Virus record (IMG/VR): IMGVR_UViG_3300047560_000422
Coordinates: 1-43,244 of that record
Strand: one strand, 5' to 3'
Source: a virus
Length of the DNA stretch: 43,244 nt
This document shows, piece by piece, positions 1-43,244 of the stretch (position 1 is its first letter; each line of letters opens with the position of its first letter). The notes under the pieces were generated by a model that was not told where the DNA came from, ran no database searches, and saw only the letters and a program-made list of their open reading frames with translations. The translations under genes were made by a program, and so were the position numbers.

Positions 1-1757
1 GTTATAGAACTGTTACTTCTATTACTAACAATACATTAATGGATGTGGATAGTCCTTTTGGTGCTACTACTACAGGTTTAACTCACCAAAAAGCTTGGAT
101 CATCGGTGATCCTATCAGCTTTGTTAATAATCCAAATCGTACTATCGTTGTCTCTGGAAACACCGCTACTTTCAATCTTAATGAAGCAGCTAATGCAGCG
201 TTTAATGTTCAGATAGCTTATACTATCGACAGATCAGATACTACTTCTATAAAGAAAGTGTTAAATGATACTGTTTATGTTAAGATCGACTGTTCAAATA
301 ACGTTTCTGGAGTAAAAGGACCTTACAGTCTCGGCGTTCCAGACGTTTATAAACTAGTAGGTGTATACGCCGATACTTCTGGCAGTAAGACTTATTCTAC
401 AGCAAATCCAGACTATAAGTCATACTTCACTCTTGATAACGGTCAGAGAGATACACACTATGGCTTAGCTAGATTGACAGCCAATGGTAATCAATTAGCT
501 GGAAGACTAAACACATCGACTACTCTTTTAGTCGAACTCGAAGCTTTCACTAGAGATACTTCGCAGGGTGTTGGCTTCTTTAATGCTAATTCATATCCTA
601 TTGATGACGTAAACACATCTAATACGAGCACTATTAGATCTTATGAGATCCCAACATATACTGGCTCAGACGGTATTTTCTATGATCTTAGAAACGTTAT
701 CGACTTCCGTCCTACTGTAGCCAATACAGCAGCTTATTCCAATACTATCGTATCAGCTACTATCAATCCTGGTTCATCTATATCGTTTGCAGCGAATCCA
801 TATCTTCCTGCTCCAGACAGTATCTTCACTACTGATCTTCAGTACTATCTAGCGCGTACTGATCGTATCGCTCTTGATACTACCGGCAGTATCATAGTTA
901 CCGAAGGCAATCCTGGCGTAGACAATCCACCTGCACCTCCAGAAAAGACAGGCACAATGTCTCTGGCGCTTGTAAAAGTTCCAGCTTATCCTTCGTTGAC
1001 TGTCAATGAAGCTAAAGCAAACGGACGTTATGATATAGCTATTCAGGCAGAGCCTCAACAGATCAAACGCTATACGATGAAAGACATCGGTAAGTTTGAT
1101 TCTCGTATTAAGACTCTTGAATACTATACATCTCTTTCTCTATTAGAATCTTCTGCAGCTGCTCTTCAGATTCGCAGTACTCAGACTGGTCAGACACGAT
1201 TCCAGAACGGTATCTTCGTTGATCCATTCAATGGCTTTGATCTCTGCAACACTCAACATCCTAAGTTCTACATCGCTGTAGATCAAAAGAGATCTGAGAT
1301 CAGACCTTCATTCTTCCAGTGGCGTAGCGATATGATATTCGACTCTGAAGGAAGTAGTAATGTTCAGAAGCATGGTGAGCTTGTTATGTTGTCTCACACT
1401 AGTGATACTCCATACATAACACAGTCTTATGCATCGAAGTATAGAAACTGTATCGAAGGCAACATCTATACTTGGAGAGGTACTATCAAGCTCACACCTG
1501 GTGGTTCTATGGCTCCAGATACAGTAAATAATCCAGACGTCGTCAATAACATCGATCTCGCTCAAAACTTCATTAACCTGCAACAGGCATGGGGCACTCA
1601 GTGGGGCAATTGGGAAACTATATCGACGACTTATGCTAACACGCTCATCACTGCGTCGTCGTCTTCTAGCCAGCACGTTGGTAGTGCACCAAGTACGTTA
1701 AATAATACTACAGTCTACAACGACACGACTACTAACTATCCATCTGGTGGTAGATAA
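1..1757 (+). CDS. Virion structural protein, DUF4815-like (5' partial)
   Basis: The reading frame is open from base 3, so the gene begins upstream of the window; the first in-window ATG (base 39) is internal. The visible part is about 585 residues. It contains segments I recall from the DUF4815-type virion protein of cyanophage-like T4 relatives: SDGIFYDLRNVIDFRP, the ARTDRIALDTTGSIIVTEGNPG-like region, and a KRYTMKDIGKFDSRIKTLEYYTSLSLLE-like helix. These proteins sit between baseplate wedge genes and gp13, so a role in the baseplate periphery or fibre attachment is likely, but the exact function is inferred. The C-terminus is Ser/Thr/Asn rich and ends 9 bases before the next ORF. In relatives I recall, the following two ORFs are part of the same polypeptide, so this may be the N-terminal third of a split protein. 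Confidence 0.75.
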   Translation, partial: YRTVTSITNNTLMDVDSPFGATTTGLTHQKAWIIGDPISFVNNPNRTIVVSGNTATFNLNEAANAAFNVQIAYTIDRSDTTSIKKVLNDTVYVKIDCSNNVSGVKGPYSLGVPDVYKLVGVYADTSGSKTYSTANPDYKSYFTLDNGQRDTHYGLARLTANGNQLAGRLNTSTTLLVELEAFTRDTSQGVGFFNANSYPIDDVNTSNTSTIRSYEIPTYTGSDGIFYDLRNVIDFRPTVANTAAYSNTIVSATINPGSSISFAANPYLPAPDSIFTTDLQYYLARTDRIALDTTGSIIVTEGNPGVDNPPAPPEKTGTMSLALVKVPAYPSLTVNEAKANGRYDIAIQAEPQQIKRYTMKDIGKFDSRIKTLEYYTSLSLLESSAAALQIRSTQTGQTRFQNGIFVDPFNGFDLCNTQHPKFYIAVDQKRSEIRPSFFQWRSDMIFDSEGSSNVQKHGELVMLSHTSDTPYITQSYASKYRNCIEGNIYTWRGTIKLTPGGSMAPDTVNNPDVVNNIDLAQNFINLQQAWGTQWGNWETISTTYANTLITASSSSSQHVGSAPSTLNNTTVYNDTTTNYPSGGR

Positions 1758-1766
1758 GAGGGTAAT

Positions 1767-3116
1767 ATGCCGGGTACTTTAAATACTAACGTAACTCAGA
1801 CTCTACAGACAACACAGTCGCTTCAACAACAAGTTGGCACTGTACTCAATAATACTTTGTCTGATGTTCAATATAATCTTGGTGGATTTATTCAGAACAT
1901 CAACTATATCCCGTTCATACCTACTGTTACTATCAAGTTTATGGCTAGAGGACTAAAGCCAAATACTCGTTTGTATGCATACTTCGGTGATGTGCCAGTG
2001 TCTGGATGGTGTGCACCTATTACTGACATTGAAAATTACAACACCGATAACATCGCAGATTCAAAACTTACGGACCCGTTTGGTACACCGCTGTATTCAG
2101 ACGAGTATGGAAATTGTAACGGAGTATTCAAGATTCCTCCAAACAAATTTCCGTCTCATCAAGAAACACAGTTTGTTCTGAACGATATCAGCGATCTTAC
2201 TGAAGGTATGGACGCTATCAAGACACAAGCAGACGGCGTATACTACGCCAGTGCTTTCTCTGTAGGTAGAGCAAACTCGCTTCTGAATACTCGTCAGACG
2301 GTTCTATCTTCATCTGAAGTAACACAAAATCAGATAGTAACTGGTCTTGCAGTTCAGACTGTGACTACTCAAGATTATGTTCCTGATCCTCCTCCTCGCT
2401 CTGGTGGTGGCGGCGGTTGCGGTTGTGGCTGCTTTACTGGTAATACGTTAGTAATGCTTGAATCTGGAAAAGAAATTCCTATCAAGGACATAAAGATCGG
2501 AGATAGAGTATTCAATTCAGATATGTCTCAGATCAATACAGTTAAGTACGTAGAAACTATAGACGGATCTAACTTCGAGTACTTCTATAGTCCTACTTCA
2601 GCTGAGCCGTTCGCTACTAGCAATCATCCTCTATACATGAATGGTAAGCTACACAGTGCAGATCCAGATCTAGTCAATAACTATCATCCTTGGTTTGGTA
2701 TGACTGAGAAGTTCGTGTCTTTCAAAGCAAAGAAAGCTACTTCTGAGACAGTCTACAATCTGTGGTGTGATGGTGATAACACTTATACAGTTAACGGTCT
2801 TGGAACTACTTCTATCATGAAAGATGGTGGTGTTCTAAGAGTATGGGCAGAAAAGAACATTCTTACTAATGAAGAATTGAATTCTATCATGATCAATTAT
2901 ATGGCTTCAGGTAAAGAAGCGATGTATGGAGCTTATATCTTGATAAACACTTTCGCTATGATCAAGAACGATAAGATCTTAAAGATTCTTGCCGATGCTG
3001 TATTAAATGAGAAGCTGGCAACCAAAAGAATAGCAAAGATGATAGGTAAAGTAGCGTGTATCATTAAATCTCCTTCTCTTGAGCTCAATAAATATATGAA
3101 ACAGGAGACAGTATAA
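1767..3116 (+). CDS. Virion protein with C-terminal Hint (hedgehog/intein) domain
   Basis: 449 residues, ATG start with a GAGGG ribosome site. Residues about 45-205 hold a structural segment (IPFIPTVTIKFMARGLKPNTRLYAYF, then YADATY-like text) that in relatives lies in the middle of the long DUF4815-type virion protein. A Pro-rich and Gly/Cys-rich linker (residues 205-221) leads to a Hint domain at about 222-352. Block A is CFTGNTLVML with Cys222 in the nucleophile position, followed by PIKDIKIGDRVFNSD. Block B is TSNHPLY, giving the TxxH motif with Thr284 and His287. Block F is VYNLWCDGDNTYTVNG at about 329-344. The His-Asn pair that ends a splicing intein is absent (TTS instead) and no endonuclease domain is present. 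About 95 further residues, Ile/Lys/Ala-rich and helical-looking, follow. Self-cleavage or transfer of the N-terminal part to a nucleophile, as in hedgehog proteins, is inferred. Confidence 0.8.
   Translation: MPGTLNTNVTQTLQTTQSLQQQVGTVLNNTLSDVQYNLGGFIQNINYIPFIPTVTIKFMARGLKPNTRLYAYFGDVPVSGWCAPITDIENYNTDNIADSKLTDPFGTPLYSDEYGNCNGVFKIPPNKFPSHQETQFVLNDISDLTEGMDAIKTQADGVYYASAFSVGRANSLLNTRQTVLSSSEVTQNQIVTGLAVQTVTTQDYVPDPPPRSGGGGGCGCGCFTGNTLVMLESGKEIPIKDIKIGDRVFNSDMSQINTVKYVETIDGSNFEYFYSPTSAEPFATSNHPLYMNGKLHSADPDLVNNYHPWFGMTEKFVSFKAKKATSETVYNLWCDGDNTYTVNGLGTTSIMKDGGVLRVWAEKNILTNEELNSIMINYMASGKEAMYGAYILINTFAMIKNDKILKILADAVLNEKLATKRIAKMIGKVACIIKSPSLELNKYMKQETV
3087..3094 (+). promoter_or_regulatory. 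Possible late promoter AATAAATA inside the end of the Hint gene
   Basis: The octamer AATAAATA lies 24 bases before the ATG of the next gene and matches the motif seen before other late genes in this window. It falls inside coding sequence (Asn-Lys-Tyr), so chance occurrence is possible. Confidence 0.35.
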
Positions 3117-3117
3117 T

Positions 3118-5565
3118 ATGAAGCCTATTGCACAGACTTTCTATGTCAATGAACCAGCTGCTGGTGTACCCGGTATCTTCATTACTAAAGTCGACATCTA
3201 CTTCAAATCAGTAAGTTCATCTTACGGCATAGAACTGCAGATTCGTACGACTGATAACGGAGCTCCAACATTGGAGAGACTTCCGTTCGCTTCTGCTATT
3301 AAGACACCATCTGATACGTATCCGCCTCTGGCAAGTGATAATGCTAGCTTAGCTACAACTTTTGAATTTGAGACTCCTGTATTTGTTGAATCCGGTAAGT
3401 CGTATGCTCTAGTTCTTCTTCCAGTAGGTGGTAATCCTGATTATAAAGTATGGACTGCTGAAATTGGTCAGAGAGACTCACTTTCAAACACTCCAATCTA
3501 TACTAACAACGATACTGGTGACTTATACTTATCTTCTAATGATAGGTCTTGGCTTCCAGTTATTACTGAAGATTGGAAGTTTACTATCTACAGAGCTAGC
3601 TTTACTGCCAACTCTGGTACAGCCATATTTCATTCGCCTGATGAAGAGTATCTCAAGCTTAGCGACATCGTAGGAACGCCATTTCCAGGTGAGCCAATTG
3701 TCGTTACAGATAATTCATATGACAACGCTTGGTTAGACATCACCGGCCTTTCTGGTTCAATTTCAACTGGTAACTACATCTATCAAACAGATGACGGTAC
3801 ACCTTCTGGAACTAATACGGCTGTAGGTATAGTATACAGCACTAATTCTTCTGTATTAAAAGTTACAAATACTACTGGCGTATTTGGTGCATGTACAGTG
3901 TACAATGCTAACGCTAGTGGTAATGCTGTAGTAACAGGCATCTATCAGAATGCTGTAACTGTAAGTAGCAACACTACTATCACAGTTCCGGATAGTTCTA
4001 TATTTGGTGTTGGTAATGTGATCTACGTAACTACTAGCGGCGGTACAAATGCTCAAGTAGTATCGATTACTGATATACCATATTCTAATCAGATAGTAGT
4101 CAATACAGCAATTGCTTTTAGCGACGGGTCTGCTATCTATGGAAAAGTCTTGTATAATGGTACTCTCACTGGTAGTATAAGCGAGTACATCACAGAACGT
4201 GATGGTTACACTTACATGATCATCGATATGTCTACTGCTACTACTGGAAACAACTTCACTGCAGCTGTAGGAAAGAAGATCATTGGCGAGTTCAGCGGCG
4301 CTACTGCAAAAATAGTAGAGCTTGGAAGTCCTCCATATAACCAGATCTCACCAAGCTTCGTTCATGTAACTCCAGCTAATACAGACATATCTTGGTCTAT
4401 CAAGGGTGTTGCCAACGACTCTATCTACACTCCGGATTCTACTTATCTTGCTGTTAGAGAGGGTATATCTAACGAGTTCATAGACAAGGAAAGAACTCTT
4501 CTTTCAAGAAGTAATGAGCTCGTCAATCTTCCTGTCGGAAGAAAGGGAGATCGTACTCTTAGAATTAAGGCAGACATGTCTGCTTCTAATAATAAGATCT
4601 CACCAAGTATCGACTTCTTGAGTAAGTTGACTCATTTCACATATAACTGGATCATTAAAGACGTAGATCTGTATGGTTTCTATACTTTCTTATCTAACAC
4701 TTCTGGAACTTTTGCAAACGGTGAAATAGTAACTCAAGGAAGTACTTCAGGTACAGTTTGTTTTGCTAATAGCACTTTCCTTCGTCTGGGCGGTGTTTCT
4801 GGTGGTACAGTATTTGCTGCTAATAGCACGCAAGTTACTGGTCTAACAAGCGGCGCTACAGCAACTATTGATAGTTCTACGTTCTATGGTGAGAACATCG
4901 ATAACGGTCCTGGTGAAGCTTCTCGTTACATCTCTAAGACTGTCATTCTTGCTTCTTCCCAGAACTCAGAAGACATGATCGCTTATCTCGGTGCTTATCG
5001 TCCTGATAAGACCAACCTGAGAGTCTATACAAAGATCATTAACGATGCTGATCCTGATTTGTTTGATACTAAGGATTGGTCGTTCCTCAGAGAGACTTCA
5101 CCTACGAGTCTTCTGTCTAGTTCAGTAAATGCTGACGATCAAGTAGAATTGGTTTACGGTTTCCCTCAGAGCATCAATCTATTCATCAGCAACACTTATT
5201 GCAATACTACTTCTAACAATGTGACTGTGTTCTCGACTGCAGGTCTGCAAGCTGGTCAGTACATCTACATGTCTAACGCTGATAACAAGCAGTTCAACGT
5301 AAGACAAGTCATATCGGTAGTCAACAGTTCAACTGTAACTGTAGATAAGACACCTTCTTTCGTAGCTAACTCATCTACAGGAAACACTGCGTTCGGTTAT
5401 ATTCCTGGTCTAGCTTCACCGACTGGTGCTTTCTTGAACGATCAGAACAGTAACATCGCATACGATACTTACTCACAGTTTGCTATCAAAATCGTACCGA
5501 CTGCTGAATCTAGAGCTCTAGTTCCTAGAGTTTCTGACATGAGAGTCTTGGCGGTACAGGCTTAA
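3118..5565 (+). CDS. Virion structural protein, C-terminal part of the DUF4815-type protein
   Basis: 815 residues, ATG start with an AGGAG site eight bases upstream. The N-terminus (KPIAQTFYVNEPAAGVPGIFITKVDIYFKS) corresponds to the 'DPLAQTF ... FLTKVDLYF' region that in cyanophage-like relatives follows directly on the segment carried by the preceding ORF; it starts abruptly with this motif and no leader. The middle part (about residues 200-450 and 520-600) is a series of Gly/Ser/Thr beta-rich repeats. Near residues 610-815 come SRYISKTVILASSQNSEDMIAYLGAYRP-like text and a conserved-looking end, YDTYSQFAIKIVPTAESRALVPRVSDMRVLAVQA. It is likely a peripheral baseplate or fibre-attachment protein. 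The gap to the Hint ORF is a single base, so translation is almost certainly coupled. Confidence 0.7.
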   Translation: MKPIAQTFYVNEPAAGVPGIFITKVDIYFKSVSSSYGIELQIRTTDNGAPTLERLPFASAIKTPSDTYPPLASDNASLATTFEFETPVFVESGKSYALVLLPVGGNPDYKVWTAEIGQRDSLSNTPIYTNNDTGDLYLSSNDRSWLPVITEDWKFTIYRASFTANSGTAIFHSPDEEYLKLSDIVGTPFPGEPIVVTDNSYDNAWLDITGLSGSISTGNYIYQTDDGTPSGTNTAVGIVYSTNSSVLKVTNTTGVFGACTVYNANASGNAVVTGIYQNAVTVSSNTTITVPDSSIFGVGNVIYVTTSGGTNAQVVSITDIPYSNQIVVNTAIAFSDGSAIYGKVLYNGTLTGSISEYITERDGYTYMIIDMSTATTGNNFTAAVGKKIIGEFSGATAKIVELGSPPYNQISPSFVHVTPANTDISWSIKGVANDSIYTPDSTYLAVREGISNEFIDKERTLLSRSNELVNLPVGRKGDRTLRIKADMSASNNKISPSIDFLSKLTHFTYNWIIKDVDLYGFYTFLSNTSGTFANGEIVTQGSTSGTVCFANSTFLRLGGVSGGTVFAANSTQVTGLTSGATATIDSSTFYGENIDNGPGEASRYISKTVILASSQNSEDMIAYLGAYRPDKTNLRVYTKIINDADPDLFDTKDWSFLRETSPTSLLSSSVNADDQVELVYGFPQSINLFISNTYCNTTSNNVTVFSTAGLQAGQYIYMSNADNKQFNVRQVISVVNSSTVTVDKTPSFVANSSTGNTAFGYIPGLASPTGAFLNDQNSNIAYDTYSQFAIKIVPTAESRALVPRVSDMRVLAVQA

Positions 5566-5567
5566 TC

Positions 5568-5783
5568 ATGACGGAATATATCAAAGTCAAGGATCATCCA
5601 AATCTTGTCAGAGATAATGAAAGCAAAGCTATTCTGAATACTGACAATGAGGCTCTAAATAAATACAGAGAAGAGAGAGACAGACTTCTGAAAATGAAGA
5701 ATACCGTCGAAGACGTTCAAAATCTTAAGAGGGACGTCGGAGAAATAAAAGAAATGTTGCAACAGCTGCTAAAGAGACAATAA
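5568..5783 (+). CDS. Small coiled-coil protein, conserved type in T4-like marine phages
   Basis: 71 residues, highly charged. Residues 28-71 (KYREERDRLLKMKNTVEDVQNLKRDVGEIKEMLQQLLKRQ-like) show a heptad pattern of Leu/Val/Ile, consistent with a coiled coil. It starts 2 bases after the preceding stop, and its TAA overlaps the ATG of the next gene (TAATG). Small coiled-coil genes next to fibre genes are known in cyanophage-type genomes, but no function is established to my knowledge. A trimerising accessory or chaperone is possible. Confidence 0.65.
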   Translation: MTEYIKVKDHPNLVRDNESKAILNTDNEALNKYREERDRLLKMKNTVEDVQNLKRDVGEIKEMLQQLLKRQ

Positions 5784-6520
5784 TGACGGTCACAGTACAA
5801 AATACAGCAGTAACGAATACGTTTGACTTCTGGAGAAATCGTACCAACGAGCTCGCAGATGCTATGTCTCGTCTTGCAGTTACGGTCGAATCAGATATAC
5901 CTACCGGTAATGCTCAGATCTATGGTACGTATATAGCCAACGGCGTAGTAGCAAATACTGCTCAATTTGGTACTTTTAGTGCTAACGTTCTTACCTTCTT
6001 TACTGCGACTGGCAGCAACACTACTAGCTCTCTGTACTTTGGTAACTCTTCATCTAACGTAGTAGTCAATGCTACTGGATTGACTTTTGCTAACAGTACA
6101 GTTACTACTACGATCATATCGCCGACAGATACACAGTCATCGAATGGTCAGTACTATCTGAACGCCAACGGTTCATGGAGTCTGGTCAGTGTACCAAAGT
6201 CTTATGCTGACGGTGGAAACACTTCGACTGTAGGTACTTCTGCAGCTACTATAGATTCTTATCTAAAGTCGTCTTATTCTAGTATAGAGTATACCGTAGT
6301 AGCATCAGATTCGTCTGCAAACAGCAAAGTTATCACAAAGATTCTTACCGCTCACGACGGCGGAACAGTATATAGTACAGAGTACGGTACGATCGTATCA
6401 AATACAACTATTGGTGCGTTCTCTGTAGATTCAAACACTACACACGTTCTACTAAACTTTACTCCGTCTGTTAGTGGAACTACAGTCAGATGGACTAGGA
6501 TTCTCGTAGATGGCTACTAA
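5783..6520 (+). CDS. Tail-fibre type structural protein
   Basis: 245 residues. The N-terminus includes NTFDFWRNRTNELADAMS, a motif I associate with T4-like marine phage fibre or hub proteins. The middle (about residues 45-110) is Asn/Thr/Ser-rich and includes the short repeat unit GNSSSNVVVNATGLTFANS, which recurs in several other proteins here. The C-terminal approximately 110 residues (YYLNANGSWSLVSV, then IEYTVVASDSSANSKVITKILTAHDGG) form a compact domain known from the ends of phage tail proteins. The start overlaps the preceding stop by one base, and the end overlaps the next gene by 11 bases. Confidence 0.7.
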   Translation: MTVTVQNTAVTNTFDFWRNRTNELADAMSRLAVTVESDIPTGNAQIYGTYIANGVVANTAQFGTFSANVLTFFTATGSNTTSSLYFGNSSSNVVVNATGLTFANSTVTTTIISPTDTQSSNGQYYLNANGSWSLVSVPKSYADGGNTSTVGTSAATIDSYLKSSYSSIEYTVVASDSSANSKVITKILTAHDGGTVYSTEYGTIVSNTTIGAFSVDSNTTHVLLNFTPSVSGTTVRWTRILVDGY

Positions 6521-6836
6521 GGCTAACATCAATATAGATCAGGGCACAGACTTCAGTACTGAAATCGATCTGTCAGATGAAGCCGGAAATCCTTTAAGTT
6601 TAGACCAGTATAGCGGTAAAGCACAAATACGCAGGTGGTATACTTCTGCAAATGCTGTGGATTTTGGTGTGCAGCTCGAGACTGGTAAGATATATTTGAC
6701 CATGAACTCTGCAACTACGAGTTCTTTAGATAAAGAACGCTACGTATATGATGTGATCTTAATCGATCAACATGATGTCGTGACCAGAGTCGTTGAAGGC
6801 TTAGTTCAAGTCAATCCAAGAGTGACAGAACCATGA
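6510..6836 (+). CDS. Conserved small virion-associated protein
   Basis: 108 residues, beginning KANINIDQGTDFSTEIDLSDEAGNPLSL. This 'IDQGTDF ... G..L.L..Y..KAQIR' pattern is a conserved small protein in cyanophage-type T4 relatives, usually beside fibre genes. Its function is not known to me; the predicted all-beta, Ig-like size suggests a structural adaptor. The ATG lies 11 bases inside the preceding gene, and the stop overlaps the next start (ATGA), so translation of the three genes is coupled. Confidence 0.65.
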   Translation: MATKANINIDQGTDFSTEIDLSDEAGNPLSLDQYSGKAQIRRWYTSANAVDFGVQLETGKIYLTMNSATTSSLDKERYVYDVILIDQHDVVTRVVEGLVQVNPRVTEP

Positions 6837-7084
6837 GCATCAATGCGATTATTAAGAAGACTACTAGTATCGTAGCCAACACGACTGCGATAACTAGAAC
6901 GCAGTCGCAACCGGCAATAGAATTGAAAAACAATGTTCCATCTATAAGTCAAAACTATCTTCATAATCTTCTAGATGTAAAAGCAGATGATCCAGCTGAT
7001 GGCTATACGCTGGTCTATAATGCTAATACGAGAACATATGATGTTAGCAGCTTTGCTAAAGATATAGACGGTGGAAGCTTCTAA
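6833..7084 (+). CDS. Small protein with the IDGGSF C-terminus
   Basis: 83 residues. The centre, NYLHNLLDVKADDPADGYTLVYNANTRTYDV, resembles the 'LDDV..DN..DG.VLVYN..T..YE' element found in phage fibre shafts. The last residues, IDGGSF, are identical to the end of the +1-frame segment that ends at 9064, suggesting a shared terminal motif. The gene starts by a four-base ATGA overlap. The function is unknown, probably a minor fibre or adaptor protein. Confidence 0.6.
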   Translation: MSINAIIKKTTSIVANTTAITRTQSQPAIELKNNVPSISQNYLHNLLDVKADDPADGYTLVYNANTRTYDVSSFAKDIDGGSF

Positions 7085-7087
7085 AAC

Positions 7088-7095
7088 AATAAATA
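7088..7095 (+). promoter_or_regulatory. T4-type late promoter (AATAAATA)
   Basis: AATAAATA in the 35-base gap before the fibre gene at 7120, followed by an A-rich stretch and the ribosome site AAGGGG. It matches the gp55-dependent late promoter octamer (TATAAATA) of T4-like phages with one change, and the same octamer recurs before other cassettes here. Confidence 0.75.
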
Positions 7096-7119
7096 AGAAA
7101 AAATTAAGGGGCCCATGCT

Positions 7120-8823
7120 ATGGCAGGTAACAAAGTTCAAATTAAGCGTTCGGTAGCTAACAGCACAGTAACTGGCTTAGCTAACGGCGAATTGGCATTC
7201 ACACAAGCAAGTAACACACTGTGGATCGGTCTTCCAGACGGATCCGGTGCAGCTTCTATTGCCGGTGTTAGAAATCCGGGTATTCTTACAGCCAATCAAG
7301 CTCTTGTAGCTAACTCTACTTCTGGCATCGACAAGATCATCGTAGCTAATGCTGTAGTCACTACACTTACTGCGAATGGAAGTACTGGTAGTGCTGGCGA
7401 CGTCATGTTCAGCAATGGTAGCGTAGCTTACTGGGCCCCTTCTGGTGCTATTTCAGTTAATACTGCTGCTAGTTATACTTGGACTAATACTCATACGTTC
7501 ACTGAAACTATCAATGGTACAGCTAACAATGCTCTATATCTGAATAGTAAAGCAGAAGCTGACCTCAATGTTAACAGCGCGCTTACTGCTAACAACTCTT
7601 CTTACTTAAATAGCAAGACTGAAGCTGATCTGAATGTTAATAATGCTCTGACTTCGAACTTAGCTTCTTACATCGTAGCTAACAACGGACTGGTTTCTAA
7701 CTCATCAGGTGTGTTCGTAGTTTCTGGTGACGGTCTTACAGTTAACGCTACTGGCGTTCATGTAGTAGGCAATACTGGCGTTACTGCTAACTCTTCCGGC
7801 GTCTTCATCGGTCAGCCAGTAGCTACTACTGACAACGTAACGTTCAATGACATCACTATCAACGGCAATACTATCCTTGGTAGCAATGCTAGCGATAAAG
7901 TTACAGTCAATGGACTATTAGGTTCAGACATCATACCTTCAGCCAACGGAAGTTATTCTCTTGGCAATTCTTCTATGGTATGGAAAGATCTGTACCTAAG
8001 CGGAAGCTCTCTATACCTTGGTAGCATTAAGCTCGATGAAACACCATCTGGTATATTAAATGTAAAGGGTGGCGGCGGAGGTTCTGCTAATCTTTTTGTT
8101 AGTGGTTCTGTTAACGCAGCTTCTAACGTAGCCAACTTTGGTACTGCTCTTTATTCAGTAGCTAACGGTAACTTGGGTATTGGTAACAGCGCGCCAAGTG
8201 ATAAGCTGTCAGTAAACGGTACTTCATATCTCGGCGCCAACGTTACGATAACTGGTACTCTTGTTAACGCCGCTTCGGCGATGATCAAAGCAGCAGATGC
8301 TGAAATATCTGCTAACCTTACGGTCAACGGTACTACCAAGCTCGGCGATAGTAGCAGCGACATCCTGTCGATCAATGCTGTTGTCAACACTAGCATCATG
8401 CCATCGGCGAACGTTACTTATAACCTCGGTAGCGCGACGATGCGTTGGCTCGACGTCAATGCTGCTAACGTTCATTCAGTATACGGTAAGTTCGATGGTA
8501 ACGTTGAGATCGCTGGTGATCTGACAGTTACTGGTAACGTTACTACAGTCAACGTTGCTTCGGTCATTGTATCTGACCCAATGATCTATCTCGCTGGTAA
8601 CAACTATAGCAGCGACCTACTAGACATCGGCATCGCTGCTAACTACTACGACGGTCAAGAACGCCACACTGGTTTGTTCCGTGATCATACAGACGGTGTT
8701 TGGAAATTATTCTACAACCTGACTCAAGAGCTTTCAGGTAACAACGACGTAGATACTTCTGATGCTTCATACCGTACTGCTACTCTGCAGACTTACTTGT
8801 CTTCTGGTATCGAATACTTCTAA
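7120..8823 (+). CDS. Tail-fibre shaft protein (ends early through an apparent frameshift)
   Basis: 567 residues. The N-terminus AGNKVQIKRSVANSTVTGLANGELAFTQASN is the 'IKRS ... P..L..GELA.. ....L..G' anchor common in T4-like fibre proteins. Then come the shaft unit GSAGDVMFSNGSVAYW with AASYTWTNTHTFTE (about residues 90-130), repeats with LNSKAEADLNVN, a GGGGG hinge near residue 316, and a beta-helix-like end with GTSYLGANVTITG, DVNAANVHSVYGKFDGNVEIAGDLTVTGNVT and a typical SDPMIYLAGNNYSSDLLDIGI segment. It stops at 8821-8823 after TLQTYLSSGIEYF. The missing C-terminus is readable in the +1 frame to 9064. It opens a late transcription unit (promoter octamer at 7088). Confidence 0.75.
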   Translation: MAGNKVQIKRSVANSTVTGLANGELAFTQASNTLWIGLPDGSGAASIAGVRNPGILTANQALVANSTSGIDKIIVANAVVTTLTANGSTGSAGDVMFSNGSVAYWAPSGAISVNTAASYTWTNTHTFTETINGTANNALYLNSKAEADLNVNSALTANNSSYLNSKTEADLNVNNALTSNLASYIVANNGLVSNSSGVFVVSGDGLTVNATGVHVVGNTGVTANSSGVFIGQPVATTDNVTFNDITINGNTILGSNASDKVTVNGLLGSDIIPSANGSYSLGNSSMVWKDLYLSGSSLYLGSIKLDETPSGILNVKGGGGGSANLFVSGSVNAASNVANFGTALYSVANGNLGIGNSAPSDKLSVNGTSYLGANVTITGTLVNAASAMIKAADAEISANLTVNGTTKLGDSSSDILSINAVVNTSIMPSANVTYNLGSATMRWLDVNAANVHSVYGKFDGNVEIAGDLTVTGNVTTVNVASVIVSDPMIYLAGNNYSSDLLDIGIAANYYDGQERHTGLFRDHTDGVWKLFYNLTQELSGNNDVDTSDASYRTATLQTYLSSGIEYF

Positions 8824-9064
8824 TGTTCAGATTACTGCTAATAGTACCATTGGCGTCAACATCGTAGCTAATACGCTCGTTCTGTCGACTCCGCTTGCCG
8901 GTAACTCAGGTGGTACTGGACTGTCTTCGATCACTAACAACGCTATCTTGGTTGGTAACTCCTCAGATGGCTTCACTCAGCTGTCTCTTGGAACTTCTGG
9001 ATACGTCCTTCAGTCTAATGGCAGCGCTCTCGTCTATGATACAATCGACGGTGGTTCTTTCTAA
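8807..9064 (+). CDS. C-terminal part of the fibre protein in the +1 frame
   Basis: This open segment has no credible start: its first in-frame ATG (8762) sits deep in the preceding gene with no ribosome site and gives non-fibre-like sequence until about 8807. From there it reads VSNTSNVQITANSTIGVNIVANTLVL, then STPLAGNSGGTGLSSITNNAILVGN, then LGTSGYVLQSNGSALVYDTIDGGSF, which is unmistakable phage fibre sequence and the natural continuation of the upstream ORF. Either a one-base indel (biological or sequencing) or +1 recoding joins the two frames, most likely between about 8803 and 8823. If unrepaired, the fibre would lack about 80 residues. Confidence 0.6.
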   Translation, partial: VSNTSNVQITANSTIGVNIVANTLVLSTPLAGNSGGTGLSSITNNAILVGNSSDGFTQLSLGTSGYVLQSNGSALVYDTIDGGSF

Positions 9065-9092
9065 TCATTGTCGGCTATAGGATAATTATATC

Positions 9093-9305
9093 ATGAATCC
9101 TGAAATTGTCAACCTATACATTGAAAGAATGCTAAAAGAAATCGAGGAGCTGACCAAGAATCGGCTCCTCGTCGATACTCAGCTGAAGTATACTGAGATG
9201 ATGAACGCTCAGTTTCAACAAAGAATAAAGCAGCTCGAGATTGAGCTAGAAAAAGTTACAAAGAAGAGCGGTAAAAAAGAAGTAAATACTTCTGAGAACT
9301 TTTAA
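9093..9305 (+). CDS. Small coiled-coil protein
   Basis: 70 residues, nearly all predicted helix: IERMLKEIEELTKNRLLVDTQL, then RIKQLEIELEKVTKKSGKK, with hydrophobic residues at heptad spacing. It resembles the coiled-coil gene at 5568 in size and position (between fibre genes) but not obviously in sequence. The ribosome site is an AGGA about eleven bases upstream. Such genes recur beside fibre genes in T4-like marine phages and could encode a trimerising or assembly factor; the function is unknown. Confidence 0.65.
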   Translation: MNPEIVNLYIERMLKEIEELTKNRLLVDTQLKYTEMMNAQFQQRIKQLEIELEKVTKKSGKKEVNTSENF

Positions 9306-9338
9306 CCTCGGACACATGTCTGATGATGAGGGAGCCAG

Positions 9339-12300
9339 ATGGCTAACAATAAGATTCGTATCAAGAGGACGTCTGTCACTGGGCGTACTCCGAACACTAC
9401 CAATTCTGGAAACTCCCAGTACATAGATGCTGGTGAGTTAGCCCTCAATCTCACAGACAAAAAGCTATTTTCATCTAATGGATCGACTTACTTCGAAGTA
9501 GGTAGCAACGTATCTACGCTCGCAGTCAATGCTATTTCAGCTAATGGTACGATTGGTACTGCTGGTCAAGTACTCACATCTAACGGATCAGTAGTCTATT
9601 GGGATACTCTTTCTAGTGGAGGTATCACTGTAAGAAGTACTGCAGGTAACGGTGGTACTGTCAACACTACTGTTACTAACGTTACTGCTATTAACTTCGA
9701 CACGGTCACTGGCTTCAATGTAACGGATCAAGGTTCCGGTAACGTATTCGTAAGTCTTGGTTCTGGTTTTAAGACTATCGAAGTAGCTGGTCAGACTAGT
9801 ATCACTGCAGTAGGTGAAGATACTCTAGTCATTGCTAATGGCAGCAATATTACTCTTACGACATCAAATGCTGCTCCTAAGACTCTTACTATCGCTCTAT
9901 CAGCAAACGTAGTAACTAATACTCAGTTGAGTAGTAATCTTGCTAACTATCAGACTACTGCAGGATTATCAGCTAACGTAGCTACTCTTACTGCGAACAA
10001 CACGAGCTATGTAGGTAGCGTATCTGCTGCCAACGTCGTATCCAACGCACAATTATCTGCAAACTTAGCTAACTATCAGACTACTGCTGGATTGGCAGCG
10101 AATGTAGCAACTTTAGCTGCAAACTCTGCAACATATCTTGGTTCTGCAAACAATTTTGGTAATTCTACTGGAATCTATACTACCACTGCAGTTGCTGTGG
10201 GTAATTCTACAGCATATTCGAATGTTACGGTCGGTAGAGTTTTAATAACGAATGGAACTTATACTTCCAGCGTTAATACGAGTTATTTAAAGTTAAACGC
10301 CAATACAGATGCTACTTTAAGTAACGGCGTTGTCATAAGCGGTAACTTCCTTCAAAATGAAGGAAGCGTATCTCAGACAGCTATCGGCGCCGCTATAGCT
10401 CTTGGAACTCCTGGTTGGAATGGTCCTGGTGGATCTGATCACTATGCACCACAAGGTGGTATCTATGAAGTAGGAGCCAATCTATTTTTCGTAAACACTT
10501 CACTCATGCAAATGGGTAATAGTGTTTCTTACTTCAACTTGACTCCAACATCATTTACTATGGGTAACACTGTAGTAAACACATCTACTATAACAGTGAA
10601 GTCTATAAACGCTAATGGTGGAATAGGTTCTTCTGGACAAGTACTGACTGCAAATGGAACAGGAATCTATTGGTCGACTCCAGCATTCTCTGTCAACGTA
10701 GATGCACAGTATACTTGGACAAACACACAGACTTTTAGTAATACTATTACGTTCTCGCAGACGATCAACGGTACTGCTAACAACTCTCTTTATCTTGGTG
10801 GTACTGCAGCTGCTGGTTATCAGACTACTGCTGGTCTATCTGCAAACGTTGCAACACTTACAGCTAACAATACGAGCTATGTAGGCAGTGTGTCTGCTGC
10901 TAATGTCGTATCTAATGCTCAGTTATCAAGTAATCTTGCTAACTATCAGACTACTGCTGGATTGGCAGCGAATGTCGCAATACTAACAGCTAATAATGCC
11001 AACAATCTTGGTGGCGTTGCAGCAGCATCTTATGTCAATACTTCTGGTACATATACCATATCTGGCGTACACACATATAGCGCAAACATTCATATTAACA
11101 ACGATAAAAAGTTAAAATTCCAAACCGTTAACACTTCTGTATATGCTGCTTTTTCTCAGCAATCAGACGACAACTTCGTTTTTTATACATCTAATACAAC
11201 GTATGGCTCTCGTCCCGTTTGGGCAATATATGCCAACAGTGATAGCAGTAATCTTTCTATATTAGTACCGACAGTTTTTAATACTACTGCATATGTGGGA
11301 GCTGTTAGTGCAAACGGCTCTCTTGGTTCTGCTGGTCAATTACTTACTTCAAATGGTAGCGCAACTTATTGGTCATCTCCTGGAGCTGTATCTGTAAACA
11401 CAGCGGCACAATATACTTGGACTAATACACAAACATTTTCTTCTAATATTACTTTTAGCGGTAACGGAATTACTTTTACCACAAATACGGGCGCCGTTTA
11501 CTTCAATGGTCTTAGCGATAGTAATTGGAAAATTGGTAGAAATACCGGTGGATTAACTAAATCTTACTATACTGGTAACACACTTGACATTATTGCATAT
11601 TCATCATCTGGTTCGCTTGAAGGTATAGCTCTTGGTCAAACGGGTGCAAACGTTTGGTTTGAAACTGGTTACAATGGTTCATATACAAAGAATCCAATTT
11701 ATGTCGGTAACTCGTCTGTAAACGTATCGATAAATTCTACATCTTTTACTGGTACTGCCAATAATACTTCTTATGTCGGCACAGTCAGCGCCGCTAACGT
11801 AGTATCCAACGCGCAGCTCACTTCTAACTTAGCAAATTACCAGACTACGGCTGGATTGTCAGCTAACGTAGCTACTTTGACAGCCAACAACACATCATTT
11901 GTTGGTTCTGTATCAGCAGCTAACGTAGTTTCAAATTCTCAATTATCTGCTAATTTGGCTAATTACCAGACTACAGCTGGATTGTCAGCTAATGTAGCTA
12001 CTCTTACAGCTAATAATACTTCTTATGTCGGCACAGTAAGTGCAGCTAACGTGGTTTCAAATGCACAGCTGTCTGGTAACTTAGCTAACTATGTTACTAC
12101 TACAAATCTAACAAATAACTTAGCAAATTACCAGACTACAGCTGGATTGTCAGCTAACGTAGCTACACTTACGGCAAATAATACAAGTTTTGTTGGTTCT
12201 GTCTCTGCGGCCAATGTCGTATCGAATGCACAACTCACTGCTAACTTGGCTAATTACCAAACTACTGCTGGTCTATCTGCAAACGTTGCAACACTTACAG

Positions 12301-13280
12301 CTAACAATACTTCCTTTGTTGGCAGCGTATCTGCTGCTAACGTCGTATCTAATGCACAACTTACTTCAAACTTAGCTAACTACCAGACTACTGCTGGATT
12401 GGCAGCTAACGTAGCTATACTCACTGCAAACAATGCTAATAATCTTGGCGGCGTTGCTGCAGCATCTTATGTGAACACTTCTGGATCGTATACGATAACT
12501 GGTGTACATACATATAACGCTAATATAGTAGTCGGTACTACTGCGGGTATATCTGCAAACGGCGGTTATGGTACTAGTGGACAGGTATTGACTTCTAATG
12601 GAACTACTGTATATTGGTCAACTGCATCTAGTGGTGGTTTTTCGAATGGACAATCGATATCCGTAAATAATTTCGTTATTACTGGTGCTTTTACAGCAAA
12701 TGGCGCAAACGGCTCTAGCGGTCAAGTATTAACTACCAACGGTTCAGCGACATATTGGTCGACACCGAGTAGTGGAAGTACTACTTTCCAAGCAGTTCAG
12801 CAGCAGTATACTGGAGACGGTACGACTACTACATTTTCTGTAAGTGGTGGATATGTAGCTAACAACTTGAATGTATATCTCAACGGTGTTATGCTTCGTA
12901 AGGGTACTGAAGTTACTGTAACCAGCGGTTCTACTTTTACGGTAACTACAGCTCCGCCAAGCGGTTCTTTGATAGATGCTATAGGTGTTTCTGCATTATT
13001 GGCTAATGGCATTAATACTATAGTGTCTCAACAGTTTACAGCCAACGGAACAGCAAATTCGTTTACTGTATCTGGTGGTTACATGCCTAATCAGATTCTC
13101 GTATTCTTGAACGGCGTTAAACAGATTCCTGGTACAGACGTTACTATCACGTCTGGTAACACGGTTAATTTTGCAGTGACTCCTGCAAATACATACGTAG
13201 TCGACGTTTACGGTTATCAATCTTCGGCCACTGTAATATTACCAGATATTCTCAATCCATTCTTACTAATGGGAGCATAA
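9339..13280 (+). CDS. Giant repetitive tail-fibre protein
   Basis: 1313 residues, with ATG after GAGGGAG. The N-terminal anchor ANNKIRIKRTSVTGRTPN ... DAGELALNLTDKKLFSSNG parallels the gene at 7120. Five GQVLTSNGxxxYW-type shaft units occur, several followed by TAAQYTWTNTQTF. Three blocks of a 42-residue tandem repeat (LSANLANYQTTAGLSANVAT plus ANNTSYVGSVSAANVVSNAQ) lie at DNA positions about 9918-10118, 10816-10988 and 11757-12425. The last about 175 residues hold two copies of a TFQAVQQQYTGDGTTTTFSVSGG-like beta unit (QQFTANGTANSFTVSGGYMPNQ is the second), ending ILNPFLLMGA. It is probably the longest fibre of the virion. The receptor-binding end may be supplied by the genes that follow. 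Confidence 0.75.
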   Translation: MANNKIRIKRTSVTGRTPNTTNSGNSQYIDAGELALNLTDKKLFSSNGSTYFEVGSNVSTLAVNAISANGTIGTAGQVLTSNGSVVYWDTLSSGGITVRSTAGNGGTVNTTVTNVTAINFDTVTGFNVTDQGSGNVFVSLGSGFKTIEVAGQTSITAVGEDTLVIANGSNITLTTSNAAPKTLTIALSANVVTNTQLSSNLANYQTTAGLSANVATLTANNTSYVGSVSAANVVSNAQLSANLANYQTTAGLAANVATLAANSATYLGSANNFGNSTGIYTTTAVAVGNSTAYSNVTVGRVLITNGTYTSSVNTSYLKLNANTDATLSNGVVISGNFLQNEGSVSQTAIGAAIALGTPGWNGPGGSDHYAPQGGIYEVGANLFFVNTSLMQMGNSVSYFNLTPTSFTMGNTVVNTSTITVKSINANGGIGSSGQVLTANGTGIYWSTPAFSVNVDAQYTWTNTQTFSNTITFSQTINGTANNSLYLGGTAAAGYQTTAGLSANVATLTANNTSYVGSVSAANVVSNAQLSSNLANYQTTAGLAANVAILTANNANNLGGVAAASYVNTSGTYTISGVHTYSANIHINNDKKLKFQTVNTSVYAAFSQQSDDNFVFYTSNTTYGSRPVWAIYANSDSSNLSILVPTVFNTTAYVGAVSANGSLGSAGQLLTSNGSATYWSSPGAVSVNTAAQYTWTNTQTFSSNITFSGNGITFTTNTGAVYFNGLSDSNWKIGRNTGGLTKSYYTGNTLDIIAYSSSGSLEGIALGQTGANVWFETGYNGSYTKNPIYVGNSSVNVSINSTSFTGTANNTSYVGTVSAANVVSNAQLTSNLANYQTTAGLSANVATLTANNTSFVGSVSAANVVSNSQLSANLANYQTTAGLSANVATLTANNTSYVGTVSAANVVSNAQLSGNLANYVTTTNLTNNLANYQTTAGLSANVATLTANNTSFVGSVSAANVVSNAQLTANLANYQTTAGLSANVATLTANNTSFVGSVSAANVVSNAQLTSNLANYQTTAGLAANVAILTANNANNLGGVAAASYVNTSGSYTITGVHTYNANIVVGTTAGISANGGYGTSGQVLTSNGTTVYWSTASSGGFSNGQSISVNNFVITGAFTANGANGSSGQVLTTNGSATYWSTPSSGSTTFQAVQQQYTGDGTTTTFSVSGGYVANNLNVYLNGVMLRKGTEVTVTSGSTFTVTTAPPSGSLIDAIGVSALLANGINTIVSQQFTANGTANSFTVSGGYMPNQILVFLNGVKQIPGTDVTITSGNTVNFAVTPANTYVVDVYGYQSSATVILPDILNPFLLMGA
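9918..10118 (+). repeat. 42-residue fibre repeat, first block
   Basis: About one and a half copies of the 126-base unit (the unit boundary GCG-AAC-AAC at 9993 and the equivalent codon at 10119 are exactly 126 bases apart). The unit carries LANYQTTAGL and VSAANVVSNAQ. Confidence 0.7.
10816..10988 (+). repeat. 42-residue fibre repeat, second block
   Basis: The unit boundaries at 10863 and 10989 are 126 bases apart. The block is followed by ANNANNLGGVAAASYVNTSG, which also follows the third block. Confidence 0.7.
11757..12425 (+). repeat. 42-residue fibre repeat, third block (five units)
   Basis: The unit boundary codons fall at 11757, 11883, 12009, 12174, 12300 and 12426. Spacing is 126, 126, 165, 126 and 126 bases. 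The one long unit contains a 13-residue duplication (LANYVTTTNLTNN). The DNA copies differ mainly at third codon positions. Confidence 0.85.
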
Positions 13281-13286
13281 TTTAAT

Positions 13287-13619
13287 ATGACTGTAACTTA
13301 TAAAGTATTAGGTCAAGTAGCTCCGGCAGCAGGAAACTCTAATACGATCTACACTGTTCCGGCATCTACACAAACAATAGTTTCTACTATTAATGTATGT
13401 AATCCTGATTCTACCAATAGAGCATTTCGTCTTGCAGTTGTTCCGAGTGGAAATACTTTGGCTCAAAAACATTATCTTGCGTACGATACTCCAATTTCTA
13501 ATCTTGATAGTATTGCATTGACTCTTGGTATAACTATGGGTGCAAACGATTCTGTTGTTGTTTATGCAAACGGTTCTTCAAATCTTTCATTTAGTGTGTT
13601 TGGTAGTGAGATCACTTAA
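13287..13619 (+). CDS. Small beta-rich virion protein
   Basis: 110 residues: TVTYKVLGQVAPAAGNSNTIYTVPASTQTIVSTINVCNPD, then AFRLAVVPSGNTLAQKHYLAYDTPISNLDSIALTLGITM. This is a compact beta-sandwich type seen as a small tail or decoration protein in marine phages ('YTVPAGKQAVVSTITVCN' pattern). It is placed between the giant fibre and the glycine-rich adhesin, and its stop overlaps the next start (TAATG). An adaptor or tip protein is plausible; no exact function is known to me. Confidence 0.6.
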   Translation: MTVTYKVLGQVAPAAGNSNTIYTVPASTQTIVSTINVCNPDSTNRAFRLAVVPSGNTLAQKHYLAYDTPISNLDSIALTLGITMGANDSVVVYANGSSNLSFSVFGSEIT

Positions 13620-14506
13620 TGTCTGTAAAACTTGCATCTACTAGAAGATATACATTACAAAGATTTAACTCATCGAGTGTAATTGTAAGTGTTCCACCGC
13701 CGACAGTTGAATATCTAGTAGTAGCTGGTGGTGGTTCTGGTGGAGTTAATACTGGAGGTGGTGGAGGAGCAGGTGGCTATCTTACTAATACCGGTTATGC
13801 AGTTCAGGCAAGTAATACAATAACTGTAACAGTAGGAGCTGGTGGAGCTAGTGTAACTGCAACTAATGGTAATCCTGGTACAAATTCAGTTTTTGGAACT
13901 ATTACTGCTGTAGGTGGCGGTTATGGCGGTAAAGGAGCTGATAATGATGGTGGAGCTGGCGGTTCTGGCGGCGGTGCTGGTTATGGAAGCGGTGCAGGAG
14001 GAACTAGATCTGGTGGTTCTGGAACTGCAGGTCAAGGTAATGCGGGCGGTCTAGGAAGAAACTTTTCTATTGGTGCAGGATCAGGAGGTGGAGGAGGCGC
14101 TAATGCTACCGGTGGAAATGCTGGTGCAGATGATCCAGGTCCATCTGGTTCAGGCGGCGCAGGAAAGACTTCTACTATAAGTGGTGTATCTGTTACATAT
14201 GCTGGCGGCGGTGGTGGTGGAGCTTATAATGCAGGTGGGGACGTAGCCGGTTCTGGTGGAGCTGGAGGTGGTGGAGCAGGTGGACAATCAGGAGGTACTG
14301 GTACTGCTGGCACAGTAAACACTGGCGGCGGTGGCGGTGGGGCTGGTAGTAATGTTGCAAGTGGTGCAGGTGGTTCAGGAATAGTTATCATTCGTTATCT
14401 AAATTCTTATGCTGATGCTGTTAGTACTACAGGAACTCCTACTTTTGGCAATGACGGTACATATAAGATCTATAAGTTTACCGGTTCAGGAACTATTACT
14501 TTTTAA
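13619..14506 (+). CDS. Glycine-rich adhesin, single module
   Basis: 295 residues. The N-terminus SVKLASTRRYTLQRFNSSSVIVSV is followed by VEYLVVAGGGSGG and a long Gly-rich body (about residues 40-255) of GGGGGAGGY and GGGGGGAGS runs, then GSGIVIIRYLNSY and an end GTYKIYKFTGSGTITF. This is the glycine-rich phage tail family in which Gly tracts are expected to pack as polyglycine II, as in gp38 adhesins of T-even phages, where the variable loops between Gly tracts bind the receptor. The gene at 24486 carries three copies of the same module. Receptor binding is inferred. Confidence 0.75.
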   Translation: MSVKLASTRRYTLQRFNSSSVIVSVPPPTVEYLVVAGGGSGGVNTGGGGGAGGYLTNTGYAVQASNTITVTVGAGGASVTATNGNPGTNSVFGTITAVGGGYGGKGADNDGGAGGSGGGAGYGSGAGGTRSGGSGTAGQGNAGGLGRNFSIGAGSGGGGGANATGGNAGADDPGPSGSGGAGKTSTISGVSVTYAGGGGGGAYNAGGDVAGSGGAGGGGAGGQSGGTGTAGTVNTGGGGGGAGSNVASGAGGSGIVIIRYLNSYADAVSTTGTPTFGNDGTYKIYKFTGSGTITF

Positions 14507-14515
14507 GGATTAAAG

Positions 14516-15631
14516 ATGTCTCTGACTAACGATCTATCAGTATTGGCAGGAGCTGCCGGTGGATTAAATTCTACCGGATTTATGCGCAATCGCATCATCA
14601 ATGGTGATATGCGAATTGACCAGAGGAATGCTGGGGCGAGTGTGACGCCAACAGCGTCAGCGTATTCCGTAGATAGGTTTTATCTGTCTATAAGCCAAAG
14701 TAGTAAGCTGTCTATTCAGCAAAATGCCGGATCAGTTACCCCACCCGCAGGATTTACAAACTATCTGGGCATGACATCGTTATCAGCGTATTCCGTTGGC
14801 GCTTCCGATTACTTCGCTCTTCAGCAAAGCATTGAAGGATATAATTGGGCAGATATGGCGTATGGAACCGCTAACGCTAAAACGTCCACACTGTCTTTTT
14901 ACGTCTATAGCTCTTTGACGGGTACTTTTGGAGCAGTTGTAAAAGGTTATGACGGCGCATCAACGATTCGTTCTTATCCTTTTACCTACACTATTTCTTC
15001 CGCTAACACATGGACGTATATCACTACTACAATCCCCGGTGATACTACAGCGTCAACGGCGTGGTCTTCTACGCAATCAAAAACAAATGGATATGGTTTG
15101 ATTTTGTCTATTGGTTTGGGTGTTGGTTCTACTTACAGCGGAACCGCAGGGTCATGGGCATCAACAAATTATGCTACTGCAACTGGCGCGGTTTCAGTCG
15201 TTGGAACCAACGGCGCAACCTTCTACATCACAGGTGTCCAACTTGAAGTTGGCTCTATAGCTACTCCATTTGAACGCCGTTTGTATGGACAGGAATTAAT
15301 GTTATGTCAACGTTATTATGAGAAAAGTTATGAATATGGTACAGTTCCAGGATCAGTAACATATAATGGAATATCACAATGGGGATCTATTACGGGATCT
15401 TCATGTTCGGCCATTCGTTGTTGGCATCCTTTTAAAGTACAAAAACGAGCAGCACCAACATATACTGTTTATGATGGTGCTGGAACTGCCGGTAAAGCAA
15501 ATAGAGATACTACTAGTGGTATTTCAACAACAGCAATTTTTGCTGTAGATAGTGGTGCTTCTACTGAGGGATACCCGGCAGCAACAGATGGTCGCCTATA
15601 TTTTCATTGGACAGCGAGTGCGGAATTATGA
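14516..15631 (+). CDS. Receptor-binding tail protein with the RIINGDM module
   Basis: 371 residues. Residues 22-40 (FMRNRIINGDMRIDQRNAG) begin a carbohydrate-binding-like module very common at the tips of tail fibres in unrelated phages; it runs to about residue 250 (GATFYITGVQLEVGSIATPFERR). The rest, starting LMLCQRYYEKSYEYG, is the usual companion segment, and the C-terminus ends FHWTASAEL, typical of the family. The base composition of the first two thirds (more GC, for example around 14630-14660) differs from the more AT-rich end, suggesting assembly from different sources. The ribosome site is AAGGA. The last codons overlap the next gene. Confidence 0.75.
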   Translation: MSLTNDLSVLAGAAGGLNSTGFMRNRIINGDMRIDQRNAGASVTPTASAYSVDRFYLSISQSSKLSIQQNAGSVTPPAGFTNYLGMTSLSAYSVGASDYFALQQSIEGYNWADMAYGTANAKTSTLSFYVYSSLTGTFGAVVKGYDGASTIRSYPFTYTISSANTWTYITTTIPGDTTASTAWSSTQSKTNGYGLILSIGLGVGSTYSGTAGSWASTNYATATGAVSVVGTNGATFYITGVQLEVGSIATPFERRLYGQELMLCQRYYEKSYEYGTVPGSVTYNGISQWGSITGSSCSAIRCWHPFKVQKRAAPTYTVYDGAGTAGKANRDTTSGISTTAIFAVDSGASTEGYPAATDGRLYFHWTASAEL

Positions 15632-15819
15632 TTTATACAAATTTAAAATACAATCTATTTCCTGGAACAAAAGAAATAAATGGTATTAATGTTGAAATAA
15701 ATGGCATAACATCATTTGTTCCATTAGATCAAAATAATACAGATTATACAAATATTATGAAACTCGTTGAAAGTGGAGACCTTATTATAGCTCCAGCAGA
15801 AGAACCGACAAGCAAATAA
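15628..15819 (+). CDS. Small fibre-associated protein, possible assembly partner
   Basis: 63 residues, starting by an ATGA overlap with the adhesin. The sequence IYTNLKYNLFPGTKEINGINVEINGITSFVPLDQNNTDYTNIMKLVESGDLIIAPAEE fits a family of short proteins found directly after tail-fibre genes in many phages, comparable in size and position to tail-fibre assembly chaperones. The NTDYxNIMxLVExG element is the recognisable part. An in-frame upstream start at 15607 exists but lies inside the adhesin and adds no conserved sequence, so the overlapping ATG is preferred. Confidence 0.6.
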   Translation: MIYTNLKYNLFPGTKEINGINVEINGITSFVPLDQNNTDYTNIMKLVESGDLIIAPAEEPTSK

Positions 15820-15822
15820 ATA
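15815..15822 (+). promoter_or_regulatory. T4-type late promoter (AATAAATA)
   Basis: AATAAATA overlaps the stop codon of the preceding gene and lies 16 bases before the next ATG, with an AAAGG ribosome site between. Confidence 0.7.
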
Positions 15823-15837
15823 TCTAAAAGGTAAACT

Positions 15838-16065
15838 ATGGCACAGAATTTAAACTTAGGTAATCTTGGTCAGTATGTAACGGTTAATACCGCTGCAAAT
15901 ACTGTCACGTTTACTAATACGATAGCAGTTGCAGCTATATCTGCCAATGGCGGTGTTGGTACTTCTACGCAAGTACTTTCTTCAAACGGTACTGTAACTT
16001 ATTGGGCAAATTCTGGCATATCAGCAGGTAAATCTATCGCTATGGCGTTAGTATTCGGAGGATAA
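15838..16065 (+). CDS. Mini fibre protein, a single shaft unit
   Basis: 75 residues: AQNLNLGNLGQYVTVNTAANTVTF, then AISANGGVGTSTQVLSSNGTVTYWANSG and the end AGKSIAMALVFGG. It is one copy of the GxxGQVLTSNGxxxYW unit, found several times in the giant fibre, as a free-standing protein. The N-terminus (NLNLGNLGQYV.V) is the anchor style seen at fibre N-termini in marine phages. It heads a cassette driven by the promoter octamer at 15815. It may be a linker or stub fibre to which the LamG protein attaches. Confidence 0.65.
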   Translation: MAQNLNLGNLGQYVTVNTAANTVTFTNTIAVAAISANGGVGTSTQVLSSNGTVTYWANSGISAGKSIAMALVFGG

Positions 16066-16066
16066 A

Positions 16067-16423
16067 ATGGCCAATCCTAACATAGTAAATGTTAGTACAA
16101 TTTATGGTAATACTGCGACATTAGCTGTATCTTCTACGACAACTAACGTCGTAGCAAATCCATCTAGTTCCGGTAACATTTATAAGATTAATTTATTGAC
16201 TATATCTAACTATGCTACTAATAGCTATGCAGTTACCGCAGAATTGAATGTTGCTGGCGCAAATACAAACATAGTTAAGAATATCGTGATTCCTTCTAAT
16301 TCTTCTTTGTCTATCATCGGTAAAGATACTTCAATGTATCTTTTAGAAAATACTTCTATTCAGCTTTCTACTTCGCAGAACTCTGCATTTCATGCTATCT
16401 GTAGCTGGGAGCAAATTAGCTAA
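16067..16423 (+). CDS. Small beta-rich adaptor-like virion protein
   Basis: 118 residues with a GGAGG ribosome site and ATG. The pattern IYGNTATLAVSSTTTNVV, then IYKINLLTISNYATNSYAVTAELNV and IVIPSNSSLSIIGKDTSMYLLEN, is a beta-sandwich found in small phage proteins beside fibres ('DTPIYLEEGDSL'-like end). The stop overlaps the next start (TAATG). Its position between the mini fibre and the LamG adhesin suggests an adaptor; this is inference. Confidence 0.6.
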   Translation: MANPNIVNVSTIYGNTATLAVSSTTTNVVANPSSSGNIYKINLLTISNYATNSYAVTAELNVAGANTNIVKNIVIPSNSSLSIIGKDTSMYLLENTSIQLSTSQNSAFHAICSWEQIS

Positions 16424-19170
16424 TGCGTTTAAGAACAGAAGGTGGATTGATTGGTACGTACAACACGCCGCAGGTTGGTTATACCAGTGGTGTCTGGACG
16501 CTGCGCGATGTTGAAAGAAATATCAGAACTAATACTTGGCCAGCTGATACAGGAACATCAGATCCATATTTCAAGCAAGTCGGTGCTTTAATTCATGCCG
16601 ATGGCAGCAATGGTGATAATAATAATACTATTAGCGATAGTTCAATCGACAAGATTCCATTTACTGGAACATATAGTGTGTTTTTTGATGGAACGGGTGA
16701 TTATATCGTTACTGCTTCAAATGCTACTGCATTTGACCAAGACGTAGATTTTACTTGGGAATGTTGGTTTAATGCTGCTGCACTTCCTGGTTCACAAGAT
16801 GCAAGATTGTGGTCTCCCACTAGTGTTGCAGGCTTAGGTGTAGGTTTAAACAGTGCAGGTAAAATAGTCGTAGATGATCAGCAGACTGGTATCAAGATAA
16901 CTAGTACGACAACGATATCGGTTGGCACTTGGTATCATGTTGCTTTGGTAAGAAACGGTCCTACTACAAATAACTTAACTCTCTATATAAATGGAGTCGT
17001 ACAGACTACTCTTAGTTATACTAACTGGCAATCAGGAATGTCGACGGTTACTATTGGCAGAAGAACTGATACATCTACTGATTTTCAAGGCTATATAAGC
17101 AACATGAGGTGGGTTAGAGGTACTGCAATATATACTGCGGCTTTCACACCTCCAACATCAGCTCTTACTGCTGTAACAAATACGCAGCTATTAACTTTTC
17201 AATCTGCTACTATAGTAGATAACTCTACTAATGCTTTTACACTTACACAGACTGGCACTCCAACTGTTTCTTCTGGTAATTATCCTATTGCTCTAACTAG
17301 AACGGGTAATCCTGGTCAAGGTACTTTTAGTCCTTTCAGTAGATCTGATGGAAATTGGTCTAATTATTTTAGCGGAAACAGTACAACAAAAGACTACTTT
17401 ACATTAGGTAATCCTATAACGATTGGTTCTGGTGATTTTTGTATTGAAGCATGGGTTTTTCTAACAACAAATCAAGCATCATGTATCTTTTGTAGTTCAT
17501 TGAGATTTACTATTAATAGTTCTACAAACGTAAAAGTTATCAATAACGGTGTAGCAGACATTATTAACTATACTACTGTATCTCCATCGTTATTAGGTAG
17601 ATGGGCTCATATTGCTGTAACCAGATCTGGTACTAGTATGAGGCTATTCATTGATGGTGCTCTAGCTACAACGGTATCTGATAGTACAAACTTTGCATCA
17701 GCCACTAGTAGAATAGGTGCTGAATCTGGTTCGTTAATTGAGCCATTTGCTGGTCATATTTCAAATCTTAGAATTGTAACTGGTGCAGCAGTATATACTG
17801 CTGCATTTACACCAGCAGGACCCTTGACTTCTATTACTGGAACGCAGCTTTTGACTTGTCAAAGCAATAGATTTAAAGATAATGGACCGGGTAATACTAT
17901 TACTCCAACAAACAGCGCGATGGTCTCGCCTTTTTCACCGTTTACACCGACTGCTTCTTATGTTGCTGCGACTAATGGTGGAAGTTATAACTTAAACGGA
18001 ACATCAGATTATGCCAGAATAACTACAGCGCAAGCAGCAATTGGATTAGGCACAGGTGATTTCACTATTGAATGGTGGGCTTATTGGAACTCTGTTAATT
18101 CATTAACAAATTATGGTGTGGTAGATTTTAGAACATCTGGTGGCGGTGTTTCACAAGTTAAACCAACATTATATTTAACTGCTGCAGGAACTTTTAGTTT
18201 TGTTACAAGTAGTGTAACAAGAATATCTGCAACAGTTACTATAGGTCAGTGGTATCATATTGCATTAGTTCGTTCTAGTGGTGTTACTAAACTTTATATT
18301 AATGGAATTGCGCAAGCTACAACATATACTGATACTAACAATTACGGTACTACAAGTCAATTAACATTAGGATCTGTTGGCGATTCTCCTGGAGCGGTAA
18401 ACAGTTTTCTAAGCGGTTATATTTGTGATTTCAGAGTAACAAATAGTGCTGTATATTCTGCAAACTTTACTCCACCAACATCACCTTTAACTACAAGCTC
18501 TTCGCCAACTTTGTTGTTAAGTGGTACAAATGGAAAAATATTCGATCAGAGTGGAAACTTTTCTGCTGCAACTATTGGAACGGGTCCAGCTAAACTTTCA
18601 ACTACACAAAAGAAGTTTGGTGCTACTAGTATTCTATTCAATGGTACATCAGATTATCTAGCTTTGATTGGTACTAATACTACTGCTGCAAACATATCTG
18701 CTCTTCAATTTGGAGCTGCTGATTTTACTATTGAAGGATGGTATTATAGTAATGGATCAGCTTCTACACAAACCCTTTTTCAATTAGCTGGAACTAATAC
18801 TGCTTGGGCTGCTGTTAGATTAGATCAAACTACTAGTAATACTTTACAGCTTCTTGTGTCTGTTACTGGTGCTGCTTGGGCTATCAACTATACGACGCCG
18901 ACTTCTATTAATAATTTACAATGGAATCATATAGCTATAGTACGCTCTGGATCTAATTTCTACATATTCGTTAATGGTTCACAAGTCGGTGTAACACAGA
19001 CTAACAGTAGCTCCTTATATCAAGGCTCAGGATATTTTTGGATCGGAGCTCTTGCTAACACTACTGCTACTAACTTCTTCAATGGTTATATGGATGAAAT
19101 ACGTATTACAAAATATGCTCGTTATACTGCTAACTTCACAGCTCCAATACAATCATTCTTAGACAGGTAA
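16423..19170 (+). CDS. Adhesin with four LamG-like lectin domains
   Basis: 915 residues. The N-terminus MRLRTEGGLIGTYN ... GVWTLRDVERNIRTNTWP is the known adhesin N-terminal tag. Four concanavalin A-like (LamG/jelly-roll) domains follow. They open with YSVFFDGTGDYI (about residue 84), NYFSGNSTTKDYFTLG (about 310), GGSYNLNGTSDYARI (about 525) and TSILFNGTSDYLALI (about 745). Each contains a DFTIEGW-type strand, a WYHVALVR-type strand, a LYINGV-type strand and an end FxGYISNxRxxxxAxYTAxFTPP. Such domains bind carbohydrates or glycoconjugates, consistent with a surface receptor-binding fibre. The C-terminus ends APIQSFLDR. A linker of PTSALTAVTNTQLL recurs between domains. Confidence 0.85.
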   Translation: MRLRTEGGLIGTYNTPQVGYTSGVWTLRDVERNIRTNTWPADTGTSDPYFKQVGALIHADGSNGDNNNTISDSSIDKIPFTGTYSVFFDGTGDYIVTASNATAFDQDVDFTWECWFNAAALPGSQDARLWSPTSVAGLGVGLNSAGKIVVDDQQTGIKITSTTTISVGTWYHVALVRNGPTTNNLTLYINGVVQTTLSYTNWQSGMSTVTIGRRTDTSTDFQGYISNMRWVRGTAIYTAAFTPPTSALTAVTNTQLLTFQSATIVDNSTNAFTLTQTGTPTVSSGNYPIALTRTGNPGQGTFSPFSRSDGNWSNYFSGNSTTKDYFTLGNPITIGSGDFCIEAWVFLTTNQASCIFCSSLRFTINSSTNVKVINNGVADIINYTTVSPSLLGRWAHIAVTRSGTSMRLFIDGALATTVSDSTNFASATSRIGAESGSLIEPFAGHISNLRIVTGAAVYTAAFTPAGPLTSITGTQLLTCQSNRFKDNGPGNTITPTNSAMVSPFSPFTPTASYVAATNGGSYNLNGTSDYARITTAQAAIGLGTGDFTIEWWAYWNSVNSLTNYGVVDFRTSGGGVSQVKPTLYLTAAGTFSFVTSSVTRISATVTIGQWYHIALVRSSGVTKLYINGIAQATTYTDTNNYGTTSQLTLGSVGDSPGAVNSFLSGYICDFRVTNSAVYSANFTPPTSPLTTSSSPTLLLSGTNGKIFDQSGNFSAATIGTGPAKLSTTQKKFGATSILFNGTSDYLALIGTNTTAANISALQFGAADFTIEGWYYSNGSASTQTLFQLAGTNTAWAAVRLDQTTSNTLQLLVSVTGAAWAINYTTPTSINNLQWNHIAIVRSGSNFYIFVNGSQVGVTQTNSSSLYQGSGYFWIGALANTTATNFFNGYMDEIRITKYARYTANFTAPIQSFLDR

Positions 19171-19174
19171 GACG

Positions 19175-19420
19175 ATGGATGAACTAATAGAAAAATATGC
19201 TATGCAATGTACTTCTTGGCCATACTGGAGAGATTTACCGAGTGATACAAATCCTCCATCTCCTATGATAACAGAATGGCCTTCGTATATTACAGAAGAT
19301 CAAAAGATCTTTTGGAGACTATTTGTCACAAATATGATAAATGATCTAAAAAATGATCTGATGATAGTAGAATCTGATAAAGTCGATCAAATACTAGCAT
19401 TGTTGAACAGTAGTAAGTAG
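19175..19420 (+). CDS. Small protein of unknown function after the LamG adhesin
   Basis: 81 residues, acidic, soluble-looking: MDELIEKYAMQCTSWPYWRDLPSDTNPP, then ITEWPSYITEDQKIFWRLFVTNMINDLKND and a C-terminal helix ESDKVDQILALLNSSK. I do not recognise the family. The Trp/Pro-rich start and helical end, plus its place directly after an adhesin and before a promoter octamer, match the pattern of small accessory genes in the other cassettes. It could be an assembly chaperone, without direct evidence. Confidence 0.5.
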   Translation: MDELIEKYAMQCTSWPYWRDLPSDTNPPSPMITEWPSYITEDQKIFWRLFVTNMINDLKNDLMIVESDKVDQILALLNSSK

Positions 19421-19428
19421 TATAAATA
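19421..19428 (+). promoter_or_regulatory. T4-type late promoter (TATAAATA)
   Basis: Perfect TATAAATA octamer directly after the preceding stop, followed by GAAAAAG and the ribosome site GGGGAG of the next gene. The same TAAATAAGAAAAA context occurs before gp19. Confidence 0.85.
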
Positions 19429-19456
19429 AGAAAAAGCCTACAGGGGAGAGTGAACC

Positions 19457-20077
19457 GTGGCAGAAAAAGATTTTGTCGTCAAGAACGGCATAGTGGTCAA
19501 TAGTGCCTTCGCGGCAAATTCCACGCAGATTACGCTTAGTACAATCAATGCTACTTCTGTAGGCACGAAGGTTACCAACTCGGTATTTACGGTCGGTAAC
19601 TCTTCTGTAAACACTACTGTCAATGCGACATCTCTGGCGTTCGCTAACAGCAGCAACAACTACGTAATCAACTCTACTTCTCTGGCTTCTCTGGTCAGTG
19701 CCGGTGTTAATACATCGTCTCAGTACACTTGGCTAAACACTCATAACTTCTCGGTAGGATTTACAGCTGGCGCCAACGTGGTAGCCAACACGTCTGCTCT
19801 GTTCTTCGGTAACAGCTCAGTGAACGCTGTAGTCAACTCGACTGGTCTGTACGTCAACGGCGCAGCTTTCGCTTCAGGCGGCGGCTACTACAAGGGTAAT
19901 CAGGGTTCAGTGGGTTCTTCTTCTGCAGCCAATAACCTGTTTAGGATCAACGGTAATACGATGTCCAACAACGTTACGATCTTGGCTGGTGAAAACGCGC
20001 AAGTGACTGGACCGGTCACCATCTCTACCGGCTACACTCTATCAATTCAAACTGGCGGAAGGGTCGTCGTAATATGA
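19457..20077 (+). CDS. Fibre shaft/anchor protein (GTG start)
   Basis: 206 residues starting at GTG, chosen because GGGGAG lies 7-12 bases upstream and the product begins AEKDFVVKNGIVVNS, a standard start of phage fibre proteins ('FVVKNGLVVNG'). The middle repeats units such as VGNSSVNTTVNATSLAFANSSNNYVINSTSL and FFGNSSVNAVVNSTGLYVNG, a short beta-helix-like repeat shared with the genes at 5783, 9339, 23776 and 27446. The C-terminus (NNVTILAGENAQVTGPVTISTGYTLSIQTGGRVVVI) is a typical fibre tail domain. The stop overlaps the next start (ATGA). Confidence 0.7.
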   Translation: MAEKDFVVKNGIVVNSAFAANSTQITLSTINATSVGTKVTNSVFTVGNSSVNTTVNATSLAFANSSNNYVINSTSLASLVSAGVNTSSQYTWLNTHNFSVGFTAGANVVANTSALFFGNSSVNAVVNSTGLYVNGAAFASGGGYYKGNQGSVGSSSAANNLFRINGNTMSNNVTILAGENAQVTGPVTISTGYTLSIQTGGRVVVI

Positions 20078-20931
20078 GTACTCTATCAGTCGCAACGATT
20101 CAATCGGCTAACTCTACTACCGATCTTACAGTCAGATCTGCCAATACTTCTGGTCCAGCTATCGTCATGTACGCTAATGGTGCTGGATTCGTATTTCAGG
20201 GTAACTCATCTGCCAACGTTATGAGCGTTAATACTACGTCGATTTCTTTCAACAGTAATACGACTATTAACGCTACTTCTATTGCTACTACTACGAACAC
20301 TGCTACTTTTGGTACAGCTGCATACGTGACAGCTAACGGCAGTCTTGGCGTCGGTGGTTCTCCATACTGGTATGGTTCTGGATATACGGATCTTTGGGTA
20401 CAGGGTTCATCATATTCAGTCTTTGATCTTGCTATTAGTTCTACAAGAACTGGAACTTTCTATGCAAATACGACTGCATTGACTTTAGGATCTATAACTA
20501 GTATTCCGCTGATAGTCAGCACCGGTAATTCTGAACGCTTACGTGTAGACGCTTCGGGTAACGTAGGTATCTCTAACACTGCACCGCCTACTAAACTATA
20601 TGTTGGCGGATCTGCTGCAGCACAAGTAGGCACTCTGACAGACGGTGCTAACATCGCAGTCAATCTAGCAAATTACAACAACTTTACTGTAACTCTCGGT
20701 GGTTCAAGAAATCTTGATAATCCTACCAACTTAACTGTTGGTCAGTCTGGTATCATCTGGATCTCTCAAGACGGTACTGGTAGTAGAACGCTTTCTTTTG
20801 GCTCTTATTGGAAGTTTCCTAGTGGCTCTGCTCCGACTCTCACTACGACAGCGACAGCTGTCGACGCCATAGTCTATACTGTACGTACTTCTACTAGCAT
20901 CACGGCTCAAGCTATCTTAAACGTAGGATAA
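20074..20931 (+). CDS. Tail-fibre protein with the ERLRVDASGNVGI motif
   Basis: 285 residues beginning STLSVATIQSANSTTDLTVRSANTSGPAI. Three recognisable parts follow: GNSSANVMSVNTTSISFNSNTTI shaft units, the common fibre motif STGNSERLRVDASGNVGISNTAPPTKLYVGG (about residues 147-185), and a C-terminal domain (about 195-285) with GANIAVNLANYNNFTVTLGGSRNLDNP, then VGQSGIIWISQDGTGSRTLSFGSYWKFPSG, found at the end of many fibre proteins. Part of the cassette driven from the octamer at 19421; it precedes the large lectin protein and probably forms its shaft or base. Confidence 0.75.
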   Translation: MSTLSVATIQSANSTTDLTVRSANTSGPAIVMYANGAGFVFQGNSSANVMSVNTTSISFNSNTTINATSIATTTNTATFGTAAYVTANGSLGVGGSPYWYGSGYTDLWVQGSSYSVFDLAISSTRTGTFYANTTALTLGSITSIPLIVSTGNSERLRVDASGNVGISNTAPPTKLYVGGSAAAQVGTLTDGANIAVNLANYNNFTVTLGGSRNLDNPTNLTVGQSGIIWISQDGTGSRTLSFGSYWKFPSGSAPTLTTTATAVDAIVYTVRTSTSITAQAILNVG

Positions 20932-20935
20932 TATT

Positions 20936-23302
20936 ATGGGTCTTCCCGTTGAAGTAAATCCTCTTTTAATAAAGTCTTCTGCTGCTACAGCGACTACTAT
21001 AAGCAACTCTCTGAGATACAGAGCGAGCGCTTCTGCGTATTTGAACAGAACTTTTGGTACACCGACCGATTCTACCAAGATGACTTTCTCATTTTGGGTC
21101 AAGCGCGGTAACGTTAATGCTGCCGGTTCGTATCAAGTCGTCTTTTCTGGTACCGGTAACTATACGGCTATGCTGTACTTCGATTACACTTCTAGTGGTA
21201 CTTTTGAAGTAAACGTCGGTAACAACAGCAACGCACAGTACAACTTCGTTTCCAGTAGAGTTTTTAGAGATACTACAGCCTGGTATCACATCGTAGTCGT
21301 CATCGATACAAACAATGCTACGGCAGCGAATCGTTGTTTGTTGTATGTAAACGGCGAAGCTGCTACTTGGGGAACCGCTCCGACTATACCTCTAGGATTC
21401 GTTCCAGGATTTAATACTGCAGCAGCTAAAGCTATAGGTAGAAACAATAACACTTCCAGTTATTACTTTGATGGTTATTTAACAGACTTTTATCTCATTG
21501 ACGGGCAAGCTCTGACTCCGTCGTCGTTTGGTCTGACTGATACTACTACAGGTGTTTGGTCACCAAAGACTTACTCTGGAACTTATGGAAACAACGGTTT
21601 TTATTTAAAGTTTTCTGATAATTCTGCCGTGACAGCTACTGCTATTGGTAAAGATTCTTCTGGTAACGGTAACAACTGGACACCAAACAATATAAGCTTA
21701 ACTAGCGGCGTGACCTATGATAGCATGATAGACAGCCCGACTGTCTACGATGATGGTAGTACGGGTCGTGGTAATTATGCTACGTTAATACCCTCTTATT
21801 CTCCTACTGACTCTTCGGCTTCTCTATCTTACGGCAATCTAAGAATAACTGGTACGACTTCTTACGTACTTTCAAGTATAGCTATACCGACTTCTGGTAA
21901 GTGGTATTGTGAGATGACCGCTGTTTCTGTAAGTTATGGCTTTGGCTTTGCTTTTGGTATAAGATCTCTAGACCTGAGTATCAATGACGTATACGTAGTC
22001 ATGAGAGCAGCTTCTAACAATTACAGTATAAACAAGGGTACTGCTACTTTAGCTAGTTGGTCAAACATACCTGCAGGTGCTGTTCTAGGCTGCGCGTTCG
22101 ACAACGACGCTGGTACGTTGAACATCTACAGCAACAACGTTCTTATATTCACTGTTACTGGTATACCCAACGTACCATCTACAACTAGTAACTGGCACTT
22201 CCATGTAGCTGGAGACAGCGTGAGCGACGTCAATGACATGAACTTCGGTCAGCGTCCGTTCACGTACTCTCCACCATCTGGTTATAAAGCACTCAATACT
22301 TATAACTTACCAACGCCGACTATATTGAAGGGCAACCAGTATATGGATGCTACTACATATACCGGCAATAATTCAACTAATGTCATTACTAATTCTGGTA
22401 GTATGCAACCAGATATGGTATGGATTAAGTCTAGAAGTAGTGTGACTAATCATATGCTCAATGACTCAGTTCGTGGAGCTGGTAAAGATATTTTTCCAAA
22501 CTTAACTAGTGCAGAATCGACTACTAATATTCTTACTTCGTTTAATTCTACTGGCTTCACACTTTCAGCAGACGGTGGTGGTGCTGGTAACGGAAATGGT
22601 TTGACATATGTTGGTTGGCAGTGGAAGAAGGGCGCAACACCTGGATTTGATATAGTAAGTTATACTGGCAATGGTACTTCCGGAAGAACAATTTCGCACA
22701 GTCTTGGCGCGACACCAGCGTTAATGATCATTAAAAATAGAAGTAATGGTGGTGTTAATTATGAATGGTTTGTATATCATAAAAATATGAACGCAACTCC
22801 TCAAAATGGTTATTTGTTATTAAATTCTACAGCTGCATATTCTACAAGCGGCGGCGTAGCTATATGGAATAATACTGCTCCTACGTCTTCTGTTTTTACA
22901 CTTGGAAATGGAAACACAAATATTAATACAAATAATTACATAGCTTATCTCTGGGCAGAAATTGCGGGCTTCTCTAAGTTTGGTTCTTATACTGGTAACG
23001 GTAACGCAGACGGTCCAATAGTAAACTGCGGATTTAGACCAAGATTTATTTTATGGAAAAGGTCTGATGCCGGTGGTCAAGATTGGGGAATGATAGATTC
23101 TTCGCGTTCTACATACAATACTGCTGGAGCGTATTTATTGCCTTCATCTACAGCAGCAGAAGGTACATTTACTGGATTTGATTTTTTGTCTAATGGATTT
23201 AAATTAAGAGAAGCTAGCGCAGTGGGTACAAACTACAATGCAGCTATTTACATATACATGGCATTCGCTGAGAATCCATTTAAGTACGCGCGCGCCAGAT
23301 AA
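20936..23302 (+). CDS. Multidomain adhesin: LamG-like, SPRY-like and DUF7483-like
   Basis: 788 residues. Residues about 20-215 form a LamG/concanavalin-type domain (LRYRASASAYLNRTFGTPT, MTFSFWVKRG, WYHIVVVIDTNN, FDGYLTDFYLIDGQALTP). A KDSSGNGNNWTPNNI linker follows. Residues about 285-435 have SPRY-like strands (GKWYCEMTAVSVSYGFGFAFGI, VLGCAFDNDAGTLNIYSNNV). Residues about 450-785 resemble the phage DUF7483 type: MVWIKSRSSVTNHMLNDSVRG, WQWKKGATPGFDIVSYTGNG, GATPALMIIKNRS, PRFILWKRSDAGG, YIYMAFAENPFKYARAR. This architecture is common in marine phage adhesins and probably reads a surface glycan. Note DNA near the 5' end is more GC-rich than after 22.7 kb. Confidence 0.8.
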   Translation: MGLPVEVNPLLIKSSAATATTISNSLRYRASASAYLNRTFGTPTDSTKMTFSFWVKRGNVNAAGSYQVVFSGTGNYTAMLYFDYTSSGTFEVNVGNNSNAQYNFVSSRVFRDTTAWYHIVVVIDTNNATAANRCLLYVNGEAATWGTAPTIPLGFVPGFNTAAAKAIGRNNNTSSYYFDGYLTDFYLIDGQALTPSSFGLTDTTTGVWSPKTYSGTYGNNGFYLKFSDNSAVTATAIGKDSSGNGNNWTPNNISLTSGVTYDSMIDSPTVYDDGSTGRGNYATLIPSYSPTDSSASLSYGNLRITGTTSYVLSSIAIPTSGKWYCEMTAVSVSYGFGFAFGIRSLDLSINDVYVVMRAASNNYSINKGTATLASWSNIPAGAVLGCAFDNDAGTLNIYSNNVLIFTVTGIPNVPSTTSNWHFHVAGDSVSDVNDMNFGQRPFTYSPPSGYKALNTYNLPTPTILKGNQYMDATTYTGNNSTNVITNSGSMQPDMVWIKSRSSVTNHMLNDSVRGAGKDIFPNLTSAESTTNILTSFNSTGFTLSADGGGAGNGNGLTYVGWQWKKGATPGFDIVSYTGNGTSGRTISHSLGATPALMIIKNRSNGGVNYEWFVYHKNMNATPQNGYLLLNSTAAYSTSGGVAIWNNTAPTSSVFTLGNGNTNINTNNYIAYLWAEIAGFSKFGSYTGNGNADGPIVNCGFRPRFILWKRSDAGGQDWGMIDSSRSTYNTAGAYLLPSSTAAEGTFTGFDFLSNGFKLREASAVGTNYNAAIYIYMAFAENPFKYARAR

Positions 23303-23305
23303 ATA
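23298..23305 (+). promoter_or_regulatory. Late promoter-like octamer (GATAAATA)
   Basis: GATAAATA overlaps the stop of the lectin gene and lies 16 bases before the next ATG, with a GAGGAAA ribosome site. The first base departs from the consensus. Confidence 0.6.
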
Positions 23306-23321
23306 TCGAAAAGAGGAAAAC

Positions 23322-23774
23322 ATGATTCTTAGAAACGGACAACCATTCAACATAGACGCTCCCTTCTCGATAGAAGACGGGACGCAGTTCCCTGCCGGAT
23401 GGTTTCGTCTGGCTTCTCAAGAACAGAAGGAAGCTCTTGGTTTCACTGAAGTACCAGATCCTGCTCCAGTAGACGATCGCTTCTACTTCGTTAGTCAGAT
23501 CGGTGAACCAGTGCCTAAGCAGTTAGACGACGTCAAGAAGCTGTTCGTGGATCAGACTAACCGTACTGCTTACGGTATGCTCTCGACTTCTGACTGGATG
23601 ATAGTCAGAAAGGTAGAAGAGAACATAGAAGTTCCTGCGAACGTGAGCACTTTCAGAGCTGCCGTGAGACAGAAAGCCAGAGACGTCGTGGCTGCCATAG
23701 AAGCTACTACGGACATCGAACAATTACAGACACTCATCATGACCGTTGAGTGGCCAGTCAAAACAGAGGAATGA
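23322..23774 (+). CDS. DUF4376-like tail-associated protein
   Basis: 150 residues from the ATG at 23322. An in-frame start at 23238 adds 28 unrelated residues inside the previous gene and lacks a ribosome site, whereas 23322 follows GAGGAAAAC. The N-terminal half is ILRNGQPFNIDAPFSIEDGTQFPAGWFRLASQEQKEALGFTEVPDPAP, the N-terminal pattern that in phage tail proteins precedes DUF4376. The C-terminal half has VPANVSTFRAAVRQKARDVVAAIEATTDIEQLQTLIMTVEWP, a helical DUF4376-like region. These proteins are small tail or fibre-assembly partners. The gene opens a cassette and follows the lectin protein, so it may serve either neighbour. Confidence 0.65.
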   Translation: MILRNGQPFNIDAPFSIEDGTQFPAGWFRLASQEQKEALGFTEVPDPAPVDDRFYFVSQIGEPVPKQLDDVKKLFVDQTNRTAYGMLSTSDWMIVRKVEENIEVPANVSTFRAAVRQKARDVVAAIEATTDIEQLQTLIMTVEWPVKTEE

Positions 23775-23775
23775 C

Positions 23776-24489
23776 ATGTCGACACTACAAGTAGCTAATC
23801 TCTGGTTCGAAGCGACTGGTAACAATAGAATTCAGTACGACTCGGGTGCTAACGGGTTTAACTTCATCGCAGCTGGTTCTAACGTAGCGACTATCAACAC
23901 TACCGGTTTTACTTGGACTGGTAATACGGTAGTCAATACGTCTTCTTTTACAGTCGGTAATTCTACTGTCAACTCTACTGCTTTTGCGACCGGTAACTCT
24001 GTAGTCAATGCTGTCGTTACTGCTACTTCATTGCTGATTGGTAATAGTACAGTTAATACTTCTATCAATACTTCTGCTGTCTTCTTAGGAAATTCGTCTG
24101 CTAACGTAGTCATATCACCGTCTTCAGCGAATACTATGACCATCAACGGTCTGACAGTCGGTTATCTTGAACTACCTCAGAACAGTCAGTCTACTTCTTA
24201 TACAGCAGTTCTGGCTGATTCCGGTAAACACATCCTTCATCCTTCGTCTGATAACAACGCTAGGACGTTTACTATTCCGGCTAATGCTTCTGTGCCGTAT
24301 CCAGTGGGTACTGCTCTGACGTTCGTGAATGCAGCCAATACGCTCACTATCGCTATCACGTCGGATACTATGTACTTGTCCGGAGACACTGGTACTACTG
24401 GTTCTAGGACTCTCGGATCTTATGGAATGGCTACTGCACTTAAGATAGCTTCTACTACTTGGATCATCTCGGGTTCTAACTTGACATGA
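23776..24489 (+). CDS. Fibre shaft protein with the common 'QNSQST ... GKHILHPS' end
   Basis: 237 residues; ATG at 23776 follows GAGGA. The TTG ten codons upstream is rejected. The N-terminus STLQVANLWFEATGNNRIQYD is the 'MSTLQVxxIxF' anchor that also starts the genes at 20074 and 27446. Residues about 50-125 are serial GNSTVN units (VGNSTVNSTAFATGNSVVNAV, IGNSTVNTSINTSAVFLGNSSANVV), consistent with a beta-solenoid. The C-terminal domain (LPQNSQSTSYTAVLADSGKHILHPSSDNNARTFTIPANASVPYP, then WIISGSNLT) is widespread in phage fibres. The stop overlaps the next start. Confidence 0.75.
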   Translation: MSTLQVANLWFEATGNNRIQYDSGANGFNFIAAGSNVATINTTGFTWTGNTVVNTSSFTVGNSTVNSTAFATGNSVVNAVVTATSLLIGNSTVNTSINTSAVFLGNSSANVVISPSSANTMTINGLTVGYLELPQNSQSTSYTAVLADSGKHILHPSSDNNARTFTIPANASVPYPVGTALTFVNAANTLTIAITSDTMYLSGDTGTTGSRTLGSYGMATALKIASTTWIISGSNLT

Positions 24490-27044
24490 CAGCTGTTATT
24501 CAGTCGCTCATCGCTTCACATGGTAAGAGAACTAAGTACAGCATCAACTACTTGATAGTAGCTGGTGGCGGCGGTGGTGGCTCTACTCAGGGAGGCGGTG
24601 GTGGTGCTGGTGGTATGTTAACTGGTACCGGTAATTTAAACATAGGAACGACTTATAACGTCGTAGTCGGCGGCGGTGGCGCTGCTGGTCCTTCTGGTGG
24701 TGGTACTGCTGCAATAGCTGGATCAGATTCATCTTTTAATTCTCTCACTGCAACTGGTGGTGGTAGAGGAACTAACAACAATAACTATGCTGCATCGAAC
24801 GGTGGTTCTGGTGGTGGCGGTGGCCGTGTTAATTCGTATCTTCCTGGTTTAGGTACTGCTGGTCAAGGTAACGACGGCGGCGCTGGTTCATCTACTGCTG
24901 GTCTAGCTGGTGGTGGCGGTGGTGGCGCGGGTGCTGTAGGTACTGCTGGTAGTGGAAACACCGGTGGTAATGGTGGTGCTGGCTCTTCTTCATCCATATC
25001 TGGTTCGGCTTTGTTTTATGCAGGAGGTGGCGGCGGTGGAGGCGGTGATGCTGGTGGCAGTACTCCTGGAACTGGCGGATCTAGTGTCGGCGGAGCTGGC
25101 GGTACACAAAACGTTGCGGGCTCTGCTGGAACTACTAACAGAGGCGGAGGAGGCGGCGGAGGCGGTGGTGGTTATCCTACACTCGCAGCTGGTGGAGCCG
25201 GTGGTTCTGGTGTAGTCATCATTGCATATCCTTCTTCATATCCAGACGCTTATGTCACAGGTTCTCCTGCTATTACTACTTCTGGCGGTAATAAAATATA
25301 CACGTTCACCGGTTCTGGTACCATTAGCTTCGGTTCAATTCCAGCTTCAGTCGAATATCTCGTAGTCGCTGGTGGTGGTGCCGGTGGTGGTACTTCAGAC
25401 ATTTCTGGTGGCGGTGGTGCTGGCGGTGTAAGATCTGGCAGTACTGCATTAAATCTTGGTATAACATACACTGCTACTGTAGGCGCAGGCGGTTCGTCTG
25501 TTAGCGGAAGTGGTTCAACCTCTTCAATTTCTGGATCTGATATTTCGACTATCTCTTCTACGGGCGGCGGTGGTGGCGGTAGCTGGAACAGTTCAGGTTC
25601 TACTGGCGGTTCAGGTGGTGGAGCCGGTGGTAACAGTGCAGGTGGCACATTGGCTGGTTCTTCTGGTAATGCCGGTGGTTATTCACCAGTCGAAGGCTAC
25701 GCGGGCGGTACTTCATATCACGTGTCTGGTACTGGCGCTGGCGGCGGTGGTGGTGGCGGTGCATCACAAGTAGGTGGTAACGCTAATACGACATATTATG
25801 GTGGTAACGGCGGCAACGGTGTAGAATGGCCAACTTCTTCTGGAACTTATTATGGTGGCGGAGGCGGTGGAGCATCTGTAGCGCCATCTCTTAGAGCTGC
25901 TGGTACTGGTGGTACTGGTGGCGGCGGTACAGGTTTTGCTACTGTAGTCGGTTCGAACTGGGGTAACGGTCAACCTGGAACCATTAATACCGGTGGCGGT
26001 GGCGGTGGCGGAAGAAGATCAGAGTCTGCAGGTGGTCTTGTAGCTACCGGTGGTTCTGGTATCGTTATTCTTCGCTACGCGAATACATACGTCGATGCAG
26101 TCACGACTGGTTCACCTACTATAACTAATGCGGGTGGATATAAGACTTATAAGTTTACGGGTACAGGAACGTTTACATTTGGTTCACAACCTACTACGTC
26201 TGTAGAAGCACTCATCATAGCAGGTGGAGGTGGTGGTTCTTGGGGTTCTGGTGGTAGTGCTCAACCTGGAGCTGGCGCGGGTGGTCTTCTTTATTATGGT
26301 TCAGAAACTCCAAAAACTCCAAACGGCGGAGCTATAACTGTAACTCCTGGTACTTCTTATACTATCACAGTTGGTGGTGGAGGATCTGCTACGAGCGGTG
26401 GTAGTGGTATTTCTGGTAGCGATTCTTCTGCTTTTGGATATACTGCAACCGGTGGCGGTGGAGCTCCCTATTTCAATAATCCTCCAAAGAACGGTGGTTC
26501 TGGATCCGGTAATATGGGTGGTAGCACTTATTCTACGTATCCAACTCCAGGACAAGGAACTACCGGTCAAGGCAATAATGGAGGACTTGGTACACCTTCC
26601 GCTCCGTACGTTGGAGGTGGAGGCGGTGGAGCTGGCGCAGTAGGTGGTAACGCGGTTTCTGGAAGCGGCGGCAACGGTGGCAACGGCGGAAATGGTTTAC
26701 AGTATTCTATCAGCGGTTCTGCAACATATTATGCTGGCGGCGGCGGTGCTTCAGGTGGAACACAGTCTCCTGCTGTAGTTGGCGGTACAGGCGGACTTGG
26801 CGGTGGTGGTGCAGGTCCAACAGGAACATCTGGTTCTGGTGGTGCTGGAACTACCAATACCGGTGGCGGCGGAGCTTCTGGAAACTCTAGTGGTTCAGCT
26901 GGTGCCGGTGGTTCTGGTGTAGTCATCGTTCGCTACTCATCAACTTATTCGCCGGCAGCATCTACTACTGGTTCACCTACGTATACAGTTTCTGGTGGTT
27001 ACAGAATATATACATTCACCGGTTCAGGATCGATAACATTCTAA
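24486..27044 (+). CDS. Glycine-rich adhesin, triple module
   Basis: 852 residues, coupled by an ATGA overlap. Three tandem modules of about 280 residues each begin with INYLIVAGGGGGG (about residue 18), VEYLVVAGGGAGG (about 287) and VEALIIAGGGGGS (about 570), and each ends with GSGVVII plus a (K/R)IYTFTGSG-type closing segment. Between them lie long Gly runs, spaced by short Ser/Ala/Tyr/Asn loops. The single-module protein at 13619 is a paralogue. The expected fold is polyglycine II sheets with variable loops for receptor contact, as for gp38-type adhesins. The three modules differ in their loops, so three binding surfaces may be presented by one chain. Confidence 0.8.
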   Translation: MTAVIQSLIASHGKRTKYSINYLIVAGGGGGGSTQGGGGGAGGMLTGTGNLNIGTTYNVVVGGGGAAGPSGGGTAAIAGSDSSFNSLTATGGGRGTNNNNYAASNGGSGGGGGRVNSYLPGLGTAGQGNDGGAGSSTAGLAGGGGGGAGAVGTAGSGNTGGNGGAGSSSSISGSALFYAGGGGGGGGDAGGSTPGTGGSSVGGAGGTQNVAGSAGTTNRGGGGGGGGGGYPTLAAGGAGGSGVVIIAYPSSYPDAYVTGSPAITTSGGNKIYTFTGSGTISFGSIPASVEYLVVAGGGAGGGTSDISGGGGAGGVRSGSTALNLGITYTATVGAGGSSVSGSGSTSSISGSDISTISSTGGGGGGSWNSSGSTGGSGGGAGGNSAGGTLAGSSGNAGGYSPVEGYAGGTSYHVSGTGAGGGGGGGASQVGGNANTTYYGGNGGNGVEWPTSSGTYYGGGGGGASVAPSLRAAGTGGTGGGGTGFATVVGSNWGNGQPGTINTGGGGGGGRRSESAGGLVATGGSGIVILRYANTYVDAVTTGSPTITNAGGYKTYKFTGTGTFTFGSQPTTSVEALIIAGGGGGSWGSGGSAQPGAGAGGLLYYGSETPKTPNGGAITVTPGTSYTITVGGGGSATSGGSGISGSDSSAFGYTATGGGGAPYFNNPPKNGGSGSGNMGGSTYSTYPTPGQGTTGQGNNGGLGTPSAPYVGGGGGGAGAVGGNAVSGSGGNGGNGGNGLQYSISGSATYYAGGGGASGGTQSPAVVGGTGGLGGGGAGPTGTSGSGGAGTTNTGGGGASGNSSGSAGAGGSGVVIVRYSSTYSPAASTTGSPTYTVSGGYRIYTFTGSGSITF

Positions 27045-27056
27045 GGAGTCTATACA

Positions 27057-27422
27057 GTGGCACATTTCGCAGAGCTTGATGGTACAAATAAAGTAATCAG
27101 AGTCATAGTGGTTCATAACAACGAACTCACAGACGAGAACGGTCGCGAGAGCGAACAGAAGGGCATCGCTTTCTGTAAGTCTCTGTTCGGTCAAGACACT
27201 CGTTGGGTTCAAACAAGTTACAACGCTAGCTTCAGAAAGAACTATGCTGGAGTCGACTACGAATACGACTCGCAGAGAGATGCTTTTATAGCACCGCAGC
27301 CTTACGCTTCTTGGATACTCAACGGCACGTCGTTCCAGTGGGAACCACCAGTTCCGTATCCTGCAGACGGCAATCCATACGTGTGGAACGAAGACACTAT
27401 TTCATGGCAAGCCGCACAATAA
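27057..27422 (+). CDS. Conserved small phage protein (GTG start)
   Basis: 121 residues from a GTG preceded by AAGGAG. The sequence AHFAELDGTNKVIRVIVVHNNELTDENGRESEQKGIAFCKSLFG, then WVQTSYNASFRKNYAG, then PYASWILNGTSFQWEPPVPYPADGNPYVWNEDTISW belongs to a strongly conserved small protein in cyanophage and pelagiphage genomes, found in the tail region. No biochemical role is established to my knowledge; it is sometimes listed with virion structural proteins. The Trp-rich end and place after an adhesin suggest a tail-fibre accessory. Confidence 0.75.
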   Translation: MAHFAELDGTNKVIRVIVVHNNELTDENGRESEQKGIAFCKSLFGQDTRWVQTSYNASFRKNYAGVDYEYDSQRDAFIAPQPYASWILNGTSFQWEPPVPYPADGNPYVWNEDTISWQAAQ

Positions 27423-27425
27423 ATA
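27418..27425 (+). promoter_or_regulatory. T4-type late promoter (AATAAATA)
   Basis: AATAAATA overlaps the preceding TAA stop and lies 20 bases before the ATG of the S74 fibre gene, which has an AGAGG ribosome site. Confidence 0.7.
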
Positions 27426-27445
27426 GTTAAAACAGAGGTCTAGAG

Positions 27446-28288
27446 ATGTCAACATTACAAGTAACGGCTATCACGGGTATCAATACTTTTTCAGCTACGG
27501 CATCCGTGATCGTGGGCAACTCTACGACGAACGCTGTATTAACTAATACATCTTTTACTATAGCCAATTCTTCATCGAACGTAGTCATTAATCCTACTAA
27601 CGTCAATATAGGAACTGCGTTCGTAGCTAATACTACCGGTGCATATCATACTGGCACAATGAACGCCGCTTCGTATACAGTTGGTTCTTCTTTGATTGCC
27701 AATACTACCGGTGCATATCATACTGGTACCATGAATGCTGCTTCATATACAGTTGGTTCGTCATTCATAGCCAATACTACTGGTGCATATCATACTGGTA
27801 CAGTCAATGCAGCATCACATACTGTAGGCACAGTTTTTGTTGCTAACACTACTGCTGCTAATATAGCTGCAAATACTCAAGTAATATCTCTTGGTGTTGG
27901 TACTCCTGCATCTGGAACTACTGGTGAAATTCGTGCTACTAATGAAGTCACCGCTTACTACTCAGACGCAAGACTTAAAGATGATGTGAAGAACATCGAA
28001 GACGCTCTCATAAAAGTGCAGAATCTCAACGGTGTAAGTTATGTGGAGAGCGCTCTAGCTAAGCAATTTGGTTACGACAATGAAAAAAGACAAGTCGGCG
28101 TTATAGCTCAAGAAGTTCAAGCAGTACTTCCAGAAGCCATTCGTCCTGCACCGTTCGACGTAGATGCAGATGGTAACTCTAAGTCTGGTGAAAACTATTT
28201 AACTGTCAAGTACGAAAACCTTATTCCTCTTCTCATAGAAGCAATCAAACAGCTGAGTGCTCGTGTAGAAGAGCTAGAAAGAAAGTAA
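27446..28288 (+). CDS. Tail fibre with C-terminal S74 intramolecular chaperone
   Basis: 280 residues. The N-terminus STLQVTAITGINTFSATASV is the anchor type shared with two other genes here. Residues 62-133 are three tandem 24-residue repeats (NTTGAYHTGTMNAASYTVGS). The C-terminal S74 domain starts at about residue 165: YYSDARLKDDVKNIEDAL, VGVIAQEVQAVLPEAI, LTVKYENLIPLLIEAIKQL and a final coiled coil SARVEELERK. Ser173 and Lys178 sit in the SDxRxK motif that forms the known Ser-Lys dyad; cleavage just before Ser173 releases the chaperone after the trimer folds. The mature fibre would be about 172 residues, so very short. Self-cleavage is known for the family and inferred here. Confidence 0.85.
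   Translation: MSTLQVTAITGINTFSATASVIVGNSTTNAVLTNTSFTIANSSSNVVINPTNVNIGTAFVANTTGAYHTGTMNAASYTVGSSLIANTTGAYHTGTMNAASYTVGSSFIANTTGAYHTGTVNAASHTVGTVFVANTTAANIAANTQVISLGVGTPASGTTGEIRATNEVTAYYSDARLKDDVKNIEDALIKVQNLNGVSYVESALAKQFGYDNEKRQVGVIAQEVQAVLPEAIRPAPFDVDADGNSKSGENYLTVKYENLIPLLIEAIKQLSARVEELERK
27629..27844 (+). repeat. Three 72-base tandem repeats in the S74 fibre
   Basis: Units start at 27629, 27701 and 27773, each exactly 24 codons. The first two encode almost identical residues with differences mostly at third codon positions; the third has diverged more at its end. Confidence 0.9.
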
Positions 28289-28289
28289 C

Positions 28290-29378
28290 ATGACTTTACC
28301 CGCAAGCGGTGCTCTAGCTCTTGGTGACATCAACGTAGAACTTGGTAATTCTCGTACTACACAGATCGGTGTCGGTGGTGCTGCTGGCCGCGGGCTTGCT
28401 GGCGTTGCCTCGGGTGCAATTAGACTTGGCGCAGACTACTACGGTAAAGCTAACTTTGGTACACTAGCATTTGGTATAGTGGGTGGTGGTTCAGCTATTC
28501 CATCACCAAGTTCTTATAATACAACTGAAAAATATACATATTCTTCTGATACTTTTGCTGCTGGTGGAAATATGTCAACGTATAGAGATTATGGAAAAGG
28601 TGCTGGTTCTGATAAGGTAATGGTTGCAACTTATGGTTATGCAAACGCAGCTTCATCACCAGTTGTATATTACACATCAACAGAAAAATATACATACGCT
28701 ACTGATAGTTCAGCAACTGGGACTGACATCTATACTTCCAGTCAGTGGTTTGGCACATCATTTAGTTCTCAGTCAGTTGGATACTATGCTCTTGGAACTA
28801 AATATCCAACACCAACTGTAGTAAATTATGGAACTAGAAAATATACATTTGCTACTGATGCAACTGCAAATGGCGCTAATTTCACTTACACTAGGACTGG
28901 TGGTATGGGTGGAGCTAGTAATAAAACTGTTGCGGTCATTCAATCTGGAACTACACCAACTGCGCCTAGTGGAAATATTGAAAAATATACTTTTGCTACG
29001 GATTCAGTATCTACAGGTACTGCAATTGCAAATTCACAAGGTTATTGGGTAGGAACAGGAAATACAACAGTTGGTTATTTTGTTGTTGGTACTGGTACTC
29101 CTTCTTTCACTGGTGGTGCAAAATATACATATGCAACAGATACTACTTCTACTGTTAATAACATTTTATCATCGACTACAAGAACAAATTCTGTAACATT
29201 AGCTTCAAATACTGCTGGAATTGTAGCTGGTGGCGAAAAAACTACTGGTCCAACTGCTACATATACTACTAGTGAAAAAATAACTTTTGCTACTGATTCA
29301 AATTCAGTTGGTGGAAACATGGCATCATCGCGTAGAAGAGCTCATTCTGCAGGATGCTCTCCTAATGCTTTACAATAA
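28290..29378 (+). CDS. Kelch-like repeat tail protein
   Basis: 362 residues. The N-terminus TLPASGALALGDINVELG ... GAIRLGADYYGKA is a known phage tail N-terminal domain ('SLSDI..EFG...  ISLSDYYG'). From about residue 60 to 350 six units share the core EKYTYATDS (EKYTYSSDT, EKYTYATDS, RKYTFATDA, EKYTFATDS, AKYTYATDT, EKITFATDS), spaced at about 45-50 residues, with a final RRRAHSAGCSPNALQ. Six such units fit a six-bladed beta-propeller as in kelch-type proteins; this is inference. The DNA is distinctly more AT-rich than the neighbouring structural genes, consistent with recent acquisition. Confidence 0.7.
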   Translation: MTLPASGALALGDINVELGNSRTTQIGVGGAAGRGLAGVASGAIRLGADYYGKANFGTLAFGIVGGGSAIPSPSSYNTTEKYTYSSDTFAAGGNMSTYRDYGKGAGSDKVMVATYGYANAASSPVVYYTSTEKYTYATDSSATGTDIYTSSQWFGTSFSSQSVGYYALGTKYPTPTVVNYGTRKYTFATDATANGANFTYTRTGGMGGASNKTVAVIQSGTTPTAPSGNIEKYTFATDSVSTGTAIANSQGYWVGTGNTTVGYFVVGTGTPSFTGGAKYTYATDTTSTVNNILSSTTRTNSVTLASNTAGIVAGGEKTTGPTATYTTSEKITFATDSNSVGGNMASSRRRAHSAGCSPNALQ

Positions 29379-29393
29379 TGAGGTGAATTTATA

Positions 29394-30020
29394 ATGCACG
29401 CAAAAAATAATAGACTAAACAAAGACTTTCAAATTGCTTACTTCCTTGCTGGATCTTGTCATACACCAGATGGTGCATATGCGTTGTTAAAAGATCTTCA
29501 AGAAGATAGAGAGATGGCTCTAGCACAACTAGAAGCTGGTGCATTGAGAGAACAAGCAAAAGTTCTTAAGTGTCAACATATCATTGAAACTGGTACTCCA
29601 TGGGAGAAGCTAGAAGCAGAAGCAGATTTAGCTGATATTAAAAATCATGCTGAATTTGGACAGCGCGGTATCGATGCAGCTAAAAAAGAACTTGTGTTCA
29701 TTAACAAATGTATAGAAAGAATACAGCCTCATAGAAAGTATGCGCATCTTCCGGATTCTGAAGCTCATGAAGCAGCACAAGCCGAAGAGTGGAAACTAGA
29801 GTTTATTTCAAGAGCTGAGAACAATCTTTTGACTACCGGTACTATACCGACTGATCAACTGATAGCTATGAGACAGCATCCTGAGTTTGAAGATTCTATC
29901 TTACCAAAGATAGAAGAGATCAAGTTCTTGTTACAGAAGGGAGATCCTCTTCCTATAGCTATCGAGAACTTAAACAAAAACAAATTCGACGTAGTAAAGC
30001 TATTAGAAGCACCGAAATAA
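29394..30020 (+). CDS. Helical protein of unknown function
   Basis: 208 residues, mostly charged helices: FLAGSCHTPDGAYALLKDLQEDREMALAQLEAGALREQAKVLK, then EAEADLADIKNHAEFGQRGIDAAKKELVFINKCIERI and an end GDPLPIAIENLNKNKFDVVKLLEAPK. It resembles conserved hypothetical proteins of cyanophage-type genomes located just before gp13; I recall no function. The absence of a signal or membrane segment suggests a cytosolic or virion-internal role. The ribosome site is GAGGT. It ends in the promoter octamer for gp13. Confidence 0.6.
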   Translation: MHAKNNRLNKDFQIAYFLAGSCHTPDGAYALLKDLQEDREMALAQLEAGALREQAKVLKCQHIIETGTPWEKLEAEADLADIKNHAEFGQRGIDAAKKELVFINKCIERIQPHRKYAHLPDSEAHEAAQAEEWKLEFISRAENNLLTTGTIPTDQLIAMRQHPEFEDSILPKIEEIKFLLQKGDPLPIAIENLNKNKFDVVKLLEAPK

Positions 30021-30023
30021 ATA
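30016..30023 (+). promoter_or_regulatory. T4-type late promoter (AATAAATA)
   Basis: AATAAATA overlaps the preceding stop codon, 18 bases before the gp13 ATG and upstream of an AAAAGGA ribosome site. It would drive the gp13-gp17 run. Confidence 0.75.
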
Positions 30024-30040
30024 GCTAAAAGGAATAATAG

Positions 30041-30781
30041 ATGGCGGTACCAACAAACAGATCTGAGTTTAAAGAGTTTTGCCTGCGCAAACTGGGTAAG
30101 CCCGTCATTGAGATCAACGTGGACGACGATCAGGTAGACGATCGTATCGACGAAGCTCTGCGTTATTATTGGGACTATCACTTCGATGGAGTAGACAAGA
30201 TCTACTACAAGCATCAAGTTTCTGTCGAAGACAAAGATAACAAGTATATAATTCTACCAGAAAACGTTATCGGCGCAGTCAACATCTTTCCAGTAGGACA
30301 GGCTCTAAACACGAACAATCTGTTCAACATTCGTTATCAGATAGCTCTTAACGACTTGTACACGTTGACTTCTGTCAGCATGGTGCCATACTATATGGCT
30401 CTACAGCACATTCAGTTCCTTGAGCAGTTCTTGGTTGGCCAACAGCCGTTGCGTTACAACAGGAACATGAATCGTCTCTACATTGACATGGACTGGACGA
30501 TCATCAACGAAGGTGACTATCTCATCGTTGAAGCTTATCAAGTAGTGGATCCTAACACCTATACTAAAGTTTGGAGTGAGTGGTGGCTTCAAGAGTATGC
30601 TACAAGTCTCATCAAAGAACAGTGGGGTAACAACCTCAAGAAGTTTGGTAACATGCAACTTCCTGGTGGTCTAGTCTTCAATGGTCAGACTATCTACGAT
30701 GAAGCTGTAAAGAAAAAAGAAGACATGCAACGTGACATGGTCGAGAACTTGTCTATGCCAGCAACAGATATGATCGGATAA
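30041..30781 (+). CDS. 13: Neck protein gp13
   Basis: 246 residues, shorter than T4 gp13 (309). The N-terminus AVPTNRSEFKEFCLRKLGKPVIEINVDDDQVDDRIDEALRYYWDYHFDG is the characteristic start of gp13 in T4-like phages: the sequence 'LGxPVIEINVxxxQxxDRIDxAL' is clear. Later HIQFLEQFLVGQQPLRYNRNMNRLYIDMDW is also typical. gp13 with gp14 forms the neck that joins a DNA-filled head to the tail. It begins the run gp13-14-15-16-17, and its end is one base before gp14. Confidence 0.93.
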   Translation: MAVPTNRSEFKEFCLRKLGKPVIEINVDDDQVDDRIDEALRYYWDYHFDGVDKIYYKHQVSVEDKDNKYIILPENVIGAVNIFPVGQALNTNNLFNIRYQIALNDLYTLTSVSMVPYYMALQHIQFLEQFLVGQQPLRYNRNMNRLYIDMDWTIINEGDYLIVEAYQVVDPNTYTKVWSEWWLQEYATSLIKEQWGNNLKKFGNMQLPGGLVFNGQTIYDEAVKKKEDMQRDMVENLSMPATDMIG

Positions 30782-30782
30782 G

Positions 30783-31505
30783 ATGGCTACGAACTTCTAC
30801 TTCAACAACTTTAAGCAGTCTCAGGAGCAGTTGCTTCTTGAAGACTTGATTGTTGAAGCCATCAAGATATACGGCGAGAACATGTACTATGTTCCTCGCG
30901 TCATCACCAACATGGATGAGCTGTATACAGCAGACGATCAGTCTCGTTATGAACAGGCGTTCATGGTAGAGCTGTACATCAAGTCAGTCGACGGCTTCTC
31001 TGGCGACGGCAACTTCATGTCCAAGTTTGGTCTAGAGATCAGAGATCAGGTCATATTCTCTATAGCGCAGCGTACGTTCAATAAAGAGATCGGCGCTTAT
31101 ACTGCGATGATTCGTCCTAGAGAAGGTGATCTTGTATACTTCCCTCTGAACAATAAGTGTTTCCAGATTAAGTACGTCAACAAGTTCGAGATGTTCTATC
31201 AACTTGGATCTCTGCAGACGTGGGAGCTCACGTGCGAGCTGTTCGAGTACAGCAACGAAGTATTCAATACGGGCATTCCTGAGATCGATCGTATTCAGGT
31301 TCTCGAGAGCACTAACATCCTCGACTACGGCATTCGTGATGAACAGGGCAACTCGCTTCTCGATGAACAGGGTAATGTTCTGGTTATGGAACAGTACGAT
31401 CTCGAGACTATAATAGGTACAGGCGAGAACGAGACTATTCAAAGAGAATCTGACGGCTTCGTCGACTTCTCTAACTTAGATCCGTTCAGTGAGGGTAGAA
31501 TCTGA
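30783..31505 (+). CDS. 14: Neck protein gp14
   Basis: 240 residues (T4 gp14: 256). The N-terminus ATNFYFNNFKQSQEQLLLEDLIVEAIKIYGENMYYVPR is diagnostic. Residues around 100-155 have TAMIRPREGDLVYFPLNNKCFQIKYVNKFEMFYQLGSLQTWELTCELFEYSNE, as in the family. It works with gp13 in the neck. The stop codon overlaps the gp15 ATG by one base, so the two are translationally coupled. Confidence 0.93.
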   Translation: MATNFYFNNFKQSQEQLLLEDLIVEAIKIYGENMYYVPRVITNMDELYTADDQSRYEQAFMVELYIKSVDGFSGDGNFMSKFGLEIRDQVIFSIAQRTFNKEIGAYTAMIRPREGDLVYFPLNNKCFQIKYVNKFEMFYQLGSLQTWELTCELFEYSNEVFNTGIPEIDRIQVLESTNILDYGIRDEQGNSLLDEQGNVLVMEQYDLETIIGTGENETIQRESDGFVDFSNLDPFSEGRI

Positions 31506-32335
31506 TGTTTGGACAAACTTTTTATTTTCAAACGATCAGAAAATATGTAGCTCTCTTTGGTACTTTGTTCAACGACATCAGCATCACTCGTACTGATAAA
31601 GACGGTAATACGACTGCTCTCATTAAAGTTCCTATCACTTATGCTCCAAAAGATAAGATGATGGCACGCGTGATGATGGATCCTGGTATCGATCGTCCCA
31701 CTGCTACAGTACCCCTGCCTATGATGTCGTTCGAGATGACGGACGTACGCTACGATTCAGATCGTAAGCTTCTTACTGTAGGTAGATCTGCTGTAAAGTC
31801 CACTGACAACAATAAGCTCAGGTATCAGTACAATCCAGTTCCATACAACTTCGGGTTTAGACTCTACATCTACGTCAAGAACGCTGAAGATGGTACAAAG
31901 ATAGTAGAGCAGATCCTTCCATACTTTACACCAGACTTCACGGTCTCGGTTACTCTTATTCCTGAACTTGCTGCGCGTCTTGAAGTTCCGATCGTCATGA
32001 ACAGCATCTATCAAGAAGACACTTATGAGGGCGACTTCCGTGAGAGAAGAGCGATCGTATGGACTCTCGACTTCACAGTAAAGGGTCAGATATATGGACC
32101 AGTCAAGACCGGTTCGGTAATCAAGTTCGCTAACACTGTGTTCTATGCTCCATCAGTTCCGGATGGACAGCTAAATACAGCTGTAGGCAATACTGATCCA
32201 GCTTCTTATGTTCAGATCAAACCTGGTCTGACAGCAAACGGAGAACCTACTTCGAATGCACAGAACTCAGTACCAGCTTCAGAGATAACTGCAACCGATG
32301 ACTATGGATATATTATAACTAAGATTGATCTATGA
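31505..32335 (+). CDS. 15: Tail sheath stabiliser gp15
   Basis: 276 residues (T4 gp15: 272). The start FGQTFYFQTIRKYVALFGTLFNDISITRTDKDGN is characteristic, followed by KVPITYAPKDKMMARV and IMNSIYQEDTYEGDFRERRAIVWTLDFTVKGQIYGP. gp15 forms the hexameric terminator at the head-proximal tail end, capping the sheath and tube and joining the head. The end is Asn/Thr-rich with NAQNSVPASEITATDDYGYI, typical of marine relatives. Confidence 0.93.
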   Translation: MFGQTFYFQTIRKYVALFGTLFNDISITRTDKDGNTTALIKVPITYAPKDKMMARVMMDPGIDRPTATVPLPMMSFEMTDVRYDSDRKLLTVGRSAVKSTDNNKLRYQYNPVPYNFGFRLYIYVKNAEDGTKIVEQILPYFTPDFTVSVTLIPELAARLEVPIVMNSIYQEDTYEGDFRERRAIVWTLDFTVKGQIYGPVKTGSVIKFANTVFYAPSVPDGQLNTAVGNTDPASYVQIKPGLTANGEPTSNAQNSVPASEITATDDYGYIITKIDL

Positions 32336-32336
32336 C

Positions 32337-32753
32337 ATGAACGCAAACAATGATCCTTTAGCCAATGCTCTCAATCTATCACCAATAGCTAGCGATTCAG
32401 TAAAAGCTATAGTAGCAAAAGCTCATGACGACTCTGCTAAGAACGACTTTGAAATGGCCCGTTCGAACATACACGAGGTCATTCAGAACGGCGTGTACGC
32501 TATGGAGAAGCTATCTCAAATAGCAGACAGCAGTCAACATCCAAGAGCTTTTGAAGTCCTAGCGAAGTTAATGGACACCATGCTTCAAGCAAATAAAGAC
32601 CTGATGGAACTGCAGAAGCAGATCAGAGAGATCGATGCTGCAGACGCTCCAACAAATGAACAAGCGAAGCAGGTTACCAACAACCTGTTCGTAGGCTCCA
32701 CCGCAGACCTTCAGAAAGTCATAGAGAACATTAAGAATGGTGGATCTCAATAA
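32337..32753 (+). CDS. 16: Small terminase subunit gp16
   Basis: 138 residues from the ATG at 32337. An in-frame TTG at 32325 would add four residues overlapping gp15, but the product starting NANNDPLANALNLSP fits the family better. The central part, DDSAKNDFEMARSNIHEVIQNGVYAMEKLSQIADSSQHPRAFEVLAKLMDTMLQANKDLMELQKQI, is the coiled-coil and oligomerisation core typical of gp16 in T4-like phages (T4: 164 residues). It forms a ring that stimulates the gp17 ATPase in packaging. The last 17 bases overlap gp17. Confidence 0.9.
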   Translation: MNANNDPLANALNLSPIASDSVKAIVAKAHDDSAKNDFEMARSNIHEVIQNGVYAMEKLSQIADSSQHPRAFEVLAKLMDTMLQANKDLMELQKQIREIDAADAPTNEQAKQVTNNLFVGSTADLQKVIENIKNGGSQ

Positions 32754-34395
32754 ATTAAAGGGTTACAACGGTAACCTAAACCTCAAGAAGTCTAACCAGA
32801 ATATCGAGTGGACTCAAGATTTAGTAGCCGAATACGTCAAGTGCTCGCAGGATCCTGTTTACTTCATAGAAACGTATATGAAGATTATAAACATCGACCG
32901 TGGACTTGTCAACTTTAATTTGTATCCGTATCAAAAAGATATGATTCATTCGATGGCGGACAACCGCTTTTCGATCATTGCCACAGCTCGTCAGGCTGGT
33001 AAGTCTACTACGACCTGTGGTTTCATCCTTTGGTACATTATCTTTCATCCTGATAAGACTGTCGCTCTTCTAGCTAATAAGGGTGAGACGGCCAGAGAAA
33101 TCCTTGGTCGTGTCCAGTTGGCATACGAGCACCTTCCAAGATGGCTGCAACAGGGCGTCAAGGAATGGAATAAGGGTTCGTTTGAACTTGAGAACAACTC
33201 GCGCGTCATCGCAGCCGCTACTTCAGCTTCTGCCATCCGCGGTTACTCGATCAACCTGCTCTTCATCGACGAAGCGGCGTTCATCGACAACTGGGACGAG
33301 TTCTTTACTTCGGTATATCCTACCATCTCGTCTGGTCAAGATTCTAAGATCGTTCTGGTCTCCACACCTAATGGATTGAACCACTTCTATGCCATCTGGC
33401 AAAACGCCAATGAGAACAGGAACGGCTACAATCCTATAAAAGTCATGTGGAACGATGTTCCCGGAAGAGACGAGAAGTGGAAACAAGACACACTCGGGTC
33501 TATGAACTTCGACACAGAGAAGTTCGAACAGGAATACTGTGTCGAGTTCCTCGGTTCGTCTGGTACTCTCATCGCTGGTTGGAAGCTCAAAGAGCTTGTC
33601 CACCTTACGCCGATCTGGCATAAAGAGGGTCTGTCTAAGTACGCTGAACCAGAACCAAACAGGATCTATACTTGTATATGTGACGTGTCTCGAGGCAAGG
33701 GTCTAGACTATTCTGCCTTTAGTGTCATAGACGTGACAGAGATGCCCTATAAGCAAGTGGTAGTATTCAGGAGCAATATCATGTCTCCTATCGAATACGC
33801 AGAAATAATTCACAGAGTCTGTAGGGCATACAATAAAGCTGCCGTCTTAGTCGAGATCAACGACCTCGGTGAACAGATAGGTCATATGCTTCATTATGAT
33901 TTTGAGTACGACAACGTCTTGTTCACTGAACATGCCGGTCGTGCCGGTAAGAGGATCACTTCCGGCTTTGGTGGTGGTTCTAAACCCGACATGGGTATCA
34001 GGACTACTGTCACAGTTAAGGGTACTGGCTGCGCTATCCTTAAACTCTTGATAGAACAGAACCAGCTAATCATTAACGACTTTCATACCATCGAAGAACT
34101 CTCGACCTTCTCGCGTAAGGGAAAGAGCTACGAAGCTGAGGAAGGCAAACACGACGACTTGGTCATGGGACTCGTGCTCTTTGCATGGCTTTCTGATCAA
34201 CAATACTTCAAGGAATATACCAACATAAATACACTGATTAAGCTCCGCGAGAGAACGGAAGAAGAGATAATGAACGATTTGTCACCGTTTGGGTTTGTCG
34301 ACGACGGCAGGGGCGACCCAATTGAGGACTTGGGTATACCCCAAAGAAGTGGATGGATGTTCGCGGATGGAAGCATAGAAACTGATAATTTATAA
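32737..34395 (+). CDS. 17: Large terminase subunit gp17
   Basis: 552 residues (T4 gp17: 610). The ATPase domain shows a Walker A-like ARQAGKST (residues 84-91, Lys89), a Walker B LLFIDEAAF (174-182, Asp178 and Glu179) and the coupling motif VLVSTPNG (about 206-213). The nuclease domain shows an RNase H-like acidic triad: Asp316 in CICDVSRG, Glu373 in LVEINDLGE and Asp473/474 in KHDDLVMG. It is the motor and headful nuclease that packages DNA into proheads at the portal. No intein or intron interrupts it. Confidence 0.96.
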   Translation: MVDLNKLKGYNGNLNLKKSNQNIEWTQDLVAEYVKCSQDPVYFIETYMKIINIDRGLVNFNLYPYQKDMIHSMADNRFSIIATARQAGKSTTTCGFILWYIIFHPDKTVALLANKGETAREILGRVQLAYEHLPRWLQQGVKEWNKGSFELENNSRVIAAATSASAIRGYSINLLFIDEAAFIDNWDEFFTSVYPTISSGQDSKIVLVSTPNGLNHFYAIWQNANENRNGYNPIKVMWNDVPGRDEKWKQDTLGSMNFDTEKFEQEYCVEFLGSSGTLIAGWKLKELVHLTPIWHKEGLSKYAEPEPNRIYTCICDVSRGKGLDYSAFSVIDVTEMPYKQVVVFRSNIMSPIEYAEIIHRVCRAYNKAAVLVEINDLGEQIGHMLHYDFEYDNVLFTEHAGRAGKRITSGFGGGSKPDMGIRTTVTVKGTGCAILKLLIEQNQLIINDFHTIEELSTFSRKGKSYEAEEGKHDDLVMGLVLFAWLSDQQYFKEYTNINTLIKLRERTEEEIMNDLSPFGFVDDGRGDPIEDLGIPQRSGWMFADGSIETDNL

Positions 34396-34398
34396 ATA
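34391..34398 (+). promoter_or_regulatory. T4-type late promoter (TATAAATA) for gp18
   Basis: Perfect TATAAATA overlapping the gp17 stop, 43 bases before the gp18 ATG, with a GAAGGAG ribosome site. T4 gene 18 is a highly expressed late gene, consistent with its own promoter. Confidence 0.88.
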
Positions 34399-34440
34399 CT
34401 CTAAAACTCGCGTACACCTTTTCATGGAAGGAGAAACCCA

Positions 34441-36483
34441 ATGCCATTTCAACTAAGCCCTGGCGTAAACGTAACTGAGATCGACCTGACTACGGTCGTT
34501 CCTGCAGTTGCCACCACCGATGGTGCGATCGCCGGTATCTTCAACTGGGGTCCAGTCGGAGAGCGCGTCCTCATCGATTCAGAAAACAAGCTAGTAAATA
34601 CTTTCGGTAAGCCAAACTCGAACAATGCTGAGACTTGGTTTACTGCGGCTAACTTCCTTGGTTACGGTAATCGTCTGTATGTAGTCCGCGCCGCTGACAC
34701 TACTACGGGTAACGGTAACTCAGCATTTAATGCTATTGCCAACACCGGTGCTGCTGCTCTTGCTTCTGCAGTAGTCAAGAACGCTGCAGACTTCAATACT
34801 CATGCAGCTTTCGATACTGACATCTTCGCTGTCGCTAAGTATCCTGGCGCTCTCGGTAACTCTCTTAAAGTTTCTGTCTGCTCTAATACTCAAGCATTTA
34901 GCTCAGTAATCGATCTATCAGCACAGTCAGACGCTTCTCTTTCTATTAACATGGGAGCTAACAGCGGCACTATTTCTGCTGCTTCTAATGGACAGTTTGT
35001 TACCGATTCTCTCGATACTATCTCTGTAGGCGACTACCTCATGGTAGGTAACGCTACTATCGGTACACAGTTCATTCAGGTATCTGCTGTTGGTTCTGTT
35101 ACTGGTAACTCGGCTACTATTAGCTTCGTTGACAGATACAAGCTGTCGACTGATTTTGCAGCTAACTCAACAGTCAACTCTGAAGTAACTCGTTATTGGG
35201 AATACTTCAACGTAGTGGATACTGCTCCTCAGCAGACTGACTACGTCGCTGGTTTCGGTAACACTGCTGCAGTCGACGGCATTCACGTAGTCATTACTGA
35301 CCAGAACGGTCGCTTCACTGGTGTTCCTGGCACTGTCATCGAGACTTATCAGAACCTGTCTCGTGCTACAGATGCTAAGACTGTTGGTGGTGCTGATAAC
35401 TACTACATGACAGTGATCAACAACAACTCACCATACGTTTGGATCGTTAATGATCTCGGCAACATGGTTTCGAACACTGCTATCAACGTTACTAGCTCTT
35501 CAGAAGAACTTCCTATCACTCTGTCATTCAACGGTGGACAGGACGGTTATAATGAAGGTAATGCACCGGTTTCTGTACTAGCTTCTGGTTACGACAAGTT
35601 TAAGTCAGCTGAAGACGTAGACATCTCTCTTGTTCTTCAGGGTAAGCCAGCCGGCGGTACTACTGCTTCTGGTTCATACACTGCTAATAACTTCCAGCTT
35701 GCTAATTACCTGATCGACAACATCGTTGAAGTACGTAAGGATTGCGTTGCATTCGTTACTCCAGATGATGGCATCGTAGTCGGTAACAAGGGCAACGAAG
35801 CTCTGGCTCTCGTAGCTTGGAGAAACGTAATCAATGATTCTTCATATGCAGTCATCGATTCTGGTTACAAGTATCAGTACGATCGCTACAACGACGTATA
35901 TCGCTATATCCCATCAAACGGTGACGTAGCTGGTCTGTGTGTTCGTACCGACTCAACTCGCGACCCATGGTGGTCACCTGCTGGCTTCAATCGTGGTCAG
36001 ATCAAGAACGTCATCAACATGCGTTACAATCCAAGTAAGGCAGATCGCGACGTGATCTATCCAAAGGGTATCAATCCTATCGTATCGTTCCCTGGTCAGG
36101 GTACAGTACTTTACGGTGATAAGACTGCACAGTCTAAGCCTTCTGCATTTGATCACATCAACGTACGTCGCTTGTTCATTGTCCTCGAGAAGGCTATCGC
36201 TACTGCAGCTAAGTTCACTCTGTTCGAGTTCAACGACGCGTTCACTAGAGCACAGTTCAAGAGCCTGATCACTCCTTATCTGAGAGACGTTCAGTCACGC
36301 CGTGGTATCACCGACTTCTTGGTTGTCTGCGACGAGACTAACAACACTCCTGAGAGGATCGACCGTAATGAGTTCTGGGGCGACATCTACATCAAGCCAG
36401 CTCGCTCGATCAACTATATCCAGCTGAACTTCGTAGCCGTAAGAACAGGCGTACAGTTCTCTGAAGTTGTCGGTCAATTCTAA
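34441..36483 (+). CDS. 18: Tail sheath protein gp18
   Basis: 680 residues (T4: 659). The N-terminus PFQLSPGVNVTEIDLTTVVPAVATTDGAIAGIFNWGPVGERVLIDSE is the standard contractile sheath start. Near the end are the sheath C-terminal signatures GINPIVSFPGQGTVLYGDKTA, FDHINVRRLFIVLEKAIATAAKFTLFEFND, RRGITDFLVVCDETNNTPERIDRNEFWGDIYIKPARSINYIQLNFVAVRTGVQFSEV. Subunits form the contractile sheath around the gp19 tube. The middle (about residues 110-260) is the variable surface part, rich in Ala/Ser/Thr/Asn. Confidence 0.96.
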   Translation: MPFQLSPGVNVTEIDLTTVVPAVATTDGAIAGIFNWGPVGERVLIDSENKLVNTFGKPNSNNAETWFTAANFLGYGNRLYVVRAADTTTGNGNSAFNAIANTGAAALASAVVKNAADFNTHAAFDTDIFAVAKYPGALGNSLKVSVCSNTQAFSSVIDLSAQSDASLSINMGANSGTISAASNGQFVTDSLDTISVGDYLMVGNATIGTQFIQVSAVGSVTGNSATISFVDRYKLSTDFAANSTVNSEVTRYWEYFNVVDTAPQQTDYVAGFGNTAAVDGIHVVITDQNGRFTGVPGTVIETYQNLSRATDAKTVGGADNYYMTVINNNSPYVWIVNDLGNMVSNTAINVTSSSEELPITLSFNGGQDGYNEGNAPVSVLASGYDKFKSAEDVDISLVLQGKPAGGTTASGSYTANNFQLANYLIDNIVEVRKDCVAFVTPDDGIVVGNKGNEALALVAWRNVINDSSYAVIDSGYKYQYDRYNDVYRYIPSNGDVAGLCVRTDSTRDPWWSPAGFNRGQIKNVINMRYNPSKADRDVIYPKGINPIVSFPGQGTVLYGDKTAQSKPSAFDHINVRRLFIVLEKAIATAAKFTLFEFNDAFTRAQFKSLITPYLRDVQSRRGITDFLVVCDETNNTPERIDRNEFWGDIYIKPARSINYIQLNFVAVRTGVQFSEVVGQF

Positions 36484-36489
36484 TAAATA
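36482..36489 (+). promoter_or_regulatory. T4-type late promoter (AATAAATA) for gp19
   Basis: AATAAATA overlaps the gp18 stop, 22 bases before the gp19 ATG, in the same TAAATAAGAAAAA context as the octamer at 19421; ribosome site AAGGGAG. Confidence 0.8.
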
Positions 36490-36510
36490 AGAAAAAGGGA
36501 GTTCAAACAG

Positions 36511-37137
36511 ATGACCTTCAACATTAATGAATTTAAGTCTAGAGGCCTAATCTACGGTGGAGCGCGTCCAGCGCTCTTCCAAGTACAGTTCGATGTACCT
36601 CGTTCGATTCAGGGTATCAACGGTTCAGCTCTTAACTCAGTCAGCTACGTTTGTCGTGCTGCTGAGCTTCCAGCTGCTACTGTTGGTACTGTCGAAGTTC
36701 CTTACTTCGGCCGCAGAATCAAGCTTGCCGGCGATCGCACGTTCGCCGATTGGACTGTAACAATCATGAACGACGAAGACTTCGGTGTTCGTACGCTCTT
36801 CGAGGCATGGTCAAACGGTCTCAATCGTCTCGTCTCCAACGTTCGTGATCCAGGAGCATCGTTAGATACTCCAGGTAACATCGCTGGCGGCTATAAGGCA
36901 GACCTTTCCGTGTATCAATACGGCAAGGACGGAACGCTTCTGCGTGGTTATACTATCGTCGGCGCTTTCCCAACAGACGTTGGAGCTATCGCTCTTGACT
37001 GGGATAACCAGAACCAGATCGAAACGTTCCAAGTTACTTTTGCATACGACTATTGGACGCCAGAAACGGCGGCTGGCCAGACTGGCGTACCAAAGAGCAT
37101 CTACTTTGGTAACGAGTCCGGCAATAACGTACTCTAA
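36511..37137 (+). CDS. 19: Tail tube protein gp19
   Basis: 208 residues (T4: 163; marine relatives are longer). The start TFNINEFKSRGLIYGGARPALFQVQFDVP is characteristic, followed by YVCRAAELPAATVGTVEVPYFGRRIKLAGDRTFADWTVTIMNDEDFGVRTLFEAWSNGLN and FPTDVGAIALDWDNQNQIETFQVTFAYDYW. gp19 stacks in hexameric rings to form the inner tube. The C-terminal TGVPKSIYFGNESGNNVL extension is not in T4. A terminator follows. Confidence 0.95.
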   Translation: MTFNINEFKSRGLIYGGARPALFQVQFDVPRSIQGINGSALNSVSYVCRAAELPAATVGTVEVPYFGRRIKLAGDRTFADWTVTIMNDEDFGVRTLFEAWSNGLNRLVSNVRDPGASLDTPGNIAGGYKADLSVYQYGKDGTLLRGYTIVGAFPTDVGAIALDWDNQNQIETFQVTFAYDYWTPETAAGQTGVPKSIYFGNESGNNVL

Positions 37138-37145
37138 TACGTTAG

Positions 37146-37153
37146 CGTAAATA
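37146..37153 (+). promoter_or_regulatory. Weak late promoter-like octamer (CGTAAATA) before gp20
   Basis: CGTAAATA lies in the gp19-gp20 gap but upstream of a terminator-like hairpin, so any transcript from it would meet the hairpin at once. Assignment is doubtful. Confidence 0.3.
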
Positions 37154-37159
37154 TGATAA

Positions 37160-37186
37160 GGGAGAGCCCGTTGCTCTCCCTCTTTT
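37160..37186 (+). terminator. Rho-independent terminator between gp19 and gp20
   Basis: GGGAGAGC (37160-37167), loop CCGTT, GCTCTCCC (37173-37180), then TCTTTT. The eight-base-pair perfect stem, short loop and T-rich tail fit an intrinsic terminator. It would limit read-through from the highly expressed sheath/tube unit into the portal gene. Confidence 0.88.
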
Positions 37187-37198
37187 GAAGGAAAAGAA

Positions 37199-38935
37199 AT
37201 GGCCGAACTATTTGGTTGGGAATTTAAAAGAAAGATCGGGTTAGATCCTGCTCCGACATTCGCTCCTAAAGAGACAGATGACGGAGCTTTAGTAGTTGCT
37301 GCTGGTGGATCGTTCGGTACATACGTAGACTTAGATGGCACTGTAAGAACAGAAGCTGAGTTGGTTACTAAGTATCGCGAAATGGCTCTTCAGCCAGAAT
37401 GCGACGCTGCTATCGATGAGATCATCAATGAGTCGATGTCCATCGATGAGAAAGAGATCGTTCAGATCGACTTAGATCAGCTAGACAACATTCCAGAAAG
37501 AATCAAGAAAGCCATTAGAGACGAGTTTAATAACTGTCTCAACATCCTAGACTTCAATCGCCACGCGTATGAGATATATCGCCGTTGGTATGTCGATGGA
37601 AGACTCTACTATCACGTTATAATTGACGATAAAGATCCAAAGTCTGGAATCAAAGAAGTTCGTTATGTTGACCCAAGAAAGATTCGTAAAGTACGCGAGA
37701 TCGTCAAGAAGAGAGCTAAGGGCGGCGCGTCTGCCGTCGAAGCGGTCATTCAAAAGACACAGAACGAGTACTACATCTACAATGATAAGGGATTCAACTA
37801 CGGTAATAAGACTGTTGGACCCACTACTACTGGTCTTAAGATCGCCAAGGATTCTATCCTTCACGTCACGTCTGGATTGACTGACACCAATGGCACTATG
37901 GTACTATCTTACCTTCATAAAGCCATTAAGCCCCTCAATCAACTACGCACTCTCGAAGACGCTCTAGTAATCTATCGCTTAGCACGTGCTCCAGAACGTC
38001 GTATATGGTATATCGACGTTGGTAACCTTCCTAAGATGAAGGCCGAGCAGTATGTTCGCGACATTATGGTTAAACACAAGAATCGCCTCATCTATGATGC
38101 CGACTCAGGTAACATCAGAGATGATCGTAAGTTCATGACTATGTTGGAAGATTATTGGCTTCCACGTCGTGACGGAGGGAAGGGTACGGAGGTTACTACT
38201 CTTCCCGGCGGACAGACTCTTGGTCAGATGGACGACGTCCTCTACTTCCAGAAGAGGTTCTATCAGACTCTCAACGTTCCAGTCAATCGCTTAAACTCGG
38301 ACGCTCTGTTTTCTATTGGTAGAGCTACTGAAGTTACCAGAGACGAAGTTAAGTTTTCTAAGTTCGTCACTCGCTTGCGCGCTAAGTTCGCTATTCTCTT
38401 CACTAAAATGTTGGAGAAGCAATTAGTTCTTAAGCAAGTCATGACCATCGAAGACTTTGAGAACATCGCTGCAGATCTTAAATACAATTTCTCGAGAGAT
38501 AACTTCTTCATGGAACTCAAGGATGCTGAAGTTCTTGAGAATCGTGTAAGACTAGCACGTGATTTCCAAGACATGGTTGGAAAGTACTATTCACAGGAAT
38601 GGTTACGTAAGAACATCCTGAAGCAATCTGACGACGACATCGAAGAGATGGATGAGCAGATCGAAGAAGAAGCAAATTCACAAGATCCGCGTTGGCTCGA
38701 TCCTAATCTCATGAACAACGAGATGATGGCAGCACAAATGGGTGGAGAAGAGATGAACGTTCCTACGGATCAGGGTGCTGAACGTGATGGATCTGTATCT
38801 CCTGCAGACGAAAAGAATCGCAAGATTCAGACAGCTACTAGTACATATAACTTACTTTCACAGAAAAAGAATCGTACTTTAGCAGACGAAGCAAAGTATA
38901 AGTCTGCAGCTCAGATTCTTTCGAAAAATAAATAA
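37199..38935 (+). CDS. 20: Portal vertex protein gp20
   Basis: 578 residues (T4: 524). Family signatures in order: KYREMALQPECDAAIDEIINESMSID, IPERIKKAIRDEFNNCLNILDFNRHAYEIYRRWYVDGRLYYHVIID, IREVRYVDPRKIRKVR-like text, SYLHKAIKPLNQLRTLEDALVIYRLARAPERRIWYIDVGNLPKMKAEQYVRDIMVKHKNRLIYD, and LPGGQTLGQMDDVLYFQKRFYQTLNVPVNRLN. It forms the dodecameric portal that starts prohead assembly and later carries the packaging motor. The C-terminal part is acidic and Gln/Asn-rich, a common variable tail. The ribosome site is GAAGGA, after the terminator. Confidence 0.97.
   Translation: MAELFGWEFKRKIGLDPAPTFAPKETDDGALVVAAGGSFGTYVDLDGTVRTEAELVTKYREMALQPECDAAIDEIINESMSIDEKEIVQIDLDQLDNIPERIKKAIRDEFNNCLNILDFNRHAYEIYRRWYVDGRLYYHVIIDDKDPKSGIKEVRYVDPRKIRKVREIVKKRAKGGASAVEAVIQKTQNEYYIYNDKGFNYGNKTVGPTTTGLKIAKDSILHVTSGLTDTNGTMVLSYLHKAIKPLNQLRTLEDALVIYRLARAPERRIWYIDVGNLPKMKAEQYVRDIMVKHKNRLIYDADSGNIRDDRKFMTMLEDYWLPRRDGGKGTEVTTLPGGQTLGQMDDVLYFQKRFYQTLNVPVNRLNSDALFSIGRATEVTRDEVKFSKFVTRLRAKFAILFTKMLEKQLVLKQVMTIEDFENIAADLKYNFSRDNFFMELKDAEVLENRVRLARDFQDMVGKYYSQEWLRKNILKQSDDDIEEMDEQIEEEANSQDPRWLDPNLMNNEMMAAQMGGEEMNVPTDQGAERDGSVSPADEKNRKIQTATSTYNLLSQKKNRTLADEAKYKSAAQILSKNK
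38927..38934 (+). promoter_or_regulatory. T4-type late promoter (AATAAATA) before the prohead core genes
   Basis: AATAAATA overlaps the end of gp20, 18 bases before the ATG at 38952; ribosome site AGAGG lies between. Confidence 0.7.
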
Positions 38936-38951
38936 CTAGAGGATGATAACA

Positions 38952-39197
38952 ATGGAAAACGAATTCGCTGTACAAGACTTAATTTCTCTGTCATATGACC
39001 AGAAGCCAATTGAGTTTCAGCAGGCTTTCAATTCTCTCATCGCTGGTAGAATTGCAGACGCCGTAAATAACAAGAAGATGGAAGTCGCTGCTTCTCTCTA
39101 TGCTCAACCGGAAGATGAGATAGAAGTCGACACAGATCAAGAATTAGATACACAAGAACAAGATCAAGAGGAAAACACAGATGGCGAAGCAGCTTAA
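38952..39197 (+). CDS. 67: Prohead core protein gp67-like
   Basis: 81 residues from the ATG at 38952, chosen because AGAGG sits nine bases upstream; the ATG at 38943 is too close to it. T4 gp67 has 80 residues. The first half, ENEFAVQDLISLSYDQKPIEFQQAFNSLIAGRIADAVNNKKMEVAASLYA, matches the gp67 core pattern (DLI....KP..FQ..FN.L...RI..A...KK.EVA..L). The second half is extremely acidic and Gln-rich (EDEIEVDTDQELDTQEQDQEEN), as in T4 gp67, which is degraded to internal peptides by gp21. It overlaps the next gene by 17 bases. Confidence 0.85.
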   Translation: MENEFAVQDLISLSYDQKPIEFQQAFNSLIAGRIADAVNNKKMEVAASLYAQPEDEIEVDTDQELDTQEQDQEENTDGEAA

Positions 39198-40890
39198 GGA
39201 CATTCTGAAGCAAGCACACGACACTATCAGAGGCGTACGCTCTTCTGAGACTGTTCCTGCTTCTACTGGTAAAGATCCCGGAGTCGACTACGATCCAAAG
39301 TCTGGTGACGAACAAGAGTTCATCGCCAAGCACTCTGTGCAGAAGTGGGATGATCCTAATGGTAATCCTAATCCTGCTAACGCTACTAAGTACGTTCTCG
39401 ATAAGTCTACAGAGAATAGACATGGTAACGATGAAGATCAAGCAAAAGCAGCTTATTTTAGTCCAGTCAAAGAAGCTAAGAGCGCAGAGAACGCTCAGTG
39501 CAACATGACTGAAGCTGGTAAGATGTGTCCAGTTCATGAGATGGCTGATTGTTCAAAGATGCGTAAGATCAATGAGGGATGGGTAGCCATCGGTAAGCCT
39601 TATGATCCTAAGAAGGGCGAGAAGCCTACACGCCCTTTTGATCATGCCGGTGACAAAGCTCCAGGAACGAAAGTCTTTGGTAAGATGCCAAAAGACAAGC
39701 CTTCTAACTCGTTCCCCGATAAGACTGGAGAGTCGCCGGCTGCAAAGAAGGCTCGCTTTGATGAGGGTGAAAAGAATCAGTACATCGAAGTGACTAACAA
39801 GCACACTGGTGCAAAGAAGCACATCGAAGTTCATCCTACTAAAGCTTATAAAGCCCTTAATCAATATAGAGATCGCAACAACACAGCTCGTATCGTCGGT
39901 GAAAAGCCAGTTAAAGAAGAAGCTGAACAGATCGATGAGATCTCAAAGCAGGCAAAGCTCGACTACATTCGTTCTGCATCTGGTAGTGCTGCGCAGCATG
40001 CCATGCATGTTGGTGCTGATATAGCTAATAGAACACAAAAAGCTGGTTCTAAGCCAGGTGAAGCAGAGAAGTATAGCTCGCGTAAGCTTGCTAATCGCCA
40101 GAGCGGCATTCAGCGCGCTGCTAGAATGCTTTCGAAAGAAGAAGTCGAACAGGTAGACGAAGTATCTGCTGGTCTTGCACAAAGAGCGGCACACAAAGCT
40201 TGGATTAAAGCTGACGTTAATAAGCCTCCTCTAAACACGCCAACTAAAATGTCACACGATGAATTTCGTGCTAAAGTTAAGAAGTTTGATGCTGCAGTTA
40301 GACAGTCAAAAAAGTTTGCATCGTATGCTTCTAAGAAAGCTAAAGCTAACGAAGAAGTCGAACAGGTAGACGAAGTCTTAAAGAAGTCAGATCCTGCTGG
40401 AAAGTGGATCAGCGACTTCGTTCATTCAGACGATCCAAAGTTCAAGGGTAAGTCAAAAGAAGAGCGCAAGCGTATGGCTCTCGGCGCTTACTATGGTAAG
40501 CAACGTAACGAAGAGACTACCAACGAATGTGGTTATCCAGTTCAACCTCTAGTTGGTGGAGATCAGACTAAGGGAGACGACGAGTCGGCTGAAATGGCAA
40601 AGACTCAACTAAAAGCTCTCGCTAATAAAGCTATGCATCTTGCAATGCAACTTTCTGACGACGCTATTGTCGAGCCATGGGTACAATCAAAGATCGCTGT
40701 AGCTAAAGATCATGTTACAGCAGTTCATGACTACATGGTCTATGGCGATAACAAGAATGAAAATGTTCCAGATACTACTGGCGGCGGTGGTGGTTCAGCT
40801 GGCGGCGCTATGGTAATGAATGGAACTATGGATACACCTATGACTTTTCCAAACATGTCAGTAGACGTTAACACAGGTCAAAACGTATGA
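39181..40890 (+). CDS. Large prohead core protein in the gp68 position
   Basis: 569 residues, about four times T4 gp68 (141), but in its place. The N-terminus AKQLKDILKQAHDTIRGVRSSETVPAS resembles core proteins of marine T4-like phages. A Cys/His cluster (Cys107, Cys116, His119, Cys124; CNMTEAGKMCPVHEMADC) may bind a metal. The motif EEAEQIDEIS / EEVEQVDEVS / EEVEQVDEVL occurs at residues 246, 320 and 391, each followed by a basic helical segment. The C-terminal part has EPWVQSKIAVAKDHVTAVHDYMVYG, then a Gly-rich stretch. The (I/V)DE motifs partly fit the gp21 cleavage pattern, suggesting processing; this is inferred. The stop overlaps the next start. Confidence 0.7.
   Translation: MAKQLKDILKQAHDTIRGVRSSETVPASTGKDPGVDYDPKSGDEQEFIAKHSVQKWDDPNGNPNPANATKYVLDKSTENRHGNDEDQAKAAYFSPVKEAKSAENAQCNMTEAGKMCPVHEMADCSKMRKINEGWVAIGKPYDPKKGEKPTRPFDHAGDKAPGTKVFGKMPKDKPSNSFPDKTGESPAAKKARFDEGEKNQYIEVTNKHTGAKKHIEVHPTKAYKALNQYRDRNNTARIVGEKPVKEEAEQIDEISKQAKLDYIRSASGSAAQHAMHVGADIANRTQKAGSKPGEAEKYSSRKLANRQSGIQRAARMLSKEEVEQVDEVSAGLAQRAAHKAWIKADVNKPPLNTPTKMSHDEFRAKVKKFDAAVRQSKKFASYASKKAKANEEVEQVDEVLKKSDPAGKWISDFVHSDDPKFKGKSKEERKRMALGAYYGKQRNEETTNECGYPVQPLVGGDQTKGDDESAEMAKTQLKALANKAMHLAMQLSDDAIVEPWVQSKIAVAKDHVTAVHDYMVYGDNKNENVPDTTGGGGGSAGGAMVMNGTMDTPMTFPNMSVDVNTGQNV
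40138..40376 (+). repeat. EEVEQVDEV repeat pair in the core protein
   Basis: A 26-base sequence encoding EEVEQVDEV is identical at 40138-40163 and 40351-40376; a diverged third copy (EEAEQIDEI) starts at 39916. Confidence 0.85.
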
Positions 40891-41135
40891 TTATCAAACC
40901 ATTAGGCAATGAAATTAGCATCAATAGCACCGCAAACAATGTCGGAGCTAATAAAATTATTCGTGTAGTTAATTCTGGTACAGCTAACACTGTTTTGCTA
41001 TTTAAGTATGCTAATGGAACACAGTATGCTTCTACTACTGTACTTGGAAATAGTGAGATCGTTGTTGTAAAAGATCCTACCGATCTTATTATAGGTGCTA
41101 GCATGTTGGCTACACCAGTAGCTTATAAGTACTAA
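40887..41135 (+). CDS. Small beta-rich protein between core protein and gp21
   Basis: 82 residues, coupled by an ATGA overlap: IIKPLGNEISINSTANNVGANKIIRVVNSGTANTVLLFKYANGTQYASTTVLGNSEIVVVKDPTDLIIGASMLATPVAYKY. It resembles small beta-sandwich proteins in marine T4-like phages (RVVNSG, then VxKxPTD, then a VAY end) located near capsid genes. T4 has no gene here. A decoration or minor capsid protein is possible; there is no direct proof. Confidence 0.65.
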   Translation: MIIKPLGNEISINSTANNVGANKIIRVVNSGTANTVLLFKYANGTQYASTTVLGNSEIVVVKDPTDLIIGASMLATPVAYKY

Positions 41136-41145
41136 GGAAAAAACA

Positions 41146-41814
41146 ATGAAGCTCATTACCGAACTCGTCGAAGAAGTACAGTGCATCACGGAATCTACCG
41201 AAAGTGGTGAGAAGAAGTACTTCATCGAAGGCATCTTCCTTCAAGCGAATCGTAAGAATCGCAACGGTCGTGTCTATCCTCTCGAGATTATGGAGAGAGA
41301 AGTAGAACGCTACATTAAAGAAGTAGTAGATCAAAAGCGTGGTTATGGCGAGCTCGGACATCCAGCTGGTCCTCAGATCAACCTCGATCGTGTATCTCAT
41401 ATAATTACTAATTTAAAGCGTGATGGCGATAACTTCATCGGTAAAGCTGCACTTGCAGAGACTCCAATGGGTAACATCGCTAAGGGTCTTCTAAAGTCAG
41501 GCGCGTCTCTTGGTGTATCATCAAGAGGCATGGGTAGTCTGACTCCAGATAAGAGCGGTACTATGGTGGTCGGCCCAGACTTTCACCTCGCTACTGCTGC
41601 GGACATCGTGGCAGATCCTTCTGCTCCTGACGCTTTCGTCAAGGGCATCATGGAAGGCGTAGAGTGGATCTATGATCCTGTCAAGAACACTTGGCACGAA
41701 GAGAAGTTGGACGAGATGAAGAAGTCCATTCATAAGATGTCGCTCAGAGAGATCGAAGAGAAGAAGATAGCTATCTTTGAGAACTATCTGACGTCCTTAA
41801 CAATAAAGAGATGA
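41146..41814 (+). CDS. 21: Prohead protease gp21
   Basis: 222 residues (T4: 212). Signatures: KKYFIEGIFLQANRKNRNGRVYPLEIMEREVERYIKE, the catalytic-His region RGYGELGHPAGPQINLDRVSHII (His72; His85 also present) and the catalytic-Ser region LLKSGASLGVSSRGMGSL (Ser121, Ser125, Ser126; the nucleophile is expected in this run). This is the herpes-assemblin-like fold (family S80/U9). It activates inside the prohead and cleaves core, scaffold and gp23 after Glu in a (L/I)-x-E pattern. Ribosome site AAGGA. Confidence 0.95.
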   Translation: MKLITELVEEVQCITESTESGEKKYFIEGIFLQANRKNRNGRVYPLEIMEREVERYIKEVVDQKRGYGELGHPAGPQINLDRVSHIITNLKRDGDNFIGKAALAETPMGNIAKGLLKSGASLGVSSRGMGSLTPDKSGTMVVGPDFHLATAADIVADPSAPDAFVKGIMEGVEWIYDPVKNTWHEEKLDEMKKSIHKMSLREIEEKKIAIFENYLTSLTIKR

Positions 41815-41818
41815 TTCT

Positions 41819-41826
41819 TATAAATA
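41819..41826 (+). promoter_or_regulatory. T4-type late promoter (TATAAATA) for gp22
   Basis: Perfect TATAAATA in the 40-base gap before gp22, 36 bases upstream of the ATG, with AAGGGAGA as ribosome site. Confidence 0.88.
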
Positions 41827-41854
41827 ATTCTAAATTCCAAAAGGGAGACCTTAA

Positions 41855-42892
41855 ATGAAAGATCAAGTAGAAAACGTCGAGGCTATTGAGGAGGGCACTC
41901 TCGCTCAGGACTCTCTTAAGCCAGCTTCGCGCCCTGTAACTGACGATCCTAAGTCACGCATCGAGATCATGAAGACTATGATCGGTGCAATGGCTGAGAT
42001 GCCTAAGAAGGATCTCGTCAAGTGGTTCGATCAGGCTCAGGCACAGTTCGGTCCTGGTAAGGATTACGGCGTAGGCGACAAGTCTGGTGCAAATCAGGCT
42101 TCGATCGACATGAAGAGTGGTTCTGGTCCAAAGACTAAAGACCCAATGCCAAAGCTCAACGTTCGTGAAGATGTTGAAGCTATGTTCAACGGAGAAGAAC
42201 TCACTGAAGAGTTCAAAGATAAAGCATCAACTCTATTCGAAGCTGCTGTAGAAGCCCGCGTCATTGCTGAGTACGCTCGCCTCGAAGAAGAGTTTGACGA
42301 CAAGCTTACAGAAGCTGTTGCAGAGATCAACGAAGAACTTACTTCGAAGATCGACGCTTATCTCGACTACGTAGTTGAGCAGTGGATGGAAGAGAACGAA
42401 GTAGCCATTGAGTCTACTCTTCGTAACGAACTCGCTGAAGAGTTCATCGAAGGCCTTAAGGGTCTGTTCGCTGAACACTACATCGACGTTCCACAGGAAA
42501 AGATCGACGTCATCGAGTCTCTCGCCGCTAAGGTAGAAGAGCTCGAATCAATGGTCTCTGAGGCCATTGAAGAGAACAACCAGCTCAAGGATGCTCTCGT
42601 CGAGTCTGAAAAGAAAGAAGTATTCGAGTCGTATCTCGGAGACCTCGCTCTTTCACAGCAGGAAAAGTTCAAGGCTCTCGCTGAGGGCGTAGACTTTGAC
42701 GGCGATCTTGAAGTATACGCAAAGAAGCTTTCCATCATTAAGGAAAACTACTTTGGTGAAGTCAAGAAGGCTCCGGCTTCGACTAACATCGAAGAAGAGA
42801 CTTTTGAGGGTGAAGTAAAGGCTGAAACAGTTTCTGTCGATCCAGCCATGAACTTCTACGCTCAGGCTATTTCAAGAACTCTGAAGAAATAA
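41855..42892 (+). CDS. 22: Prohead scaffold protein gp22
   Basis: 345 residues, strongly acidic and helical (T4: 269). Recognisable parts: PDDDPKSRIEIMKTMIGAMAEMPKKDLVKWFDQ-like text near residues 28-60, then EDVEAMFNGEELTEEFKDKASTLFEAAVEARVIAEYARLEEEFDDKLTEAVAEINEELTSKIDAYLDYVVEQWMEENEVAIESTLRNELAEEFIEGLKGLFAEHYIDVP, which is the conserved gp22 core, then a coiled coil VEELESMVSEAIEENNQLKDALVESEKK. The C-terminus NFYAQAISRTLKK is the usual gp22 end. It forms the inner prohead scaffold and is degraded by gp21; several (L/I)xE sites are present. Confidence 0.95.
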   Translation: MKDQVENVEAIEEGTLAQDSLKPASRPVTDDPKSRIEIMKTMIGAMAEMPKKDLVKWFDQAQAQFGPGKDYGVGDKSGANQASIDMKSGSGPKTKDPMPKLNVREDVEAMFNGEELTEEFKDKASTLFEAAVEARVIAEYARLEEEFDDKLTEAVAEINEELTSKIDAYLDYVVEQWMEENEVAIESTLRNELAEEFIEGLKGLFAEHYIDVPQEKIDVIESLAAKVEELESMVSEAIEENNQLKDALVESEKKEVFESYLGDLALSQQEKFKALAEGVDFDGDLEVYAKKLSIIKENYFGEVKKAPASTNIEEETFEGEVKAETVSVDPAMNFYAQAISRTLKK

Positions 42893-42896
42893 TCTT

Positions 42897-42904
42897 TATA
42901 AATA
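42897..42904 (+). promoter_or_regulatory. T4-type late promoter (TATAAATA) for gp23
   Basis: Perfect TATAAATA just after the gp22 stop, 41 bases before the gp23 ATG, with GAAAGGGAGA as ribosome site. gp23 is among the most strongly expressed T4 late genes. Confidence 0.9.
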
Positions 42905-42937
42905 TTAAACAAACCCAGTATAGAAAGGGAGACACTA

Positions 42938-43244
42938 ATGTATCTAGCTGAGGAAATCCAAAAGAAGTGGCAGCCTATTCTGGAGCACGCTGATCTACCA
43001 GCAATCCAGGACCAGACTCGTCGCTCTGTAACTGCAGTCGTTCTCGAGAACACACAGCGCGCTCTTCGCGAGTCAGCTGCTCACGGCGACTTCCAGACTC
43101 TGACTGAAACAGCTTCGGCTCTTCCAGTCAACAATATGGGTGCTTCGTCATCTACTGCCGGCACTGGCGGTATCGACACCTTCGACCCTGTTCTGATCTC
43201 GCTCGTTCGTCGTGCAATGCCTAACCTCATTGCTTATGACATCT
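42938..43244 (+). CDS. 23: Major capsid protein gp23 (3' partial)
   Basis: The first 102 residues are visible before the window ends. The text AEEIQKKWQPILEHADLPAIQDQTRRSVTAVVLENTQRALRES matches gp23, and IDTFDPVLISLVRRAMPNLIAYDI is the highly conserved segment of the mature N-terminal region. Between them, FQTLTETASALPVNN holds a likely prohead protease site after Glu57 (LTE, then TAS), analogous to cleavage after Glu65 in T4 gp23 (521 residues). It forms the hexameric lattice of the head. Confidence 0.96.
   Translation, partial: MYLAEEIQKKWQPILEHADLPAIQDQTRRSVTAVVLENTQRALRESAAHGDFQTLTETASALPVNNMGASSSTAGTGGIDTFDPVLISLVRRAMPNLIAYDI

What the first reader, a model, noticed from the sequence alone, without database searches (positions are those of the whole stretch)
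2430..2825. Hint domain at the junction of a split virion protein
The ORF at 1767 carries a complete-looking Hint core: Cys222 in block A, TxxH (Thr284/His287) in block B and a block F strand, but lacks the terminal His-Asn needed for Asn cyclisation and has no endonuclease. It sits exactly between the 'GLKPNTRLYAYF' segment and the 'KPIAQTF' segment, which I recall as contiguous in one polypeptide in relatives. A hedgehog-like reaction (thioester at Cys222, then hydrolysis or transfer to another nucleophile) could cut or crosslink the protein during virion assembly. The Gly/Cys linker GGGGGCGCG just before the Cys would become the new C-terminus of the mature protein.
Basis: partly seen in the sequence, partly recalled or inferred. 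Interest (0 to 1): 0.82.

Follow-up and report, generated by a model that had tools for sequence, protein, structure and literature searches.

The report
Hint autoprocessing domain on phage protein
A phage tail-region protein carries at its end a domain related to those of inteins and hedgehog proteins, which cut their own chain, and it sits exactly where relatives have either one continuous protein or up to four such domains in a row, which suggests that these phages use self-cleavage instead of a protease to mature virion proteins.

Summary
ORF 1767-3116 encodes residues 1-208 of a phrog_358/DUF4815 virion-associated protein, then a Hint domain (Cys222, Thr284, His287, block F; no His-Asn, no endonuclease) and an orphan six-helix tail; the next ORF resumes the same profile with no gap (1423/1423). 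The AlphaFold model (pLDDT 90) matches BIL2, Vint and inteins. The domain belongs to a previously unnamed family found in uncultivated phages (58 members fetched). Its catalytic Cys and TxxH are invariant and the intein Asn is almost always Ser. Every member sits at the C-terminal end of its ORF: at three or more breakpoints of the DUF4815 protein and on hub, fibre and other structural proteins. In unsplit relatives, arrays of 2-4 Hints that keep His-Asn lie inside the protein and end ..HN|K/R-DPLAQTF, the window's junction exactly. Best reading: BIL/hedgehog-like N-terminal self-cleavage that removes Hint plus tail, with C-terminal cleavage lost because the genes are already separate. Crosslinking by acyl transfer is possible but not shown. 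Nothing about cleavage has been demonstrated experimentally. Arrays of up to seven Hints, joined by a single Lys, are the strangest by-product.

The parts
39..1757 (+). First piece of the split protein (DUF4815 body; reading frame open to the contig start, so cut by the contig end)
   Evidence: phrog_358 positions 666-1173 E=1.6e-102; DUF4815 2.5e-16; bases 3-38 open in frame
1767..2390 (+). Second piece: 'GLKPNTRLYAYF' domain (residues 1-208)
   Evidence: phrog_358 1164-1423 E=1.5e-16; tblastn to 282 phage records
2400..2429 (+). Gly/Cys linker SGGGGGCGCG before Cys222; predicted new C-terminus if the Hint thioester is hydrolysed
   Evidence: sequence; similar linkers in relatives with and without Hint
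2430..2822 (+). Hint domain core: Cys222, TxxH (Thr284/His287), block F; GTTSI where HN is expected
2823..3113 (+). C-terminal six-helix tail, always attached to HN-less Hints, no known relative
   Evidence: model of Hint+tail; tail-only model pLDDT 74 without PDB match; no PHROG match
3103..3107 (+). AGGAG, plausible ribosome-binding site of the downstream piece
   Evidence: sequence
3118..5565 (+). Third piece, starts MKPIAQTF
   Evidence: phrog_358 1423-2054 E=1e-66

Best explanation
The window encodes a virion-associated phage protein (phrog_358/DUF4815 type) whose middle chain ends in an N-terminally self-cleaving Hint domain plus an orphan helical tail. Inferred mechanism: Cys222, helped by Thr284 and His287, forms a thioester with Gly221, and the thioester is resolved by hydrolysis or another small nucleophile. 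The virion chain then ends ..GGGGGCGCG and the Hint+tail piece leaves. The C-terminal half of the intein reaction (Asn cyclisation) has been lost because the downstream chain (MKPIAQTF..) is made from its own gene. In unsplit relatives the Hints keep His-Asn at precisely this junction and would cut the polyprotein on both sides. Shown computationally: fold, invariant residues, position, family, and the HN pattern (kept inside unsplit genes, lost at split ones). Inferred: that cleavage occurs, that it is hydrolysis, and that its role is virion maturation. The tail may chaperone, dock or activate the reaction.
For: Hint fold and relatives. Cys1 is present in 57/57, and Thr and His in 58/58, of the aligned domains, while the Asn position is Ser in 55/58, at 47% mean column identity. 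58 of 59 matched domains end within 23 residues of the ORF end; the exception, L193, is HN-type and internal. Domain order: the last Hint is HN-less in about 30 split-type loci, and HN is kept in 5/5 unsplit D1-D2-Hint-D3 proteins, where the last HN is followed by K/R-DP(L/V)(A/S)QT, aligning with the window's MKPIAQTF. A self-cleaving Peptidase_S74 module sits at the same site in L008. HN-less Hints also sit on gp5-like hub proteins. BIL domains without a +1 nucleophile mainly cleave (PMC7664689).
Against: No experiment shows cleavage. The invariant residues would also fit acyl transfer to a nucleophile other than water. The HN-less form is one clade (one change on the tree), so the split/HN correlation is one event on the Hint side, although it involves several host proteins and breakpoints. 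L030 and L046 are split but keep HN. Close relatives L006 and L007 lack the Hint and still have the split, so the Hint is not essential to the protein in general.
Confidence: 0.6

Rival explanations
1. Acyl transfer (hedgehog/BIL2-like): the thioester at Cys222 is passed to a nucleophile placed by the helical tail, such as a lysine of a neighbouring virion protein or a small molecule, so the chain becomes crosslinked or capped at its C-terminus.
For: The architecture Hint + C-terminal adduct-recognition-like domain without HN resembles Hog (PMC2362128). The closest fold is BIL2 of Tetrahymena, which makes Lys isopeptide bonds (PMC8616854). The tail is conserved with every HN-less Hint.
Against: The tail has no detectable relation to any adduct-binding domain, no acceptor is identified, and BIL2 keeps its Asn.
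Confidence: 0.2
2. Inactive remnant or purely structural domain: the Hint no longer reacts and serves as a fold at the end of the chain.
For: Pfam scores of the single sequence are below curated cut-offs; the C-terminal motif is lost.
Against: Cys1, Thr and His are invariant over a family of about 32-47% identity to the window; a dead domain would drift at these positions.
Confidence: 0.08
3. Trans-joining: the Hint ligates its chain to the MKPIAQTF chain, restoring the continuous protein of relatives.
For: The Hint lies exactly at the junction that is continuous in relatives.
Against: The downstream chain starts M-K with no Cys/Ser/Thr nucleophile and no C-intein piece. The Hint core is already complete through block F in one chain. 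HN is gone. The downstream ORFs of relatives at this site also start M-(A)KPI or similar, without such a nucleophile.
Confidence: 0.05
4. Polymorphic-toxin-like release: the Hint frees the helical tail as an effector delivered by the virion.
For: Pretoxin HINT (PT-HINT) is among the weak Pfam matches; the proteins are virion components.
Against: Pretoxin tails vary between relatives while this tail is conserved in length and pattern; no toxin match; loss of HN leaves the tail attached to the Hint.
Confidence: 0.05

Closest known systems
BIL2 domain of Tetrahymena BUBL1 (PDB 6y75/6tmm) and BIL of Clostridium thermocellum (2lwy)
   Same: Best fold and profile matches; Cys1, TxxH, block F; Hint between or after other domains; no homing endonuclease
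   Different: Here the terminal HN is lost (GTTSI) and a six-helix tail follows; host is a phage virion protein
Hedgehog C-terminal (Hog) domain, 1at0
   Same: N-terminal thioester chemistry only, Gly-Cys junction, extra C-terminal domain after the Hint
   Different: Weak sequence match (0.12) and fold match (1.9e-3); tail unrelated to the sterol-recognition region as far as tested
Vint domain (8r2c)
   Same: Third-best fold match, 1.7e-7; Pfam Vint matches 25/28 members; no splicing motif at the C-end
   Different: Eukaryotic VWA proteins; no helical tail of this kind known
Phage inteins in terminase large subunits (phiCbK, Maynard)
   Same: Hint domains in phage proteins (PMC3556154, PMC3868846)
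   Different: Those are splicing inteins with C-terminal motifs inside enzymes; this one is C-terminal on a structural protein and cannot splice
Peptidase_S74 intramolecular chaperones
   Same: Self-cleaving C-terminal module of phage fibres; found at the very same site in L008
   Different: Unrelated fold and chemistry

Membership tests
Hint superfamily | Hint fold with blocks A, B and F | tested here: met
Hint superfamily | Cys/Ser at position 1 and TxxH in block B | tested here: met
   Invariant in the aligned family
Intein | C-terminal His-Asn plus +1 Cys/Ser/Thr | tested here: not met
   GTTSI then helical tail in the window; the pair His-Asn is absent in all 28 aligned HN-less members
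Intein | Homing endonuclease (or mini-intein inside one ORF) | tested here: not met
   No insertion in the 125-aa core; the domain is not inside a continuous ORF
BIL type A | Terminal HN without +1 nucleophile | tested here: not met
   Window lacks HN; the array Hints of relatives do have HN, almost always followed by K/R
BIL type B | All intein motifs except the C-terminal one, with N-terminal cleavage | tested here: inconclusive
   Motif pattern fits (definition from PMC7765530); no BIL-B model was compared and cleavage is not testable here
Hedgehog Hog domain | Adduct recognition region that positions an acceptor | not testable with these tools
   A C-terminal domain is present, but the fold search finds nothing
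phrog_358 / DUF4815 protein | Profile match over the three consecutive ORFs | tested here: met

The most novel reading that the evidence does not exclude
Uncultivated phages use a dedicated Hint system, HN-bearing poly-Hint arrays of up to seven units joined through Lys plus a terminal HN-less Hint with an adduct-positioning tail, to cut and covalently crosslink virion proteins by thioester chemistry without a protease.
Probability: 0.13. Interest if true: 0.92.

Novelty: new variant of a known kind. Interest (0 to 1): 0.72.

Why it matters
Virion proteins are usually matured by a phage protease or by S74/Ser-type self-cleavage. A widespread Hint family placed strictly at the ends of phage structural proteins would be another maturation chemistry, and a natural series from polyprotein with HN Hints to split gene with HN-less Hint shows how gene fission can take over from self-cleavage. 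The tandem arrays raise a direct question about what several thioester-forming domains in a row do.

Tried and rejected
A single-sequence search of viral contigs found no relative and cultured phage records hold none of the Hint+tail; alignment-based scans were needed. PF13403 alone is silent on the window. Homology between the helical tail and the IICT module of L006/L007/L010/L013/L084 was tested with hhalign and not supported (the IICT profile is thin, Neff about 2). The tail alone gave no PDB fold match. The idea that K/R after HN is merely the host sequence was tested: in Hint-free unsplit relatives the residue before DPxxQ is K/R in 6 of 48 against 5 of 5 after HN, so it is not simply inherited context. 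Lys as obligatory nucleophile is not favoured, because Arg (L188, L195) and Gln (L046) also occur. One genome-contig scan found only a MAG contig from Erysipelotrichaceae, probably viral. A degenerate 12-member HN alignment could not be used for scanning. Papers: no report of Hint domains on phage tail proteins or of tandem Hints was found in the open library; subscription papers were not searchable.

Full report
OBSERVATION. The ORF at 1767-3116 encodes 449 aa. Residues 10-208 match phrog_358 positions 1164-1423. The upstream ORF 39-1757 matches 666-1173 and the downstream ORF 3118-5565 matches 1423-2054, so one protein of about 2000 aa in relatives is here three ORFs, and the Hint sits at the second break with no profile position lost. 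The first piece is cut by the contig end: its frame is open to base 3. In cultured phages (Rhizobium phage RHph_I1_18, Stenotrophomonas phage Moby, Variovorax phage V45v66, Vibrio phage K471) the protein is continuous. The window is part of a T4-type myovirus (tail sheath, portal, head protease). The downstream ORF has its own AGGAG at 3103-3107.

THE DOMAIN. Residues 222-349 are a Hint domain. Evidence: Pfam Hint 1.7e-6 on the fragment; all 28 aligned family members match Hint at E<0.1, the best Hom_end_hint match among them being 2.7e-9; the family profile finds PI-SceI, BIL 2lwy, BIL2 6tmm, Vint 8r2c and hedgehog in the PDB; the AlphaFold model with 28 sequences has mean pLDDT 90.1, pTM 0.84, a beta-rich domain at 11-138 and six helices at 144-237; Foldseek gives BIL2 7e-8, Vint 1.7e-7, inteins from 3e-5, hedgehog 8e-4 to 2e-3, and Hint-domain proteins of uncultured phages.

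THE FAMILY. Alignment-guided scans of viral contigs found relatives of Hint plus tail, none in cultured phages and a single one in the genome collection. In the aligned set Cys1 and Phe2 are invariant (57/57), Thr and His of TxxH are invariant (58/58), and the position of the intein Asn is Ser in 55 of 58; nine keep the His (GTHS). 58 of 59 matched domains end within 23 residues of the ORF end; the exception, L193, is an HN-type Hint inside an unsplit protein. The HN-less type forms one side of one branch (SH-aLRT 98) against the HN type (143 columns, quick method), so it most likely arose once and spread.

CONTEXTS. Domain order was mapped with profiles for the DUF4815 body (D1), the PNTR domain (D2) and the PIAQ domain (D3) in 73 distinct Hint ORFs. 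HN-less Hints end ORFs as D1-D2-Hint followed by D3 (11, the window included, recorded there as L085), D1-D2-Hint followed by D2/D3 (8), D1-Hint followed by D2/D3 (7, and L109) and D1-Hint followed by D3 (3). Others sit on gp5-like baseplate hub proteins (L120, L157), fibre-like and other structural proteins. At the window's site close relatives carry other C-terminal modules: L006/L007 (55-60% identical in the preceding domain) have a helical 'IICT' module and no Hint, L008 a Peptidase_S74 domain.

THE UNSPLIT RELATIVES. In L188, L191, L192, L193 and L195 the protein is continuous, 2161-3022 aa (L195 is cut by the contig end), and 2-4 tandem Hints are inserted between D2 and D3. Each keeps HN, and the last ends ..HN-K/R-DP(L/V)(A/S)QTF, the same place where the window starts a new gene with MKPIAQTF. 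So HN, needed to free the C-terminal side, is kept where there is something to free and is lost where the gene is already split; L030 and L046 (split, HN kept at the very end) are exceptions. K or R follows HN in all five, while Hint-free unsplit relatives have K/R there in only 6 of 48.

ARRAYS. L145 has seven Hints in one ORF, L138 five, L109 at least four, L098/L100/L105 three, L169 two; the internal ones end in HN followed by Lys, often with that Lys as the only residue before the next Cys1, and the last is HN-less with the tail. The last Hint of L145 begins like the array units and continues like the window type, which suggests recombination between them (by eye).

MECHANISM. Shown: fold, residues, position, distribution. 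Inferred: Cys222 forms a thioester with Gly221, helped by Thr284/His287; without HN the C-terminal side stays attached; hydrolysis or another nucleophile releases the virion chain. BIL domains lacking the +1 nucleophile mainly cleave (PMC7664689), and BIL-B types lack the C-terminal motif and cleave at the N-end (PMC7765530). BIL2, the nearest fold, makes Lys isopeptides (PMC8616854), so transfer stays a rival. The helical tail (no relative) may be an adduct-recognition-like or chaperone domain.

VERDICT. The window's domain is best filed as a new HN-less, tail-bearing subfamily of the Hint superfamily on phage virion proteins, working like a BIL or Hog domain, not as an intein.

Noticed in passing
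L145 1150-6663; L138 1-6666; L109 1-2358; L098, L100, L105; L169: Tandem arrays of 2-7 Hint domains in one phage ORF, internal ones ending HN followed by Lys, the last without HN and with the helical tail.
   Followed up: partly
L188, L191, L192, L193, L195: Unsplit DUF4815-type proteins with 2-4 HN-bearing Hints inside, ending ..HN-K/R-DPLAQTF.
   Followed up: yes
L006 9583-10068, L007, L010, L013, L084: Another C-terminal module (IICTxLYxLGLM..) at the same site, often after a Gly-rich linker (GCGCG in L006/L007); no Pfam or PHROG match where tested.
   Followed up: partly
L008 4300-4737: Peptidase_S74 self-cleaving chaperone at the site where the window has the Hint.
   Followed up: yes
L120/L121, L157 (and neighbours): HN-less Hint plus tail directly after the N-terminal part of gp5-like baseplate hub proteins; T4 gp5 is itself known to be cut (own knowledge).
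   Followed up: partly
L190 6822-6852: The fourth Hint of the array is broken by a frame change (real or assembly error); D3 continues in another frame.
   Followed up: no
window 27446-28288: Tail-fibre ORF ending in an S74-type chaperone motif (SDARLKDDV).
   Followed up: partly
window 9339-13280: 1313-aa repetitive protein with repeats such as TANNTSYVGSVSAANVVSNAQL; no PHROG match.
   Followed up: no
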